In this document: in pieces, positions 1-64,000 of the stretch
How the letters are laid out: every line of letters begins with the position of its first letter
Position numbering within the stretch: position 1 is the stretch's first letter
DNA from: an uncultured bacterium
GTDB taxonomy: Bacteria > Cyanobacteriota > Vampirovibrionia > Gastranaerophilales > Gastranaerophilaceae
Length of the DNA: 64,000 nt
Direction of reading: 5' to 3'
NCBI GenBank assembly: GCA_949284985.1
Contig: CASDWY010000024.1
Span: 1-64,000 of the forward strand
Notes under the pieces: generated by a model
The model's input: the letters and a program-made list of their open reading frames with translations, nothing else
Database searches by the model: none
Told to the model about the DNA's origin: nothing
Translations under genes and position numbers: made by a program

Positions 1-51
1 GACTTTTGTTCACATATGTAGTTAAATATTGTTTGAATATGGAGGTATCAT
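1..51 (+). repeat. Conserved pseudopilin upstream segment, copy 1
   Basis: These 51 bases are identical to 34396-34446, directly upstream of the second pseudopilin gene. The segment carries the GGAGG ribosome binding site and stays open in the frame that ends at a TGA just inside the pilin gene (60-62). The repeat probably extends left of the window edge, where the rest of the leader would lie. Confidence 0.85.
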
Positions 52-840
52 ATGAAGTTTGACAGTTATATCACTAGCAGTACTAAAATAGCTTATACAG
101 TTAAAATTAATACTAAAAAATCTATTTTTGATAAGTTTTATCTAGAAAAAGCCGCTTTTACTTTAGCTGAAACATTAATCACTCTCACTATTATCGGTGT
201 TGTTGCTGCTTTAACCATTCCTAATTTAATCTCTAGCTATCAAAAACATACCTACGTTGTTGGGCTTAAAAAAGCCTACTCTCAACTTCAAAATGCTATG
301 AAGATGATTCCTATTACTCAAGGTTGTCCGGCTGGGGATTTTGACTGTGTTGGGTGGAATGACTGGGGCAAAGTCACAAACATTGATGGGCAGGAGTTTG
401 ATGGAGATCTAGAAAATAAACGTTTATATCTTCTATCTAAACAGTTTAAAATTAATAAATTATGTTACGACTACTCAACTGAACCAGAATGTGTTAAAGC
501 TAGAGACATATTAGACACCAGTTTTGCTTTATTCATTACAAATGATGGGATGATTTATTCATCATTTGGTATTGATATAAACGGTTTTAAAGGTCCTAAT
601 AAGTGGGGAAGAGATAAATTTATATTTACTACTATACAATCCTACAATAGATATGGTATTCCTCAAGGCACAGTTCTTCCTGTAGGCTCAAAATTACTTG
701 CTGATCTACACCAAAACAACTATTATGGAAACTACTGGAGAAATACAAACTGGTGCACTACAGAAAATGCTAACAAAGGAAATCATTATGCACAATTCTG
801 CACAGGCAGAGTTTTGGAAGAAGGTGCGATGAATTATTAG
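52..840 (+). CDS. Type IV pilin-like/pseudopilin with large C-terminal domain
   Basis: A 262-residue prepilin-like protein. Residues 1-35 form an unusually long basic leader, then AFTLAETLITLT opens a hydrophobic helix (about 36-58) ending in IPNLIS. Glu5 of the mature protein is kept, but the residue before the presumed cleavage site is Ala instead of the usual Gly. The ectodomain has at least six Cys, suggesting disulfides, and ends in CTGRVLEEGAMNY. A second gene at 34447-35238 encodes a close paralog with the same leader and helix but a diverged middle. Known for the family: prepilin peptidase processes such proteins, which assemble into type IV pili or type II-like pseudopili. No assembly ATPase or secretin is nearby. 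The start at 52 is set by GGAGG six bases upstream. Confidence 0.85.
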   Translation: MKFDSYITSSTKIAYTVKINTKKSIFDKFYLEKAAFTLAETLITLTIIGVVAALTIPNLISSYQKHTYVVGLKKAYSQLQNAMKMIPITQGCPAGDFDCVGWNDWGKVTNIDGQEFDGDLENKRLYLLSKQFKINKLCYDYSTEPECVKARDILDTSFALFITNDGMIYSSFGIDINGFKGPNKWGRDKFIFTTIQSYNRYGIPQGTVLPVGSKLLADLHQNNYYGNYWRNTNWCTTENANKGNHYAQFCTGRVLEEGAMNY

Positions 841-860
841 ATTTTTAATTTTTTAAAACA

Positions 861-889
861 AAGAAACCGCCTTAAAAGGCGGTTTCTTT
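861..889. terminator. Bidirectional intrinsic terminator
   Basis: GC-rich hairpin with arms AAGAAACCGCC and GGCGGTTTCTT around a short AT loop, with T/A runs on both sides. It lies between the convergent pseudopilin and rpmA genes and can serve both. Confidence 0.85.
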
Positions 890-906
890 AATTCTTGACG
901 AAAACT

Positions 907-1161
907 CTATTGAGCGTACACGCTAACTTGTTTTCTGGTTCTTCTGTATGGTTCAAATTTAACAACACCATCAATAAGTGCAAATAATGTATCGTCAGAA
1001 CCAATACCAACATTCACACCCGGATGAATTTTTGTTCCACGTTGACGAACAAGAATATTTCCTGCCAATACAGATTCACCACCAAATTTTTTTACACCAA
1101 GTCGCTTACTTTCGGAATCTCGACCGTTTTTAGTTGAACCTACACCCTTCTTATGAGCCAT
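907..1161 (-). CDS. rpmA: 50S ribosomal protein L27
   Basis: An 84-residue protein of normal L27 length, part of the large subunit near the peptidyl transferase centre. The N-terminus begins MAHKKG and continues with the family block [17 protein letters not shown] (residues 8-24), then [10 protein letters not shown]. There is no cleavable N-terminal extension of the kind found in Firmicutes. It lies 26 bases downstream of rplU on the same strand, the usual rplU-rpmA order, so the two are surely co-transcribed. The obg GTPase often found next is absent here. Confidence 0.97.
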
Positions 1162-1187
1162 TTCTATATCTCCTTATATCAATTAAT

Positions 1188-1544
1188 TTACTCTTCAACA
1201 GCCGCATCTTCGGTTTTTGCTGCTTTTGGTGCAGAAGTTCTGATTTTATTAATCATTACTCTTGTAAAACCTTGTCTGTGACCTTGTTTTCTTCTATAAC
1301 CTTTTTTAGGTCTTTGCTTATAAACAATAACTTTTTTAGATTTGTCATGTTCAACAATTGTACCTTCAACAGTTGCTTTAGCAACGTATGGTTGACCAAC
1401 CTTTGATTTCTTGCCGTTAACTAACATAACAACTTTATCAAAAACAACTTTTGCATCTTTTGCTTCTTCTAAAAGTTCAATATCCACATATCTTCCTTCA
1501 GTCATAGGATATTGCTTACCGCCTGTTTCTACTATTGCGTACAT
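1188..1544 (-). CDS. rplU: 50S ribosomal protein L21
   Basis: A 118-residue L21. It starts MYAIVETGGKQY, the family N-terminus, and has the basic C-terminal block YRRKQGHRQGFTRVMI (about residues 82-99) that contacts 23S rRNA. The last 18 residues form an Ala/Glu-rich tail beyond the core family. It is the first gene of an rplU-rpmA operon. A good sigma70-type promoter lies at 1628-1656, leaving a leader of roughly 75 bases. AAAGGAAA precedes the ATG as ribosome binding site. Confidence 0.97.
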   Translation of the reverse strand: MYAIVETGGKQYPMTEGRYVDIELLEEAKDAKVVFDKVVMLVNGKKSKVGQPYVAKATVEGTIVEHDKSKKVIVYKQRPKKGYRRKQGHRQGFTRVMINKIRTSAPKAAKTEDAAVEE

Positions 1545-1627
1545 ATTAATTTCCTTTCGTTTTTAAGGGATTGCAGCTCTTTTTCAAGCATTTAGGGACA
1601 ATCAACCTATCTAATACAAGTAATGTT

Positions 1628-1656
1628 AATTTATCGCAGACAAAATACTTTGTCAA
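1628..1656 (-). promoter_or_regulatory. Sigma70-type promoter of rplU-rpmA
   Basis: On the minus strand: TTGACA (1656-1651), a 17-base spacer, then TAAATT (1633-1628). The -35 box is a perfect match. The predicted transcript has about 75 bases of leader before rplU. Confidence 0.7.
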
Positions 1657-1736
1657 TCATGGAAAAGCAGAAATATTGCGATTGTTTAAGCCTAATTGAA
1701 CAAGCTTAAATTATATGATAAATTTTAATCATAACT

Positions 1737-2546
1737 ATGAAAAAATTTACTTACTTACAGCAAAGTTTAAACAAAGGCCGAATAGCACGATGGTCTCAAA
1801 ACACAATGCCAATAAAGTTCTATATCGAGCCTTGCAAATTTTACTCCGTAGCACACGAAGCAGAAAAATATCATGCAATGGTTATGCGCGCCCTTAGAGA
1901 ATGGGAAAAAGTTTCAGGCGGAATTATAAAATTTCAAATTGTAAGAGCACTTTATGATTCTCAAATAAACTTAAGTTGGAGACGAGTCAATAGAGAATCC
2001 TTAGGACACTGCACTTGGAACCACGATGACTCTTTTAGATATTACTCCGCAGAAATAGAAATAGGAATTTCTGATGGTTACGTCTGTAAAAAATATATGC
2101 ACGAAGACGAAGTCTATCACACAATTATCCACGAAATAGGACACGCCTTGGGTCTTGGACATAGCCCATTTTCAAATGACATAATGTACGTACCTCACAA
2201 ATATGGCGTTACTCAAATTGGTCAAAACGATATCGCAACACTTCTATGGCTATACAGGCTCCCTCACGGCGCAACCCCAAAACAAATAGCCGCCAAATAT
2301 TCACTTAACAATTCAGACTTAGATGATATTATTTTAAAAATTAGTAACAAACAAGTTACTTCAGAATTCGAAAATGTTAAAAACTCTATAGCTGTTCCTC
2401 AAAAAGATCTTTTAGAAGAACAACAAAATATTGCTGATTTGAAAAAATACATGTTTAGCTTACAAAATATTCAAATCCCTAAAGATGTTCAAAATTTTAT
2501 AAAAAAATCACAAATACAAAAAAATCAAAAAGGTAATGAACAGTGA
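1737..2546 (+). CDS. Matrixin-like (M10) zinc metalloprotease without signal peptide
   Basis: A 269-residue protein with the metzincin zinc motif HEIGHALGLGH at 132-142 and a Met-turn (NDIM, Met150), which supports a working M10-type peptidase fold. The N-terminus has no signal peptide or membrane segment, unlike the second matrixin in this window (20048-20893). Residues 180-269 form a charged helical tail with no family I recognise. Its stop overlaps the GTG start of the TadE-like gene (GTGA at 2543-2546), so translation of the two is probably coupled. No clear ribosome binding site precedes the ATG. A TTGAAC-17-TAAATT promoter-like pair (1696-1724) would give a very short leader. A role in processing the co-encoded pseudopilins is an inference. 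Confidence 0.8.
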   Translation: MKKFTYLQQSLNKGRIARWSQNTMPIKFYIEPCKFYSVAHEAEKYHAMVMRALREWEKVSGGIIKFQIVRALYDSQINLSWRRVNRESLGHCTWNHDDSFRYYSAEIEIGISDGYVCKKYMHEDEVYHTIIHEIGHALGLGHSPFSNDIMYVPHKYGVTQIGQNDIATLLWLYRLPHGATPKQIAAKYSLNNSDLDDIILKISNKQVTSEFENVKNSIAVPQKDLLEEQQNIADLKKYMFSLQNIQIPKDVQNFIKKSQIQKNQKGNEQ

Positions 2547-3031
2547 AAAAACTTCAAGCACAGCAAATAACCGAATTTATGCTGGCAGCTCCGCTTTTAA
2601 TCGCATTTTTTGTAATCCTAACAGAATTTGCATTCGCTTTCAATGCTCATTTGGTGTTTTCAAATGCTATAAAATCAAGCATTTCAGCATACTTAAGCGC
2701 AAGCGCAGCCGATAGCACTGATTATGATTATGAAAATGCAGTAAAAACATATATTCTCGCTGATATGAAAAAAAATAAAATTACAAACTTGAATTCTTTA
2801 GATATAAAATTAATAACCGTTGAGGATTATCCTGTCGTAATAGGCAGTTATACATACAAGCCTGGGTTTTCTTTCGCGTTTTTGCCTGCATTAAAAAATA
2901 TTCAAATGAATTCCGCATCCGTTTTCCCAATTCAAAAACCACAAATCGGAACATACAAAAACGGATTTTCCACTAATGAATTAAATAAAATTCAACCTCA
3001 AACTACCCCTGATCAAGGAGAATTGCAATGA
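2543..3031 (+). CDS. TadE-like pseudopilin family protein
   Basis: A 162-residue protein. A short polar N-terminus with a Gln/Glu pair (QQITEFMLAAPLL) leads into one hydrophobic helix at about residues 12-35, then a mostly beta extracytoplasmic part. This is the layout of TadE-like proteins, minor pseudopilins of Flp/Tad pilus systems. It starts with GTG and overlaps the stop of the matrixin gene; its own stop overlaps the next start (ATGA at 3028-3031). The tight three-gene operon supports one shared process. No TadA ATPase, TadB/C or Flp pilin is present in the window, so the assembly machine must lie elsewhere. Confidence 0.65.
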   Translation: MKKLQAQQITEFMLAAPLLIAFFVILTEFAFAFNAHLVFSNAIKSSISAYLSASAADSTDYDYENAVKTYILADMKKNKITNLNSLDIKLITVEDYPVVIGSYTYKPGFSFAFLPALKNIQMNSASVFPIQKPQIGTYKNGFSTNELNKIQPQTTPDQGELQ

Positions 3032-3783
3032 AACAGGGCAATGTTTTAGTTTCAATAATAGCATTTTTTATAATATTCTTTGTATTTTGTGGTTTTGCAA
3101 TAGATTTTTCAATGATAACAGCAGCTCGAGCGCAGCTCCAAACTGCTGTAGAAACAACAGTCTTAATTGCAGCAGCAGAAATCAAAAATAATGCTGCTGA
3201 AACAACTGCCAAAAAAGTATTTTTATATTCCAAAACAAACGGAGCAAAATACTCTCAAATTGATGATATCCAAATAAATCAAGACTCTAATGCAATATTC
3301 ATAAAAGCATCTGCTCCGGCACCAACATATTTTCTCAGTGCACTCGGTATAAATACTATCGAATTACAAGCTCAAGCAGCAGCTATGCTACTCCCCCAAG
3401 AATTAAACAACGATACAAACTTCAAGCTGGACAACCATCTACAATATACCTCACCAATTCTTATTACAAATAAACCCGGCCCGGAAATTGAAGTTACTAA
3501 AGCTGATAACACAGAAGACTACAGAATTTTTGCAGGATTAAATGATAAAACCGGAGAAATAAAATGGCTCGAAATTACTTGTACCGGCAAAAATTTAACT
3601 GACAAAAAACAATTTTTTGATTTAGAAGATGATTGTATCAATATGGAAAATACCAACAAAATAGCATTTGCTCAATACCTGCGTATCATAAATAATTCTT
3701 CTTCTGCCCCACTAAACATTGAAAAATTAAGACTACTCAACGCAGCTAAATTAATAAGTCATAAAAAATTTAAGAACTTATAA
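3028..3783 (+). CDS. TadG-like Flp pilus-associated protein
   Basis: A 251-residue protein with an N-terminal hydrophobic helix (about 7-28) followed by FAIDFSMITAARAQLQTAVETTVLIAAAE. That pattern of an anchored helix with an ARAQLQ-A-ETA region is typical of TadG/TadE-type proteins (Tad secretion system, putative Flp pilus assembly). The remaining 190 residues look extracytoplasmic and beta-rich, without the von Willebrand domain of full-length TadG. It is translationally coupled to the TadE-like gene by an ATGA overlap and is last in the operon; a converging small gene ends one base downstream. Confidence 0.65.
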   Translation: MKQGNVLVSIIAFFIIFFVFCGFAIDFSMITAARAQLQTAVETTVLIAAAEIKNNAAETTAKKVFLYSKTNGAKYSQIDDIQINQDSNAIFIKASAPAPTYFLSALGINTIELQAQAAAMLLPQELNNDTNFKLDNHLQYTSPILITNKPGPEIEVTKADNTEDYRIFAGLNDKTGEIKWLEITCTGKNLTDKKQFFDLEDDCINMENTNKIAFAQYLRIINNSSSAPLNIEKLRLLNAAKLISHKKFKNL

Positions 3784-3784
3784 A

Positions 3785-4003
3785 TTATTCTGAAAGCATT
3801 TGTTGAAGCTCAACATCCGGTTTTCCAAGAACTCTAACCAATTCCAAAACAGATGCTTTCATTTGACATTTTTGTGAGCTGCCATTAAAGAAATCCGTAT
3901 AAAAACAACCCTCACAAACACATCCTCGTTTATAACATTCCAAAGCTGTATTTGTCCAACGTCTAACCGCTACTGCTCTGCCCATATCTCTGCTTCTCAA
4001 CAC
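3785..4003 (-). CDS. Small Cys-rich protein of unknown function
   Basis: About 72 residues from the GTG at 4003, chosen because GGAGG stands 10 bases upstream; a TTG at 4021 keeps the same frame but lies on the wrong side of that site. A compact cysteine cluster CYKRGCVCEGC and a further Cys (CQMK) suggest a metal or Fe-S site. The C-terminal half is a short amphipathic helix region (KASVLELVRVLG). I do not recognise the family. It converges on the TadG-like gene with one base between the stops and has no partner on its own strand. Confidence 0.6.
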   Translation of the reverse strand: MLRSRDMGRAVAVRRWTNTALECYKRGCVCEGCFYTDFFNGSSQKCQMKASVLELVRVLGKPDVELQQMLSE

Positions 4004-4560
4004 TTTTACATAACCTCCCAATTATATTTAGAAATAAATATATCCATAAATCCCTAATAACTTATATTTTCCCCTAGCCATGCTTGGAAAACTCAATCTC
4101 AACACGACTTTAATTTAATTATATCGATAAACTTTTCATTTACAAGATAATCATGAAGAAATATTACAAAAGCGATAACGACGTCCTGTACTTATATACA
4201 AGCTTTTCCGCTTGCTTAATCATGCATAAACACATGCTTTGGGGCAAAACTAAACATGGAAACATGCACTATACATGCATTTACCACTAACTAAAGTGTT
4301 TTAAGTTTTGTAACAATTGTTTAATTTTGCTGATACATCTGGCTTTTTTTAACGGGCAAGTATTTTTTTTACCTAATTTACAAATATGATTTTTAGTCAA
4401 GTCTTATTTGTATTTTGTAAACCTTTCTAAAATTTTGTTTAAATTGTTAAATATTTTGAGATTTAACTGTTGATTTGTGCTAAATTCGAATATAATCATT
4501 TATAAAAGTTGGATTTTAAAAATACCGTAAATCAACAATTTAAAATCAAGGAGATTTAAA
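4004..4560. other. 557-base gene-poor intergenic stretch
   Basis: No ORF of 60 codons lies here. It holds one possible 45-codon ORF on the plus strand (4153-4290), a small hairpin CAAGC-TTTTCC-GCTTG near 4199-4216, and five CATGC motifs (4079, 4221, 4233, 4263, 4274). The right end is very AT-rich and has a TATAAT at 4491-4496 that could be the -10 of the next gene. I see no RNA family I can name. Confidence 0.5.
4153..4290 (+). CDS. Possible 45-residue small ORF
   Basis: ATG to TAA gives a 45-residue peptide starting MKKYYKSD and unusually rich in His, Met, Cys, Tyr and Lys (for example HKHMLW and MHYTCIYH). No strong ribosome binding site precedes it. The composition could suit metal binding, or it may simply reflect the CATGC-rich DNA. 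It may be non-coding; confidence is low. Confidence 0.2.
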   Translation: MKKYYKSDNDVLYLYTSFSACLIMHKHMLWGKTKHGNMHYTCIYH

Positions 4561-5232
4561 ATGCCAGAATATTTGAGCAAAGAAGAAATCAGACAATGGC
4601 GAAGCTCATTAGAAAAAATCACTTTAGAGGAATTTGCTGCTAGACTTGGAAAGGTCATTAATGAGGAAAAAGAAACAAGAGATATTGTAGATATAGTTTT
4701 GGAAAAAGAGCCGGTGCTCGTCTACGAAAGCTACAAGATTAAAACAGAAAAAATAAATACAATTGCACAAAAGGCTTTTCTCCGCGAAAAAGAAATTACA
4801 ATTGTAAAACCAATCCACAAAGAACCGGTTAAAGAAGCTACGATTAAAACAGATGAACCAAAAGAAGTTTTAACAAAAGAAGTTGTTGAAGAAAAACCGG
4901 CAAAAAAACCAACAAAAGCAAAAAAACCAAGCAAAGAAAAAACATCAAAAAAAGTTGCAAAAACAGAATCATCACCTGTAGAACTGGAAGTTACAACAGA
5001 TAATTCTGATATTAAAGTAACTTTCAAAAAACCATTAACTGAAAGAGAACAATTGGTTTTTGATCATTTTCTTGTTCATAAAAATTCTATAGTTTACGCA
5101 AAAGATTTAGCAGAACTTCTTGATTTGCCAAGAGACTACGTATATAAATACATAAAAAATCTAAGAAACAAAATTAATGAAGAAGACGCACTTGAAAACG
5201 CAAACAATGGCGGCTACATTTTAAAAGTATAA
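4561..5232 (+). CDS. Winged-helix DNA-binding-like protein with Lys-rich linker
   Basis: A 223-residue protein. Residues 1-90 are charged and helical (MPEYLSKEEIRQW...). Residues about 95-140 form a low-complexity Lys/Pro/Glu linker. Residues 155-223 resemble a response-regulator-type winged helix: LTEREQLVFDHF, then a helix-turn-helix around AKDLAELLDLPRDYVYKYIKNLRNKI, closing with a GGYILKV wing strand. That ending is typical of OmpR/PhoB-type C-terminal domains, but no receiver domain is present. It is probably a transcriptional or nucleoid regulator. The ATG is preceded by AAGGAG. The CoA-activase-like gene follows after 15 bases, so they may share a transcript. Confidence 0.65.
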   Translation: MPEYLSKEEIRQWRSSLEKITLEEFAARLGKVINEEKETRDIVDIVLEKEPVLVYESYKIKTEKINTIAQKAFLREKEITIVKPIHKEPVKEATIKTDEPKEVLTKEVVEEKPAKKPTKAKKPSKEKTSKKVAKTESSPVELEVTTDNSDIKVTFKKPLTEREQLVFDHFLVHKNSIVYAKDLAELLDLPRDYVYKYIKNLRNKINEEDALENANNGGYILKV

Positions 5233-5247
5233 AGCTCGGACGCTATC

Positions 5248-6408
5248 ATGAGTGATAATCAAGAAAAGAAAAAAATTAAAGTTGCTTTTCCACACATGGG
5301 AACTATTTCTATTGTTTGGTCTGCAGCATTACGTAAAATTGGAGTAGAACCATTCATTCCACCATACACAAGCAAAAAAACTCTTTCACTTGGTACAAAA
5401 AATAGTCCAGAAGCAATATGCCTGCCATATAAGCTAATATTAGGCAATTTTATCGAAGCTATAGAGGGTGGTGCGGATTACGTTGCTATGATTAGTTCTC
5501 CTGGCATTTGCAGACTTGGTGAATACGGTAGCAGTATTAAACATGCCCTTACGGATTTAGGATATGAAGCCAATTATATCGAATTACAGCTTTATGACGG
5601 CTTCAAAGGTATGTATGAATTTTTAACAAAATTAACTGGAATAAAAAACCCAATACCGATAATAAAAGCAATAAATATTGCTGTACGAAAAGTTTTTGTT
5701 CTTGATAGACTTGAAAAAACTTTTTCATACTACAGAGCAAGAGAAATAGTTCCAGGCTCGGCTGAAAAGGCATTTAATCGTGCATTAAAAATTATAGATG
5801 AGGCAAATACAACAAAAGAACTTGCTAAAGCTAAAAAGAAAGCTATTGAAGAAATACGCAAAACCAAAATTGAAAAAAATCGTGAAATTTTATACGTAGA
5901 TTTAACAGGAGAAATTTTTCTTGTTTTGGATTACTTCGCAAATCAGAATATTGAACGTGAATTAGGGAAAATGGGCGTTCAAACACGAAGAACACTTACT
6001 ATTTCCAGCTTCTTAAAAGACGCCATTATCCCAAAATGGTTTAAAAAAGGTGAAACACATCTTGAACGAGCTTTTCGTCTTGCAAAACCATATTTAAAAA
6101 GAGATATTGGCGGTGATGCTTTAGAATGTATTTCAGATGTTATGTTTGCTAATAATCAAGGTAAAGATGGCATTATTCACATAAGCCCATTTACCTGCAT
6201 GCCAGAAATAATTTCACAAAACATTTTTCCATCAATGAGAGAAGATTGCGAAATACCCATCTTAACACTAATTATGGATGAACAAACCGGGAAAGCAGGC
6301 TACTTAACAAGATTGGAAGCTTTTGTTGATCTTATGCGCCGCAAAAAAAGAAAAAAAGAAGCACAAAAACAAGCTAAACGTAAAAAACAAACTGCCAAAA
6401 CCTCATAA
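5248..6408 (+). CDS. Acyl-CoA dehydratase activase-related protein (DUF2229/CoA activase family)
   Basis: A 386-residue protein matching the family found beside or fused to 2-hydroxyacyl-CoA dehydratase activases (COG3580/COG3581 type). Visible family features are the N-terminal strand KVAFPHMGTISI, the EAICLPYKLILGN block (about residues 56-69), SSPGICRLGEYG, and the later SPFTCMPEII segment. These conserved Cys could bind an Fe-S cluster. Residues 355-386 form a very basic tail. The ATPase activase and dehydratase subunits are not in this window, so substrate and role are open. It follows the winged-helix gene by 15 bases. Confidence 0.75.
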   Translation: MSDNQEKKKIKVAFPHMGTISIVWSAALRKIGVEPFIPPYTSKKTLSLGTKNSPEAICLPYKLILGNFIEAIEGGADYVAMISSPGICRLGEYGSSIKHALTDLGYEANYIELQLYDGFKGMYEFLTKLTGIKNPIPIIKAINIAVRKVFVLDRLEKTFSYYRAREIVPGSAEKAFNRALKIIDEANTTKELAKAKKKAIEEIRKTKIEKNREILYVDLTGEIFLVLDYFANQNIERELGKMGVQTRRTLTISSFLKDAIIPKWFKKGETHLERAFRLAKPYLKRDIGGDALECISDVMFANNQGKDGIIHISPFTCMPEIISQNIFPSMREDCEIPILTLIMDEQTGKAGYLTRLEAFVDLMRRKKRKKEAQKQAKRKKQTAKTS

Positions 6409-6506
6409 CTGCTAAACTTAATTAACCAAAATTTTATTTGACTTTATAATGACAAGGTTTGATATTTATTGTAATATTATTTCAAACGCATAATGAGGTA
6501 TTTGTT

Positions 6507-7871
6507 TTGTTTGAAAAATTTACAGAAAAAGCTTTACACATAGTTACAACAGCACAAAAAAAAGCCGAAGAAAACGGATTTTCTGAGATTTATCCCGAAC
6601 ATATTCTTATGGCATTTACAGAACAAAAAAATTGTTTTTCAACAAAATTAATTACTATGTCTAAAGTTTCTCTGGAAGAAATAAATAAGCTTGCAGAAAT
6701 TAACCTAAAAGAAAAAAAATCAGACAAAAAAACTGACAAAGCAAATTTTTCACAAAGCGTAAAAGCTATTCTTAGAGATAGTTTTGATTTGGCACGCAAA
6801 GCAAAAAGCAGCTCGATTACAACTGAACATCTGTTCTTGTCATTAATAAAAGAAAACAAATCCCCTATCACATACATATTGGAAGATCTTGGCTTTGATA
6901 CAGACAAAGCAAAATCTGTTTTAGGAAGATTGTTTGAAAAGAAAATTAAAAAAAATGAACATCCGGAAGGTATTTTGCCTAAAAAATATGAGAGTGAAGA
7001 ATACTCAAAGGTTCTTTCAATTATAGAAGAACCTGATTCAAAAAGTATTTTTGAACATGCAGTAGCAAAACTTACCGCATCAAACTACGAAATTTTAGGT
7101 ACAGAACAAATAGTTCAATCTATACTTGAAGATCAAAACTCAAATATTTCAAAAATTATGGCAGAATATAATATAAACCTTGAATCTTTTGCAGAAAAAT
7201 TAAAAGAAATTACTTCAAGAAAAGCAGAATTTGAAGAAAAACAAGTTATTTTTACTCCTAACGCATTTAAAACTATTCTTTTGGCAATAGAAACGGCAAA
7301 AGAATTAGGAGAAGCAACAGTAAAACCCGAACACCTTATACTTGGAGTAATTAAAGCAAAATCTGGAATAGCCTATAATATTTTTAAAGCTCTTAAAGTA
7401 AACGATGATGATTTTGCACATAGAATTATCAAACCAATAGAAAAACAAATGCCGCAAACACTTACTATACTTAGACTTGCTAAAAACGAAGCAAGAAGAT
7501 TAGGCAGAAACATTGTGGGTTCAGAATTAATATTACTTGGCTTAATTGCAGAAAGTACCGGAGCAGGAGCAATAGTTCTTTCTAAGCTTGGAATAAACAT
7601 TAAAGACGCTCGTGCAGAAGTTGAAAAACTTATTGGCTATGGTGACAAATATGCAGATACAGAAATAATTTTTAGCAAACACGCAAAATTAATATTAGAA
7701 AAAGCAGCTAAAAAAGCCAAAAAACATGGTTTAAAAATGATATCTTCTGCAAACCTGCTTTGGGCAATAACAAAAGAACCAACTTCACTGGCAATGAAAG
7801 TTTTAGAAAATTTAGGAACTGATACTGTTGAAATTACACAAGGAATTTTAAAGGAGCTTAACGAATGTTAA
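6507..7871 (+). CDS. Clp N-terminal-domain repeat protein lacking the AAA+ ATPase
   Basis: A 454-residue protein from the TTG at 6507, chosen because GAGG lies 8 bases upstream and the protein then starts with a ClpC-like (M)FEKFTEKALHIV. An upstream TTG at 6459 is open but lacks a site. Several copies of the Clp N-terminal repeat follow: YPEHILMAF (near 30), TTEHLFLSLI (near 105), KPEHLILGVI (near 275), GSELILLGLI (near 335) and SANLLWAI (near 415). No Walker A or B motif is present, so this cannot be an unfoldase. Family knowledge makes it a possible substrate-binding or adaptor protein for ClpC/ClpB. It overlaps cysS by 7 bases. Confidence 0.75.
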   Translation: MFEKFTEKALHIVTTAQKKAEENGFSEIYPEHILMAFTEQKNCFSTKLITMSKVSLEEINKLAEINLKEKKSDKKTDKANFSQSVKAILRDSFDLARKAKSSSITTEHLFLSLIKENKSPITYILEDLGFDTDKAKSVLGRLFEKKIKKNEHPEGILPKKYESEEYSKVLSIIEEPDSKSIFEHAVAKLTASNYEILGTEQIVQSILEDQNSNISKIMAEYNINLESFAEKLKEITSRKAEFEEKQVIFTPNAFKTILLAIETAKELGEATVKPEHLILGVIKAKSGIAYNIFKALKVNDDDFAHRIIKPIEKQMPQTLTILRLAKNEARRLGRNIVGSELILLGLIAESTGAGAIVLSKLGINIKDARAEVEKLIGYGDKYADTEIIFSKHAKLILEKAAKKAKKHGLKMISSANLLWAITKEPTSLAMKVLENLGTDTVEITQGILKELNEC

Positions 7872-9298
7872 ATATATACAACTCGTATTCAGGCAAAGTA
7901 GAAGAATTTTCACCAATAGAACAAAATAAAGTCAAAATGTATGTTTGTGGTCCAACAGTATATGATCACCCACATCTTGGGCATGCAAGATGCTATATAA
8001 CTTGGGATGTTTTATACAGATATTTAAAATTTTTAGGCTACGACGTAACATACTGCCGCAACGTAACAGATGTTGATGATAAAATTCTTGCTAAATCAGA
8101 AAAAGAAAAAATTTCACCAGATGATGTTGCAAAAAAATACTATGATATTTTTTCTGATGCTATGAAAAAATTAAATAATTTAAAACCAGATATAGAACCA
8201 TTTGCAACAAAAACCCTAGGCGAAATGATAGCAATAATAAAACTTTTAATTGAAAAAGGCTATGCGTACGAATCTGATGGAGACGTATATTTTAGAGTTA
8301 AAAAATTCCCTAAATATGGTCAACTTAGCAAACAACCTATTGACGATTTAATTGCAGGGGCAAGGGTGGAGGCTTCTACAAAAAAAGAAGACGTGCTTGA
8401 TTTTGCGCTGTGGAAAAAAGACGAAAAACATGGTTACAAAAGCCCTTGGGGTATAGGTCGTCCCGGATGGCATATAGAATGCTCAGCAATGGCACGCAAA
8501 TATTTAAATAAAAGTATTGATATTCACGCCGGAGGAGCAGACCTGCTTTTCCCTCATCACGAAAATGAAATTGCTCAGTCAGAATGCGCAAACGACTGTC
8601 AATTTGCAAAATACTGGTTGCATAATGGATTTGTAACTATAAACAAAGAAAAAATGTCTAAATCTTTAGGTAATTTCCTAACTATAAGTGATGTGCTTAA
8701 AAACTATAATGCTAACACCATTAGACTATTTATTCTCACAAATCATTATAGAATGCCGGTTGAATTTTCTGATGAATCTTTAAATGCAGCTAAAGCAGGT
8801 GCCCAAAGATTACAAAATGCTGTTAACAATGTTATTCCATTTATCGGTAAAAATAATATCAATAAATCATATGACGAAAAAGCTATTGACAAATTTAAAA
8901 CCGCAATGAACGATGATTTAAATACTGCCAAAGCGCTTTCGGTATTATTTGATTTGGCAAATTTTGCAAATAAAGCAAAAGATGAAAATAACAAATCTGA
9001 TGCAGAAAAAAATATTTCAACCATGCTTAAATTAGCAGAAGTACTTGGATTTGATTTTTCAAATATAGAAATTGATAACAATACATTATTTGAAAAACTT
9101 TCACCAATATTAAATGAATTTGATTTTTTAAATGGAATTGAAGAACCAAAACAAATTATTGAAAAAATCATAAAAGTACGTAACCAAGCTAGAGAAGAAA
9201 AAAATTGGGAAACAGCTGATTTTATAAGAACTACTCTAGCTAAAGTAAATGTAAGCCTAAAAGATACCAAAGAAGGCACTTTTTGGGAACTTAAATAA
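7865..9298 (+). CDS. cysS: Cysteinyl-tRNA synthetase
   Basis: A 477-residue class I synthetase that charges tRNA-Cys. The HIGH signature appears as HLGH (residues 37-40) after CGPTVYDHP. The zinc site includes Cys28 and the GWHIECSAM and HHENEIAQSE blocks. The KMSKS loop is KMSKSLGNF (near 263). The C-terminal anticodon-binding helical region includes RNQAREEKNWETADFIR, a CysS hallmark. Length is normal. The ATG overlaps the end of the Clp-N gene, and the ferredoxin gene follows 78 bases after. Confidence 0.97.
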   Translation: MLNIYNSYSGKVEEFSPIEQNKVKMYVCGPTVYDHPHLGHARCYITWDVLYRYLKFLGYDVTYCRNVTDVDDKILAKSEKEKISPDDVAKKYYDIFSDAMKKLNNLKPDIEPFATKTLGEMIAIIKLLIEKGYAYESDGDVYFRVKKFPKYGQLSKQPIDDLIAGARVEASTKKEDVLDFALWKKDEKHGYKSPWGIGRPGWHIECSAMARKYLNKSIDIHAGGADLLFPHHENEIAQSECANDCQFAKYWLHNGFVTINKEKMSKSLGNFLTISDVLKNYNANTIRLFILTNHYRMPVEFSDESLNAAKAGAQRLQNAVNNVIPFIGKNNINKSYDEKAIDKFKTAMNDDLNTAKALSVLFDLANFANKAKDENNKSDAEKNISTMLKLAEVLGFDFSNIEIDNNTLFEKLSPILNEFDFLNGIEEPKQIIEKIIKVRNQAREEKNWETADFIRTTLAKVNVSLKDTKEGTFWELK

Positions 9299-9376
9299 TT
9301 GCTTTAATTTTTTGGATTTTTATGTATAATAAAAATACCAAATGGTGGTGAATAAATTAACTTAAAGGAGAACAAA

Positions 9377-9553
9377 ATGAAAGTAAAAGTTACAGATGAT
9401 TGCATTTCATGCGGTGCTTGCGAATCAATTTGCGACGCAGTATTCACAATTGAAGATAAAGCTGTTGTTAACGAAGCAGCAGTTGCTGACAACGAAGATT
9501 GTGTTAAAGAAGCAGCAGAAGCTTGCCCTGTTAGCGCTATTGTTGTTGAATAG
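9377..9553 (+). CDS. [4Fe-4S] ferredoxin, single-cluster type
   Basis: A 58-residue electron carrier. Cys9, Cys12, Cys15 and Cys50 (the last in an AEACPVSAIVVE end) fit the four ligands of one [4Fe-4S] cluster. Cys19 and Cys42 stand where some single-cluster ferredoxins (Thermotoga and Desulfovibrio type) have a disulfide. The rest is acidic, as expected for a ferredoxin. AAAGGAG precedes the ATG. A strong terminator follows at 9567-9597, so it can be a stand-alone unit or the last gene after cysS. In a fermenter it would probably serve pyruvate:ferredoxin oxidoreductase or hydrogenase (inference). Confidence 0.93.
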   Translation: MKVKVTDDCISCGACESICDAVFTIEDKAVVNEAAVADNEDCVKEAAEACPVSAIVVE

Positions 9554-9566
9554 TTTGTTAAACAAT

Positions 9567-9597
9567 AAAAAGCGCCTAGTTAGCTAGGCGCTTTTTG
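9567..9597 (+). terminator. Intrinsic terminator after ferredoxin
   Basis: Hairpin AGCGCCTAG-TTAG-CTAGGCGCT (9571-9592) followed by a T run: a perfect 9-bp stem. Confidence 0.9.
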
Positions 9598-9671
9598 CTG
9601 TTTAATTTCCCAAATGCTGTATTAATACAAACATTTAAAATTTTGAAAAATTATTTTACACTACACTACAA

Positions 9672-9700
9672 TTGTGCATAAACTGCCTTAAAGGTATAAT
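9672..9700 (+). promoter_or_regulatory. Promoter placed for a leaderless nth transcript
   Basis: TTGTGC (9672-9677), a 17-base spacer and a perfect TATAAT (9695-9700). The -10 box ends exactly 6 bases before the nth ATG, so transcription would start at or next to the A of ATG. Confidence 0.65.
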
Positions 9701-9706
9701 TAAGTC

Positions 9707-10333
9707 ATGATAGATAATATAGTAAAAAATTTAAAAAATGATAATACCCCAAGAACAGATTTTGTACAGCTTATGGAACAATTTAAAGATCCATTTTTAG
9801 TTCTAATAGCTTGTATTTTAAGTTTGCGAACAAACGATAAAACAACTTATCCTGCGACATTGCGCATGCTTAAACTTGGGAAAACACCCGAAGACTTCCT
9901 AAAAGTTTCAGAAGAAGAACTTGCCAAAGCTATTTATCCTGTAGGATTTTACAAAAATAAAGCCAAACAAATTTTAGAAATATCAAAAACTATCGTTGAA
10001 AAATATAACTCAAAAGTGCCTGAAAGCATTGAAGAAATGACAAAATTCAAAGGAGTTGGCAGAAAAACAGCCAACCTCGTTATGGCAAAAGGATTTGGTA
10101 AACCTGCAATTTGTGTAGATGTTCATGTTCATAGAATATGCAATCGCCTTGGTTATGTAAAAACAAAAGAACCAAACGAAACAGAAATGGTATTAAGGAA
10201 CAAACTACCTGTTAAATATTGGATGGATTTTAACACTTTGCTCGTTACACATGGACAAAACATTTGCAAACCACAACGACCCAATTGCTCTATTTGTTCT
10301 ATAAATAAATACTGTAAAAAACTAATAAAATAG
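9707..10333 (+). CDS. nth: Endonuclease III (DNA glycosylase/AP lyase)
   Basis: A 208-residue base-excision repair enzyme for oxidised pyrimidines. The helix-hairpin-helix is [11 protein letters not shown] with the catalytic Lys, followed by the catalytic Asp in [11 protein letters not shown]. The C-terminal [4Fe-4S] loop has the C-X6-C-X2-C-X5-C spacing ([17 protein letters not shown]). Length is normal for the family. There is no Shine-Dalgarno sequence; TATAAT sits 6 bases before ATG, suggesting leaderless expression. Confidence 0.95.
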
Positions 10334-10382
10334 ACTTTTAACCAGATATAAAGTATAATTATTAGAAAAAAATGGAGGCATT

Positions 10383-11444
10383 ATGCAAGAATTAAAAGAA
10401 AGAATTACTATAAAAAATATAATATTTTTTGTATTAATTATTTTTGTTATTAAATTCATTATAACAGTAAAAGCATTAGCACTTCTGGTTTTTGCATCTT
10501 TTGTTATTGCCGCATCTTTAAACCCGCTTGTTGATAAATTACAGAAATATATGAAACGCTCAATTGCAACAACACTTTCACTGATAACATTTTTTACTGT
10601 AGTAATTGGTGCTTTCGTACCTTTAGGAATAATTTTGCTTGAAGAAATTAATGTAATAATCTCCGAGTTACCACAAAAAATTACAGCCATCCAAGAATTT
10701 ATAGCAACAAAAACATTTTTAGGAACAAAATTATCCACCTTTATAGACACCTCAAACATACCGGAACCCTCAACAGAACTAATAGGCAATACCATTCAAA
10801 AAGCGATTTCTGCCTCAGTAAGCGTTGTCGGAGCTTTTGCCATAATGTTTATTATAGCAATGATAGTTTTCTATATGCTCAATGACAAATCACAAATGAG
10901 AAACTGGTTTTTAAGCTTATTTCCGCAAGATATAAGAAACAAGGCGGCAACAGTTGCATCTGCAATAACAACAAAAGTAGGAGGTTTTGTAATTGCACAA
11001 AGTACATCAATGCTTTCAGTAGGCATAGTAACTGCGCTTGGACTTATGCTTTTACAAGTTCCATATGCCCTTGCTCTTGGCTTAATCGCAGGAATTTTAG
11101 ATATCGTACCAATTGTTGGTCCTATTATCGCAACATTGTTAGCGGTCTCTGCGGCATATTCACAAGGCTGGGGAATCATAATCGGAGTTGTCGCCGTTTA
11201 TATAATTGCACAATGGATCTCTAATAATTTTATAAGACCACTAATTTTTGGTAAATTTATGGATTTACACCCGCTTGTTATTTTACTTTCATTTCTTGTA
11301 GCTGCTGAATTTTTAGATGTTTGGGGCGTTATTTTAGCTCCGGCAATAGCCGCCGTTTTAGCAGTTTTGTTTGATGAAGTCTACGTAAAACAAATTAACA
11401 AAGAAACTGTGGATCAACCGTCTGAAGCTATGGAGACAAAATAA
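10383..11444 (+). CDS. AI-2E/PerM family transporter
   Basis: A 353-residue inner-membrane protein with about seven to eight hydrophobic segments: two close together near residues 12-45, one near 60-85, a soluble part at 95-145, and a cluster from 150 to the end. The family block LGLIAGILDIVPIVGPIIATL (about 239-259) is clear, as are the FxxxxLRP-like motif ISNNFIRPLIFG and the late LHPLVILLSFLVAAEF. Family members export small molecules or act as ion antiporters; the substrate cannot be told. ATGGAGG gives the binding site. The pseudouridine synthase starts one base after its stop. Confidence 0.88.
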   Translation: MQELKERITIKNIIFFVLIIFVIKFIITVKALALLVFASFVIAASLNPLVDKLQKYMKRSIATTLSLITFFTVVIGAFVPLGIILLEEINVIISELPQKITAIQEFIATKTFLGTKLSTFIDTSNIPEPSTELIGNTIQKAISASVSVVGAFAIMFIIAMIVFYMLNDKSQMRNWFLSLFPQDIRNKAATVASAITTKVGGFVIAQSTSMLSVGIVTALGLMLLQVPYALALGLIAGILDIVPIVGPIIATLLAVSAAYSQGWGIIIGVVAVYIIAQWISNNFIRPLIFGKFMDLHPLVILLSFLVAAEFLDVWGVILAPAIAAVLAVLFDEVYVKQINKETVDQPSEAMETK

Positions 11445-11445
11445 T

Positions 11446-12192
11446 ATGACGGATAAAATAAGACTTAATAAATTTATTGCTTCTTGCGGCTTTTGCTCAA
11501 GAAGAAAAGCTGATGAATATATCCTTGCCAAAAGAGTCAAAGTTAACGGAAAAATTGTGGAAGAATTAGGTTTTACCATTACCTTGAAAGATAAAATATT
11601 TATTGATGACACACCTCTTTTAACCCAAAAACTTACTTACATCCGTTATTATAAACCGGCAGGCTACATTACAACTATGGATGATGAAAAAGGCAGAAAA
11701 ACAATCTATGATCTTCTCCCCAAAGAAGTTCATCATTTAAAACCAGTTGGCAGACTTGATAAAGATTCAACAGGACTCCTTATTATGACCAATGATGGTG
11801 ATTTAATAAATCAACTCACACACCCTTCAGTAAAAGTACCCAAAATATACCGTGTAGTTGCTCAAGGAAAAGTAAATCTTGAACACTTGCAAACTATGGC
11901 TAAAGGGATAGAAATTGAAAAAGGTCAGATTGCCTATGCTGACTCCCAAATCCTTGAATACGAAGGCAAAAACACTGTTCTTGAAATAATTCTCTACCAA
12001 GGACTAAACAGACAAATTAGAAAAATGCTCGATTTTATAGGCCATCCCGTTGTTTCACTTAAACGTATTTCTTGCGCAAATATTGACCTTTCCGGGCTCA
12101 AACGTGGACAGTTTAAATATTTAAAACCAAAACAAATTACTGACCTAAAAAATTATATAAAAAAACTGGAACAAAATACTAAACTTCAATAA
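11446..12192 (+). CDS. rRNA pseudouridine synthase, RsuA/RluB family
   Basis: A 248-residue enzyme. An N-terminal S4 RNA-binding domain (IRLNKFIASCGFCSRRKADEYI..) is followed by the RsuA/RluB catalytic domain with the Asp motif GRLDKDSTGLLIMTNDGDL (about residues 103-121) and the LNRQIRKM motif near 190. It modifies a uridine in 16S or 23S rRNA; RluB-like 23S rRNA activity is more likely but not certain from sequence. It probably shares a transcript with the PerM gene. Its 3' end overlaps the convergent small gene by 14 bases. Confidence 0.9.
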   Translation: MTDKIRLNKFIASCGFCSRRKADEYILAKRVKVNGKIVEELGFTITLKDKIFIDDTPLLTQKLTYIRYYKPAGYITTMDDEKGRKTIYDLLPKEVHHLKPVGRLDKDSTGLLIMTNDGDLINQLTHPSVKVPKIYRVVAQGKVNLEHLQTMAKGIEIEKGQIAYADSQILEYEGKNTVLEIILYQGLNRQIRKMLDFIGHPVVSLKRISCANIDLSGLKRGQFKYLKPKQITDLKNYIKKLEQNTKLQ

Positions 12193-12409
12193 ACAAACGT
12201 TGCCCTACAATATTAGGCTTTCCATTGTAGTATCCGGCAAAATAACCACCTTGCACAGGTTTATTTTTAGCATAAAATTCACTTTTTAGATTAGAAGAAG
12301 AAGAAATAAAAGGATTACCCAAAGACTTTGCAGACTCAAGTGCCGGAGACAAATTAACATTACCAACTGCTTGTGGCTGCATAAAAAAGTTTACAAGATT
12401 CATTGCCAT
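12179..12409 (-). CDS. Small conserved-looking protein of unknown function
   Basis: A 76-residue protein starting MAMNLVNFFMQPQ; AAGGAAG upstream of the ATG supports the start. It ends with an aromatic/Gly-rich stretch, GGYFAGYYNGKPNIVGQR. It has no signal peptide, no Cys and no membrane helix. I do not recognise a family. The 3' end overlaps the pseudouridine synthase gene tail to tail by 14 bases. It stands alone on this strand. Confidence 0.6.
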   Translation of the reverse strand: MAMNLVNFFMQPQAVGNVNLSPALESAKSLGNPFISSSSNLKSEFYAKNKPVQGGYFAGYYNGKPNIVGQRLFIEV

Positions 12410-12563
12410 AACATCTTCCTTTTATCACTACCCTTACTTCATGTATAAGGATGTTTGTGCATTAGTAATTTTATTATATCAAAATATTACAATATTGTTA
12501 CAAGTCTCACTAAAATTCAACCAAAAATATGAGTTCGCATGTTATACTTTGACTTGAATTATT

Positions 12564-13439
12564 ATGAATAATACAAAGCCAATAATTATAAAGTTTTTTA
12601 AAAATAATTTAATAAGCAGAATTAAATCCAAGCTAAATGCTGCTTATTTAAAATTTTTTCCAATAAAGCTTGGTGCCTCTTATTCAGTATGGGACGGAGA
12701 GGAACTTTTAGAATCCTCTATAAAAATAATAAGACCACACTGTGATTATATAAATGTTGTCTGGCAAAAAGTTTCTTGGAAAGGAGAACCTTGTAATGAC
12801 AATCTTGAAAGTCTCTTGTTAAATTTAAAATCAAAAGGCTTGATTGACGAAATAATCTTATTTGAACCCAACTTGAAACTTAAAACTCAGCAAAACGAAC
12901 TTAATAAAAGAAATTTAGGACTTAACGCTGCAAAAAAACAAAATTGTACACATTTTATGACAATAGATACAGACGAATTTTATAAACCAGATGAATTTAA
13001 AGCAGCAAAAGATTTTATTATAAAACACAATATTACACATAGTTTCTGTAATATTTATAATTACTACACTCAAAATTACAGAGAAGCTGATGTAGCAAAG
13101 TATTTTGTGCCATTCATTTACAAAATAAACAAATTCACAAAATTTAAGCTTAATGCATTCTCGTTTATGCCTTTTTTAGTTGATCCCACCAGACAAATTC
13201 CAATCAAACAATATAAAAAAATTTGCATGCTTTCTATGATTTGTATGCATCATTTCAGTTTTTTCAGAATAAATCTTGAGAAGAAATACAGAAACACCTC
13301 TGCTGAAATAAACGCAGAAAAAAAAGCAGAGTTTTTACAAATGACTAATCCATCAAACCTCGAAGCCCTTAAAGAAGCCGGCAAAATCATTTTTGTAAAA
13401 GACAATTTTAATATTAATATTAATAACTCTGGTAATTAA
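12564..13439 (+). CDS. Glycosyltransferase-like protein (GT-A fold)
   Basis: A 291-residue protein. After a basic N-terminus, residues 40-130 look like the nucleotide-binding half of a GT-A glycosyltransferase: KLGASYSVWDGEELLESSIKIIRP, later KRNLGLNAAKKQNCTHFMTIDTDEF. The IDTDEF stretch (about 133-138) gives a DxD motif for metal and nucleotide-sugar binding. Resemblance is to GT2-related enzymes; sugar and acceptor are unknown. It has no transmembrane segment, so it is cytoplasmic or peripheral. No clear ribosome binding site precedes the ATG. The riboflavin synthase gene follows after 25 bases. Confidence 0.7.
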   Translation: MNNTKPIIIKFFKNNLISRIKSKLNAAYLKFFPIKLGASYSVWDGEELLESSIKIIRPHCDYINVVWQKVSWKGEPCNDNLESLLLNLKSKGLIDEIILFEPNLKLKTQQNELNKRNLGLNAAKKQNCTHFMTIDTDEFYKPDEFKAAKDFIIKHNITHSFCNIYNYYTQNYREADVAKYFVPFIYKINKFTKFKLNAFSFMPFLVDPTRQIPIKQYKKICMLSMICMHHFSFFRINLEKKYRNTSAEINAEKKAEFLQMTNPSNLEALKEAGKIIFVKDNFNININNSGN

Positions 13440-13464
13440 TGTATTGTCATGATAAATTACAAAT

Positions 13465-14106
13465 ATGTTTACAGGTTTAATTGAAGAAACAGGTATATTA
13501 GAAAGCATACAGATAAACACATACGGCGCTGTTTTAACTATCAAATGCAATAAAATAACAAATGAACTCACCATAGGTGCAAGCATATCAATAAACGGTG
13601 CTTGTCATACAGTTATTGCATATACAAAAACTTCTTTTACCGTTCAAACAAGTAAAGAGACCCTAAATATAAGCAATTTTAAAAATCTAACCCCCGGAAC
13701 TTGCGTAAACCTTGAAAGAGCCATGAACTTAAATTCAAGACTTGATGGGCATCTAGTTTCCGGGCATATAGATGGAACTGCTGAATTTTTATATTCAAAA
13801 GCAGATGGTTTTTCTAATAAATTATTTTTTAAAACAACACCCCAATTAGCTAAATACATAATTTATAAAGGATCAATTACAATTAACGGAATAAGCCTCA
13901 CCATAGCGTATATTGAAAATGAAGTATTTGCTGTAGAGATTATTCCACATACAATGGAACAAACTAACCTTAAAGAACTTAACTCCGGTGATATTGTAAA
14001 CATCGAAACGGATATGATTGCCAAATATGTTGAAAAATTTTTACAAGTGGGCAATAATACTACTAAGATAACAAAAAGTTTTTTAGAAGAAAACGGTTTT
14101 CTATAA
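13465..14106 (+). CDS. ribE: Riboflavin synthase alpha chain
   Basis: A 213-residue enzyme that makes riboflavin from two molecules of dimethylribityl-lumazine. It begins MFTGLIEETG, the family N-terminus, and has two lumazine-binding repeats (about 1-95 and 96-200), with RLDGHLVSGHIDG opening the second and INGISLTIA inside it. Length is normal. ribBA follows 28 bases downstream. The ribD and ribH genes are not in the window, and I find no FMN riboswitch in the 25 bases upstream. Confidence 0.95.
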   Translation: MFTGLIEETGILESIQINTYGAVLTIKCNKITNELTIGASISINGACHTVIAYTKTSFTVQTSKETLNISNFKNLTPGTCVNLERAMNLNSRLDGHLVSGHIDGTAEFLYSKADGFSNKLFFKTTPQLAKYIIYKGSITINGISLTIAYIENEVFAVEIIPHTMEQTNLKELNSGDIVNIETDMIAKYVEKFLQVGNNTTKITKSFLEENGFL

Positions 14107-14134
14107 AAGAAAACAAATATAGTCAGGAAATAAA

Positions 14135-15376
14135 ATGGAAAAAGATAACACAAATAAAGAAAAAATTTTCAATACTGTAGAAGAAGCAATTGAAGATTTT
14201 AAACAAGGCAAAATCATTATAATAGCAGACGACGAAGATCGTGAAAATGAAGGTGACGCAATATGTGCTGCAGAAAAGATTACGCCGGAAATTACAAACT
14301 TTATGGCAACAAAATGTCGTGGTCTCACTTGTATGCCAATAACTCAAGAAAAAGCTGAGCAACTTAATTTATCAGAAATGGTCAGCAATAACACTGACGT
14401 AAAAGGCACAGCCTTTACTCAAAGTATTGATGCCGATCCGAAATACGGTGTTACAACAGGGATTTCTGCATATGACCGCGCCAAAACAATAGAAGTTGCT
14501 TGTGCAAATGACGCACGTCCAAATGACTTACGCAGACCAGGGCACATTTTTCCACTCATTGCTAAAAAAGGCGGCGTTTTAAAACGAGCAGGACACACTG
14601 AAGCCGCTGTTGATTTAGCTAAGCTCGCAGGTTTAACTCCGGCAGGGGTTCTTTGCGAAATTCTTAATGATGATGGGAAAATGGCACGCCGTGATGATTT
14701 AAGAAAATTTGCAGATAAATATAATTTAAAATTTATCACTGTAGCACAACTCATAAAATATAGGATAGCAACAGAAAATTTTGTTAGCAGAGAAGCTATT
14801 GCTAATTTACCGACACAATACGGAGACTTTAAGATATACGGATACAAGGACCATCTTTCAGGTATAGACCAAGTTGCCCTTGTTAAAGAAGATGACTCCG
14901 ATAAAATCCCATTAATAAGAATGCACTCAGAATGCCTTACAGGTGATACTTTTGGAAGCCTAAAATGCGACTGCAACAGCCAATTGCATGCCGCTATGAA
15001 AATGATAAATGACTATGGTAAAGGTGCTGTTGTTTATTTAAGAGGGCATGAAGGCAGAGGAATAGGTCTTATTAACAAAATTAAAGCTTACGCACTTCAA
15101 GAATGCGGTCAAGATACTATAGAAGCAAATATATCTCTCGGGTTCCCATCTGATTTGCGTGATTATGGGATTGGCGCTCAAATTCTCAGAGATTTAGGGT
15201 ATAATAAATTTAAACTAATCACTAATAACCCTAAAAAAATTATAGGTCTTGAAGGTTACGGTTTGGAAATAGTTGAAAGAGTTCAAGTTGCTTCCTGCGT
15301 AACTCCTTACAATGAAAAATACCTCCACACTAAAAAAGAAAGAATGCACCATTTACTAGGAAATGAGGTTCATTAA
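14135..15376 (+). CDS. ribBA: Bifunctional DHBP synthase / GTP cyclohydrolase II
   Basis: A 413-residue fusion that supplies both precursors of the riboflavin pathway. Residues 10-205 are 3,4-dihydroxy-2-butanone-4-phosphate synthase ([34 protein letters not shown]). Residues 210-405 are GTP cyclohydrolase II with the zinc ligands in [16 protein letters not shown] and the catalytic [11 protein letters not shown]. All hallmark residues are present, so both activities should be intact. AGGA precedes the ATG. The stop overlaps the next start (TAATG). Confidence 0.96.
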
Positions 15377-16377
15377 TGGCTAATATTATGATTTATAAAA
15401 CTGAAAATCTTAAACCCGAGCATTATAAAATTTTTGCCGGAGTTTATAATGATTTCTATAATAAAGCTAAAACCGAATATAAATTTGAACTTGACCCACT
15501 TACTTGCGAAGAATTTTGTAAAGCTGTTGAAGATGAATTATTCCAATGTATAATTCTTACCGAAGAAGAAATTCCAACTGCTTTCCTAGCAGCAACTACC
15601 GTAATTTCAGATTCTATAGAACTAAATATAATTCATTGCCTTGGAGAAGAAAATCTTATTCCTAAGAAAAAAGTTCTTCTTGAAAGATTTCTTGAAGAAA
15701 ATAAAGAGTTGATAAAACAAAAAACTACAACCTATCCGCTTCTTGGAAAACAAGATGATTTTGTATGCGATATTACTCATTATGGTTTTAAACTAGTCGG
15801 TCTTGCCGTTGTAAGGTTTATGTTTGATGATATTTCCAGCATTGCTGTGCTAAAAAATACCACCCATAATAATCTACCTGAAGGTTATTCAATAGCAAAC
15901 TGGTCTGAAGAATATTCAACTACTGCGGCTCAAATCATTAATGAATCCTTCAAAACAGCTTCAGATGCACTTTTTGATCCAAGATTTCTAACAAAAGAAG
16001 GTTGTGAAGACGTTGTTGGAAAAATTCTTGATGGAACATACGGTGAATTTTTACCCCAAGCAACAAAAATAATTTTATATAACAAAGAAATAGTTGGAAT
16101 ATGCTTTGTAAACATTACTGGCGGTCTCATTGCTAATATTCCTTTAGTAGGAATTCTTCCTAAGCATCAGAAAAAAGGCTTGGGCAAAGCCCTAGTTCAT
16201 GCTGCTGTAGAAGAAAGCTTTGAATTAAAACAAAAAGGACTTTTAAACATATCAGAAATAAACGCAAGCGTTGAAACAGATAATTTTGGCGCAATTAAAA
16301 TGTATAGATACACCGGTTTTAAAGAAGATTATCATTATCCACAAGCATATTTACCGGCTGGTGCAAATAGAAACTAA
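15376..16377 (+). CDS. GNAT-family N-acetyltransferase, two-domain
   Basis: A 333-residue protein. The C-terminal half has the acetyl-CoA-binding GNAT core: VGILPKHQKKGLGKALVHAAV (the Q/RxxGxG/A motif as KKGLGKA, near 270), then SVETDNFGAIKMYRYTGFKE. The N-terminal half (1-165) looks like a second, degenerate GNAT-like domain. The substrate is unknown. Its ATG overlaps the ribBA stop by one base, so it is translationally coupled to riboflavin synthesis, though a functional link is not shown. Confidence 0.82.
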   Translation: MANIMIYKTENLKPEHYKIFAGVYNDFYNKAKTEYKFELDPLTCEEFCKAVEDELFQCIILTEEEIPTAFLAATTVISDSIELNIIHCLGEENLIPKKKVLLERFLEENKELIKQKTTTYPLLGKQDDFVCDITHYGFKLVGLAVVRFMFDDISSIAVLKNTTHNNLPEGYSIANWSEEYSTTAAQIINESFKTASDALFDPRFLTKEGCEDVVGKILDGTYGEFLPQATKIILYNKEIVGICFVNITGGLIANIPLVGILPKHQKKGLGKALVHAAVEESFELKQKGLLNISEINASVETDNFGAIKMYRYTGFKEDYHYPQAYLPAGANRN

Positions 16378-16526
16378 CTTCTTTTATACATAAACCAAGC
16401 ATAATATATAAAGTGAATTATCCCAAAACTTGCTTCAGCCAAAAATTTGAAATATAAGATATATTTTACAGAGCAAACTAATAATTTATGCAATTGAGTT
16501 AATAATTAAAAAATTCACAAATTTTA

Positions 16527-17330
16527 TTAACTATTTTCATAAGACCACCTGTCTTTGATTTTTGGCTTAATTTCTTCCAAAAAATCAAATGTGGTTTGAA
16601 CTAGTGCATCTTCTGTTTTTTTATCAGAAACATTTTTCACACCAACAGTTGAAACAGATTTTTTCAATGGGGTATCAGGCGGATCAACCGAAACAGCTTT
16701 TATTACTGGCGGTTTATACTTGCTTATATTACTCGCTGTACTAATTTCAATATCTACAAGCTTTAATTTGCCTTTACAATTTTCTACAATCAAATCAATG
16801 CCCAACTCATCTCCCAATTCGTTAAACACCTTATTCTTTGGATTATTAACAATTTTTTTACTAACAGTATCCTTAAAAAGATTTGAATCAAGTTTTTGAG
16901 AATAAAATTTTGCGCCCAAAGTTCTTACATTTTCTGCATCCGCACCGGTTAATAAATATCTTTTAAAATCAGAGCGTGTTCCTATTACAGTAGAAGCAAC
17001 AATAGGTTTGGACATATTAAAATCGCTAATTGCACTTGCCAGTTTATGAAGCAACTTAACATCTTTTAAATTTGATATTTTATGAGCCAAACTCTTATAT
17101 ACCCCTATAACTCCTTTATCTTTATTAGTTAATGGAGAAAAATAAATATCACCGTTAGAAAGAACATTTCGCAAAACAACTCTGGATAAAACTGCCGAAC
17201 CAAAAGTCGGATGGTTGTGGGAAATACTTTGCAATTTAATACTTGCAAAATTATTTCTTGATTTTCCAAAATTTTTATGACGTTGCATAAAATTACCGCT
17301 AATTTGATCTGTTTTAATAATATTCACCAT
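16527..17330 (-). CDS. Hypothetical protein, 267 residues
   Basis: The start at 17330 is supported by AGGTGAAAG just upstream; an upstream ATG at 17405 in frame lacks a site. No signal peptide or membrane segment is visible. The N-terminal 50 residues are basic and include HPTFGSAVL. Residues 165-210 (FNELGDELGIDLIVENC...) look folded, and the C-terminus is low-complexity with Pro/Lys/Ser. I recognise no family. It is monocistronic, facing away from efp. Confidence 0.55.
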   Translation of the reverse strand: MVNIIKTDQISGNFMQRHKNFGKSRNNFASIKLQSISHNHPTFGSAVLSRVVLRNVLSNGDIYFSPLTNKDKGVIGVYKSLAHKISNLKDVKLLHKLASAISDFNMSKPIVASTVIGTRSDFKRYLLTGADAENVRTLGAKFYSQKLDSNLFKDTVSKKIVNNPKNKVFNELGDELGIDLIVENCKGKLKLVDIEISTASNISKYKPPVIKAVSVDPPDTPLKKSVSTVGVKNVSDKKTEDALVQTTFDFLEEIKPKIKDRWSYENS

Positions 17331-17527
17331 ACTTTCACCTAAAAAAATTAACTTTATTTTGACAAATTTTTTAAAATACGTCAAATATCTGTTTTCCTTA
17401 ACCAAAATTCCTAAATTTTTTTTATTGCTGTTTGCTAAATAAATATTACAAAAACGTTAGAATTATGAAAAATTGTCTATATTTGTGATAAAATTTGATG
17501 TCATATAAGTATAATAAGGATTTTAAT

Positions 17528-18085
17528 ATGATTTCAGTAAATGATTTGAAAACCGGGTTAACATTAGAAATAGATAACGGACTTTGGAGCGTTGTTGAAT
17601 TTCTACACGTAAAACCAGGCAAAGGCGCAGCTTTTGTTAGAACAAAACTTAAAAATGCAGAAACAGGTCAAGTTGTAGAAAAAACATTTCGTGCAGGTGA
17701 AAAAGTCGCAAAAGCAACTTTAGACAAACGTGTTATGCAATATCTATACAAAGAAGCAAACGATTTTGTTATGATGGATATGGAATCATATGAACAATTA
17801 AATATACCAGAAGCTTCAGTAGGAGATGGCGTTAAATATCTTAAAGAAAATATGGAAGTAAGCGTTCTTCTCCATGATGGAAAAATTATCGGAGTAGATA
17901 TTCCAAACCATGTAGAACTCGAAGTTGTTGATACACCACCATCAGAAAAAGGTAACACCTCACAAGGCGGAACAAAACCTGCAACTCTTGAAACAGGTGC
18001 TGTTGTTAATGTTCCATTCTTTATCGTTAACGGTGATAAAATTAGAGTTGACACAAGAACTAACGAATACTTAGATAGAGTATAA
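17528..18085 (+). CDS. efp: Elongation factor P
   Basis: A 185-residue factor that rescues ribosomes at polyproline stretches. It starts [20 protein letters not shown] upstream fixes this ATG over an earlier in-frame TTG at 17495. The modification loop is [12 protein letters not shown], with Lys32 at the modified position, suggesting a lysine-type modification instead of the Arg32 rhamnosylation type. The three beta-barrel domains are complete and it ends [11 protein letters not shown]. It is first in an efp-accB-accC cluster, an order known in many bacteria. Confidence 0.97.
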
Positions 18086-18108
18086 TAATGTTAAAAAAAG
18101 GAAACAAT

Positions 18109-18576
18109 ATGAAATTTGATTTAGATTACATAGAAAAGTTAGTAACATTAGTTTCTGACTCACAATTAACAGAACTCGCACTTGAAGACGGAGACAAAGC
18201 AATATTACTCAAAAAAGAAAAAGAAATGGTTACTGCACAAACAGTAGCAGTTACAGCGCCTGCTGCAATACAAGCAGCACCTGTAGCGTCTTCTGCACCG
18301 GAAACCAAAGAAATACAATCAGAAAACAATTCAGAAGAAACCGGAACACCTATTCTTTCCCCAATGGTAGGGACATTCTACAGTTCACCATCTCCAGGTG
18401 CAAAACCATTTGCACAAGTTGGTGATGTGGTTTCAAAAGGACAAGTTGTTTGCATAATAGAAGCAATGAAACTTATGAACGAAATTGAATCTGAAGTTTC
18501 CGGTAAAATTACCAAAATTCTTGTTGAAGATGGTAAACCGGTTGAGTATGGTCAAGTATTAATGTATGTTGAATAA
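18109..18576 (+). CDS. accB: Biotin carboxyl carrier protein of acetyl-CoA carboxylase
   Basis: A 155-residue carrier. AAAGGAAAC supports the ATG at 18109 over the in-frame ATG at 18088. The N-terminal 35 residues are the usual AccB start, then an Ala/Pro/Thr linker (about 45-80), then the biotinyl domain with [10 protein letters not shown] (biotinylated Lys). It carries carboxybiotin between AccC and the carboxyltransferase in fatty acid synthesis. It lies between efp and accC in one operon. Confidence 0.96.
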
Positions 18577-18627
18577 TTCATGTCATAATGCAATTGAAAT
18601 GCTTATTCACCAAGAGGATAAAATAAA

Positions 18628-20010
18628 ATGATAAAAAAAGTATTAATTGCTAACAGAGGCGAAATTGCACTAAGAATAATTAGAGCTTGTAAAGAATTAG
18701 GAATAAAAACAGTTGCCGTATATTCTCAAGCAGACGCAGACAGTTTACACGTTTCATTTGCAGATGAAGCATACTGCATAGGTCCTGCCGCATCGGCACA
18801 AAGCTATCTAAATATTCCTGCGATAATTTCCGCTGCACTTACAAGCGGTGCTGACGCTATCCATCCGGGATACGGATTTATGGCAGAACGTGCAGACTTT
18901 GTTGATGTTTGTACAGACCACGGTTTAAAGTTTATCGGTCCATCATCCGCAGCTATGAGAGCTATGGGCGATAAGGCAACAGCAAGAAAAACAATGCAAG
19001 AACATAATGTTCCCACCACTCCAGGAACAGATCTTGTAGAAAATACCAAAGATGCTATTGAGTTTGCTAATAAAGCAGGCTATCCGGTTATCGTTAAAGC
19101 TACTGCTGGCGGCGGTGGAAAGGGTATGAGAATTGCCAATACCGATGAAGAATTGGTCGAAGCTATTACTCTTTGTCAAACTGAAGCAGAAAAAGCTTTT
19201 GGTAACGCTGGCGTTTATATTGAAAAATATATAATAAATCCAAGACATATAGAAGTACAAATAGTTGCAGACAGTTACGGAAACGTTGTTCACCTTGGTG
19301 AAAGAGATTGTTCTGTTCAAAGACGCCATCAAAAACTAATTGAAGAAGCTCCTTCTCCGGCAATTGATGCAGCTACTCGTGAAGCAATGGGACAAGCAGC
19401 TGTTACTGCAGCAAAAGCTATTAACTACGAAGGTGTTGGAACTGTTGAATTCTTACTTAATAACGATGGAAATTGGTATTTTATGGAAATGAATACTCGT
19501 ATCCAAGTTGAACATTGTGTAACAGAGATGGTCTCTAATCTTGACTTAGTAAAAGAACAAATTAGAGTAGCAAGCGGAGAAAAACTTTCTTGCACACAAG
19601 AAGAAGTTCAACTCCGAGGACACGCTATTGAATGCCGTATAAACGCTGAAGATCCTGATAAAGATTTTATGCCTTGTCCTGGTAAAATTAACGGTTATAT
19701 CGCTCCTGGCGGATTTGGTGTTCGTGTAGAATCTCATGTATACACCGGATATTCTATACCACCTTATTATGATTCTATGATCGGTAAACTCATCTGTTGG
19801 GGCAGAAGTCGTGAATCTGCTAGACTTAGAATGCTTAGAGCATTAGATGAATTTGTTATTACCGGGGTAAAAACAACTATACCTTACCACAAAAAAGTAT
19901 TAACAAATGACGTCTTTATCAGCGGTAATTTTAATACAGGTTTTATTGAAGAACATATGAAACCAAAAACTAAAACTGAAGAAGAAGAAAAAGTTACTGC
20001 AAAAGTATAA
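18628..20010 (+). CDS. accC: Biotin carboxylase subunit of acetyl-CoA carboxylase
   Basis: A 460-residue ATP-grasp enzyme that carboxylates biotin on AccB. It starts [15 protein letters not shown] (biotin carboxylase N-domain), has the ATP-binding glycine loop [13 protein letters not shown] (about 158-170), the catalytic [15 protein letters not shown] and the later [15 protein letters not shown]. Length is normal, with a short acidic tail. AGAGGAT precedes the ATG. It ends the operon, with a terminator 3 bases beyond the stop. accA and accD are not in the window. Confidence 0.97.
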
Positions 20011-20012
20011 AT

Positions 20013-20039
20013 AAAAAGGGCTTTTAAAGGCCCTTTTTA
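20013..20039. terminator. Intrinsic terminator after accC
   Basis: Hairpin AAAAAGGGC and GCCCTTTTT with an 8-base loop. It lies between convergent accC and the matrixin gene and works in both directions. Confidence 0.85.
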
Positions 20040-20047
20040 TATTTTAT

Positions 20048-20893
20048 TTATTTTAATGAATAAAGCATTTTTAAAGTATTCAAATCCCTTTTAGATATAA
20101 CTTTAGAAGTTTTATTCATAATTGCGGACATAATATCATTACTATTTGGACTATGTCCTTGCAAACCCAAAGCATGTCCTACCTCATGAAGTGACGTTGC
20201 ATAAATTACATCATCAGATAATCTTTCACCTGTTTTTGCATCAAATTCAAGCAGCTTGATATCTGCATTATAGATAATATTATTTTTGGCATTAATTACA
20301 GCTACCCCGGATTCATAATTATCTAAAGAAATATTAGAAAGTTTATCAACCATAAAAACTTTTATTTGTGCTGAGTTAATATTTCCTACAAATTCAAATT
20401 TAACAAAGCCTCCAGAAGCTTTTTGCCAATTAGCAAATGCATTTTTCACAAGATAAGAATAATTTCCGGGTTCAACATATACAGTTATAGGAAAGTTTTT
20501 CCATTTAACATAATTCCCATCTAGTTTTATACTATCATAATAATTTTCTCCATCAGAAATGTTGGGAACAATATTATCTTTTGTTGTTTTTACGTTATTG
20601 AGGTTATACATTGATTGCATAGCAAGTTTTTGCAATGATTTATTTGGTGCAAAAGTAATTATTTTGCTATATTCCTGTTTTGCTTTTATAACTTCATCAT
20701 TATAAACATATGTATGAGCTAAAAAGTAACGGCAGGAATAATTGTTAGGGTTTCTTTGAAGTTCTTTGAGAAAAAGTTTTTGAGCGTTATAATAATCCGC
20801 TTTATAAAATGCAACCTTACCGGCTTCAAAATCATCCTGAGCAAAAGCAAAAACCGGAACTAGCATAAAAATTAAAACAAAAACAAATCTCAT
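20048..20893 (-). CDS. Secreted matrixin-like metalloprotease with N-terminal TPR region
   Basis: A 281-residue protein from the ATG at 20893, chosen because it opens a classic signal peptide (MRFVFVLIFMLVPVFAFAQ). Residues 20-95 form TPR-like helices (AGKVAFYKADYYNAQKLFLKEL). Residues 130-281 are a matrixin-like domain with HEVGH at 236-240, a third His at 247 and Met255 in NDIM. The third His is one residue further than in HExxHxxGxxH (HEVGHALGLQGH), a spacing also seen in some bacterial matrixins. TATAAT nine bases before the ATG suggests a nearly leaderless mRNA. Confidence 0.8.
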   Translation of the reverse strand: MRFVFVLIFMLVPVFAFAQDDFEAGKVAFYKADYYNAQKLFLKELQRNPNNYSCRYFLAHTYVYNDEVIKAKQEYSKIITFAPNKSLQKLAMQSMYNLNNVKTTKDNIVPNISDGENYYDSIKLDGNYVKWKNFPITVYVEPGNYSYLVKNAFANWQKASGGFVKFEFVGNINSAQIKVFMVDKLSNISLDNYESGVAVINAKNNIIYNADIKLLEFDAKTGERLSDDVIYATSLHEVGHALGLQGHSPNSNDIMSAIMNKTSKVISKRDLNTLKMLYSLK

Positions 20894-20954
20894 CACTTTA
20901 GTATTATAAATGAGTACATTAAAAAAAACAAATTGAAACTCAATTAACATTTAA

Positions 20955-21944
20955 CTAACTTTGCTTAATAGCATTTTTCCTAGAATCAACAAGAGTTTTG
21001 CTTTTATCTATTTCTATAACATAACGAATAACTGCATGTGCCATCAACAAAATATACGGATTCATAACAGTTGCACCACTCATATGAACTTTTTGAGTTT
21101 TATCTAAATTATTTTTTTCCGCAGTTTCATATGCATTAACAGCAACTTGTGTTTCTAACTTAAATTCTTTTGAACTGATTTTAAGTTTTTCTAAAAGCTG
21201 CTCTTTAGGAAATATTTTAGCACAATTAACAACAAGATTAATTTTATTCGTATTTTCTAACAAAATAAGAACTTTAACATTGCCATAATTTTCTGTCTGA
21301 ATAAGAATAGTAATTGTATCATCAGAGTCTTCGTTATTTTCTTTTTCCTCACTAGAAGAAAACTCCATATCAAAATTATTGTTTTCCCCAATAGGTAACC
21401 AAGGCAAATAAAGTAATATTAAATTCTTCATAAATTGAGTAGTTGTTGTATTTGCATTAGGCATACAAGCATTCACAATAAATTGAAGCTCCTGCAATTG
21501 TTTATTTTCAACATTTCCCATCTTATTTAACATCCCTGCAAGTTGCATGATTTTAGCTAATGCTTCTTTTCCATTAGTTTGTATAAGTTGCATAAGTTGT
21601 GTAACATTTATATTTTGCAATGTTAAAATCTTATTAGTTTGTGCCTCTGCTTTTGAATCCTGTAAAGAAACAATAAGCTCTTGAAGTGTAGATGGAAGAT
21701 TAAGTAAATCCTTAATCAAAATAGCACGCTCTGTATTTTCCATTTGAGCTAAAGCAAATTGAGTATTAAGATTAGCTTGTTGAAAAGTCGTTTGCTGATT
21801 TATCAAAGGCTGATTTAATGTTGAATTTAAAGCTGTATTTTGAAGTGTCGAATTAGCTCCCACAACAATATTAGAAGCCGCACGACTTGCCTGCTGCTTT
21901 AAAAAAGAATTTATAAAATTACCTAATGGTGAAAAATTTTGCAT
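20955..21944 (-). CDS. Hypothetical Gln/Asn-rich protein, 329 residues
   Basis: GAAGG upstream favours the ATG at 21944 over the in-frame ATG at 21956. Residues 1-75 are rich in Asn, Gln, Thr and Ala. Residues 80-170 are helical and Leu-rich. Residues about 180-265 contain LLYLPWLPIGEN followed by an acidic insert and strands (TILIQTENYGNVKVLILLE). That end faintly recalls the C-terminal domain of FliK-type hook-length proteins, but no flagellar gene is nearby and I do not assert it. No signal peptide. Confidence 0.5.
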   Translation of the reverse strand: MQNFSPLGNFINSFLKQQASRAASNIVVGANSTLQNTALNSTLNQPLINQQTTFQQANLNTQFALAQMENTERAILIKDLLNLPSTLQELIVSLQDSKAEAQTNKILTLQNINVTQLMQLIQTNGKEALAKIMQLAGMLNKMGNVENKQLQELQFIVNACMPNANTTTTQFMKNLILLYLPWLPIGENNNFDMEFSSSEEKENNEDSDDTITILIQTENYGNVKVLILLENTNKINLVVNCAKIFPKEQLLEKLKISSKEFKLETQVAVNAYETAEKNNLDKTQKVHMSGATVMNPYILLMAHAVIRYVIEIDKSKTLVDSRKNAIKQS

Positions 21945-22016
21945 ATCTGCCTTCATTAATTATACTGATATTATCTATTTTTTCCGCTGGTTTGACAATA
22001 AGCAAAATAAATTATT

Positions 22017-23012
22017 TTATAAATTTTTTATAATTTCGTCCTTAAATTCTTTAGTAGATGCACAACCACCCAAATCCATTGTTAAAACTTTGCCCTCTTT
22101 AAGCGTTTTTCTTAAGGCAAAATCAATTTTTTGAGCAGAATCATTTTCGCCAATATATTTAAGCATCTCAATAGCAGACAACAAAAGCGCTGTTGGATTA
22201 GCTTTATTTTGTCCTTTTATATCTGGAGCAGAACCATGTACAGGCTCAAAAACAGCACAATTTTCACCTATATTTGCACCTTGCGCAACTCCAAGCCCTC
22301 CTATCAAACCTGCACCCAAATCTGATACTATATCACCATATAAATTTGGTAAAACCAAAACATCAAATTTTTCAGGATTTTGTACTAATTGCATACAAAG
22401 ATTATCTACAAGAATTTCCTTATATTCAATTTGAGGATATTTTGCCGCAACTTCTTGCGCACAGCGCAAAAATAAACCATCAGTAAGCTTACAAATATTT
22501 GCCTTTGTAACAGCTGTTACATTTTTTCTACCATATTTTAAAGCATAATCAAACGCAAATTCACATATACGAATAGAAGCTTTTTTAGTAATTATTTTTA
22601 TAGATTCAGCTGTTTCATCATCGATTTGTCGTTCTATACCAGCATATAAATCTTCCGTATTTTCACGAAACATAACAATATCAACATTATCAAACCTGGT
22701 TTTTATACCATCAATATTTTTACATGGACGTACATTAGCATATAAATCCAACTCCTTTCTAAGTTGAACATTTACACTTCGAAACCCTTTACCAATAGGT
22801 GTTGTTACAGGCGCTTTCAATGCAACTTTATTTTTTTTAATCGAATCTACAACTCTTGTTGGAAGAGGCGTTCCTTCTTTTTCAGCAACATCTGCCCCGG
22901 CTGTTTGGACATCCCAATTCACTAAAACACCGGCTTTTTCAATTATTTCAACTACCGCATCCGTAATTTCAGGTCCAATTCCATCTCCAGGAATTAATGT
23001 TATATTATGCAT
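22017..23012 (-). CDS. NAD-type isocitrate dehydrogenase (decarboxylating)
   Basis: A 331-residue member of the isocitrate/isopropylmalate dehydrogenase family. The substrate loop TTPIGKGFRSVNVQLRKELDLYANVRPC and the motif FRENTEDLYAGIE are isocitrate-type; isopropylmalate dehydrogenases differ at these places. Mg-binding Asp residues appear in NLYGDIVSDLGAGL. The short length and the cofactor loop EPVHGSAPDIKGQNKANP suggest NAD dependence, as in IDH3-like and homoisocitrate enzymes, so homoisocitrate is the main alternative. It is last in an operon with a citrate synthase-like gene and aconitase-like genes, which would complete a route to 2-oxoglutarate. Confidence 0.82.
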   Translation of the reverse strand: MHNITLIPGDGIGPEITDAVVEIIEKAGVLVNWDVQTAGADVAEKEGTPLPTRVVDSIKKNKVALKAPVTTPIGKGFRSVNVQLRKELDLYANVRPCKNIDGIKTRFDNVDIVMFRENTEDLYAGIERQIDDETAESIKIITKKASIRICEFAFDYALKYGRKNVTAVTKANICKLTDGLFLRCAQEVAAKYPQIEYKEILVDNLCMQLVQNPEKFDVLVLPNLYGDIVSDLGAGLIGGLGVAQGANIGENCAVFEPVHGSAPDIKGQNKANPTALLLSAIEMLKYIGENDSAQKIDFALRKTLKEGKVLTMDLGGCASTKEFKDEIIKNL

Positions 23013-23025
23013 TTATTTCTCCATA

Positions 23026-23523
23026 TTAAACTAAATCAAAATCACCGTGTTTTTTAATATGTTCAATCAAACCACCTTCACTTAAAAGTTTTATCATAAC
23101 ATCTGGAAGGGGTGTAATCTCAATTTTAATATTCTTAGTTATATTATTTACAAAACCAGCTTTTATATCTATTTCGAGCTCATCTCCGGCATCAATTTTA
23201 TCTGTATCACATTCTATCAAAAGCAACCCTATATTTATTGCATTACGATAAAAAATACGTGCAAAACTTTTAGCCAAAACAGCACCCACACCTGCAATTT
23301 TAATAATTTGGGGAGCATGTTCTCTTGAAGAACCTAAACCAAAATTATTCCCTGCAACAACAAAATCTCCCTCATTCATTTTAGAAGCGAATTCCGGGTC
23401 CGCATCTTCTAAAACATGCTTTGCGAACTCAGGAAGGTTAGATCTTAAATGAAAAAGCCTCCCTGGTGCTATATGATCCGTTGATATATTATCACCAAAC
23501 TTAAATGCTTTACCTTTTTTCAT
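23026..23523 (-). CDS. Aconitase/isopropylmalate dehydratase family, small subunit
   Basis: A 165-residue swivel-domain subunit. It has the family start GKAFKFGDNISTDHIAPGR, the GSSREHAPQ substrate motif (about 73-81) and FARIFYRNAINIGL. Its start overlaps the stop of the large subunit (TAATG), so the two are made together. Sequence alone does not settle citrate versus isopropylmalate or homocitrate as substrate. The neighbouring isocitrate-type dehydrogenase argues for citrate/isocitrate. Confidence 0.88.
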   Translation of the reverse strand: MKKGKAFKFGDNISTDHIAPGRLFHLRSNLPEFAKHVLEDADPEFASKMNEGDFVVAGNNFGLGSSREHAPQIIKIAGVGAVLAKSFARIFYRNAINIGLLLIECDTDKIDAGDELEIDIKAGFVNNITKNIKIEITPLPDVMIKLLSEGGLIEHIKKHGDFDLV

Positions 23524-24776
23524 TATAAAACCTCCCTCGGATCTGCAATATACCCTTTAATAGCCGTATAAGCAGCAACTGCCGGCGATGCAAGATATAT
23601 AAAACCTTTTGTATTACCCATTCTACCTTGAAAATTTCTGTTTTGTGTAGCTAAACAAACTTCACCATCACCCAAAATTCCGCCATGAACCCCAACACAA
23701 GGTCCACAGCCGGAAGTAACAATAGCTGCTCCTGCCTCTACAAAAGTCTTTATTATTCCTTCGCCTAATGCCTTTTCAAAAACATCTTTGGAAGCTGGTG
23801 CAACCAATAAACGAGTGCCCTTATTAACTTTTTTACCTTTTAAAATTTTAGCTGCTATACGCAAATCTTCTATTCTTCCGTTTGTACAAGTACCAATAAA
23901 AACCTGCTGCACACTAACATTTTTTAACTCACTAACTGATTTTATGTTATCAACAGTATGCGGACAAGAAACTGTAGGTTCAAGCTCAGAAGCATTTATC
24001 TTGATAACTCTTTCATATTGAGCATCTGCATCAGGTTCAATTTGAACAAATTTATCCTCACGTCCTCGAGATTTTAAGTATGCCTTTGTCTTTTCATCTG
24101 TTACAAAAAGCCCCGCTTTTGCACCTGCTTCTACTGCCATATTCGCAATAGTAAATCTATCTGACATAGACATATTTTCAATCGTTGAACCGGAAAATTC
24201 TAATGCACGATAAGTTGCCCCATCTGCACCAATTGTTCCAATCAAATGCAAAATTAAATCTTTTGCACTTACCCCTTTTGAAAATTCTCCCTCAACTTCA
24301 ACCTTAAAAGTATAAGGAACTTTTAACCAAGTTTTACCTAATGCCATAGCAACAGCAATATCAGTAGATCCCATTCCTGTTGCAAAAGCACCAAGCGCAC
24401 CAGAAGTACATGTATGTGAATCTGCACCCACAAGAATTTCTCCAGGGTTAACATGCGTCTCTATTAAGCGTTGATGACAAACCCCCTCACCAACATCTGA
24501 TAGTACAGCGCCATAATCACGTGAAAATTCTCGTAAAACCATATGAGAATTAGACAATTCTTTCCTTGGGCTGGGTGCGGCATGGTCAATAAATAAAATT
24601 GTCCGTTCAGGATTTGCCAACTTATCTTTACCAAGCTTTTTAAATTCCTGCACTGTTAATGGACCTGTCCCATCCTGCACTGCAGCCACGTCAACTTTCG
24701 CTATAACCAATTCTCCTGCTTTAACTTGATGCCCAGCATGAGCTGAAATAATTTTTTCTGCTATTGTTTGTCCCAT
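23523..24776 (-). CDS. Aconitase/isopropylmalate dehydratase family, large subunit
   Basis: A 417-residue [4Fe-4S] hydro-lyase subunit of the LeuC/HacA size class. The cluster ligands are one Cys in FIGTCTNGRIEDL and two in TSGCGPCVGVHGG. Other family blocks are LFIDHAAPSPRKELSN, VGADSHTCTSGALGAFATGMGSTD and ATQNRNFQGRMGN. It lies 9 bases after the citrate synthase-like gene and is coupled to the small subunit. The context supports aconitase activity (citrate to isocitrate). Confidence 0.88.
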   Translation of the reverse strand: MGQTIAEKIISAHAGHQVKAGELVIAKVDVAAVQDGTGPLTVQEFKKLGKDKLANPERTILFIDHAAPSPRKELSNSHMVLREFSRDYGAVLSDVGEGVCHQRLIETHVNPGEILVGADSHTCTSGALGAFATGMGSTDIAVAMALGKTWLKVPYTFKVEVEGEFSKGVSAKDLILHLIGTIGADGATYRALEFSGSTIENMSMSDRFTIANMAVEAGAKAGLFVTDEKTKAYLKSRGREDKFVQIEPDADAQYERVIKINASELEPTVSCPHTVDNIKSVSELKNVSVQQVFIGTCTNGRIEDLRIAAKILKGKKVNKGTRLLVAPASKDVFEKALGEGIIKTFVEAGAAIVTSGCGPCVGVHGGILGDGEVCLATQNRNFQGRMGNTKGFIYLASPAVAAYTAIKGYIADPREVL

Positions 24777-24785
24777 ATTCTCTCC

Positions 24786-26096
24786 TTAAACTATAACATG
24801 CGGCATTGTTTTTTCGCTCTTATCAACACGATGCTTCAATGCCCCGGTTGGTATATAATATGGAGTTACCGTCATAATTTTCGCCGCTATATCAGGATAA
24901 TAATATATAAATTTTAACTCACTTTGCGTAAGAGGTTTTTGAGTATGAACATTTGCATATCTTGCAAGTTCAAGAATATTTCTCGCCTCATCTTCATCTT
25001 TAAACTCAAGCTCCATTTTTTCATAAACATCACGAAACCCCTTAATACCACCATATTCACCAGTAGTAATCATCCGCCCTGTTTCAACTATTTCCGGTTC
25101 ACCTCTACCAAGCTCTTCGTAATCATATAACTCATAATTTCTACGATCCTTAAGCGCTCCATCAGCATGAATACCTGATTCATGAGCAAAAGCATTGCTG
25201 CCTACTGCAGGTTGATTTATTGGAATAGGTAAATTGAAAGCATAAGCTGTGTATTTAGCAAGTTTCCAAGATTTTGAAAGATCAATTTGAGGATCTACTT
25301 GATATTTACCACTGAATCCACTTGATTTAAGTATTGCTAGCAAACATGAAATTAAATCTGCATTACCTGCACGCTCGCCCATACCATTTATTGCTGTATT
25401 AATATATGCATTAACCCCAGCATCAATAGCTGCCTTAGCACCTAAAACAGAGTTTCCAACAGCCATACCTAAATCATTATGAAAATGCAATTCTATATCC
25501 ATCTGGGTTTCTTTTGCAATTTCCAAAATACGCTGATAAGCTGTTTGCGGATCATCATATCCTAAAGTATCACAATATCTAAATCTACTTGCACCACTTT
25601 TTTTTGCTTCATTTGCAAATTCTATTAAAAAATCTATATCTGTACGAGAAGCATCCTCAGCATTTACACCAATAACCTGCACTCCATATGTCCCAGCCAT
25701 ACTTACTGCATCTTTTGTTGTTTCTATAATATCTTTTCTTGTTTTTTTCCCACCGTATTTCCCTTGAATCATCTGATCAGAAGTTGAAACCGACAAATTA
25801 ACATACTGAAGCCTTGGAACATTTTGAAAAGAATTAACAACATCATCCACAATTCCTCTCATCCAACCAGAAAGCTTTGTCCTGCTTATCACTCCTCTAT
25901 CTACAAGTTGTAAATTGGCATTGAGATAATTAATTTCGTGCTTAGTTGTTGGAAAACCAAACTCTGATTGAGTTACACCAAGATCATCCAACATTAAATT
26001 TATTATAGTTTTTTGCAACTTTGCCAACCCTAATCTTGATGTTTGAACACCATCTCTATTAGTAACATCAACAAAGTAGATACGTTTATTGCTCAT
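24786..26096 (-). CDS. Probable Re-citrate synthase (homocitrate/isopropylmalate synthase family)
   Basis: A 436-residue DRE-TIM metallolyase: VDVTNRDGVQTSR at the start gives the Arg-Asp metal-binding motif, HFHNDLGMAVGN the metal His pair, and NTAINGMGERAGNADL the family signature. It lacks the C-terminal regulatory domain of LeuA. The family contains homocitrate, citramalate and isopropylmalate synthases, and the Re-face citrate synthases known from Clostridium kluyveri and relatives. Because aconitase and isocitrate-type dehydrogenase genes follow directly, Re-citrate synthase is the best call; homocitrate synthase is the alternative. AAGGAAT precedes the ATG. Confidence 0.75.
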   Translation of the reverse strand: MSNKRIYFVDVTNRDGVQTSRLGLAKLQKTIINLMLDDLGVTQSEFGFPTTKHEINYLNANLQLVDRGVISRTKLSGWMRGIVDDVVNSFQNVPRLQYVNLSVSTSDQMIQGKYGGKKTRKDIIETTKDAVSMAGTYGVQVIGVNAEDASRTDIDFLIEFANEAKKSGASRFRYCDTLGYDDPQTAYQRILEIAKETQMDIELHFHNDLGMAVGNSVLGAKAAIDAGVNAYINTAINGMGERAGNADLISCLLAILKSSGFSGKYQVDPQIDLSKSWKLAKYTAYAFNLPIPINQPAVGSNAFAHESGIHADGALKDRRNYELYDYEELGRGEPEIVETGRMITTGEYGGIKGFRDVYEKMELEFKDEDEARNILELARYANVHTQKPLTQSELKFIYYYPDIAAKIMTVTPYYIPTGALKHRVDKSEKTMPHVIV

Positions 26097-26171
26097 AAAA
26101 TTCCTTTTTAATTTATATTCTCAATTTCATTGTACTATAAGTTTAAAAGATAATAAAGAAAAAATTGCAAA

Positions 26172-26192
26172 AAAACCCCAAAATGGGGTTTT
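26172..26192 (-). terminator. Intrinsic terminator after tRNA-Leu
   Basis: Hairpin AAAACCCC and GGGGTTTT around a 5-base loop, 4 bases past the tRNA 3' end, with a T-rich run on the minus strand. Confidence 0.85.
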
Positions 26193-26195
26193 AAT

Positions 26196-26282
26196 TGCCC
26201 TGGGCCGGACTTGAACCGGCACGAGAGTATTAGTCTCATTGGATTTTAAGTCCAACGTGTCTACCGATTCCACCACCAGGGC
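26196..26282 (-). tRNA. tRNA-Leu (anticodon UAA)
   Basis: An 87-base class II tRNA. The acceptor stem pairs GCCCTGG with CCAGGGC, followed by discriminator A. The anticodon arm TTGGACTTAAAATCCAA gives anticodon TAA, reading UUA codons. A long variable arm (about GAGACTAATACTCTC) and the T-arm GCCGGTTCAAGTCCGGC are complete. The CCA end is not encoded. A promoter and a terminator flank it, so it is a unit of its own between gdhA and the citrate synthase operon. Confidence 0.97.
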
Positions 26283-26313
26283 AGATAGGAATCACACGTG
26301 AACGTGTATTTAT

Positions 26314-26342
26314 TTTATAATATAAAAATTTTATTCTGTCCA
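26314..26342 (-). promoter_or_regulatory. Promoter of tRNA-Leu
   Basis: On the minus strand TGGACA (26342-26337), a 17-base spacer, then TATAAA (26319-26314). A small inverted repeat ACACG-TGAA-CGTGT (about 26294-26307) lies between it and the tRNA. Confidence 0.55.
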
Positions 26343-26359
26343 GTATTAAATAAAAAATA

Positions 26360-27754
<1,395 letters not shown>

Positions 27755-27771
27755 TTATTTCTTCGAAAAAA

Positions 27772-27796
27772 ATTAATTGTAATTTTTACAATTAAT
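27772..27796. promoter_or_regulatory. Perfect 25-base palindrome between gdhA and rex
   Basis: ATTAATTGTAA-ttt-TTACAATTAAT: 11-bp arms around three bases. The core TTGTAATTTTTACAA resembles a shortened Rex box. It could be an operator for Rex or another dimeric regulator acting on gdhA. Confidence 0.5.
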
Positions 27797-27806
27797 AATA
27801 TTTTAA

Positions 27807-27824
27807 TTGTGATTTTTTTCACTG
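27807..27824. promoter_or_regulatory. Candidate Rex operator upstream of rex
   Basis: TTGTGATTTTTTTCACTG fits the Rex consensus TTGTGAA-N4-TTCACAA in the left half-site and in TTCAC of the right. It is about 30 bases upstream of the rex start, near the expected promoter, so autoregulation is likely. Confidence 0.6.
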
Positions 27825-27853
27825 TTTGTATTACAATACTTTTGTGAGGAATT

Positions 27854-28474
27854 ATGAACAAAAAAATTTCAGAGAAAGCAGTCAGCAGAATGACTTTATA
27901 TCATTGTATATTAACAGATTACATTAACAAAAATATAGAAACAATTTCAAGTCCGCAAATTGCATCACTTTTAAATATAGATGATTCTCAAGTAAGAAAA
28001 GATATTAGTTTTTTAAACAATTCCGGAAAATGCAGAGTTGGTTATCTTGTAAAAGAACTTAAAGCTGCTATTGAAAAAACTTTAGGTTTTACAAAACCAA
28101 AAAACGCTATAATAATAGGTGCTGGAAATTTAGGAATGGCGCTTGCTAAATATGATAATTTTACTAATTATGGTTTAAACGTACTAGCTTTATTTGATAC
28201 AGATGCTACAAAAATCGGAACAATTGTTAATGGAAAAAAAATATATTCCATAAAAGAGTTTAAAAAACTTGCCCAGCAGATGAAGTCGGACATGGCAATT
28301 TTAACTGTTCCAAGAGAAGCCGCACAAGACACTGCACTAATGATTGTCAACGCAAAAATTAAATATATCTGGAATTTTTCCCCCACAGTTTTAGATTTAC
28401 CAAAAGATGTACAGGTGTGGAATGAAAATTTAATGGGAAATTTTTTGCAATTTGCTTATAAAATGCAAGACTAA
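27854..28474 (+). CDS. rex: Redox-sensing transcriptional repressor Rex
   Basis: A 206-residue NADH/NAD+ sensor. The N-terminal winged helix (residues 1-75) includes ISSPQIASLLNIDDSQVRKDISFLNNSGK, close to the family's SSxxLAxxxGVxxxQVRKDLSYFG pattern. The C-terminal Rossmann domain has IIGAGNLGMALAKY (near 89-102) and the late NFSPTVLDLPKDVQVWNENLMGNFLQF. GTGAGGA precedes the ATG. Known Rex proteins repress fermentation genes such as adhE when NADH is low; a Rex-box-like site lies at the adhE promoter in this window. Confidence 0.93.
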   Translation: MNKKISEKAVSRMTLYHCILTDYINKNIETISSPQIASLLNIDDSQVRKDISFLNNSGKCRVGYLVKELKAAIEKTLGFTKPKNAIIIGAGNLGMALAKYDNFTNYGLNVLALFDTDATKIGTIVNGKKIYSIKEFKKLAQQMKSDMAILTVPREAAQDTALMIVNAKIKYIWNFSPTVLDLPKDVQVWNENLMGNFLQFAYKMQD

Positions 28475-28638
28475 ACATCAACGCAATGAGAAACATTGAC
28501 TTTATAATTCGTTTCTTCAACCGCAACTATTGCCCAACGAATAAAGATTAAACCCATTTTATCTAAATATTCTTCTATATAGGCACTATTCAAATTACTT
28601 GTTTTAGGTAAGCTTATTTCAGAATTAACAATTTTCAT
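28471..28638 (-). CDS. Small coupled ORF after glmS, 55 residues
   Basis: ATG to TAG encodes 55 residues starting MKIVNSEISLPKTSN and containing EEYLDKMGLIFIRWAIVAVEE, a plausible alpha/beta mini-fold. Its ATG overlaps the glmS TAA stop in TAATG, the arrangement of translationally coupled genes. It fills nearly all of the gap between glmS and rex and overlaps the rex stop tail to tail. No family recognised. Confidence 0.5.
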   Translation of the reverse strand: MKIVNSEISLPKTSNLNSAYIEEYLDKMGLIFIRWAIVAVEETNYKVNVSHCVDV

Positions 28639-30482
28639 TATTCTACCGTTACAGATTTCGCTAAATTACGCGGTTGGTCAACATCTTTGCCCAAAAACTC
28701 TGCTATATAATATGCCAAAAGCTGCAATGGTACACTGGCTAAAACCGGTGACAATAACTCATTCACTTTAGGTATTCTTAATACAACTTCAAATAAATCA
28801 TCTAATGTTTTATCCTGAGATGAGGTTAAAGCAATCAATCTTGCATTTCTTGCTTTTGCTTCTTCTGAATTTGAAAGAATTTTTTCATAAACCTTGCCTT
28901 CCATCAAAATAGAAAGCACAGGCATACTTTCATCTAACATTGCAATAGGTCCATGCTTAAGTTCCCCTGCAGGATAACCTGTTGCATTAATATAACTAAT
29001 TTCTTTAAGTTTCAATGCACCTTCATATGCTGTAGCAAGATTTATTCCTCTTGCTATATATATAAAATCTTTTGTGTTTGCAAACAAACGAGCACATCTT
29101 TGAATTGGCTCTTTGTGTGTCAAAATCTCATCTATCAATGTGGGTAACTGAATAATATCGTGTTTTAATTCTTTTAAAATATCTTTCGGCACAGAACCTT
29201 TAATTTCAGCTAAAAACATTGCTAACATATAAAAAGACATTAACTGAGCTGTAAAAGATTTTGTTGCGGCAACTGAAACCTCAATACCGGCATTAATTGG
29301 AATCAAACTATCTGCTTCACGTGCCATAGCAGAATCCGGTCTGTTTGTAATAATTAATACATGCGCACCTTTTTTCTTCGCCTGCTTAATTGCTGTAATA
29401 GTATCTGCCGTTTCTCCAGACTGAGAAACTCCTATTACCAATGTATGTTCATTTGTTACTGTTTTCCTATAAATGTATTCGCTTGATGCCTCTACATCAA
29501 CCGCTATACCACAAAAATCTTCAATTAAATATTTACCAACCATTGCCGCATGAAGTGACGTTCCGCATGCAATAATTTCTATTCGCTGCAAATTTTTAAG
29601 AGTTTCTTTATCAATCTTTACTTCATTTAAAATAATTTTTTCATCTATATCATACAATTTGCCATTTAACACATTTCTAATAACATCAGGCTGCTCATGA
29701 ATTTCTTTAAGCATAAAATGCTTATATCCGCGTTTTGAAAGCGCAACAGGTTCAAATGGTAATTTTTCAATTTTTTTATTTACTTCATTTCCTTCAACAT
29801 CATATACATGAAACTCATCTTTTTTAACAACGCCGACTTCCATATCATCTAAATAAACAACTTGTGAAGTATATTCAATTACTGCCGGAATATCAGATGC
29901 TATAAAATGTTCATTCTGCCCAATTCCTATTAACAATGGCGCATTTTTTCTTGCAACAACTATTTTATCAGGTTCATCTTTATACATTACACAAATTGCA
30001 TATGCTCCATTTAATCTCTTAACAGCTTTTGTAACAGCTTTTTTTAAATCTTTAACTGCATCATACTCTTGAGCTACAAGATGTGCTATTGTTTCAGTAT
30101 CAGTTTGTGATTTAAATATACAACCCTTTTTAATCAATTCTTCGCGTAAATCTTTGAAATTTTCTATAATTCCATTATGCACAAGAACCAATTTCCCACA
30201 ATTACAAGTATGCGGATGTGCATTATCTTCTGTTGGAGATCCATGTGTTGCCCATCTTATATGACCAATCCCGGCAACAGGATCTATAATATTTTTTTCT
30301 TGTTCTTTTAGTAAACCCTTAAGGTTACCTAATTTCCCTAACGCCTTGAAAATTTTTATATTGCCCTCATCATTCAAAGCTATACCGGACGAATCATATC
30401 CTCTATATTCCAGATTAGTTAATCCCTTTAATAAAACATCAACTACATCTCTATTACCAATATAACCAACGATTCCACACAT
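28638..30482 (-). CDS. glmS: Glutamine-fructose-6-phosphate aminotransferase
   Basis: A 614-residue enzyme that makes glucosamine-6-phosphate, the entry to peptidoglycan and LPS amino sugars. Residue 2 is the catalytic Cys (MCGIVGYIGNRD) of the glutaminase domain, with WATHGSPTEDNAHPH. Two SIS domains follow (ACGTSLHAAMVGKYLIE, IGVSQSGETADT, ARGINLATAYEGALKLKEISYI), and it ends DQPRNLAKSVTVE as all GlmS do. GAGG precedes the ATG. No glmS ribozyme is visible upstream (about 130 bases to the next gene). Confidence 0.97.
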   Translation of the reverse strand: MCGIVGYIGNRDVVDVLLKGLTNLEYRGYDSSGIALNDEGNIKIFKALGKLGNLKGLLKEQEKNIIDPVAGIGHIRWATHGSPTEDNAHPHTCNCGKLVLVHNGIIENFKDLREELIKKGCIFKSQTDTETIAHLVAQEYDAVKDLKKAVTKAVKRLNGAYAICVMYKDEPDKIVVARKNAPLLIGIGQNEHFIASDIPAVIEYTSQVVYLDDMEVGVVKKDEFHVYDVEGNEVNKKIEKLPFEPVALSKRGYKHFMLKEIHEQPDVIRNVLNGKLYDIDEKIILNEVKIDKETLKNLQRIEIIACGTSLHAAMVGKYLIEDFCGIAVDVEASSEYIYRKTVTNEHTLVIGVSQSGETADTITAIKQAKKKGAHVLIITNRPDSAMAREADSLIPINAGIEVSVAATKSFTAQLMSFYMLAMFLAEIKGSVPKDILKELKHDIIQLPTLIDEILTHKEPIQRCARLFANTKDFIYIARGINLATAYEGALKLKEISYINATGYPAGELKHGPIAMLDESMPVLSILMEGKVYEKILSNSEEAKARNARLIALTSSQDKTLDDLFEVVLRIPKVNELLSPVLASVPLQLLAYYIAEFLGKDVDQPRNLAKSVTVE

Positions 30483-30576
30483 ATAAAAATCCTCATTTAT
30501 TATCTTCGTTATTAGTAAATTTTACAATATAATCATATCAAATCAAATTAAATTTGTATAAAGATAAACTATCTAT

Positions 30577-30605
30577 TAGACAGGTTTTTTTTCATAAAGT
30601 ATAAT
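30577..30605 (+). promoter_or_regulatory. Promoter placed for a leaderless transcript of the PLD-family gene
   Basis: TAGACA (30577-30582), a 17-base spacer and TATAAT (30600-30605), ending 6 bases before the ATG at 30612. Confidence 0.65.
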
Positions 30606-30611
30606 TCATAC

Positions 30612-32474
30612 ATGAGAAATAGTACTAAACAATTATTTACATCTATTTTAATATTAGCAATGCTTGTCTTGTTTAACTTAACAAGATACACAGAACTCCC
30701 AAAATACAAAATATTAAAAGTTGCTAACTCAGATGAATTTTATATAGATTTTAACAACAATAATAAAATTGACAATAATGAATTGGTCAAATTATATGAC
30801 GTTAACATTTTTCATGACACACAAGACTACACAACAATTTATCAAACTAAAATTACAGGACTATCTTTAGGGGAAACACTAGCTATAGGTATCTTAGCAA
30901 AAGAATTCTCTCAAAAACATTTTGCAAACAAAAAAGTTGGTGTAGAACTTTTTGATATCGCCGCAACAAAAAATAAACCATTTTCCAAAGCAAAACTCTA
31001 TCTTGATAATAAAGATATAGCAACAATACTTTTAAACGAAGGACTTGGAACAAATGGAAAAAAAGAATCACTTTATAAAAAAGAAATGAATTTTGTAAAA
31101 CTTAAAGAACATAAAAACAATATTTACAAAGAAAAAATTTTAATACTAAATACTAAAACAAACACGCTGCACAAAATCAATTGTCCATATATAAAAAACA
31201 TAAAACAAGCAAAAGCCATAAGGGTCGCCGACATACCACAAAACACAAAACCTTGCCCCTATTGCTTATTGCACAATTCAGATAATTTATATGAAAAATC
31301 AATCAATTCTTTTTCATTAAAAAATTTTGATTTTACCTCCGGCTCACTAAACTTTTATTTTACAGATTTTAATAAACGTCAAAAACCAGATAATAACTGT
31401 CTTACACCCGGTTGCCAAGTACTTTTAAACCAAATTAATGCTGCAAAAAATAGTATTGATTTTGCTATATATGGAATATCAAACCAACCTAAAATAATAA
31501 ATGCACTAATTCAAGCACAAAATCGAGGAGTAAAAATAAGATGGGTAACAGATGCCAATACAAAGGGAGAAAATATTTACGAAGATGTTGCAAAGGTTCA
31601 AAAGCTTCTTCCAAACTATAAAACAGATAACCATATTATTCCTGGAGAAACCACTAAAAATTCAAAATATACCAATTCAATTATGCACAACAAATTTTTT
31701 ATATTTGATAAAAAAGCTATTTGGCTTGGTTCGGCAAATATTTCTCAAACCGACCTAGCTGATTTCAACGCTAATATAATAGTTTTTTCCAGTTCAAAAA
31801 TACTTGCTGATATTTATCTTAAAGAATTTGAACAAATGTACAATGAAAAATTCCATTATATAAAACAAAAAATTACCAACAAAGAAAATATAAAAATTGA
31901 CCCTATAAATACTGTATCCGTCTATTTTTCACCTAAAGACGATATAATAAACACTCAAATAATTCCACTTATCAATAATGCTAAAAAATACATTTACATT
32001 TCATCTTTTATAATTACTAATCACGATGTAAAATCTGCACTAATTAAAGCTAAGCAACGGAATGTAGAAATAAAAATTATTATAGATGCAACAAGCGCAA
32101 AAGGAAAATATACTATTCACAATGATCTTAGACAAAATAATATAACCGTCAAAGTTGAAAACAAAGCAGGTAAAATGCATACAAAATCAATTGTAGTCGA
32201 TGATAAAATTGCAATATTAGGCTCAATGAATTTAACCCAAAGCGGAACTTCAAAAAATGATGAAAATATTATTGTTCTGACAAATAAACAAATTGTACAA
32301 ACATTTAGAAAACATTTTCTATATCTATGGAATTCTATACCGGAAAAATGGCTAAATAAAAATCCCTCTGCAGAAAGCCCGGATTCCCCAGGCTCCTGCT
32401 TAGATGGAATAGATAATGATTTTGACGGTTATATAGATAAAGAAGACCCCGGATGCAAATTTATCAAAATTTAA
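30612..32474 (+). CDS. Exported phospholipase D-family protein (nuclease-like) with extra domains
   Basis: A 620-residue protein with an N-terminal hydrophobic anchor or signal (about 8-24). Residues 30-175 resemble a staphylococcal-nuclease-like fold with an EF-hand-like loop DFNNNNKIDNNE. Residues about 180-220 hold a Cys motif, NCPYI...PCPYC, seen in some bacterial nucleases. Two PLD domains follow with HKD-type motifs MHNKFFIFDKKAIWLGSANIS and MHTKSIVVDDKIAILGSMNLT, so a full two-motif active site is present. The C-terminus has a Ca-binding-like GIDNDFDGYIDKEDPGC. It is most likely an extracytoplasmic nuclease or phospholipase; the substrate is not determined. Confidence 0.75.
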   Translation: MRNSTKQLFTSILILAMLVLFNLTRYTELPKYKILKVANSDEFYIDFNNNNKIDNNELVKLYDVNIFHDTQDYTTIYQTKITGLSLGETLAIGILAKEFSQKHFANKKVGVELFDIAATKNKPFSKAKLYLDNKDIATILLNEGLGTNGKKESLYKKEMNFVKLKEHKNNIYKEKILILNTKTNTLHKINCPYIKNIKQAKAIRVADIPQNTKPCPYCLLHNSDNLYEKSINSFSLKNFDFTSGSLNFYFTDFNKRQKPDNNCLTPGCQVLLNQINAAKNSIDFAIYGISNQPKIINALIQAQNRGVKIRWVTDANTKGENIYEDVAKVQKLLPNYKTDNHIIPGETTKNSKYTNSIMHNKFFIFDKKAIWLGSANISQTDLADFNANIIVFSSSKILADIYLKEFEQMYNEKFHYIKQKITNKENIKIDPINTVSVYFSPKDDIINTQIIPLINNAKKYIYISSFIITNHDVKSALIKAKQRNVEIKIIIDATSAKGKYTIHNDLRQNNITVKVENKAGKMHTKSIVVDDKIAILGSMNLTQSGTSKNDENIIVLTNKQIVQTFRKHFLYLWNSIPEKWLNKNPSAESPDSPGSCLDGIDNDFDGYIDKEDPGCKFIKI

Positions 32475-32476
32475 AA

Positions 32477-32505
32477 TTGTTTTATTTCATATCATTTGCT
32501 AAAAT
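32477..32505 (+). promoter_or_regulatory. Promoter placed for a leaderless transcript of the TPR gene
   Basis: TTGTTT (32477-32482), a 17-base spacer and TAAAAT (32500-32505), ending 6 bases before the ATG at 32512. Confidence 0.6.
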
Positions 32506-32511
32506 AATTTT

Positions 32512-33447
32512 ATGGATAATATGAGAGAAATCGAAAATTTAACCAAAATTGTAAAAGAGGATCCAACAAATTTTCAAGCAAGACGTGAACTTACTATAGC
32601 TTTAATGGACAAAGGTTACAATGAAGAAGCTATAAAACAACTTAATTATTTAACAAGTGTTTTTCCTGAAGATGCAAGACTACATTACAATTTAGGTATT
32701 GCTTGGGATAAATTAAAAAATTTTACTCAAGCTCAAAAAGCATATACTGCAGCACTTAATTATGAACCGGAAGAACCAGATTTTTTATATAACATGGGCT
32801 ATGTTTGCCTTGAAAAAAACGAAACAGACAAAGCAATTCATTATTTTAAAAAAGTACTTGAACATGACTCAGAAGATGCCAACACATATTTTAACTTAGG
32901 TGTTTGTTATCGAAACAAAAATGACTCGAATTCTGCAATAAATTACTTTAAAAAAGCCCTAAGCATAAACAATAAAGATATTCTTGCCAGTTTTTATCTG
33001 GCATGTGAATTACAAAAAACAGGGCAAGAAATTGAAGCCCAAGAACAATATTCACACGTTATAAAAAATTGCCCCGACTATAGTTGGGCATACTTTAATC
33101 TTGCTTCTATGGCATATAAAGAAAATCAATATGAAAAAACAATAGAATACTTGCAAAAAACAATAGAATTAAACCCAAAAGATATTGACGCTTACAAAAT
33201 TTACGCAAGAATTTTATATAAATTGAACCGTATAATTGAAGCAGAAAACATTATACAACAAGCATTGCAACAAAACCCCTATTGTGGAGATTTATACTAT
33301 CTTTTTGCAAAAATTTCAGAAAAAAATGGCGATATTTCAAATTATATCTTAAATCTTAAAGAATCAATAAAAAACTACGATACACTTACAATCCCCATAA
33401 AAATGATTAAAACTGAATTAAAAAAAGCAACAGAACAACTTAACTAA
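32512..33447 (+). CDS. Tetratricopeptide repeat protein
   Basis: A 311-residue protein made almost entirely of about eight TPR units (for example ARLHYNLGIAWDKLKNFTQAQKAYTAALNYEPEEP, a canonical W-LG-Y-A-F-A-P pattern). There is no signal peptide, so it is probably a cytoplasmic scaffold. The partner is unknown. It has no Shine-Dalgarno site and a -10 box 6 bases before ATG. It converges tail to tail with the next gene, with no gap between stops. Confidence 0.85.
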   Translation: MDNMREIENLTKIVKEDPTNFQARRELTIALMDKGYNEEAIKQLNYLTSVFPEDARLHYNLGIAWDKLKNFTQAQKAYTAALNYEPEEPDFLYNMGYVCLEKNETDKAIHYFKKVLEHDSEDANTYFNLGVCYRNKNDSNSAINYFKKALSINNKDILASFYLACELQKTGQEIEAQEQYSHVIKNCPDYSWAYFNLASMAYKENQYEKTIEYLQKTIELNPKDIDAYKIYARILYKLNRIIEAENIIQQALQQNPYCGDLYYLFAKISEKNGDISNYILNLKESIKNYDTLTIPIKMIKTELKKATEQLN

Positions 33448-33978
33448 TTATTCAAGAAACTTTCTTGTCATAATAACTCTTCCCCTATCATCATAACCAT
33501 TTTGACCTATCCAATGAGCAATAAGCGCACCATCTTTATCATATATGTATGTTTCGGCTTTAGAAAGTCGCAAACCCATATTAACTAACTGCCCGGAAAT
33601 ATCATATTGATAGGACTTATAAGGATAATCGACACCAGTTCTTACGTCAACGTACTCTAACAATCCATTATTAGAATAATAATAAGCATGCAAAGGATCA
33701 TTTTTGTAAACAACCCCATATGTTCCTACAGAAAACATAGCCAAAGTTCTATCCTTTAACTCCACTTCTCCTTTTAACAAAGCTCTTTTATTAAATTCAG
33801 TCTCATAATCTAAAAGCCTTGCTGCAAACAATTTTGGACTAATTCTATATTGTACATTACTTTGAACCTCGCTCAAAGCACTTTGAACATTATATTCAGC
33901 TGCACCTTGCAAAACAACTTCAGCACAAGCTTTTATCGAAAACAAAAGTAGAACTAATAACACACAAATTTTTTTCAT
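33448..33978 (-). CDS. Secreted hypothetical protein
   Basis: A 176-residue protein with a clear signal peptide (MKKICVLLVLLLFSIKACAE). The mature part has YxYDxxG-type strand repeats (YQYDISGQLVNMGLRLSKAETYIYDKDGALIAHWIGQNGYDDRGRVI) that recall RHS/YD or MORN-like beta repeats. It is not long enough for an RHS protein. No family firmly recognised; periplasmic or outer-surface location inferred. Confidence 0.6.
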   Translation of the reverse strand: MKKICVLLVLLLFSIKACAEVVLQGAAEYNVQSALSEVQSNVQYRISPKLFAARLLDYETEFNKRALLKGEVELKDRTLAMFSVGTYGVVYKNDPLHAYYYSNNGLLEYVDVRTGVDYPYKSYQYDISGQLVNMGLRLSKAETYIYDKDGALIAHWIGQNGYDDRGRVIMTRKFLE

Positions 33979-34242
33979 ATTTTATTTTTAATAATATGAA
34001 AATTTTTGTCAATGTTCATACCAATTAGCCTATTTGATAATATAAACCTAATATGATTGTATTCCCATAAGTTTAGTAAGCTTTTTGAAAAAATATTTAA
34101 AACCTAACAAAAAATAATATATTTCTAAAATTCAATTGTTAATCTTTTATAATTAAACCTTTTAAAATAAATTTTAATATTATTGATTTTTTCACAAAAG
34201 TTTTGTAAAATAGAAAAGTAATACTTAAACAGGAGAGTTTTG
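33979..34242. other. AT-rich intergenic with leader promoter
   Basis: A stretch with no gene, holding at its right end a promoter-like TTGATT (34183-34188), a 17-base spacer and TAAAAT (34206-34211). This would drive the leader ORF and second pseudopilin. Nothing else recognised. Confidence 0.5.
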
Positions 34243-34323
34243 ATGCACCTTAATTTTAATATAATTAATGAGTTAAAACACACTCCCATTGTACATTTAA
34301 CTTGCCCCCCCCCCCGATACTAA
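34243..34323 (+). CDS. Leader ORF interrupted by a poly-C tract
   Basis: The ATG at 34243 has an excellent AGGAG site 7 bases upstream and a promoter at 34183-34211. As sequenced (11 C at 34305-34315) the ORF ends after 26 residues at TAA 34321-34323. Adding one C would open a 71-residue ORF running to the TGA at 34455-34457, 11 bases inside the pseudopilin gene, with a hydrophobic stretch FLCGLLFTYVV. Ten C would give 28 residues. The tract may therefore be a frame switch, or a sequencing error in a homopolymer. Confidence 0.4.
   Translation: MHLNFNIINELKHTPIVHLTCPPPRY
34305..34315 (+). repeat. Homopolymeric tract of 11 C
   Basis: The only long C run in this AT-rich window. It sits inside the leader ORF upstream of the pseudopilin gene. 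Such tracts slip during replication. Confidence 0.9.
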
Positions 34324-34362
34324 GTCGTAGCAAGGGTTTTAAGGATTTAGCAAGTTGTTTTT

Positions 34363-34390
34363 CAAGCCAAGTGATTAGGCTTGATTTTTT
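34363..34390 (+). terminator. Terminator-like hairpin in the pseudopilin leader
   Basis: CAAGCC-9 bases-GGCTTG followed by A and six T. It lies between the poly-C tract and the pilin start, so it may act as an attenuator controlled by translation of the leader ORF. The stem is only 6 bp. Confidence 0.4.
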
Positions 34391-34395
34391 ATGTG

Positions 34396-34446
34396 GACTT
34401 TTGTTCACATATGTAGTTAAATATTGTTTGAATATGGAGGTATCAT
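34396..34446 (+). repeat. Conserved pseudopilin upstream segment, copy 2
   Basis: Identical over 51 bases to window positions 1-51, including the GGAGG site. Similarity continues at lower identity into the coding sequence. Confidence 0.85.
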
Positions 34447-35238
34447 ATGAACTTTGACAGTTATATAACAAGCGGTACTAAAACAGCTTTTACAGTTGAT
34501 GTAAATCAAAAACTTATTAAATATAATAAGTTTAGCCTAAAAAAAGCTGCTTTTACTTTAGCTGAAACTTTAATTACTCTCACTATTATTGGTGTTGTCG
34601 CTGCTTTAACTATTCCTAATTTAATCTCTAAATACCAAAAACATACCTACGTTGTCGGGCTTAAAAAAGCATACTCTCAACTTCAAAATGCTGTTAAAAT
34701 GATTCCTATTACTCAAGGTTGTCCTGCTGGAGATTTTGACTGTGCAGGGTGGAATGATGAATGGGATAAAGCCACAAACATTGAGGGGCAGGAGTTTAAT
34801 GGACGTATATACAACAAACGTACATATCTTCTATCTAAACAGTTTAAAATTAATAAATTGTGTTACGGGGGCTCAACTGATGAAATATGTAAAAAAATTG
34901 AAAATATTCCCACATGGAGTTTTGATTCTGCTTTTATTACAAATGATGGTATGATTTTTTCATCTTCTGGTGTTGACATCAATGGTTTTAAAGGTCCAAA
35001 TAAATGGGGACGTGATCAATTCGCCTTTGAAATTAACTCATCCCCTTGGAATTCCTATCAAGGTATCATTCTACCTTTGGGCTCAAAATTATTGGCTGAT
35101 ATACATGGTGAAGAATACTACTGGAGAAATAATAACCAATGTACAACTGAAAATGTTAATAAAGGTACTGGTACTGATTGGTATGGGCGAGGCGCTTGCA
35201 CAGGACGGGTGTTAGAAGAAGATGCGATGAATTATTAG
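34447..35238 (+). CDS. Type IV pilin-like/pseudopilin, paralog of the gene at 52
   Basis: A 263-residue protein with the same plan as the first pseudopilin: 35-residue leader, Ala before the presumed cleavage site, helix from FTLAETLITLTIIGVV, then a Cys-containing ectodomain. Residues 34-90 and blocks such as LLSKQFKINKLCY, GFKGPNKWGRD, LPxGSKLLAD and CTGRVLEE are shared. The stretches between them (about 100-125, 140-160 and 190-215) differ strongly. That mosaic suggests selection for surface variation or gene conversion. GGAGG six bases upstream fixes the start. It is preceded by the leader ORF and poly-C tract and followed by a terminator. Confidence 0.85.
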   Translation: MNFDSYITSGTKTAFTVDVNQKLIKYNKFSLKKAAFTLAETLITLTIIGVVAALTIPNLISKYQKHTYVVGLKKAYSQLQNAVKMIPITQGCPAGDFDCAGWNDEWDKATNIEGQEFNGRIYNKRTYLLSKQFKINKLCYGGSTDEICKKIENIPTWSFDSAFITNDGMIFSSSGVDINGFKGPNKWGRDQFAFEINSSPWNSYQGIILPLGSKLLADIHGEEYYWRNNNQCTTENVNKGTGTDWYGRGACTGRVLEEDAMNY

Positions 35239-35250
35239 TTCACATAAAAT

Positions 35251-35280
35251 AAAAGCGAGGCTTAAAAAAGCCTCGCTTTT
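35251..35280. terminator. Bidirectional intrinsic terminator
   Basis: Hairpin AAAAGCGAGGC and GCCTCGCTTTT with an 8-base loop, between the convergent pseudopilin and adhE genes. Confidence 0.88.
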
Positions 35281-35300
35281 GATTTTTATATTAAAACAAA

Positions 35301-37946
35301 CTATATTTTACCATTATAAGCATCTATATAAATTTGTTTAATATCACTCATAAGCGGATATGCAGGGTTTGCACCTGTACATTGATCGTCGAATGCGAGT
35401 TCTACCATTTCATCAAGTTTTTCGTAGAATTCTTTTTCGTCGATACCCCAGTCTTTCATTGATTTTGGCAATTCAATTTTTTCTTTCAAATCTTCAATTG
35501 CTTTAATCAACAATTCAACCTTGTCATCATCTGTTTTTCCACCCAAATTAAGTTCATCAGCAATTTGACCATATTTAGCTTTTGCATTCGGGAACTTATA
35601 TTGTGGGAATATACATTGTTTTTTCGGACAATCAGTTGCGTTATATTTAATAACTTGGCTAATCAACAATGCGTTAGCAACACCATGCGGTACATGGAAC
35701 ATTGCACCAAGTTTATGAGCCATTGAGTGGCACAAGCCAAGGAATGAGTTTGCAAACGCCATACCTGCAATTGTTGCAGCATAATGCATTTTTTCTCTTG
35801 CAATAGGATCATTAGCTCCTTCTTTGTAAGAGCGTTCAAGATATCTGAAAATTAATTTTGTTGCTTCAAGCGCATTTGAATTAGTAAAGTTTGTTGCAAG
35901 CGCTGAAACATACGCTTCAATAGCATGAACTAATGCATCAATACCAGATGCTGCAGTTAAACCTTTTGGCATTGTGTCTACAAAGTTAGGATCAACAATA
36001 GCCATATTTGGTGTCAATGCGTAATCTGCAATTGCATATTTAACATGTGTTTCATCGTCTGTAATAATTGCAAACGGTGTAACTTCTGAACCTGTACCTG
36101 AGGTTGTAGGAATTGCAACCATTGTTGCTTTCTTACCAAGCTCTGGAATTCTGCAGATTCTTTTCCTAATGTCCATAAATCTCATTGAAATATCTTCAAA
36201 AACAGTATCAGGTTGTTCATACATTAACCACATAATCTTAGCAGCATCCATAGGAGAACCACCACCAAGTGCAATAATTACATCCGGTTCATATGGACGA
36301 ATCATATTCATTGCTTCATTAATTGTAGATAATGTTGGATCTGGTTTTACATCAAAGAAAATTTGATAATCTACACCAATTTCATCCAATACGTTAGTAA
36401 TATTATAAACTGTACCAGAATTAAACAAATATCTGTCTGTAACGATAAATGCACGTTTTTTACCTTCAAGTTCACGGAGAGCCAAATCAATAGCGCCTCT
36501 TTTAAAGTAAACTTTTGGCGGAACCTTAAACCAAAGCATGTTTTCTCTCCTTTCAGCAACTGTCTTGTAGTTCAACAAGTGCTTAACTCCTACGTTTTCG
36601 CTTACAGAGTTACCTCCCCAAGAACCGCAACCTAATGTCAAGGACGGTTCTAATTTAAAGTTATATAAATCTCCTATACCACCTTGAGATGATGGAGAGT
36701 TAATCAATAATCTGCCTGTAGGAAGTTTTGTTGCAAAATAATTAATTCTGTCTTGAGTTCTTGCATCTGTATATAAAACAGAAGTGTGACCTGCACCACC
36801 TAAAAGAACAAGATCATGCGCCATATCTACTGCTTTTTCAAAATCTTTTGCTTTGTAAAGTGCAAGAATTGGAGACAATTTTTCATGTGAAAACGGATTT
36901 TCAACTGCTACTTCAGTTTCTTCACCTACTATTACTTTTGCTGATTCCGGAACTTTTACACCAGCAAGCTCAGCAATCTTATATGCCGGTTGACCTACAA
37001 TTGCCGGATTTACAGAACCTGCTTCTGTAAGTATAATCTTAGATACTTTTTCAGCTTCTTTAGCACTCAAAATATATGCTCCGCGATATTCAAGCTCTTT
37101 TTTTACTTCTTCATATACGTCTTTAACCGCAACAATTGATTGTTCTGACGCACATATCATACCGTTATCAAAAGTCTTTGACATAAGAATTGAAGAAACA
37201 GCAGTTTTAATGTCAGCAGTTTCATCAATAACAGCAGGAGTATTACCAGAACCTACGCCCAATGCCGGTTTACCTGAAGAATAAGCTGCCTTAACCATTC
37301 CAGGACCACCTGTAGCAAGAATTGCATCTATTAATGGATGTTTCATAAGTGCATTTGAAAGCTCTATTGATGGAACATCTATCCAACCAATAATATCTTC
37401 CGGCGCACCTGCTGCAACTGCTGCATCAAGTACCAGTTTTGCAGCTGCTATTGTAGCTTTTTTTGCTCTTGGGTGGGGTGAAAAAATTATTGCATTTCTT
37501 GTCTTTAACGCTATTAAAGATTTGAAAATTGCTGTTGATGTCGGGTTTGTTGTAGGAACTATACCAGCAAGAACTCCTAAAGGTTCTGCTACAATTTTAA
37601 TTCCATTTGTTTTGTCTTCTTCTATTACACCGCAAGTTTTTGCATTTTTATGTTTGTTATAAATGTATTCTGATGCAAAATGATTTTTGATAATCTTGTC
37701 TTCCACAACACCCATGCCTGTTTCTTCAACAGCCATCTTTGCAAGCGGAATACGCGCTTTGTCTGCTGCTGTAGCAGCTGCTTTGAAAATTTTATCTACT
37801 TGTTCTTGTGAAAAAGTAGCATAAATTTTTTGTGCTTTTTTTACTTTGGAAATTAAAATTTCCAATTGTTCCAGTGTAGAAACTTCAGAAGTTTGATGAA
37901 GTGCTTTTTCCAACTTTTCTACATTTTTTTTACTTTTTACCACCAT
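35301..37946 (-). CDS. adhE: Bifunctional aldehyde-alcohol dehydrogenase
   Basis: An 881-residue enzyme that reduces acetyl-CoA to ethanol with two NADH. Residues 1-440 are the acylating aldehyde dehydrogenase with catalytic Cys in DNGMICASEQS. Residues 455-881 are an iron-type alcohol dehydrogenase with GGGSPMDAAKIMW, PTTSGTGSEVTPFA and the metal-binding GLCHSMAHKLGAMFHVPHGVANA. Length is normal and both halves look intact. AAAGGAG precedes the ATG. The promoter overlaps a Rex-box-like palindrome at 38003-38020, indicating NADH-responsive control. Probably the main ethanol route of the cell. Confidence 0.97.
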   Translation of the reverse strand: MVVKSKKNVEKLEKALHQTSEVSTLEQLEILISKVKKAQKIYATFSQEQVDKIFKAAATAADKARIPLAKMAVEETGMGVVEDKIIKNHFASEYIYNKHKNAKTCGVIEEDKTNGIKIVAEPLGVLAGIVPTTNPTSTAIFKSLIALKTRNAIIFSPHPRAKKATIAAAKLVLDAAVAAGAPEDIIGWIDVPSIELSNALMKHPLIDAILATGGPGMVKAAYSSGKPALGVGSGNTPAVIDETADIKTAVSSILMSKTFDNGMICASEQSIVAVKDVYEEVKKELEYRGAYILSAKEAEKVSKIILTEAGSVNPAIVGQPAYKIAELAGVKVPESAKVIVGEETEVAVENPFSHEKLSPILALYKAKDFEKAVDMAHDLVLLGGAGHTSVLYTDARTQDRINYFATKLPTGRLLINSPSSQGGIGDLYNFKLEPSLTLGCGSWGGNSVSENVGVKHLLNYKTVAERRENMLWFKVPPKVYFKRGAIDLALRELEGKKRAFIVTDRYLFNSGTVYNITNVLDEIGVDYQIFFDVKPDPTLSTINEAMNMIRPYEPDVIIALGGGSPMDAAKIMWLMYEQPDTVFEDISMRFMDIRKRICRIPELGKKATMVAIPTTSGTGSEVTPFAIITDDETHVKYAIADYALTPNMAIVDPNFVDTMPKGLTAASGIDALVHAIEAYVSALATNFTNSNALEATKLIFRYLERSYKEGANDPIAREKMHYAATIAGMAFANSFLGLCHSMAHKLGAMFHVPHGVANALLISQVIKYNATDCPKKQCIFPQYKFPNAKAKYGQIADELNLGGKTDDDKVELLIKAIEDLKEKIELPKSMKDWGIDEKEFYEKLDEMVELAFDDQCTGANPAYPLMSDIKQIYIDAYNGKI

Positions 37947-38002
37947 TTTTTTTCTCCTTTTTGGTTGGCCCGTATAAATATTGTATTTATTCCTTGTTTT
38001 AT

Positions 38003-38020
38003 TCGTGATTTATTTCACAA
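38003..38020. promoter_or_regulatory. Candidate Rex operator at adhE
   Basis: Minus strand TTGTGAAATAAATCACGA, an imperfect palindrome close to TTGTGAA-N4-TTCACAA. It lies just downstream of the -10 box, where a bound repressor would block transcription. Confidence 0.7.
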
Positions 38021-38024
38021 TTAT

Positions 38025-38052
38025 AGTATAAAACATAAATAAAAATTTGCAA
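38025..38052 (-). promoter_or_regulatory. Promoter of adhE
   Basis: On the minus strand TTGCAA (38052-38047), a 16-base spacer and TATACT (38030-38025). It directly precedes the Rex-box-like site. Confidence 0.6.
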
Positions 38053-38081
38053 GTGTATTTAATACAATCTTTATTAATTCT

Positions 38082-39332
38082 TTATTTCATAATTGAAAAA
38101 TCTTTAAAAACATTTGGTTGTATTTTTGATGACAATGGTAAATTAATTCTCACAGGCATTTTTTGGGCTTCTTTAGCATGTCTATATCTTGTAAATAGGT
38201 TAGAAATACCTGCAACAAAAAAGCCCATTATTCCGATACTAAATACATATGGAACCCCTGCAACCAGAGCCTTTTGTTTAGCGAGTTTTTTAAACTCTGT
38301 TTTTATTTCAGTACCATTTTTAACTGCTAATTTTTTTGCAATTTCTTCAAGCTTTTCAACCGCTGGTGTTTCTAAATTTTCACCTATAAGTTCTTTACAT
38401 TTACCCATTTTAGTAAGCATTTTTTTAAAGCCTTTTTCAAACAAATCACTTCCTGTAATTACATAAAAACCAATTACAGGAAGTCTAAATAAAGTTTCCA
38501 AAAAGTTTTGTTTACCTCTATCTGCCGAAGCACCAAAATATCCCAATCCGCCAATAAGAACACATGAGGTCAACTGACCTTTACTCAATGTTAATTTGCC
38601 TTTATCTGAAGCAAAATCTAAACTAAAATATTTATTATAAAAATTCCTTTTCTTTTCATTATTTTTAAACAATTTAGACCCCGGAGCAAGAATTAACTCA
38701 CTAATATTTTGCAAAAATTTAGAATTAGCACCTTTTTTAGCAATTAATATTCCTGAACCCAAACAAGCTGTATAAGCAGCTATTGATGCAAATATTCCAC
38801 GATACGCTCCTTTACGAACTTTTTCATGCATAGCATGATCTTCTTTTACATTCTCTAAATTTGCAATATTATTAAAATCACCGGTTTTAAAAACTTTTAA
38901 AGTAAACAAATTCTTAAAGTAACTAAGGGCAAAAGCAGCAATAGGAATAACCATTGCACTTAATGCTATAGCCGCTTTAACTGGTAAAACTTTTGCATTT
39001 GCGGTATTTTTTTGTTTAATAAGTTCTACTGCCGGAGTCGCAACAAGATTTTTTGCACAATCATCGAGTTTTTTAGAAAATATTTTCCTTGCTATTTTAT
39101 CCCCAAGGATGGCAGGAAGAAAATATATAACAGCTCCTTGTGTAAGCTCAAGAAAAGCATTTTCTGCAAGATCCGCTTTACTTCTGGAAAAAACTGCTTT
39201 GGGAACAAGACATGTTCCAGTATCTTGAATAAATCTTGACGTAGAAAGCCCAGACGCACGTTCTTGATGCGCTATAAACTGAATTGTTGATTTGAGGGGC
39301 TGAGATAATGTATTTATTAAATTAACTGACAT
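38082..39332 (-). CDS. Multi-pass membrane protein of unknown function
   Basis: A 416-residue protein with about six hydrophobic segments: near 65-80, 118-140, 180-200, 262-275, 288-300 and 358-380. Loops are basic and Lys-rich. There is no signal peptide and no motif I can assign. The leader region upstream (39353-39428, read on the minus strand) contains a tandem hairpin repeat. It is monocistronic between adhE and the radical SAM operon. No function proposed. Confidence 0.6.
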   Translation of the reverse strand: MSVNLINTLSQPLKSTIQFIAHQERASGLSTSRFIQDTGTCLVPKAVFSRSKADLAENAFLELTQGAVIYFLPAILGDKIARKIFSKKLDDCAKNLVATPAVELIKQKNTANAKVLPVKAAIALSAMVIPIAAFALSYFKNLFTLKVFKTGDFNNIANLENVKEDHAMHEKVRKGAYRGIFASIAAYTACLGSGILIAKKGANSKFLQNISELILAPGSKLFKNNEKKRNFYNKYFSLDFASDKGKLTLSKGQLTSCVLIGGLGYFGASADRGKQNFLETLFRLPVIGFYVITGSDLFEKGFKKMLTKMGKCKELIGENLETPAVEKLEEIAKKLAVKNGTEIKTEFKKLAKQKALVAGVPYVFSIGIMGFFVAGISNLFTRYRHAKEAQKMPVRINLPLSSKIQPNVFKDFSIMK

Positions 39333-39733
39333 TTTATTTTTTAAACCTTTACAACTAAACCTGCTACAACTTTGTGTACAGGCTTATTGCAAATTAAATA
39401 CTTAACTAAACCTGTACAAAACTACAGGCGCCACCAACGGTTATTAAGATTTAATTTTCCAAGGTTATTCATAATCTAACTGTACCGCCAACAATAAAAA
39501 TCGTCAATAGCAAAAATTGCTTTAAAATTTAAAATTATTAATGATTATTAATAATTAAAAAAAAGCTATGAATTAAGGGTTCATAGCTGTTCAGATTAGG
39601 GATATGTGTATCGTTCTCTAAGGAGTATAGTTTTATTATATTCATTGTTAAGAAATATAAATCATACAATGTTATGAATATAACTTTATATACTCAATTA
39701 AACGTATGATGTATTAGGATAAACAATTACAGC
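39333..39733. other. 401-base intergenic with tandem hairpin repeat and terminator
   Basis: It holds two related units AACTAAACCTG...TACAGG (39353-39382 and 39404-39428), each able to fold as a small hairpin. These are in the 5' region of the 416-residue membrane protein. A terminator for the operon to the right lies at 39557-39588. The rest is AT-rich with nothing recognised. Confidence 0.5.
39557..39588 (-). terminator. Terminator of the PHP-UbiA-radical SAM operon
   Basis: Minus-strand hairpin AGCTATGAA-7-TTCATAGCT (9-bp stem) followed by eight T, about 145 bases past the radical SAM stop. Confidence 0.75.
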
Positions 39734-40639
39734 TTACTTGTTTTTAAACAATCTCAGTTTAATCCCTGCAAAAACAGTTTCTAAACTAAATTTATATAAA
39801 TTTTTCATTTCTGTTGCCATGCCCAAGCCACATTGAGAACATAAGTCATATTCCGCACCTTGGCATTTATTATATTTTAGCCCATCCGGCATAATAAAAT
39901 TAGTTATCCAACAATATTTAGAGGTTTGTGGTTTTTTTAACTCTTCAAGCCCCTTAAGTGTATTCATAATAGGATAAGAACATTTTTTCATCTTTATTAT
40001 TTTATCCAAAATCTTTAATTTATCTTCTACACAAAGATCATCTGTAGCATAATATGGCATATGAAAATTTAAAGAAATTGATTTTATATATGGTTGTTTT
40101 GATACAAAACGAATAGTTTCTTCAACGAAATTTTCATTCAACTTATTTATAACCATATTAACAGAAACTTTTTTAGAATTTGTTACACCAAACTTATGTA
40201 TATTCTCAATTACACGACAAAAAGTACCCTTACCGCGTATTGCATCATGTGCTTCTTTAATCCCATCAAGGCTAACCCAAATATGATCTGCTTTAATATC
40301 ATCAAAAGAATTTTGTGCATTAGTAGTAACTGTTGTTGAAAAAAAACCAATTTGTTTTGCAAGAAAAACCAAATCGTTAAATGTTTTTTCTTTATCATGC
40401 CACAAAGTCGGTTCCCCACCTTCAAAATCAACAAATCTCGAACCAATCTTATATGAATATTCTAACTCTTGTTTAATTTGCTCATAGCTTTTAATAATTG
40501 TTTTATCTTTATTAATACAGCAATGTTTACACCTTAAGTTACATTCATTATTAATAAACAAAACCGTCTGCAAGGGTTTTTGTTTACCCAAAAATTTAAC
40601 CTGAAAATACCACCATATTAAATAAAAAAATTGTTTCAT
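39734..40639 (-). CDS. Radical SAM protein
   Basis: A 301-residue enzyme. The SAM-cluster motif is CNLRCKHC (C-X3-C-X2-C, about residues 33-40), followed by DFEGGEPTLW, a GGEP motif for SAM binding. The C-terminus has additional Cys (YCWITNF..., NKCQGAEYDLCSQCG) that could hold an auxiliary cluster, as in SPASM-type enzymes. Residues 4-14 are aromatic, perhaps a membrane-surface contact. Its start abuts the UbiA-family gene stop, in an operon with a PHP protein. It may modify a prenylated lipid or a quinone-like product; the substrate is unknown. Confidence 0.82.
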   Translation of the reverse strand: MKQFFYLIWWYFQVKFLGKQKPLQTVLFINNECNLRCKHCCINKDKTIIKSYEQIKQELEYSYKIGSRFVDFEGGEPTLWHDKEKTFNDLVFLAKQIGFFSTTVTTNAQNSFDDIKADHIWVSLDGIKEAHDAIRGKGTFCRVIENIHKFGVTNSKKVSVNMVINKLNENFVEETIRFVSKQPYIKSISLNFHMPYYATDDLCVEDKLKILDKIIKMKKCSYPIMNTLKGLEELKKPQTSKYCWITNFIMPDGLKYNKCQGAEYDLCSQCGLGMATEMKNLYKFSLETVFAGIKLRLFKNK

Positions 40640-41641
40640 TTATCCAATACTTTTTATAAAATACACTAAACATACAATAAAACTATAATAAATCGTTATA
40701 TTACGAGCCAAAAACCAACGAATCATAAACCATTCTATATTGGCAGATTTAATTTTTTCCCAATGTTCCATTTTTCCCATCCACCAACAAGGTAAACATT
40801 CTTTTTTATTTTCATAAAGATAATCAATCATCAATTTTATCAAAGCAAAAGTAAGCGGTATCGTAATAAAAACACCCAACAAAAATTTAGGCATATAATG
40901 CTTGTAAACTCCAACTGCGACTAACCAATATGGATATATTGCAAAAAATACCAAAACAACCAACCTTAAAAAATTATTTGGCAAAATTGTTGCCAAAGTA
41001 GTTTTACCAATTTCTTTATCTATTTTCATATCCATTAAAGAGTGAACATATAATATGTTAATTACCAAAGAGCCCAAAGCAAAAGACATAATTAAAACTG
41101 CTAAACTAACAGTTCCACAAGCACAATAAAAAACACCATTCATTAGCAATGGACCAAACATAAGTCCTACAATAATTTCTCCTAAGCCTTTATAACTAAA
41201 ACAAAACGGCGGAGCAGAATAAAAATATCCTAAAATAAATGCTATAAAAGTAATAACCAAAATCGGCAATCCTCTTTGTGCAAATAAATATGCTCCACAA
41301 ATTAAAGCAAAAATTCCAAAAACTCCTGCACATATAAAAAGCTGAGATAATGTGGCTTTACCTTCTAAAAGATATGTGCACTTACCAGTGCGAACATCTT
41401 TTTTTAATTCATTACGTTTATTAACACTTCCTGACTTATAATCAAAATAATCATCCAAAAGATTCACAGTTAAATGCGCAGCTAAAACTCCTAAAAGAGC
41501 AATTAAAGCATATAATAAATTAAATTCATCAGAATACGACATTGCCATAATTATTGCTGCAAAAGCCGCCCAAGCACTTTGTCCCAATGAATAATATCTC
41601 GCATTATTCATCCAAAATTTTATTAGATTTAATATTCTCAT
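40640..41641 (-). CDS. UbiA-family prenyltransferase
   Basis: A 333-residue membrane protein with about eight to nine hydrophobic helices. The first Asp-rich motif is NLLDDYFDYKSG (near 60-71), and the second lies in the region HSLMDMKIDKEIGKTTL (near 205-220). This is the UbiA superfamily, closest in style to MenA-like 1,4-dihydroxy-2-naphthoate polyprenyltransferases. No other menaquinone gene is present, so a different acceptor is possible. It overlaps the PHP gene by ATGA and abuts the radical SAM gene. Confidence 0.8.
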   Translation of the reverse strand: MRILNLIKFWMNNARYYSLGQSAWAAFAAIIMAMSYSDEFNLLYALIALLGVLAAHLTVNLLDDYFDYKSGSVNKRNELKKDVRTGKCTYLLEGKATLSQLFICAGVFGIFALICGAYLFAQRGLPILVITFIAFILGYFYSAPPFCFSYKGLGEIIVGLMFGPLLMNGVFYCACGTVSLAVLIMSFALGSLVINILYVHSLMDMKIDKEIGKTTLATILPNNFLRLVVLVFFAIYPYWLVAVGVYKHYMPKFLLGVFITIPLTFALIKLMIDYLYENKKECLPCWWMGKMEHWEKIKSANIEWFMIRWFLARNITIYYSFIVCLVYFIKSIG

Positions 41642-42273
41642 TTTTTTAAAACTCCATGTTCATCTGTACCACCGGTTGCAATAAGATTATACTTTTTTGC
41701 AATTCGTGCGACTTTTTTTGCAGAATGAAATTTAATTATCCCTCTATGACGACGATATAAATAATAAACTTCAAGACCATCCAAACCTAACTTCATAAGT
41801 TTTTTTACCATAAAATTTAAACTAAAAACCCAGTAACAAGCAGGGTGTGCCAAAATTGCCACACCTTTTGCGTTATGTATTGCCTCAATAACTTTTTTAG
41901 GATCCCGAAAAGAAAATAATCTTACAATATCTGCTTGCGTTCCGGCTTTTGTTTTTGCACACAAGGCTTGTAAATCTTTATTATGTACATCAATCCCATA
42001 TCCCAAAATATGTATTAAACATCCCATATACCAACAATCAAACTCAATTGCCGGAATAACCATTTCATTATTTAGGAGATTGTTTTTTAAGTATGCCCCA
42101 AGAGTATTATGATCACTTATTGCAATTTTTTTCATTCCTAATGATTGCGCCTGAGATAAAATTTCTGCAGGCGTCGATTTCCCGTCAGAAAAAACAGTAT
42201 GAATATGAAGATTAACTCCTTTTTTATAATCATCCTGCGTAAAATTTAATAATAATTCTCTTATATTTTGCAT
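41638..42273 (-). CDS. PHP-domain phosphoesterase
   Basis: A 211-residue protein from the ATG at 42273; a longer in-frame start at 42390 would overlap the divergent gene. It has NLHIHTVFSDGKSTPAEI (His-x-His metal motif), ISDHNTLGAY, VIPAIEFDC and AILAHPACY, and ends TGGTDEHG. These are the metal-binding blocks of the PHP family (DNA polymerase-associated and histidinol-phosphatase-like phosphoesterases). It is first in the operon with UbiA-like and radical SAM genes, so it may remove a phosphate in that pathway (inference). Confidence 0.8.
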   Translation of the reverse strand: MQNIRELLLNFTQDDYKKGVNLHIHTVFSDGKSTPAEILSQAQSLGMKKIAISDHNTLGAYLKNNLLNNEMVIPAIEFDCWYMGCLIHILGYGIDVHNKDLQALCAKTKAGTQADIVRLFSFRDPKKVIEAIHNAKGVAILAHPACYWVFSLNFMVKKLMKLGLDGLEVYYLYRRHRGIIKFHSAKKVARIAKKYNLIATGGTDEHGVLKK

Positions 42274-42331
42274 AATTATTTTAAAAATACCAATTTTATT
42301 ATAAAATATATTATAAATGGAGAAATTAAAA

Positions 42332-43276
42332 ATGGCAAAGAAAAAAGAATTTACAATTATAAGTGCTTTTAAAATATTTTTTGAGGGCATAAAATTATAT
42401 TTACAAAATATTGATAAATTTATCTACTACATGTCATTTCCGGTTTTAGGACAAATTATAGGAATAATTCTAATTTTTACAACAGTATATTTATTTGCAT
42501 CACACATCAATCAAATAATCTCCATCAATCCTTCATTGGATAATGTTTCTGTAATGTTTATATTACTAATTTTAATAATTACTCCATCATTTACTTTATT
42601 TATTGCATCATGCTGGAAATATCTTGTAGCAATTGGGGCCCTAAACTCAATGGCTAATAACATTATCTCCGGAGCAAAATTTGAAGATGTAAATATTCAT
42701 AATGATATTGTAACAAGAAACCTTGGAACTTTTTTGGGTTTAATGTTAATTCTTTCATTATTATTTATTGTAGGTATTATTCCGATTTTTTGGATAATTC
42801 TTTTAATAATAATGATATATTTTAGTCTTGTATTTCAAATTTTTGCATTAGAAGAAGGATTAAATGTCATAGAAATATTTAAAAAAAGTATTCAAACAGT
42901 AAAAGGAAATTTTTTAAAGGTAACATTTGTCTTGTTTTTATTATGGTTATTTACTTACAATATTTTGCCATCACTAATTGATTTTGCTTTCGAAAAATTA
43001 TCATTATACAAATATCTTTGCATACCAATCGAAGCTTTTTGCAAAAATCTTCCACTTGCAGAAACTCAAACAACAATACAAACAATAATGTCTGCTATTA
43101 ATTCAAAAATAAAATATGAAATTGCAATACAAGAATTATCTAAATCAATTGCAACCAGTTTATTAGAAATAATAATTATTGGCTATACTCTACCTTTAAG
43201 AAGTATTTGTTGTACTATTTTGTACAAAAACCTTGAAACAAAAAAACTTAAAGAAAAAAAAATAAAAGAGTTATAA
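42332..43276 (+). CDS. Multi-pass membrane protein of unknown function
   Basis: A 314-residue protein starting MAKKKEFTIISAFKIFFEG; GGAG nine bases upstream supports 42332 over the in-frame ATG at 42317. It has about six long hydrophobic segments (near 28-55, 70-95, 125-165, 195-215 and 270-290). The layout, with internal amphipathic parts, recalls small glycerophosphodiester phosphodiesterase-membrane-domain or DUF975-type proteins, but I cannot assign it. A small zinc-ribbon gene follows after one base. Confidence 0.6.
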   Translation: MAKKKEFTIISAFKIFFEGIKLYLQNIDKFIYYMSFPVLGQIIGIILIFTTVYLFASHINQIISINPSLDNVSVMFILLILIITPSFTLFIASCWKYLVAIGALNSMANNIISGAKFEDVNIHNDIVTRNLGTFLGLMLILSLLFIVGIIPIFWIILLIIMIYFSLVFQIFALEEGLNVIEIFKKSIQTVKGNFLKVTFVLFLLWLFTYNILPSLIDFAFEKLSLYKYLCIPIEAFCKNLPLAETQTTIQTIMSAINSKIKYEIAIQELSKSIATSLLEIIIIGYTLPLRSICCTILYKNLETKKLKEKKIKEL

Positions 43277-43277
43277 T

Positions 43278-43493
43278 ATGTTTAGATGTAGAAGCTGCAA
43301 GTCAATAGATAAATACGAATTAATATTCAACCCTGATTACGAGGGAAAAAAAGAATTTAGTCAAGAAACAGATAAAAACGGAGAACTTATTTTTCATGTG
43401 GACGGCTATACCTTTAAACCAGATTTAGCTTTTATGAACAGCCATGCCGTATGCAGATACTGCGGCAACATTTATATTTGGGATTATGAATAA
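43278..43493 (+). CDS. Small zinc-ribbon-like protein
   Basis: A 71-residue protein with two Cys pairs, CRSC at the N-terminus and CRYC near the C-terminus, that can form a zinc ribbon. The middle is acidic and aromatic (HVDGYTFKPDL). It follows the membrane protein by one base and is surely co-transcribed. Function unknown. Confidence 0.65.
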   Translation: MFRCRSCKSIDKYELIFNPDYEGKKEFSQETDKNGELIFHVDGYTFKPDLAFMNSHAVCRYCGNIYIWDYE

Positions 43494-43500
43494 ACCTATA

Positions 43501-44226
43501 TTATTTAACACCAAAAACAACATTTGCAACTGCCGTTACTTTCTTTTCTACAGTTGAATTGTCATTAATACCCCAATCACTAACTTCATTTGAAGTTGGT
43601 GCAGTAATCTGGAAAACACCCATTTTCACAGATTTTATTTTTCCCGGTTTATTATTAGTCGCCTTAAGCATTTGTGTAGCACGCATTTGAGCATCTTTTG
43701 TTGCTTCACCCAAAAGTTTTATTTTTAAATCAGCAAGTTTTGAATAGTTATATTCCGGTCTATTCGTATTAATATTTATACCTTTTTCCAATAAAGCTTG
43801 CGCATCTATAGAAAGCTTTTGGATAAGCTCTATATCTTGAGATTTAATAGAAACAATTTGACTAAAATTGTAATATGCAATCTCATTTGTAGCTGCACCT
43901 GTCGATGTATATTTATTAGATGAATAATTTTGAGGTGTATTAACAGTAATTTCGTCTTCTTTAATTCCGTTTTCAATTAAATATGCCACTACTGCGGGAA
44001 TTTGATTTTTTAATTGAGCATAAGCAACTGCCTTATCAGCATTTCTTGTATTTATACTAAGATCCAGTGTAGCACTATCTGATTTAACAATTTCATATGC
44101 GGAACCGGTTACTGTAATTCCGGATTGTGAAAGATTATCAACAATAATTTTGGCACTACAAAGCATCCCTAAAACTAAAACAATTCCAAACAACAAAAGT
44201 TGAAAATCTTTCATTTTATTATACAT
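43501..44226 (-). CDS. SIMPL-domain (DUF541) protein
   Basis: A 241-residue protein from the ATG at 44226, which has GAGG six bases upstream. An N-terminal hydrophobic anchor (about 9-27) is followed by the SIMPL domain: ITVTGSAYEIVKSDSATLDLSI (near 37-58), then KEDEITVNTPQNY, and a conserved ATKDAQMRATQML helix. Family members are periplasmic or surface proteins such as BP26 and E. coli YggE, linked to stress resistance; biochemistry is unclear. Confidence 0.85.
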   Translation of the reverse strand: MYNKMKDFQLLLFGIVLVLGMLCSAKIIVDNLSQSGITVTGSAYEIVKSDSATLDLSINTRNADKAVAYAQLKNQIPAVVAYLIENGIKEDEITVNTPQNYSSNKYTSTGAATNEIAYYNFSQIVSIKSQDIELIQKLSIDAQALLEKGININTNRPEYNYSKLADLKIKLLGEATKDAQMRATQMLKATNNKPGKIKSVKMGVFQITAPTSNEVSDWGINDNSTVEKKVTAVANVVFGVK

Positions 44227-44256
44227 AAACAACCTCTTTAAATTTTTATTTTAAAA

Positions 44257-44490
44257 TTATTTAAACTTTGGATTCATCCCCAAAGCACAAACATTGCAGA
44301 GGACTTCATATTTTTTTGAAAGGTAATCAAGCTGCGCTTGAGCTTTTTTATATTCTAATTTGTAATCAATATTCTTTTTATTGGACTGGACAACAGAAGA
44401 ATTATTAAAGGAAGGTTTTTTATCACAACAACCGCTAAAACGTAGAGGCTGAGAGTTATTCATAGACATAGTGTTTAAACTTACGCGCAT
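44257..44490 (-). CDS. Small Cys-containing protein of unknown function
   Basis: A 77-residue protein from the ATG at 44490, preceded by AAAGGGAC. The N-terminal part has RFSGCCDKKPSF and the C-terminal part a helix (KLEYKKAQAQLDYLSKKYEVL) followed by CNVC. Four Cys might bind metal. It lies 30 bases upstream of the SIMPL gene on the same strand. No family recognised. Confidence 0.5.
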   Translation of the reverse strand: MRVSLNTMSMNNSQPLRFSGCCDKKPSFNNSSVVQSNKKNIDYKLEYKKAQAQLDYLSKKYEVLCNVCALGMNPKFK

Positions 44491-44606
44491 TTTCTGTCCC
44501 TTTCCATAAATATCCTTCTGTAGAAATTTTAACACGTTAATAACTATATTTCAAGTAATTTACAAATTAGTTCATGCGACTAATTTTTTATAGTAAACTT
44601 ATAAAC

Positions 44607-46001
44607 ATGGACATGCTTGAAATACAAAAAATTTGGTCATCAGTAATAGATGAACTTAAGCCACAAATACCTGCATCCAGTTTTGAACCCTGGTTTTTGC
44701 CGCTTTTGCCGCATTCATATGAGGAAGAAAAATTTTCAGTTTTAACAGGTCAATCTTTTTCTATTCAAATTTTAAAAAAATACAACTCACTCATTGAAGA
44801 TGCACTTGAAAAAGAAATTGGTAAACCAACACAATTTAATATCATTTATGATGAAAAACTTGCACAAAAACAAAACAAAAAATTACAAAAATTACTTGCC
44901 AAAGAAGAAAATACAGAAAAATTACTAAAAGATCCCTCTACAAAATACGACAATCTTAAAAAAATGCAATCTGCTCCAAAATTAAATTTAAAATACAAAT
45001 TTGAAAATTTTGTAGTAGGTGATAACAATAAATTTGCTTATGCGGCAAGCATGTCTGTTGCAAAAACCCCAGGAGAAAAATACAATCCATTATTTATATA
45101 CGGTGGCGCCGGATTAGGTAAAACTCATCTTATGCAAGCCATTGGTCATTATGTACTGTACAAACATCCTGAACTTAAAATAAAATTTGTTAAAACAGAA
45201 GAATTTGTAAATGATCTTATTTCTTCTATTCACAAAGGCATGGACAAAAACTCAGGCATGTCTGCTTTTCGTCAAAAATACAGAAATATTGATGTTTTGT
45301 TAATTGACGATATTCAATTTATCGAAGGCAAAGAAAGAACCGTTACAGAAATATTTAACACGTTTGAAGCCTTGCACAATGCCGGAAAACAAATTGTAAT
45401 AACTTCAGACAGAGAGCCAAAATATATTCAAAATCTTCCTGACAGGCTCCGAAGCAGATTTGAATGGGGTTTGATGGTGGATGTTCAACCACCTGATTTA
45501 GAAACCCGAATGGCTATTTTATGTAATCTCGCTAAAAATGATGAAATATCTTTACCATTAGATGTTATAGAGTTTCTAGCAAAAAGATTTTCACACAATG
45601 TTCGTGAACTTGAGGGCGCATATAATAGAGTAACTGCCTATGTTGGCGTATGTAATATTGAACTTAACGTTGAAAGTGTTAAACAAATTCTTAAAATATC
45701 AGAGACAGAAAAACAAATCACTCTCGACGAAATATTAAATACTGTAGCTTCATATTACAAACTTTCACCTAAAGACCTAAAAGGACAAACCAGATCCCAA
45801 AAACTTGCAAATGCCAGACAAATTGCAATATATATTTGTCGAGAATTAACAAATTTCAGTTTAAATGAAATTGGTGATTTCTTTGCTAGAAGACATCCAA
45901 CTATCATATACTCTTACGAAAAAATTAAAGAAGATATGCAATCCAACACATCTCTTCAAAATAGTATTAAAGAAATTACAAACAAGTTAAAAAATGAATA
46001 A
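44607..46001 (+). CDS. dnaA: Chromosomal replication initiator DnaA
   Basis: A 464-residue AAA+ initiator. Domain I starts MLEIQKIWSSVIDELKPQI; domain III has Walker A GGAGLGKTH, Walker B VLLIDDIQF and the PDRLRSRFEWGL sensor region. Domain IV ends with LKGQTRSQKLANARQIAIYICRELT and FARRHPTIIYSYEKI. In E. coli this last motif is FGGRDHTTVLHACRKI, so the base-contacting RDHT is changed to RRHPT with one residue fewer. Start is at 44607 or the next ATG 44613; neither has a clear binding site. dnaN is not adjacent and I see no DnaA-box cluster nearby. Confidence 0.95.
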   Translation: MDMLEIQKIWSSVIDELKPQIPASSFEPWFLPLLPHSYEEEKFSVLTGQSFSIQILKKYNSLIEDALEKEIGKPTQFNIIYDEKLAQKQNKKLQKLLAKEENTEKLLKDPSTKYDNLKKMQSAPKLNLKYKFENFVVGDNNKFAYAASMSVAKTPGEKYNPLFIYGGAGLGKTHLMQAIGHYVLYKHPELKIKFVKTEEFVNDLISSIHKGMDKNSGMSAFRQKYRNIDVLLIDDIQFIEGKERTVTEIFNTFEALHNAGKQIVITSDREPKYIQNLPDRLRSRFEWGLMVDVQPPDLETRMAILCNLAKNDEISLPLDVIEFLAKRFSHNVRELEGAYNRVTAYVGVCNIELNVESVKQILKISETEKQITLDEILNTVASYYKLSPKDLKGQTRSQKLANARQIAIYICRELTNFSLNEIGDFFARRHPTIIYSYEKIKEDMQSNTSLQNSIKEITNKLKNE

Positions 46002-46032
46002 ATTAATTCATACCAAACTATATGCATAAAAC

Positions 46033-46842
46033 CTATTTATTATAAGTAATTTGCTCCAAGCGCTCAATTGCTTTTTGTGCTTGAATATCATTTTGATTTA
46101 TGCTTAAACATTTTTGGTAATAGTCCATTGCTAAACTGAATTTTTGCATTCGTTCAAGTGCAGAAGCTATATTATAATAAGCATCAGCACAATATGGATT
46201 ACGCTTTATAACTGCTAAATTTGCTTTTATAGCATTTTTGTATTCACCTAAATCAAAATATATATTTCCCAGAGTATAAGAGGCTAAAACAAATCCACTA
46301 TCTTTTGAAATTATATCATTCAAAACCGCTATTGCTTCTTTATATTTACTATTTTTATATAAAAACTGCGCATATTTATATAAAAGTTCTATTCTTTCCG
46401 GATTATTAACAATTAGCTTTCTATATCTATTTTGTATTTTATTAAAATCACCATCTTTTTCTATGTTTTCAATATCTGTAATGTTAAATTTTTCTCTTTC
46501 AATAAAAGAAACTTTTTCTGTAGATTTTACATTATTAGAAGCAAAAGAAATATTATAAGTATTAGGAATTTTTCTTTTTTCAATATTACTTTTTACAACA
46601 GGTTCTTGATAATAAAGCTCTTTAATAGAAAGCATATAAATTGGTCTATAACCTTTTTGATAAAAAATATCATCATTTTTTTCAAATATCTTAGAGAACT
46701 TAAGAATTTCACTGAACTTTCTTTTAACTACAGACTCAAAGCCCAAATCATAATCCTGTGAAACTGTTGCACTCATCGGCATTGATAACGCACAATTAAC
46801 TGTTAACAATAAAACTGTTATTAAAAATAAATATTTTTTCAT
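46033..46842 (-). CDS. Secreted TPR protein
   Basis: A 269-residue protein from the ATG at 46842, preceded by GGAG. It has a signal peptide (MKKYLFLITVLLLTVNCALS) and a charged middle region without clear fold. Three to four TPR units lie at about 150-265 (ELLYKYAQFLYKNSKYKEAIAVLNDII, ASYTLGNIYFDLGEYKNAIKANLAVI). Probably a periplasmic scaffold; partner unknown. It converges on dnaA. Confidence 0.75.
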   Translation of the reverse strand: MKKYLFLITVLLLTVNCALSMPMSATVSQDYDLGFESVVKRKFSEILKFSKIFEKNDDIFYQKGYRPIYMLSIKELYYQEPVVKSNIEKRKIPNTYNISFASNNVKSTEKVSFIEREKFNITDIENIEKDGDFNKIQNRYRKLIVNNPERIELLYKYAQFLYKNSKYKEAIAVLNDIISKDSGFVLASYTLGNIYFDLGEYKNAIKANLAVIKRNPYCADAYYNIASALERMQKFSLAMDYYQKCLSINQNDIQAQKAIERLEQITYNK

Positions 46843-46891
46843 AAGATACTCCACTATACAGTGTAAATAAGATTTTAAAAAGGTCAAATAT

Positions 46892-46920
46892 TTTACATAA
46901 CTACATTTTTAGCCTATACT
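46892..46920 (+). promoter_or_regulatory. Promoter placed for a leaderless U32-gene transcript
   Basis: TTTACA (46892-46897), a 17-base spacer and TATACT (46915-46920), ending 6 bases before the ATG at 46927. Confidence 0.6.
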
Positions 46921-46926
46921 CTACAT

Positions 46927-48750
46927 ATGTACAGCTCCAAAAAACCAATAGAATTACTTGCTCCTGCAAAAGACAAAAAATGTGCTTTTGCCGCAATAAA
47001 CTGCGGAGCAGACGCAATTTATATAGGTGCAATAGACTTTGGAGCAAGAAAAAATGCTTGCAATTCCTTAGAAGATTTAAAAGAAGTTATTAATTATGCA
47101 CATAAGTTCAATGTGAAAGTTTTTGTAACTCTCAACACAATTCTATTTGACAATGAATTAAAAAACGCAAAAAAATTAATTGAAAAATTGTACGAACTGA
47201 ACACAGACGCAATAATAATTCAAGATATGGGCATTTTAGAACTTGATATTCCACCAATTAACCTTCATGCAAGCACACAATGCAACAACTCGAATATTCA
47301 AAAAATAAAATTTCTTGAAGAAATAGGATTTCAACGCGCAATTTTAGCAAGAGAACTTTCAATAGAACAAATTAAAAATATTTCAGCTCAAACGAATATA
47401 GAACTTGAAGCATTTATCCATGGTGCATTGTGCGTCTCATATAGCGGACAATGCTATTTAAGCTACGCAATAGGCGGACGCTCGGCAAACAGAGGTGAAT
47501 GCGCCCAACCTTGCAGAAAACCATACTCTCTTATTGATGGAGAAGGTAAAAAAATTATTGATAAAACACATCTTTTATGTTTAAAAGACTTAAATGTATC
47601 AGACTACTTAGAAGAAATGATTTTGGCAGGAGTTACCTCATTTAAAATCGAAGGACGTTTAAAAGATGAAAATTATATAAAAAATACTGTAAGTTTTTAT
47701 AGAGAAAAAATAGACAATATATTAATAAAACACAATCTAAAACGTTCATCACAAGGAGTCTCAATCAAAGATTTTGTGCCTAACTTAAATAAAACTTTCA
47801 ATCGTGGATTTTGTTCATATTTTTTAAAAGGCAGAAACACAAACATAACATCGTTTCTCTCGCCTAAAAATATCGGAGAATTAGTTGGAACAGTAAAAAA
47901 TATTTATAAAAATACTTCCTTTACCCTTTGTAATGGAGAATTAAATCAAAATGACGGCATAACTTTTTTTGACAAAGACAATAATTTATGTGGAACCAAA
48001 ATAGAAAAAAGCATAAATGGAATTTACACACCAACTTCACTAAAAAATATCGCCCAAGGAACAAAAATTTATAAAAATATTGACTATAAATTTATAAAAA
48101 AACTCGAAAAAAGTTTACCCACAAGAAAAATCCCAATCACTATAGATGTAAAAATTAACGAAGAACACATTCAAATTAAAATTAAAGACTTTTATGACAA
48201 TGACCTAAACATTAATATTCCAAACCAATTTGAAAAAGCTGAAAATCAAATCAAAGCAACAGAAAACATTAAAAAACAATTATCAAAAACAGGTGATACA
48301 GAATTTATCGTAACAGATATAAATTTTGAAGCTACAACAATACCTTTTATTCAAATTAATAAAATAAATGAAATAAGACGTAAAATAATACAAGATTTCC
48401 AAGAAATAAGACAAAAAAACTATAAAATAAAAAAACAACCACAAATAAATTACCCACAAATTTATAATAAAATGTTAGATTATAAATACAACATAACAAA
48501 TGAGCTTGCGAAAAAATTTTATGAAAAATGCGGCGCAAAAATTATTGAATATGGTTTAGAACATCCAACTCAAAAAAACTTTAAAGATAAAACCGTTATG
48601 ACAACTAAACACTGCATTCGTTATTCATTAAATCTATGCTCTAAAAACGGGAAAAAAATTAAAGAACCACTATATTTAATTGACGAAACAGGAAAAAAAT
48701 ATAAACTAAAATTTGATTGTAAAAATTGTATTATGGAGATAAAATTTTAA
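46927..48750 (+). CDS. Peptidase U32 family protein (RlhA-like)
   Basis: A 607-residue protein with the U32 core: IELLAPAKDKKCAFAAINCGADAIYIG at the start, then EAFIHGALCVSYSGQCYLSYAIGGRSANRGECAQPCRKPY (about 161-200) with the four conserved Cys, and TSFKIEGRLKDENYI. The long C-terminal half matches the layout of family members with the DUF3656-type collagenase-like domain. Known relatives (E. coli RlhA, TrhP) are Fe-S-dependent RNA hydroxylation factors for 23S rRNA C2501 or tRNA; RlhA-like is the better fit by length. The late Cys (LKFDCKNCIMEI) may be an added metal site. It has no Shine-Dalgarno site. Confidence 0.85.
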   Translation: MYSSKKPIELLAPAKDKKCAFAAINCGADAIYIGAIDFGARKNACNSLEDLKEVINYAHKFNVKVFVTLNTILFDNELKNAKKLIEKLYELNTDAIIIQDMGILELDIPPINLHASTQCNNSNIQKIKFLEEIGFQRAILARELSIEQIKNISAQTNIELEAFIHGALCVSYSGQCYLSYAIGGRSANRGECAQPCRKPYSLIDGEGKKIIDKTHLLCLKDLNVSDYLEEMILAGVTSFKIEGRLKDENYIKNTVSFYREKIDNILIKHNLKRSSQGVSIKDFVPNLNKTFNRGFCSYFLKGRNTNITSFLSPKNIGELVGTVKNIYKNTSFTLCNGELNQNDGITFFDKDNNLCGTKIEKSINGIYTPTSLKNIAQGTKIYKNIDYKFIKKLEKSLPTRKIPITIDVKINEEHIQIKIKDFYDNDLNINIPNQFEKAENQIKATENIKKQLSKTGDTEFIVTDINFEATTIPFIQINKINEIRRKIIQDFQEIRQKNYKIKKQPQINYPQIYNKMLDYKYNITNELAKKFYEKCGAKIIEYGLEHPTQKNFKDKTVMTTKHCIRYSLNLCSKNGKKIKEPLYLIDETGKKYKLKFDCKNCIMEIKF

Positions 48751-48752
48751 TT

Positions 48753-49784
48753 ATGACAGAAAATATAGAATTATCAATAATAATCCCAGTTTACAACACC
48801 AAAAATTATTTACCACAATGTCTTGACTCTATTCTCAGCCAAACAAATAATAATATAGAAATTATTTGTGTAAATGATGGCTCAACAGACTCTTCACTTG
48901 AAATTCTCAAAAAATATCAAAATCAAAATGAAAATATACAAATTATTAATCAAAAAAATAAAGGAGCAGGAGCCGCTCGTAATAAAGGACTAGCTTGCGC
49001 AAAAGGAAAATATGTTTTATTCATAGATTCAGATGATTGGATTAATCAAAACTTAATAAACACTATTTTGGATTACACCCAAACAACTAATTGTGATATA
49101 TTTTGTTTTAACGGTGCATTATTTGATAACAAAAAACAAAAATTTAATGGAGAAACTTTTTTTCATCCCAATAACATAAATCCAGTATTACAAAAATATA
49201 GCCTTTGTTCGCATAAAGATTTCTCTCACATATTTTACAATAATCTATCCTCGGTAAACAAAGCATATAAAAGAGAGTTTTTATTAAAAAATAATATCCG
49301 GTTTCCGGAAAATATTCATTTTGAAGATTGGATTTTTCATCATAAAACATTGTTTAAAACAGAAAAAATTGCAGTTATAAAAGAACCTCTTTACTATTAT
49401 AGAATTGGCCAACCCAATTCATTTGTAACAAAAATGAAAAAAAACCGAAGTATTTTCGATTTATTTCAAGTTCTTAAACAATATAAAACCATCTTAAAAG
49501 ACACAAATTTGTATAGTTATTATCAAGAAACCTATGAAAATTATATGGTCTGGATTTTAAAAATAAAATTTATTTTTGATGTACAATTTATGCTTAAGAA
49601 AGAATTTTTGAACCAAACTAAATCTTTTTTGAACGAAGAAATAACCCAAATTAATCAAAATAATCTTCTTGATGAAGAAAACAAAGAATTTTTATATACA
49701 ATTAACAACTTTAACTGGTTAAGCTGTTGGTTCAAGTATTATACACTGTACAAAATACAAAAAATAATTAAAAAATTATATTAA
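48753..49784 (+). CDS. Family 2 glycosyltransferase
   Basis: A 343-residue enzyme starting MTENIELSIIIPVYNTKNYLPQCLDSIL, the GT2 N-terminus. It continues with IICVNDGSTDSSLEIL, NKGAGAARNKGLACAKGKYVLFIDSDDWI (the DSDD metal motif) and a later HFEDWIFHH. The C-terminal 120 residues are helical and not membrane-spanning. Sugar and acceptor are unknown; surface polysaccharide or protein glycosylation is likely. The start at 48753 follows a GGAG site that lies inside the end of the U32 gene, two bases past its stop. Confidence 0.9.
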   Translation: MTENIELSIIIPVYNTKNYLPQCLDSILSQTNNNIEIICVNDGSTDSSLEILKKYQNQNENIQIINQKNKGAGAARNKGLACAKGKYVLFIDSDDWINQNLINTILDYTQTTNCDIFCFNGALFDNKKQKFNGETFFHPNNINPVLQKYSLCSHKDFSHIFYNNLSSVNKAYKREFLLKNNIRFPENIHFEDWIFHHKTLFKTEKIAVIKEPLYYYRIGQPNSFVTKMKKNRSIFDLFQVLKQYKTILKDTNLYSYYQETYENYMVWILKIKFIFDVQFMLKKEFLNQTKSFLNEEITQINQNNLLDEENKEFLYTINNFNWLSCWFKYYTLYKIQKIIKKLY

Positions 49785-49786
49785 TA

Positions 49787-51067
49787 TTAAAGCAGAATTC
49801 CCGCAATACAAGCTGAAATATATGAAGCAAAAGTTCCACAAATAAGAGCTTTAAAGCCTAATAAAGCTAAATCTTTACGCCTAGTTGGAGCGAGCTCGCC
49901 AATACCACCAAGTTGAATTGCTATAGACCCTAAATTGGCAAATCCGCACAAAGCAAATGTAGCAATAATAATACTTTTAGGTGAAAGCGTTGATTGGATA
50001 GCAGATAAATCCATGTAAGCAATAAACTCATTAAATACAAGTTTAGTACCCATAAGCGAACCAACTATAGAAGACTCATTAAGCGGAACACCCATTATAT
50101 ATGCAAATACTGAAAAAACAGCACCCAAAATTTCTTTCATAGACAAATGCAAAAAATCTATACCTATAAATTGCGCAGGTAAATGACAAATATTTACCCA
50201 AAATAATCCAATATAACCCAAAACCCAATCAATCATATGAATAAGAGCAATTAAAGCAATTAACATTGCTATAACGTTTATTGAAACTCGCATACCATCA
50301 GAAGCACCATGAGCAATCGCATCAATAAGATTTACATAATTTTGTTTAATCTCTATTTTAACATCATTTTTTGTTTGAGACTCTTCTGTTTCGGGAAAAA
50401 CTATCTTAGAAACAACAAGAGCACCCGGCGCAGCCATAATACTTGCAGAAAGCAAATACTCCGCAGGAATACCCATACCTATATACATAGCCATAACTCC
50501 GCCGGCAATGCATGCCATTGAACCGGTCATTGATGCTAACAGCTCAGACATTGTCATTGTTGAAAGATATGGTTTTATCATAATTTGAGCTTCTACTTGT
50601 CCTACAAAAGCACTTGCAACATTTGAAAGTGCCTCAGCTCCTGAAATGTTCATAATTTTATACATAATTTTAGCAAATATATAGACTATTTTTTGCATTA
50701 CACCTATATAATACAAAATATTAACTATAATAAGTACAAATATAATAGTCGGAATAAGTTTAAGCGCAAAAATAAAATCACCGCCAACACCAAATACTTC
50801 TACAAGTTTTTCCGGCTTAGCTGTTAATGCACCAAAAACAAAATTTCCGCCTTGATTTGCAAAATTTAATATTTTTTCTACAAATAAACCCGCTTTATAA
50901 AATATTACTTGCCCTGGAACTGTTTTAAGTACAAATACTGCTAACAAAATCTGTAATAAAAATCCCGAAATTACTGTTTTTAAACTTATTTTCTTTTTAT
51001 TGTTAGACATCAAAAAACATATTGCCAAAATAACTACAATTCCAATTAAACCAAAAAATCTATTCAT
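49787..51067 (-). CDS. nupC: Concentrative nucleoside transporter (NupC family)
   Basis: A 426-residue inner-membrane cation:nucleoside symporter with about ten hydrophobic segments. Family blocks are SAFVGQVEAQIMIKPYL, TGSMACIAGGVMAMYIGMGIPAEYLLSASIMAAPGALVVSKI and FALCGFANLGSIAIQLGGIGELAPTRR. It would import nucleosides for salvage. GAGAGTG precedes the ATG. It stands alone on the minus strand. Confidence 0.95.
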   Translation of the reverse strand: MNRFFGLIGIVVILAICFLMSNNKKKISLKTVISGFLLQILLAVFVLKTVPGQVIFYKAGLFVEKILNFANQGGNFVFGALTAKPEKLVEVFGVGGDFIFALKLIPTIIFVLIIVNILYYIGVMQKIVYIFAKIMYKIMNISGAEALSNVASAFVGQVEAQIMIKPYLSTMTMSELLASMTGSMACIAGGVMAMYIGMGIPAEYLLSASIMAAPGALVVSKIVFPETEESQTKNDVKIEIKQNYVNLIDAIAHGASDGMRVSINVIAMLIALIALIHMIDWVLGYIGLFWVNICHLPAQFIGIDFLHLSMKEILGAVFSVFAYIMGVPLNESSIVGSLMGTKLVFNEFIAYMDLSAIQSTLSPKSIIIATFALCGFANLGSIAIQLGGIGELAPTRRKDLALLGFKALICGTFASYISACIAGILL

Positions 51068-51131
51068 ATATCACTCTCTTTTTTTGTTCTTATTTTACAA
51101 AAAAAATTAATGAAATAAAAGTAAAATAAAT

Positions 51132-51686
51132 TTAATCTGAAATTTTATATGCAACTAACAATCCAGCAGGCAAATCCAAAATTTCTACTTGATATTTTTC
51201 ATTATTTTTTATTGCATCAACAAAAGGTTGAACTTTTTGAGGGTGTGACGTAATATTATCCGCAGTAATAATTCCACCTTTTTTCAAATATTTATCAACT
51301 AATTGAAAAAATTCAATATATTGACCTTTATTAGCATCCAAAAAAACAAAATCAAGTGGATCTTTCCATTGTTTTAAAACATCAACTCCGGAACCCAAAA
51401 TAGGATTAATAACTTCTGCTAAACCACATTTTTCAAAATTTTCTATAGCAATACATTGTCTTTTTTCCCAAAACTCAATAGTAGAAAGCTTACCTTTATT
51501 TTCCTTAAACGCTAATCCCAGCCATATCCCGGAATAGCCATTAGATGTCCCTATTTCTAAACCGTTTTTGCATCCTGCAATTTTTACAAGCATATTAAGA
51601 AAATTACCACTTTGTCTAGAAACATTCCAAAAATCTGTTTGCGTTTCTTCTAATTTACAAAGAGTTTCTTCTACAATATTATTCAT
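51132..51686 (-). CDS. SAM-dependent O-methyltransferase (family 3-like)
   Basis: A 184-residue methyltransferase. The SAM-binding loop is LEIGTSNGYSGIWLGLA, motif II region KLSTIEFWEKR, and the metal/catechol-type Asp block DFVFLDANKGQYIEFFQLVDKYLKKGGIITADN. This is close to bacterial caffeoyl-CoA/catechol O-methyltransferase-like proteins. The acceptor is unknown. Its start overlaps the stop of the beta-propeller gene (TAATG at 51686). Confidence 0.85.
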   Translation of the reverse strand: MNNIVEETLCKLEETQTDFWNVSRQSGNFLNMLVKIAGCKNGLEIGTSNGYSGIWLGLAFKENKGKLSTIEFWEKRQCIAIENFEKCGLAEVINPILGSGVDVLKQWKDPLDFVFLDANKGQYIEFFQLVDKYLKKGGIITADNITSHPQKVQPFVDAIKNNEKYQVEILDLPAGLLVAYKISD

Positions 51687-53356
51687 TATAAAGACTCCGA
51701 AGTAGATTCTTTAGAGTATGATTTAGGTGGTGCTAACTTTTTCGAAGATGGAGATGTAGTTTTTTGAACATCAGTTTTATCCACAACCGTTAATGTCGTC
51801 ATTTGCAAATCTATTGGATTTACTTGCAAAACAGCTTGTTTATCTAAATCAAAGATTACATATTTTTTTTCTACAACATTAGTTATCAAAACTAAATTAC
51901 TATTCTTAATTTTGTTAAATTTATTTGAAAATCCGGAAACCCCCAGAGTAACATTCCTTTCAATTTTATTTGTCACCGGATCAAAAATATCTATAGAATT
52001 TGTTAAAGCACTTAGAATAAATATTTTCCCACTTTCGTAAAGCATATCAACCGGCTTTATTGAGGTAGAAACAGTTTCACCATTCTCTACATAATTTAAC
52101 TTTTCTAAATCTTCTTGTTGTTTTTTAAAAAAGTTTTTTGTAGCAGAACCTCTTGCTATAAAAGCACTTTTAATATAAAAAGATTTTTTAGAACCAAGAA
52201 CTTCTTGATTTTCTTCATTTTTTTCTATTATAAATTCTTGATATGGCAAAATTCTCAGTGCGTTTTTTGTTCTACTTAAAACATATATTTTATCATCAAG
52301 AATTGCAAGTTTTGAAGCATTGGCAACATTGCACTGATAAATATTAACATAATTATTATTAAGCTCAACAGAATATATATCTCCGCTTGAACTATCTTGA
52401 TAAATCAATTTTGTTTCGTCAACAGACAAATTGATTTTTTCCGGTAAACCTTTCACTTGTATTTGTTTAGTTAATGTCATTGATGGAACATCAATTACAT
52501 ATAAATTAGAACTCTTATTTGAAACAACATATGCCAGTTTTTCATCTTTAGTTAAAATAATTTCGTCAGGTTCTACACCCAAATCAATTTGTTTAGCAAT
52601 TTCTTCATTCTGAATATCCACTACATCTATATAAGTTTTACCATTTGTCGCTACTAGTAGAAATTTACCCGAAATATCTTTAACCGTTTTTGGAATACTA
52701 TCAAGCTTAAGAGTATATTGAACATCTCTTAAATCCGAAGGCATTATATATATAAAATTAGAATTAAAATTTGTGATAAAAAATTGTTTATCTTGCAATT
52801 GCGGAATAACATTGACTTTTTGAGGAGTTTTAGGTAACTCATCTTTTTGAGCCAAAGATTGTTTGTTTTTTTTAGCAGAATCTATTTGTAAATTAGAACT
52901 TAGCGGAATATTCAAATTGCCTAAAATTCCTATTAAAGAGTCAGGAAGGACTAACCCTTTCGGCACAAGCAAATCTTGCGGCAATATTCCGGAACGAACT
53001 TCTATCGGTAAATCTTGAAGTTCAGTTACTGTAAGTCCTTTGTTTTTTTCTTTTATCAGCTTTAACAAACAATAATTATTATTAAATATAATAATTTCAG
53101 GTTTTTTAGCAAAAGTTTTGTTTGCCGGATATGTATATTTAACCCCAAATTCAGCATCTTTTACTGAAATAGCAGGAATTAAAGGTAAATAAAATGTTCC
53201 ATCAGGAAGTGTAACTAAACCATCAAAACGAATAGTCGCATTAGGCGAATTTTGTAGAATATAATTTTTAATTTCAGGTGGAAGTTGAGTTGCAAACACA
53301 GGCTGCACAAATAACATTACTACTACTATCACTAATGAAATTAAATATTTTTTCAT
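51686..53356 (-). CDS. Secreted YVTN/YncE-type beta-propeller protein
   Basis: A 556-residue protein with a signal peptide (residues 1-22, ending FVQPVFA). Residues 25-150 hold an N-terminal domain. Residues about 200-510 carry propeller repeats such as YIDVVDIQNEEIAKQIDLGVEPDEIILTKDEKLAYVVSN and LYVIDVPSMTLTKQIQVKGLPEKINLS, the YVTN pattern. The C-terminal 30 residues are Ser/Lys/Pro-rich. Likely periplasmic or surface-bound; ligand unknown. It follows dnaJ by about 20 bases, so it may share the heat-shock transcript. Confidence 0.75.
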   Translation of the reverse strand: MKKYLISLVIVVVMLFVQPVFATQLPPEIKNYILQNSPNATIRFDGLVTLPDGTFYLPLIPAISVKDAEFGVKYTYPANKTFAKKPEIIIFNNNYCLLKLIKEKNKGLTVTELQDLPIEVRSGILPQDLLVPKGLVLPDSLIGILGNLNIPLSSNLQIDSAKKNKQSLAQKDELPKTPQKVNVIPQLQDKQFFITNFNSNFIYIMPSDLRDVQYTLKLDSIPKTVKDISGKFLLVATNGKTYIDVVDIQNEEIAKQIDLGVEPDEIILTKDEKLAYVVSNKSSNLYVIDVPSMTLTKQIQVKGLPEKINLSVDETKLIYQDSSSGDIYSVELNNNYVNIYQCNVANASKLAILDDKIYVLSRTKNALRILPYQEFIIEKNEENQEVLGSKKSFYIKSAFIARGSATKNFFKKQQEDLEKLNYVENGETVSTSIKPVDMLYESGKIFILSALTNSIDIFDPVTNKIERNVTLGVSGFSNKFNKIKNSNLVLITNVVEKKYVIFDLDKQAVLQVNPIDLQMTTLTVVDKTDVQKTTSPSSKKLAPPKSYSKESTSESL

Positions 53357-53377
53357 GCTTCTTCCTATCTCAAATTT

Positions 53378-54508
53378 TTAACTATGCAGCGCTTTTTTAA
53401 ATCGATTTAAAATGCTTTCTTCGTTCACTTCTTTTCCTGTTGAAAGTTCAAACAAACGTGAATATAATTTTTTTTCTTCTTCTGAAAGCGTTTTTGGTGT
53501 CACAATTTTTAAGACAACATAATGATTTCCACGCTTTGTAGGATTATTAATATAAGGAACACCCGCACCTTTTAAGGTAATTATTTTACCACTTTCTGCT
53601 CCTGGTGGTATAGAAATTTTTCTATCACCATCAAGCGTTTGAATATTTATCTCATCACCTAAAACAGCTTGCGGAACAGAAATATCAATCTCTGAATATA
53701 TATCAACATTTTTTCGTTTTAAAAATTTATGCTCTTTAACATACAAAACTATATATAAATCGCCACTTGGACCACCATTTTTTCCGGCATCACCTTCTTG
53801 TGCAACTCTTATTTTAGCTCCATTATCGACACCTTTAGGAATTTTTACGTTCAATTTTTTCTCATGCTCAACACTGCCTGAACCATTACAAACCTTACAA
53901 GGCTTTGTAATCTTTTGACCGTAGCCACCACAATTTGGACAAGTACTTATTTGAGTAAACTGTCCCATAATTGTATTAGTAACTTGTTGAACTCTGCCGG
54001 AGCCGCCACATGTTGGACAAACCTCAGGCTTTGAACCAGGTTCAGTTCCTGTTCCATTACATGCCTCACATTTTTCTAGATGGTCAATTTTTATTTCCTT
54101 TTCAACTCCAAAAATAGCTTCTTCAAACTCAAGCTCTAAATCCAGTCGAATATCACCACCTCTTTGAGGTGCATTTGGATCTTGATTATAACCTGTAGAA
54201 AAACCAAATCCGCCAAAGAAACTTTCAAAAATATCATTTAAATTTCCATAACCTGCATCAAAAGGACCTTGCGAACTATAACCAGCATTAGACAAGCCCT
54301 CTTCTCCCCAGCGATCATATACTGAACGTTTTTCATCATCCATTAATGTTTCGTATGCTTTTCCTATAGCTTTAAATTTTTCTTCTGCATCCGGAGCTTT
54401 ATTAATATCCGGATGATATTTTCGAGCTTTTTTTCTAAAGGCTGCCTTTATTTCATCTTTTGTTGCTGTTTTCGAAACTTCTAATAATTCGTAATAATCC
54501 ACTGTCAT
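53378..54508 (-). CDS. dnaJ: Co-chaperone DnaJ
   Basis: A 376-residue type I J-protein, partner of DnaK. The J domain (1-70) has the HPD motif in KYHPDINKAPDAEEKF. A Gly/Phe region (75-115) follows, then the zinc domain with four Cys-rich repeats (CEACNGTG, CPTCGGSG, CPNCGGYG, CKVCNGSG) and the client-binding C-terminal domain (GDLYIVLYVKEHKFLKRK). All parts are intact. It lies 17 bases after grpE. dnaK and hrcA are not in the window. Confidence 0.97.
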   Translation of the reverse strand: MTVDYYELLEVSKTATKDEIKAAFRKKARKYHPDINKAPDAEEKFKAIGKAYETLMDDEKRSVYDRWGEEGLSNAGYSSQGPFDAGYGNLNDIFESFFGGFGFSTGYNQDPNAPQRGGDIRLDLELEFEEAIFGVEKEIKIDHLEKCEACNGTGTEPGSKPEVCPTCGGSGRVQQVTNTIMGQFTQISTCPNCGGYGQKITKPCKVCNGSGSVEHEKKLNVKIPKGVDNGAKIRVAQEGDAGKNGGPSGDLYIVLYVKEHKFLKRKNVDIYSEIDISVPQAVLGDEINIQTLDGDRKISIPPGAESGKIITLKGAGVPYINNPTKRGNHYVVLKIVTPKTLSEEEKKLYSRLFELSTGKEVNEESILNRFKKALHS

Positions 54509-54525
54509 CTTCTTTTCCGTTGTTA

Positions 54526-55116
54526 TTAATTTGTTGCCACATTAACTAAAGATGGTCGAAGAACTTTATCCCCAAGTTTATAACCCTTTTGCAATTCTGC
54601 AATTATTGTTTGATCTGGATAATCATTTGTTGGTGTTTGCATTACTGCTTCATGAAGATTAGGATCAAAGTCTTTTCCAACCGTTTCTATAACAGATAAT
54701 CCCATTTTCTCAAATGAATCTGTAATCTGTTTGTGCAAAACATCAAAAGCTTCTTTCACACAGTTAATATCTTCTGTTTCTTTTAAAGATTTTTCTGCAC
54801 GATCAAAATTATCTAAAACCTCTAAAAGCTTACTAAAAGCTTCTGTCTTACCATAATATATTAAACTTTCACGTTCTTGCTCTTGTCTTTTTCTATAATT
54901 ATCAAAATCTGCTGCAAGACGCAAATATTGATTGTTTAAATTTTCAAAATCTTGTTTAATTTTAGTTACTTCATCAACTTCTGTTTTCTCATCAGCAACT
55001 ACTTTGTCATTTTCTTGTTTTTCTTCTTCACCAAGCATTTCTGATTCTGTATCTTTAAATGGATTATTTTCTGAAGTTTTATCTATTTTAATTTCTTCGT
55101 TATTGTTTTTTTGCAT
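54526..55116 (-). CDS. grpE: Nucleotide exchange factor GrpE
   Basis: A 196-residue DnaK exchange factor. The first 60 residues are acidic and disordered, then a long coiled coil (LNNQYLRLAADFDNYRKRQEQERE) and the C-terminal beta domain (FDPNLHEAVMQTPTNDYPDQTIIAELQKGYKLGDKVLRPSLVNVA), which matches the GrpE signature. It is first in the grpE-dnaJ operon. A sigma70-type promoter stands at 55163-55191; no CIRCE element is seen. Confidence 0.96.
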   Translation of the reverse strand: MQKNNNEEIKIDKTSENNPFKDTESEMLGEEEKQENDKVVADEKTEVDEVTKIKQDFENLNNQYLRLAADFDNYRKRQEQERESLIYYGKTEAFSKLLEVLDNFDRAEKSLKETEDINCVKEAFDVLHKQITDSFEKMGLSVIETVGKDFDPNLHEAVMQTPTNDYPDQTIIAELQKGYKLGDKVLRPSLVNVATN

Positions 55117-55162
55117 TATATATATCCCTCATAATTTAAAAACAAAAATACATCCTTTATTC

Positions 55163-55191
55163 ATTATAGCTTAATAAAGATTATTAACCAA
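55163..55191 (-). promoter_or_regulatory. Promoter of grpE-dnaJ
   Basis: On the minus strand TTGGTT (55191-55186), a 17-base spacer and a perfect TATAAT (55168-55163). No inverted repeat of the CIRCE type is found around it. Confidence 0.6.
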
Positions 55192-55214
55192 GCATCTTAA
55201 TGTTTTTTTAAGTA

Positions 55215-55586
55215 TTAACCGACAAAAATTCTATTACCAAATAAAATAAGACCTATTAAAATACTTATACTTGTAGCGACCAAAACACCGCCTGCTGCCA
55301 TATCTTTTGCCATTTTTACAAGTCTTGAATATTTATTTTTATAAAAAGCATCAAGTGCAAACTCTATAACAGAATTGAATAACTCTGCTACCATAACAAA
55401 ACCAATAGCAAAAAATAATAAACAAAACTCTACATAATCAAACCTCAATAAAAGTGCTAAAGCAGATATAATAACTGCGGCTATTATATGTATTCTAAAG
55501 TTTCTTTGTGCTTTGTACGCTAAACTTAAGCCTTTTCTTGCTGTTGCAAAAGATTTAAAAAAATTATTATGCGTATATTTTGACAT
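55215..55586 (-). CDS. dgkA: Diacylglycerol/undecaprenol kinase (DgkA family)
   Basis: A 123-residue integral membrane kinase from the ATG at 55586. It has three transmembrane helices and the catalytic motif AELFNSVIEFALD with the conserved Glu and Asn; FNRFRIHI-type N-terminus appears as QRNFRIHIIAA. In organisms with this gene order the enzyme phosphorylates undecaprenol or diacylglycerol. It overlaps the end of ybeY by 20 bases, so the genes are coupled. Confidence 0.9.
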   Translation of the reverse strand: MSKYTHNNFFKSFATARKGLSLAYKAQRNFRIHIIAAVIISALALLLRFDYVEFCLLFFAIGFVMVAELFNSVIEFALDAFYKNKYSRLVKMAKDMAAGGVLVATSISILIGLILFGNRIFVG

Positions 55587-56082
55587 TAACTTTCTCCATT
55601 GATTTTTTTTGTTCCTCAAGCATAAAACTTAAGTCCTCATCATTAAGATGATCAAAACCTAACAAATGCATTATGCCATGTGAAATTAAAAAAAACAATT
55701 CCGCACCAAAAGAATGATTTTTTTCTTCAGCTTGTTCCTTTGTTTTATCTAAAGAAATTATAATTTCTCCCAAATTTATTTCTCCATCAAAAATAAATCT
55801 TTCTGATGGTTTGCTATCGGCAAAAAGAGCAAAAGTTATTACATCAGTAGGTCTATTTTTATTCCTATATTGTTTGTTTATTTCCCAAATCTTCTCATTA
55901 TCACATAAAACTATATCAAAACATATAGATTTATATTCAACTGAATTAAGACAACTTTTTGTTAATATATTTTTATTCTCTAAAAAATATTTTGTTATTT
56001 TTTTTGAACCATTTAAAATTTTTTTTTCATCTATCTCAAAAAGTGCATAAATGTTTTCAATAAAAATATTTAACTTTGTCAT
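55567..56082 (-). CDS. ybeY: Endoribonuclease YbeY
   Basis: A 171-residue metalloenzyme needed for 16S rRNA 3' maturation and rRNA quality control. The zinc motif is HGIMHLLGFDH (H-X3-H-X5-H, near 137-147), and INKQYRNKNRPTDVITFAL is the second family block. It starts one base after the pgpH-like stop and overlaps dgkA; pgpH-ybeY-dgkA is a common gene order. Confidence 0.94.
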   Translation of the reverse strand: MTKLNIFIENIYALFEIDEKKILNGSKKITKYFLENKNILTKSCLNSVEYKSICFDIVLCDNEKIWEINKQYRNKNRPTDVITFALFADSKPSERFIFDGEINLGEIIISLDKTKEQAEEKNHSFGAELFFLISHGIMHLLGFDHLNDEDLSFMLEEQKKSMEKVNVKIYA

Positions 56083-56083
56083 A

Positions 56084-58249
56084 TTATTTTCCGTTATCTA
56101 TTCCTGTTGAAGAATCAATAAAAAATTGTGATTGTTTAGTTTTTATTTTATTTTCTAATTCTTGAATTGCAGATTGATGATATTTAATTCTCTGATGATG
56201 AGCTGCTCTTAAAACTCTTGAAAAAGTTGCCGCAATATTTTTTAAATCCTTAAGAGTTAACGGTGAATCAGACAATTGCCCGTCTTGTAATCTTTCTCTA
56301 AATAATTTATCAATCATCGCATCAATAGCTTCTTGAGAATGCTCTGTCAATGTTCTTGATGCTGATTCGACTGCATCTGCAAGCATAAGAATTGCCGTTT
56401 CTTTCATATTAGGTTTAGGACCGGTATATCGAAATTGTTCTTCTGAAACATTTTCTGCACCTTCTTCTTTTAATGCTTGATTATAAAAATAACTTGCTAA
56501 AGAATCACCATGATGCTGAAGTATAAAGTTCTGAACAACCGGCGGTAAACCATATTCCTTAGCTAATTCAATACCGTCTTTAGGATGAGCTGTGATAACC
56601 ATTTTACTTAATCTTGGGTTAAGTTTTGTATGAGGATTTTCAATGCCAAAATATGTTTGATTTTCAACAAAAAATAATGGTCTTTTTAGTTTACCAATAT
56701 CATGATAAAACGCACCAACACGCGCAAGAATAGGATCCGCCCCAATAGCTTCCGCCGCTGCTTCACATAAATGTGACAACCTTAAGCTATGATCATACGT
56801 CCCTGGGGCTTCATAATTTAATCGCTTTAACAATGGTTGATTTGTATCAGCAAGTTCTGCCAATCCATATGGAGTAATAATTTTAAATACACTTTCAAGC
56901 AATGGAAGTGAACCTAATGCTATCATTCCGCTCAAAATACCATTACATAATCCAGAGGCAGCATCTCTAACTAAAACAGACATATCTACATCTACAAGAC
57001 ATTTTTCCAATAAATAAACACTTAAAATCAATAAAACCATTACCAATGAAACTTCAAAGCCTGTCTTTACAAGATCAAAACGTCTGGAATATTTAATTTT
57101 AGCAATTGAAACAGTAGAAATTAATGCTACTATTATAAAAATCGCCATTGAAGCAGCATCTAACTTTAAAGTTAAAGATGTCATTGTAATAAGCAAAATA
57201 GAAGTTAAAAAAGAAACCCTTGGGTTTGTAAATATTGCTAAAATAATTGCAAATGCCGGAAATGGTATCAAATAAACCGAAAGATCATCCGGTAATAATA
57301 CCGCACAACCGGTTACAAACAAAGACATTAAAGACATTAACCAAATATAATTTTTGTTTAAAAATGACTTTTCAAAAAATTGCAAATAATACATTAAAGA
57401 CAGCATGCCAACTGTTACCAAGCAAAATATACCAATAAATCCTTGATAATTTAATTCTAAAACATGATATCCTGCTTTTGAAAGCGCATCTCTTTTAAGT
57501 TTAGTAATCGGTTCACCCTCAAAAACAATTTTATCTCCCTTATTAAATGTTACCGTATAAGGTTGAATAGCACTTATTGCGTTTTTTCGAGCTAGCTCAG
57601 TAGCATGTTCATCAACTATCATATTTGGCATAATAACCTGCTCTAACAGTGCAGTTATTATTTTTATTTGAGTACGGGTAAGATCATGACCAGCATTACG
57701 AACTATTATTTTGGAAATATTTTGTTTCTCAAAATCTTTTTCTGTTACACCTTCATTTAAAACCGCATTTAAAGTTTGTTGAGCCTTCAATTTAATCACA
57801 TCAAAACGTTGTTGATTTGTTGAAAGAAAATAATTAACTACAAATGCTTTTTGTTCATTATCTGTTAAATCAAAAAGAGTGCTTAATTCCTCTTTTTTAA
57901 CACTTGCCGGAGTATTTTTTTGCCTTATTTGAACAATAGATTCTACAAGACTTGTAAGATTATTTTTAATATAATTATCTTCTGCAGGCGTAAGAATTGG
58001 TTCTATCCTAAGAGCAACTTCTTTTTTTTGTTGCTCGGTTTTAAACGTGTCCACTACCTCTATAGTTTTTGTTGCAATAATGTCATGCTTGCTAGTATTG
58101 TCAGAAGAAATAATATTTTCAAATAAAAAATATTTAGAAGATAATACCACTGTAAAAAGTAGTGAAAACATTAAAAAAGCAATAATATTCACAAACATTG
58201 AAGACGAAAGCCCATCCTCAAATATATTAAGAAATTTAAATTTTTTCAT
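56084..58249 (-). CDS. pgpH: 7TM-HD phosphohydrolase, PgpH-like (cyclic di-AMP)
   Basis: A 721-residue membrane protein. An N-terminal helix (about 18-40) is followed by an extracytoplasmic domain (45-275), then seven hydrophobic segments (about 280-460), then an HD domain with YDHSLRLSHLCEAAAEAIG and GAFYHDIGKLKRPLFF (HD pair near 525) and ITAHPKDGIELAKEYGL. The same layout occurs in Listeria PgpH, which degrades cyclic di-AMP. No diadenylate cyclase gene lies in the window. It is first in the operon with ybeY and dgkA. Confidence 0.88.
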   Translation of the reverse strand: MKKFKFLNIFEDGLSSSMFVNIIAFLMFSLLFTVVLSSKYFLFENIISSDNTSKHDIIATKTIEVVDTFKTEQQKKEVALRIEPILTPAEDNYIKNNLTSLVESIVQIRQKNTPASVKKEELSTLFDLTDNEQKAFVVNYFLSTNQQRFDVIKLKAQQTLNAVLNEGVTEKDFEKQNISKIIVRNAGHDLTRTQIKIITALLEQVIMPNMIVDEHATELARKNAISAIQPYTVTFNKGDKIVFEGEPITKLKRDALSKAGYHVLELNYQGFIGIFCLVTVGMLSLMYYLQFFEKSFLNKNYIWLMSLMSLFVTGCAVLLPDDLSVYLIPFPAFAIILAIFTNPRVSFLTSILLITMTSLTLKLDAASMAIFIIVALISTVSIAKIKYSRRFDLVKTGFEVSLVMVLLILSVYLLEKCLVDVDMSVLVRDAASGLCNGILSGMIALGSLPLLESVFKIITPYGLAELADTNQPLLKRLNYEAPGTYDHSLRLSHLCEAAAEAIGADPILARVGAFYHDIGKLKRPLFFVENQTYFGIENPHTKLNPRLSKMVITAHPKDGIELAKEYGLPPVVQNFILQHHGDSLASYFYNQALKEEGAENVSEEQFRYTGPKPNMKETAILMLADAVESASRTLTEHSQEAIDAMIDKLFRERLQDGQLSDSPLTLKDLKNIAATFSRVLRAAHHQRIKYHQSAIQELENKIKTKQSQFFIDSSTGIDNGK

Positions 58250-58347
58250 ATAAATTATTTACCGTAAATTCAATTTCACAATAATACCATTTTATCCTTA
58301 TTAAAATATATTGCAACACAACAAATAATTGAATATATTTTTTGATA

Positions 58348-58353
58348 TACAAT
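58348..58353 (+). promoter_or_regulatory. -10 box (TACAAT) for a leaderless transcript
   Basis: TACAAT ends 6 bases before the ATG at 58360. No good -35 box is visible at the usual distance, so this one is weaker than the other cases. Confidence 0.4.
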
Positions 58354-58359
58354 ATTAAT

Positions 58360-59511
58360 ATGAAAAAACTTAAAGACTATGAAAAAGATTTAAAAACTTG
58401 TTCAAAATGCGGACTATGTCAGTCTGTTTGCCCTGTTTATAAAATGACAGGAATTGAAACTGTTGTATCAAGAGGAAAATTTAACCTCTTGCTTGGTTTA
58501 ATTAAAGGCAAACTTAAATATACCAAAAATCTTAACAAAGCTCTTTCTTTATGTTTAAACTGTAAAGCTTGTGATGACTTTTGCCCAAGTTCAATAAAAG
58601 CTACAGACATTATAAATACAGCGAAACAAGAAAATAATATAATAATTTTTCCTATTATTCGTTATAATTTCTTTAAACTAACAATGTTTGCTTTTTTATT
58701 TATTTTTAATTTTTACAGATTAACTCACTTTTCAAAATTAGTGCCTAAAATAAACAAATTAATTAAAAAATTCGGTACACTTGGCAATTTTTTTCTTATT
58801 TTTGATAAAATCTCAAAAATAAATGTAAAAAGAAAAAAAACAACAGGACAAAATTCATCAATAAAAGTTATTTATTTTGAAGGTTGCTACACAAAATATA
58901 TAAATCCTTCTATTAAAAACGCTACATTAAATCTTCTTGAAAAAAAAGGAATAAAAGTTTTACAAAAAAACTTTGAATGCTGTGGCCTTTCTGCATTATA
59001 TAAAGGTAACTTTGCTTTATATCAAAAACTTAAAAATTATAATAAAAAACTATTAAATCAAGAATGCGATTATATTGTATGTGATTGCGCAACATGCTAT
59101 TCTGCGCTTAAAGAATACAATGAGGAATTTTCTTCTAAAGTTATTGATATATCTGAACTTTTGTCCTCCATAGATATTAAAAACAAGTCTACGATAACTT
59201 ATCATTTGCCTTGCCATTTAAGAGATAAAAAAGAAAAAATAAATAAATATTTATTTAATTCCTTTAAAAATTATAAAAAAATGAAAGACTTTGATGTATG
59301 TTGTGGCTTTGCCGGAGATTTTTGCATATCTTTTCCCAAAATATCAGCACAAATTTCTAAAGAAAAAGCATTAAATATACAAAAAACCAATTCACAATAT
59401 GTTTTAACCTCTTGCCCCGGATGTATAATTGGATTAGAAAAAGGATTAATTGAATCAAATATTGATAAAAAAGTACTTAGTATCCCTGAATACGTTGAAT
59501 TAAATTCATAG
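58360..59511 (+). CDS. Fe-S oxidoreductase, GlcF/CCG-domain family
   Basis: A 383-residue protein. Two 4Fe-4S ferredoxin motifs lie at the N-terminus: CSKCGLCQSVCPVY (near 13-26) and CLNCKACDDFCPSS (near 66-79). Two CCG cysteine-rich domains follow, with ECCGLSALYKGN and VCCGFAGDFCI. This is the layout of the glycolate oxidase iron-sulfur subunit and HdrB-like electron-transfer proteins. A hydrophobic segment near 105-125 could contact the membrane. The flavoprotein partner is not adjacent. Confidence 0.85.
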   Translation: MKKLKDYEKDLKTCSKCGLCQSVCPVYKMTGIETVVSRGKFNLLLGLIKGKLKYTKNLNKALSLCLNCKACDDFCPSSIKATDIINTAKQENNIIIFPIIRYNFFKLTMFAFLFIFNFYRLTHFSKLVPKINKLIKKFGTLGNFFLIFDKISKINVKRKKTTGQNSSIKVIYFEGCYTKYINPSIKNATLNLLEKKGIKVLQKNFECCGLSALYKGNFALYQKLKNYNKKLLNQECDYIVCDCATCYSALKEYNEEFSSKVIDISELLSSIDIKNKSTITYHLPCHLRDKKEKINKYLFNSFKNYKKMKDFDVCCGFAGDFCISFPKISAQISKEKALNIQKTNSQYVLTSCPGCIIGLEKGLIESNIDKKVLSIPEYVELNS

Positions 59512-59598
59512 TTTTTTACAAAAAATATCATGCCTCTTGATAATAAAAATTTACATGATTATAATGGTTTACAACTAATTTTACGAAAGGAAATTGCA

Positions 59599-59802
59599 AT
59601 GAAAGAAGGAATTCATCCAGATTATAAAAAAATGAAAATTAAATGCGTTTGCGGAAACGAAATTGAAACTGGTTCTGTTCTTGACAATATTACAGTTGAA
59701 ATCTGCAACAAATGCCATCCATTTTATACTGGAAGCCAAAAAATTATGGATACTGAAGGTCGTGTTGAAAGATTCAAAAAAAGATACGAATCCAAAAAAT
59801 AG
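59599..59802 (+). CDS. rpmE: 50S ribosomal protein L31
   Basis: A 67-residue L31 from the ATG at 59599, set by AAAGGA; an upstream in-frame ATG at 59530 lacks support. It starts [14 protein letters not shown], has Cys pairs in KCVCGNEI and [11 protein letters not shown] (the zinc-binding type), and ends with a basic RVERFKKRY tail. Confidence 0.96.
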
Positions 59803-59829
59803 TGTATACTATTGTGAACTTTTTTATAA

Positions 59830-59870
59830 ATTATTGCCCTTTTTATCCAAATTGGGCAATAATTTTATTA
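59830..59870 (+). terminator. Terminator/attenuator between rpmE and thyX
   Basis: Hairpin ATTATTGCCC and GGGCAATAAT (10-bp stem, 14-base loop) followed by a T-rich stretch, ending 14 bases before thyX. Confidence 0.6.
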
Positions 59871-59883
59871 TTGAGGAGAAACT

Positions 59884-60582
59884 ATGTCTGAAAATACTAA
59901 CAAACCAATTGTAAAATTAATATCTAAACCCGAAAATATGCTTCGTACAATTTATACAGCATGTCGCACTTGCTACAGTGCTGATTCACCTATAAATATC
60001 TATGATAAAGCTGAAGATAACGAAAAAATGCTAAAATTAATAAGTCGTGTAATTTCTTCAGGACATTATTCAACAATAGAACATATTCAAGTTTCATTTG
60101 CTATTTCAAATGTTTCAAGAGCATGTACACATCAACTTGTTAGACACCGGCATGCATCTTTTTCTCAAAAATCACAAAGATATGTAAAAGAAAAAGGTCA
60201 ATTTGACTACTTAACACCGCCAACTATCGAAAAAAATCAAGAATTGAAAATAAAATATGATGAGTTTATGGGTAAAATTTCTGAATTTTACACCCTGCTA
60301 ACTGAATCCGGTATTCCTGCAGAAGATGCAAGATTTGTTTTGCCAAATGCAACTTCATCATCAATGGTTGTAAGTCTTAACTTGAGAGAATTAATTCATA
60401 TAGCAAATCTTCGCCTATGCACAAGAGCACAAGATGAAATAAGACTTTTAGTTCGTCTAATGTGCAAAGAACTAATAAATGAAGAACCTTGGTTAAAACC
60501 TTACCTTGTACCAAAATGTGAAAGATTAGGATACTGTGATGAAGATAAATCTTGTGGTAGAATGGCAACAAGAACAAATTAA
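59884..60582 (+). CDS. thyX: Flavin-dependent thymidylate synthase
   Basis: A 232-residue FAD enzyme that makes dTMP from dUMP using methylenetetrahydrofolate and NADPH. The ThyX motif is [14 protein letters not shown] (fits RHRxxSxxxxSxR). [14 protein letters not shown] and the C-terminal [18 protein letters not shown] complete the fold. It is preceded by GAGGAG. Presence of ThyX suggests that the cell may lack ThyA. prfA follows after 11 bases. Confidence 0.96.
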
Positions 60583-60593
60583 AGGATATTATA

Positions 60594-61679
60594 ATGAATG
60601 ATATGATTGATAAAATTGTTCAAATTGAACAAAAATATAATGAATTAGGGTTAATTCTTTCTGATCCCGCAACTGCTCAAGATTACAACAAATTTAGAGA
60701 TCTTTCTAAACAAAGAAAAGCTATGGAAGAAACAGTTGAAGTTTATCATGCTTTTAAAACAGCTGATAAAGCAGTTAAAGATGCTCAAGAACTTTTAAAA
60801 TCTGAAAAAGATGAAGAAATGAGAGGATTTTTAAAATCTGAAATAGAAGAAAATGAAAAAAAAATAGAAGAATATTCAGAAAGGATGAAAGTCTTACTTT
60901 TACCTCGCGACCCAATGGATGATAAAGATATTATGCTAGAAATAAGAGGTGGTGCAGGTGGTGACGAAGCCAATATTTTTGCAGGCGATTTGATGAGAAT
61001 GTATATGAGATATGCCGACAAAAAAGGTTGGACAACTCAAATCCTTTCTATAAATGAATGTGAAGCAGGAGGCGTTTCTGAAGTTGTTATTTCCATGAAA
61101 GGTGATAGCATTTATTCACAACTCAAGTATGAATCAGGGGTACATAGAGTTCAAAGAGTCCCTGAAACAGAAAGCCAAGGACGTGTTCATACCTCTACTG
61201 CAACCGTTGCTGTAATGCCAGAAGTTGATGATGTAGAAATTGATATAAATCCAAACGATTTAGATATTTCAACATGCAGATCCGGTGGTGCTGGCGGACA
61301 AAATGTAAATAAAGTAGAAACTGCTGTTCGTGTAGTACATAAACCAACCGGTTTAATGGTTTTCTGTACAGAAGAACGCTCTCAACTGCAAAACAAAGAA
61401 AGAGCTTTGCAAATTTTAAAAGCAAAATTATATGACTTAGAAGTTCAAAAACAAATGCAAGAAATAACTGATCTTAGACGCTCACAAGTTGGAACAGGTG
61501 ACCGTTCTGAAAGAATTAGAACTTACAATTTTCCTCAAGGTCGCTTAACTGACCACAGAATAGGTCAAAATTTAAATGTTTGGACTGTTATTGAAGGTGA
61601 ACTCGACGATCTTATTGAACTCTTAATTGAACACGATCAAAAACTTAAACTTGAAAAACTTGCACAAATTGAAGCTTAA
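60594..61679 (+). CDS. prfA: Peptide chain release factor 1
   Basis: A 361-residue factor reading UAA and UAG. The codon-recognition tripeptide region is [26 protein letters not shown], where PET fills the RF1 PxT position. The catalytic loop is [17 protein letters not shown] with GGQ. The C-terminus [13 protein letters not shown] is the RF1 hallmark. AAAGGA precedes the ATG. prmC is not adjacent. Confidence 0.96.
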
Positions 61680-61694
61680 ATAGCTATAATATAA

Positions 61695-61727
61695 AAAAAG
61701 AACACTAAAATAATTAGTGTTCTTTTT
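61695..61727. terminator. Bidirectional terminator between prfA and gatB
   Basis: Hairpin AAAAAGAACACTAA and TTAGTGTTCTTTTT around a 5-base loop, between convergent genes. Confidence 0.85.
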
Positions 61728-61748
61728 ATTTTTATATTTATAATAAAT

Positions 61749-63191
61749 TTATCCTAAAATTTCTTTAAGCAAACTATTAACTGTTTGAGGGTTAGCTCTA
61801 CCTTTTGTTTCTTTCATAACTTGACCTACAAAATATCCAAATAATTGTTGTTTTCCACCTTTATAAGCTGCAACTTGATTTGGATTGTCATTTACAACTT
61901 TTTGACAAATTTCTTTAATTGCATTTTGATCAGATATAACTCCCAAACCTTGTTTTTTAACAATTTCTTCCGGATCTCCACCTTCTTTTACCAATGTCAT
62001 AACAAGATTTTTAGCAATATTATTAGAAATAGTGCCATTTTCTATTAATTTAATTAATTTTGTAAGACTTTCTGGAGTAATTTTTGTTTGATCTATAGTT
62101 AAATGTTCTTCTTTCAAATAAGCTGTAATTTCACCCATTAAAAAATTTGATGCAATTCTTGCATTAACACCCAAATCCAACATTTTATCGTAAAAAAGAG
62201 CTGTTTCCATCTGATCGACAATTACATTTGCATCATACTCGCTCAAACCTGCTTGTTGGTATTTAATTCTTTTTTGTGCAGGGAGTTCAGGCATTGATTT
62301 TCTTATACTTTCAACCCACTCACGAGAAATTTCCAATGGCATTAAATCCGGCTCCGGGAAATATCTATAATCATGAGCATCTTCTTTACCTCTCATTGAT
62401 TTTGTAACACCTTGGTTATCATCCCACAAGCGTGTTTCTTGAACAACTTTTTCTCCAGATTCAACTACTTCTATTTGTCTATCTATTTCATACTCTATTG
62501 CTCTTTGTAATGCTCTAAAAGAATTTACATTTTTAATCTCTGCTCGAGTTCCAAATTCCTTAGATCCTTTTGGCATAATTGAAATATTTGCATCACAACG
62601 CATAGAACCTTCATCCAAGTTTCCGTCACAAACCCCAAGATACCTTACTATACTACGAAGCTCCTCCATATAATCTTTTGCTTCTTCCGAACTTCTCATA
62701 TCAGGTTCTGAAACTATTTCTAACAAAGGTGTTCCTGCTCTATTTAAATCAACTAAAGAATAACTTGAACCTGCCAAACCATCTGCACCTGCGTGTACAA
62801 GTTTTCCTGCATCTTCTTCTAAATGGGCTCTTGTTATACCTATTCTTTTCCCTTTGACATCTATATAACCATTTACACAAATAGGTTCATCATATTGTGA
62901 AATTTGGTAACCCTTTGGTAAATCAGCATAAAAATATTGTTTTCTATCAAACTTACATTTCTGAGGTATCGAGCAATTAAGTGCTAAACCTAATAATATA
63001 CCCATATTTACACATTCTTTATTTAAAACCGGCAAAACACCAGGCATTCCTAATGTAATTGGACTTATTTGAGTATTTTGCTCTTTACCAAATTCTATTC
63101 CATCCGGAGCAAATATTTTTGATTTTGTTTTAAGTTGTGCATGAACTTCCAATCCTATTACAACTTCGTATTTATCTCTTAATTGACTCAT
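61749..63191 (-). CDS. gatB: Asp-tRNA(Asn)/Glu-tRNA(Gln) amidotransferase subunit B
   Basis: A 480-residue subunit that carries the kinase/amidation site of GatCAB, used when GlnRS or AsnRS is missing. It starts YEVVIGLEVHAQL, has the zinc/kinase-site region FDRKQYFYADLPKGYQISQYDEPI, DLNRAGTPLLEIVSEPD and DYRYFPEPDLMPL. The C-terminal tail domain (about 330-480, YqeY-like) ends GQVMKETKGRANPQTVNSLLKEIL. GGGAG precedes the ATG. gatA and gatC lie elsewhere. Confidence 0.97.
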   Translation of the reverse strand: MSQLRDKYEVVIGLEVHAQLKTKSKIFAPDGIEFGKEQNTQISPITLGMPGVLPVLNKECVNMGILLGLALNCSIPQKCKFDRKQYFYADLPKGYQISQYDEPICVNGYIDVKGKRIGITRAHLEEDAGKLVHAGADGLAGSSYSLVDLNRAGTPLLEIVSEPDMRSSEEAKDYMEELRSIVRYLGVCDGNLDEGSMRCDANISIMPKGSKEFGTRAEIKNVNSFRALQRAIEYEIDRQIEVVESGEKVVQETRLWDDNQGVTKSMRGKEDAHDYRYFPEPDLMPLEISREWVESIRKSMPELPAQKRIKYQQAGLSEYDANVIVDQMETALFYDKMLDLGVNARIASNFLMGEITAYLKEEHLTIDQTKITPESLTKLIKLIENGTISNNIAKNLVMTLVKEGGDPEEIVKKQGLGVISDQNAIKEICQKVVNDNPNQVAAYKGGKQQLFGYFVGQVMKETKGRANPQTVNSLLKEILG

Positions 63192-63248
63192 TTTTCAACT
63201 CCCGCGTGTTTATTTTAACTAAATTATAGCATAAACAATAAATGTAAA

Positions 63249-64000
63249 TTAAGTATTTTTTTCATAAAGCCAACAAGCACATTGTGTTCCTTTTATATCT
63301 AAAAGAATAGGACTTTTAACTGCACATAAATCCATAACATAACTACAGCGAGGATGAAAAAAACAACCATTTATTTTTTCATTAATTGAAGGCGGATGTC
63401 CCTCTATTGGTATAAGTTTATTTGATGTCATATTAGGTAAAGACTTAAATAATGCTTTAGTGTAAGGATGTAATGGATTTTCAAACAATTTAGTTTTAGA
63501 TGCATATTCAACTATTTTACCTGCATACATAACTGCAACATAATCTGCATTTTCTGCAACAAGTCCTAAATCATGAGTAATTAAAATTATTGCTGTTTCT
63601 TTTTCTTTTTTAATATCGTTTAAAAGCTTCATTATCTGTGCTTGTACTGTAACATCCAACGCTGTTGTAGGTTCATCTGCTATTATTAAATCTGCATTAC
63701 AAGAAAGAGCCATCGCTATTATAATTCTTTGTTTCATACCACCTGATAACTCATGTGGATATGATTTTAAACGTTCTTCTGCATTTGGAATTTTTACAGT
63801 TTTTAGTGCTCTTATTGCTAATTCCCGAGGTTTTTTTATATTAGGCTGATGTAACTTTATAACTTCTAAAATTTGATCTTCTATTGTATAAAGAGGATTT
63901 AATGCTGTCATCGGATCTTGAGGAATAAGAGCTATATTTTTCCCTCTAATTTTTTGTAATTGAAAATCACTTTTTTGCAATAAATCTTCTTCTTTAAAAT
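63249..64000 (-). CDS. Oligopeptide/dipeptide ABC transporter ATPase, OppD/DppD-like (partial)
   Basis: The C-terminal 250 or so residues of a peptide-importer ATPase; the frame stays open to the window edge, so the N-terminus with Walker A lies outside. Visible are the Q-loop region IALIPQDPMTALNPLYTI, the signature LSGGMKQRIIIAMAL, Walker B DLIIADEPTTALD and the switch His in LITHD. The OppD-type C-terminal extension with Cys (GCFFHPRCSYVMDLC...GTQCACWLY) is present, a feature often tied to an Fe-S cluster. The permease and binding protein would be upstream, outside the window. Confidence 0.9.
   Translation of the reverse strand, partial: FKEEDLLQKSDFQLQKIRGKNIALIPQDPMTALNPLYTIEDQILEVIKLHQPNIKKPRELAIRALKTVKIPNAEERLKSYPHELSGGMKQRIIIAMALSCNADLIIADEPTTALDVTVQAQIMKLLNDIKKEKETAIILITHDLGLVAENADYVAVMYAGKIVEYASKTKLFENPLHPYTKALFKSLPNMTSNKLIPIEGHPPSINEKINGCFFHPRCSYVMDLCAVKSPILLDIKGTQCACWLYEKNT

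Follow-up and report, generated by a model that had tools for sequence, protein, structure and literature searches.

The window analysed here, 64,000 nt in length, belongs to contig 24 of a 1.78-Mb genome (35 contigs, 99.9% complete, 32% GC), whose nearest named relatives are Candidatus Gastranaerophilales, gut bacteria that are non-photosynthetic relatives of the cyanobacteria. It carries a type IV prepilin gene preceded by a short leader ORF with a poly-C tract, and the features concerned are the following:

1-840 (+): copy cut by the contig start, with the last 55 nt of a leader followed by its pilin (52-840)
34183-34211 (+): promoter-like, sigma-70-like TTGATT-17-TAAAAT, from a consensus scan; in all aligned leader copies
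34231-34235 (+): Shine-Dalgarno AGGAG of the leader ORF, from the sequence; retained in all copies
34243-34323 (+): leader ORF as assembled, with C11 and thus in closed phase; 26 codons, stop TAA at 34321-34323
34243-34457 (+): leader ORF in open phase (one more C); 71 codons, stop TGA; frame open in one phase in 28/28 readable copies
34305-34315 (+): poly-C tract, 11 C in this copy, 9-15 C in others
34316-34329 (+): closed-phase stops TAA and TAG directly 3' of the tract (ACTAAGTCGTAG); both in 28/28 copies
34362-34390 (+): hairpin resembling an intrinsic terminator, TCAAGCC-9 nt-GGCTTGA (stem-loop 34362-34384) then TTTTTT; stem -8.8 kcal/mol, intact in 24/24
34390-34412 (+): second hairpin, stable in some copies only and outside the core claim
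34436-34440 (+): pilin Shine-Dalgarno GGAGG, from the sequence, within the open-phase leader ORF
34447-35238 (+): prepilin of 263 aa, with a 34-aa extension before the motif AFTLAETLITL; TIGR02532 prepilin N-terminal domain above cut-off
35250-35290 (+): terminator 3' of the pilin gene, 14-bp stem

A first-pass annotation had described a leader ATG with an AGGAG site behind a promoter, and this was confirmed (ATG at 34243); the truncation that it placed after 26 codons, at the 11-C run, was exact in coordinates and counts. The same annotation held that one added C would yield a 71-codon ORF ending 11 nt inside the pilin gene, and this is indeed so: the open-phase TGA at 34457 lies 11 nt beyond the first base of the pilin ATG (34447), and the ORF contains the hydrophobic stretch that had been reported (LDFLCGLLFTYVV). 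The tract is the only C or G run of at least 7 in the window, where 0.01 runs of 9 are expected in shuffles. Between leader and pilin, the consensus scan of the window found no promoter-like match on the + strand.

Besides the TIGR02532 match, PF07963 was above cut-off in a six-frame search of the genome and slightly below it, at 20.3 bits, with the window protein alone. A low-confidence model places a hydrophobic helix (45-90) after the prepilin motif, as required of a type IV prepilin, and fold comparison (model pLDDT 61) gave weak pilin matches only, none with E <=0.001. The genome holds 50 prepilin-motif matches and one prepilin peptidase, and at least 17 pilin paralogs have a common N-terminal part and end (GRVLEE..MNY) with a variable middle.

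Copies of the leader in the genome

The first-pass annotation had suggested a search for the same leader before other pilin genes, and this search revealed about 31 copies of the unit formed by promoter, leader ORF and C-tract, with a type IV prepilin gene 3' of every copy wherever the contig extends far enough. Leader DNA was found at 40 places, 32 of them with a leader start; C11:2551, where the leader is fused directly to the pilin, was left out to give 31 copies with a separate leader. Every copy has a C-tract and a start codon with AGGAG, which is ATG except for a TTG in one copy, translation itself being inferred. The common unit starts at the -35 box, and further upstream the DNA is unrelated from copy to copy. 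At random, about 0.2 C runs of at least 9 would be expected in the genome, and 33 were found: 29 in a separate leader, two in direct pilin fusions and two elsewhere, by our own count. Leader blocks are mosaic, QVI/HIM and GLLFT/EFLFS being present in all four combinations, and therefore the copies recombine. Many contigs end within leader or pilin, and these repeats probably broke up the assembly; repeats of this type explain why assemblies of such genomes break at pilin leaders.

A C-tract leader is fused in frame to the pilin in L038 (tract at 441, -) and L103 (tract at 1782, +), the former open at C14 and the latter closed at C12. At L096:1977, an in-frame C9 run is found in a 311-codon ORF that is polyprenyl synthase-like by eye. 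A G13 tract lies near codon 810 of an 872-codon ORF that contains a prepilin motif (L095:1564-4182, -; G000 C15 near 65239), and G12 or G14 would remove the last part of this ORF. At L097:2061, where the contig ends at the tract, the sequence becomes garbled and G-rich, which is probably an artefact of assembly.

Tract length and phase were surveyed in the 28 copies readable beyond the tract, and the differences are those between paralogs within one metagenome assembly. The tracts contain 9, 11, 12, 13, 14 or 15 C and all three phases are found, so that tract length shifts the reading frame of the leader product across all three, as required of a simple-sequence contingency locus. In the open phase, the leader reaches the pilin start in 28 of 28 copies with about 71-73 codons (77 in one copy); in the two other phases it has 26-30 codons and a stop no more than 14 nt after the tract, and a diverged copy (ACTAAGCCATAG) also keeps both closed-phase stop codons. 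Indels keep the open frame in register, with lengths divisible by three, and the leader stop lies 11 nt past the pilin ATG in 17/18 copies. As assembled, 9 copies are open and 18 closed (27 copies), the split expected by chance for a freely slipping tract. The five closest copy pairs, with two flank differences each, differ by 0, 1, 1, 1 and 2 C, that is, in four of the five pairs. Judging from these sequences, the C-tract probably slips in length and would thereby switch the pilin on and off; the lengths of individual tracts may still be wrong in the assembly.

A stop-free open frame is by itself weak evidence (P about 0.2). No purifying selection on the leader peptide was seen before the tract, where 5 of 23 substitutions are silent, and no codon-position bias was seen in leader substitutions after it; a peptide without selection is what would be expected if the act of translation alone matters.

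Each of the 24 complete copies has the hairpin and its T-run in the interval that separates tract and pilin, and termination activity is inferred. With its 7-bp stem and 9-nt loop the hairpin is short and weaker than the terminator 3' of the pilin; it was found with our own scan, which allows loops of up to 10 nt, and is missed by a standard scan (loops <=8). Such sites number five per strand in the window, compared with 0-1 in shuffles, and none of the ten on both strands lies within an ORF of at least 130 codons. A leader of the window copy in closed phase would end 31 or 38 nt upstream of the hairpin, and one in open phase 96 nt past the hairpin start. An analysis of covariation had no informative sites, the stem being invariant across copies, and an Rfam search of the leader matched no family. 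The second hairpin is absent in about half of the copies.

Tracts in related genomes

Among 146 family genomes, 117 carry C or G runs of at least 10, with more than 100 in some. In a genome of the same genus (G002), 13 of 16 tracts lie directly within the prepilin N-terminal extension, before FTLAE, and in genome G008 all 20 tract places fetched are within that extension. The nearest 80 named pilin loci have a C or G run of at least 8 upstream in 42 cases, of which 41 have a phase in which the prepilin is open across the tract. When a start site was required, 10 of 72 tract-in-prepilin loci (G002, G008 and named loci) were open as assembled, which is below one third. On the coding strand, the tract is C in some relatives and G in others at the same place, and this argues for a role in the frame. 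Where relatives carry the tract within the pilin gene, 60 stretches from tract to pilin were scanned and none had a terminator.

The leader itself was not found outside its own genome in the sets searched, and length variation has been seen only between paralogs. Its exact pattern was absent from the viral and genome contigs searched, and the leader protein had a strong match only in its own genome among 288 family genomes. Six other genomes with weak matches to the leader protein were set aside, the arrangement of tract, leader and pilin being absent from them. The CPPPP...SRSKGF of the leader resembles the tract region of prepilins (CPPPPQKLASNKGF in G002 and ACPPPPRKLKRSKGF in C35 of this genome). 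From comparisons of this kind, we infer that in this species the switch moved from the cleaved leader of the prepilin itself into a separate attenuator leader, and a phase-variable prepilin arsenal looks family-wide.

Two other arrangements were seen. In L187, L218, L236 and L246 the prepilin motif is duplicated in a long N-terminal extension (FTLAEGATHV...AFTLAE), and L182, L201, L216, L219 and others have apparent translated palindromic repeats (e.g. HPEVPEARHH...KQVQHD) in long extensions that separate G-tract and pilin.

Proposed phase-variable attenuation and its alternatives

We believe, with moderate confidence and on sequence evidence only, that a phase-variable transcription attenuator precedes each of about 31 prepilin genes. 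Transcription would begin at the promoter (34183-34211) and the leader ORF would be translated through the C-tract. With a closed-phase length, the ribosome would stop no more than 14 nt past the tract and the hairpin at 34362-34384 would fold freely, ending transcription and leaving the pilin off. With an open-phase length, ribosomes would traverse the hairpin and the pilin Shine-Dalgarno, overriding the transcription stop, stop within the pilin gene, 11 nt from its start, and be able to restart at the pilin ATG, so that pilin would be made. The anatomy, its conservation in about 30 copies and the diversity of length and phase between copies are direct observations; slippage in cells, termination, ribosome-driven read-through, expression and pilus function are inferred. 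The first-pass proposal that slippage in the leader affects the pilin, whether through attenuation or translational coupling, draws support from the roughly 30 paralogous copies with lengths of 9-15 in all three phases, from a conserved hairpin that would be translated only in the open phase, and from the G/C tracts in the prepilin leaders of relatives, slippage and effect on expression being inferences in this case too.

Translational coupling alone, with an open leader delivering ribosomes to the pilin start and a hairpin that is not a working terminator, would account for the 11-nt overlap of leader stop and pilin ATG in 17/18 copies and is favoured by a pilin start codon region able to fold. 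We nevertheless consider it unlikely, albeit worth keeping in mind, since hairpin and T-run are retained in 24/24 copies, sites of this type are rare by chance, and the pilin's own good GGAGG site should make coupling unnecessary. The mosaic leader blocks in all four combinations, together with the variable middle that the pilins carry within a shared frame, could point instead to a tract acting mainly as a recombination or G-quadruplex site for pilin shuffling, as in gonococcal pilE. However, the relatives have C or G tracts at the same place with one phase opening the prepilin, which a strand-specific structure would not do, and we give this possibility very little weight.

Homopolymers can cause ribosomal frameshifting and RNA polymerase slippage, and on this general ground a tract of fixed length might be a site of one or the other, both leader lengths being always made. 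Near-identical copies range in length from 9 to 15 and cover all three phases, which does not fit such a fixed site, and we find this reading just as improbable as the shuffling site. As to a homopolymer error of sequencing or assembly, which the first-pass annotation took for the main alternative, this is a metagenome assembly, its contigs break within the repeats, some of them at the tract, and the end of L097 is garbled there. Yet the position of the tract in prepilin genes is common to some 30 copies and to many independent genomes, so that the existence of the tract is not an error; error is excluded as the sole cause, and of all the explanations it is the one that we find hardest to credit.

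Attenuation at each copy can be extended to a combinatorial pilus coat, in which about 31 prepilins with variable middles, each with its own phase-variable attenuator, would derive from a family-wide ancestral switch in the cleaved leader of the prepilin. We regard the case for this extension as evenly balanced; if it is true, each cell would display its own subset of pilins.

Comparison with known systems

On/off switches made by poly-G/C tracts within surface genes are known from Neisseria opa and pilC, Campylobacter and Helicobacter. Shared with those switches are a slippage-prone repeat close to the 5' end, in a segment that is removed as the protein matures, and, as for opa, a large set of paralogs that are switched individually. 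In contrast, the window tract lies outside the surface gene, whereas related Gastranaerophilales and two genes of this genome have the tract inside. In trp-type attenuation, the folding of a terminator depends on leader-peptide translation. Leader translation is proposed to control the terminator here as well, but the signal would be tract length, a DNA change, and not the stalling of ribosomes on a scarce tRNA.

The closest parallel is in the pil1 and pil3 loci of Streptococcus gallolyticus, where five-base GCAGA repeats lie in a leader-peptide gene (Danne et al. 2014, PMC3894217). There, pilus expression is low in most cells when the leader ends at least 28 nt before the terminator and high when the leader reaches it, as demonstrated by terminator-deletion and start-codon mutants, and bet-hedging of the surface pilus was proposed (PMC3894217). 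As in pil1, the repeat is within a leader ORF that has its own start signals (its translation being inferred here), a terminator-like hairpin stands ahead of the pilus gene, and the closed-phase stop is well before the hairpin (31/38 nt here, at least 28 nt there), with the open-phase stop in or past it. The two differ in that a single-base C tract in about 31 copies takes the place of GCAGA repeats at two loci, that the products are type IV prepilins and not sortase-built Gram-positive pili, and that the leader overlaps the pilin start, whereas the streptococcal one ends in or near the hairpin.

We found no paper on phase variation in Gastranaerophilales in the open-licence literature, and, as far as we found, phase-variable pilus attenuation is known from one streptococcal species, at two loci. 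A second case of this kind, apparently independent and here multiplied into about 31 parallel copies that rely on a single-base tract, would demonstrate that the trick evolves repeatedly and scales up. It also points to large-scale phase variation of pilins across the Gastranaerophilales.
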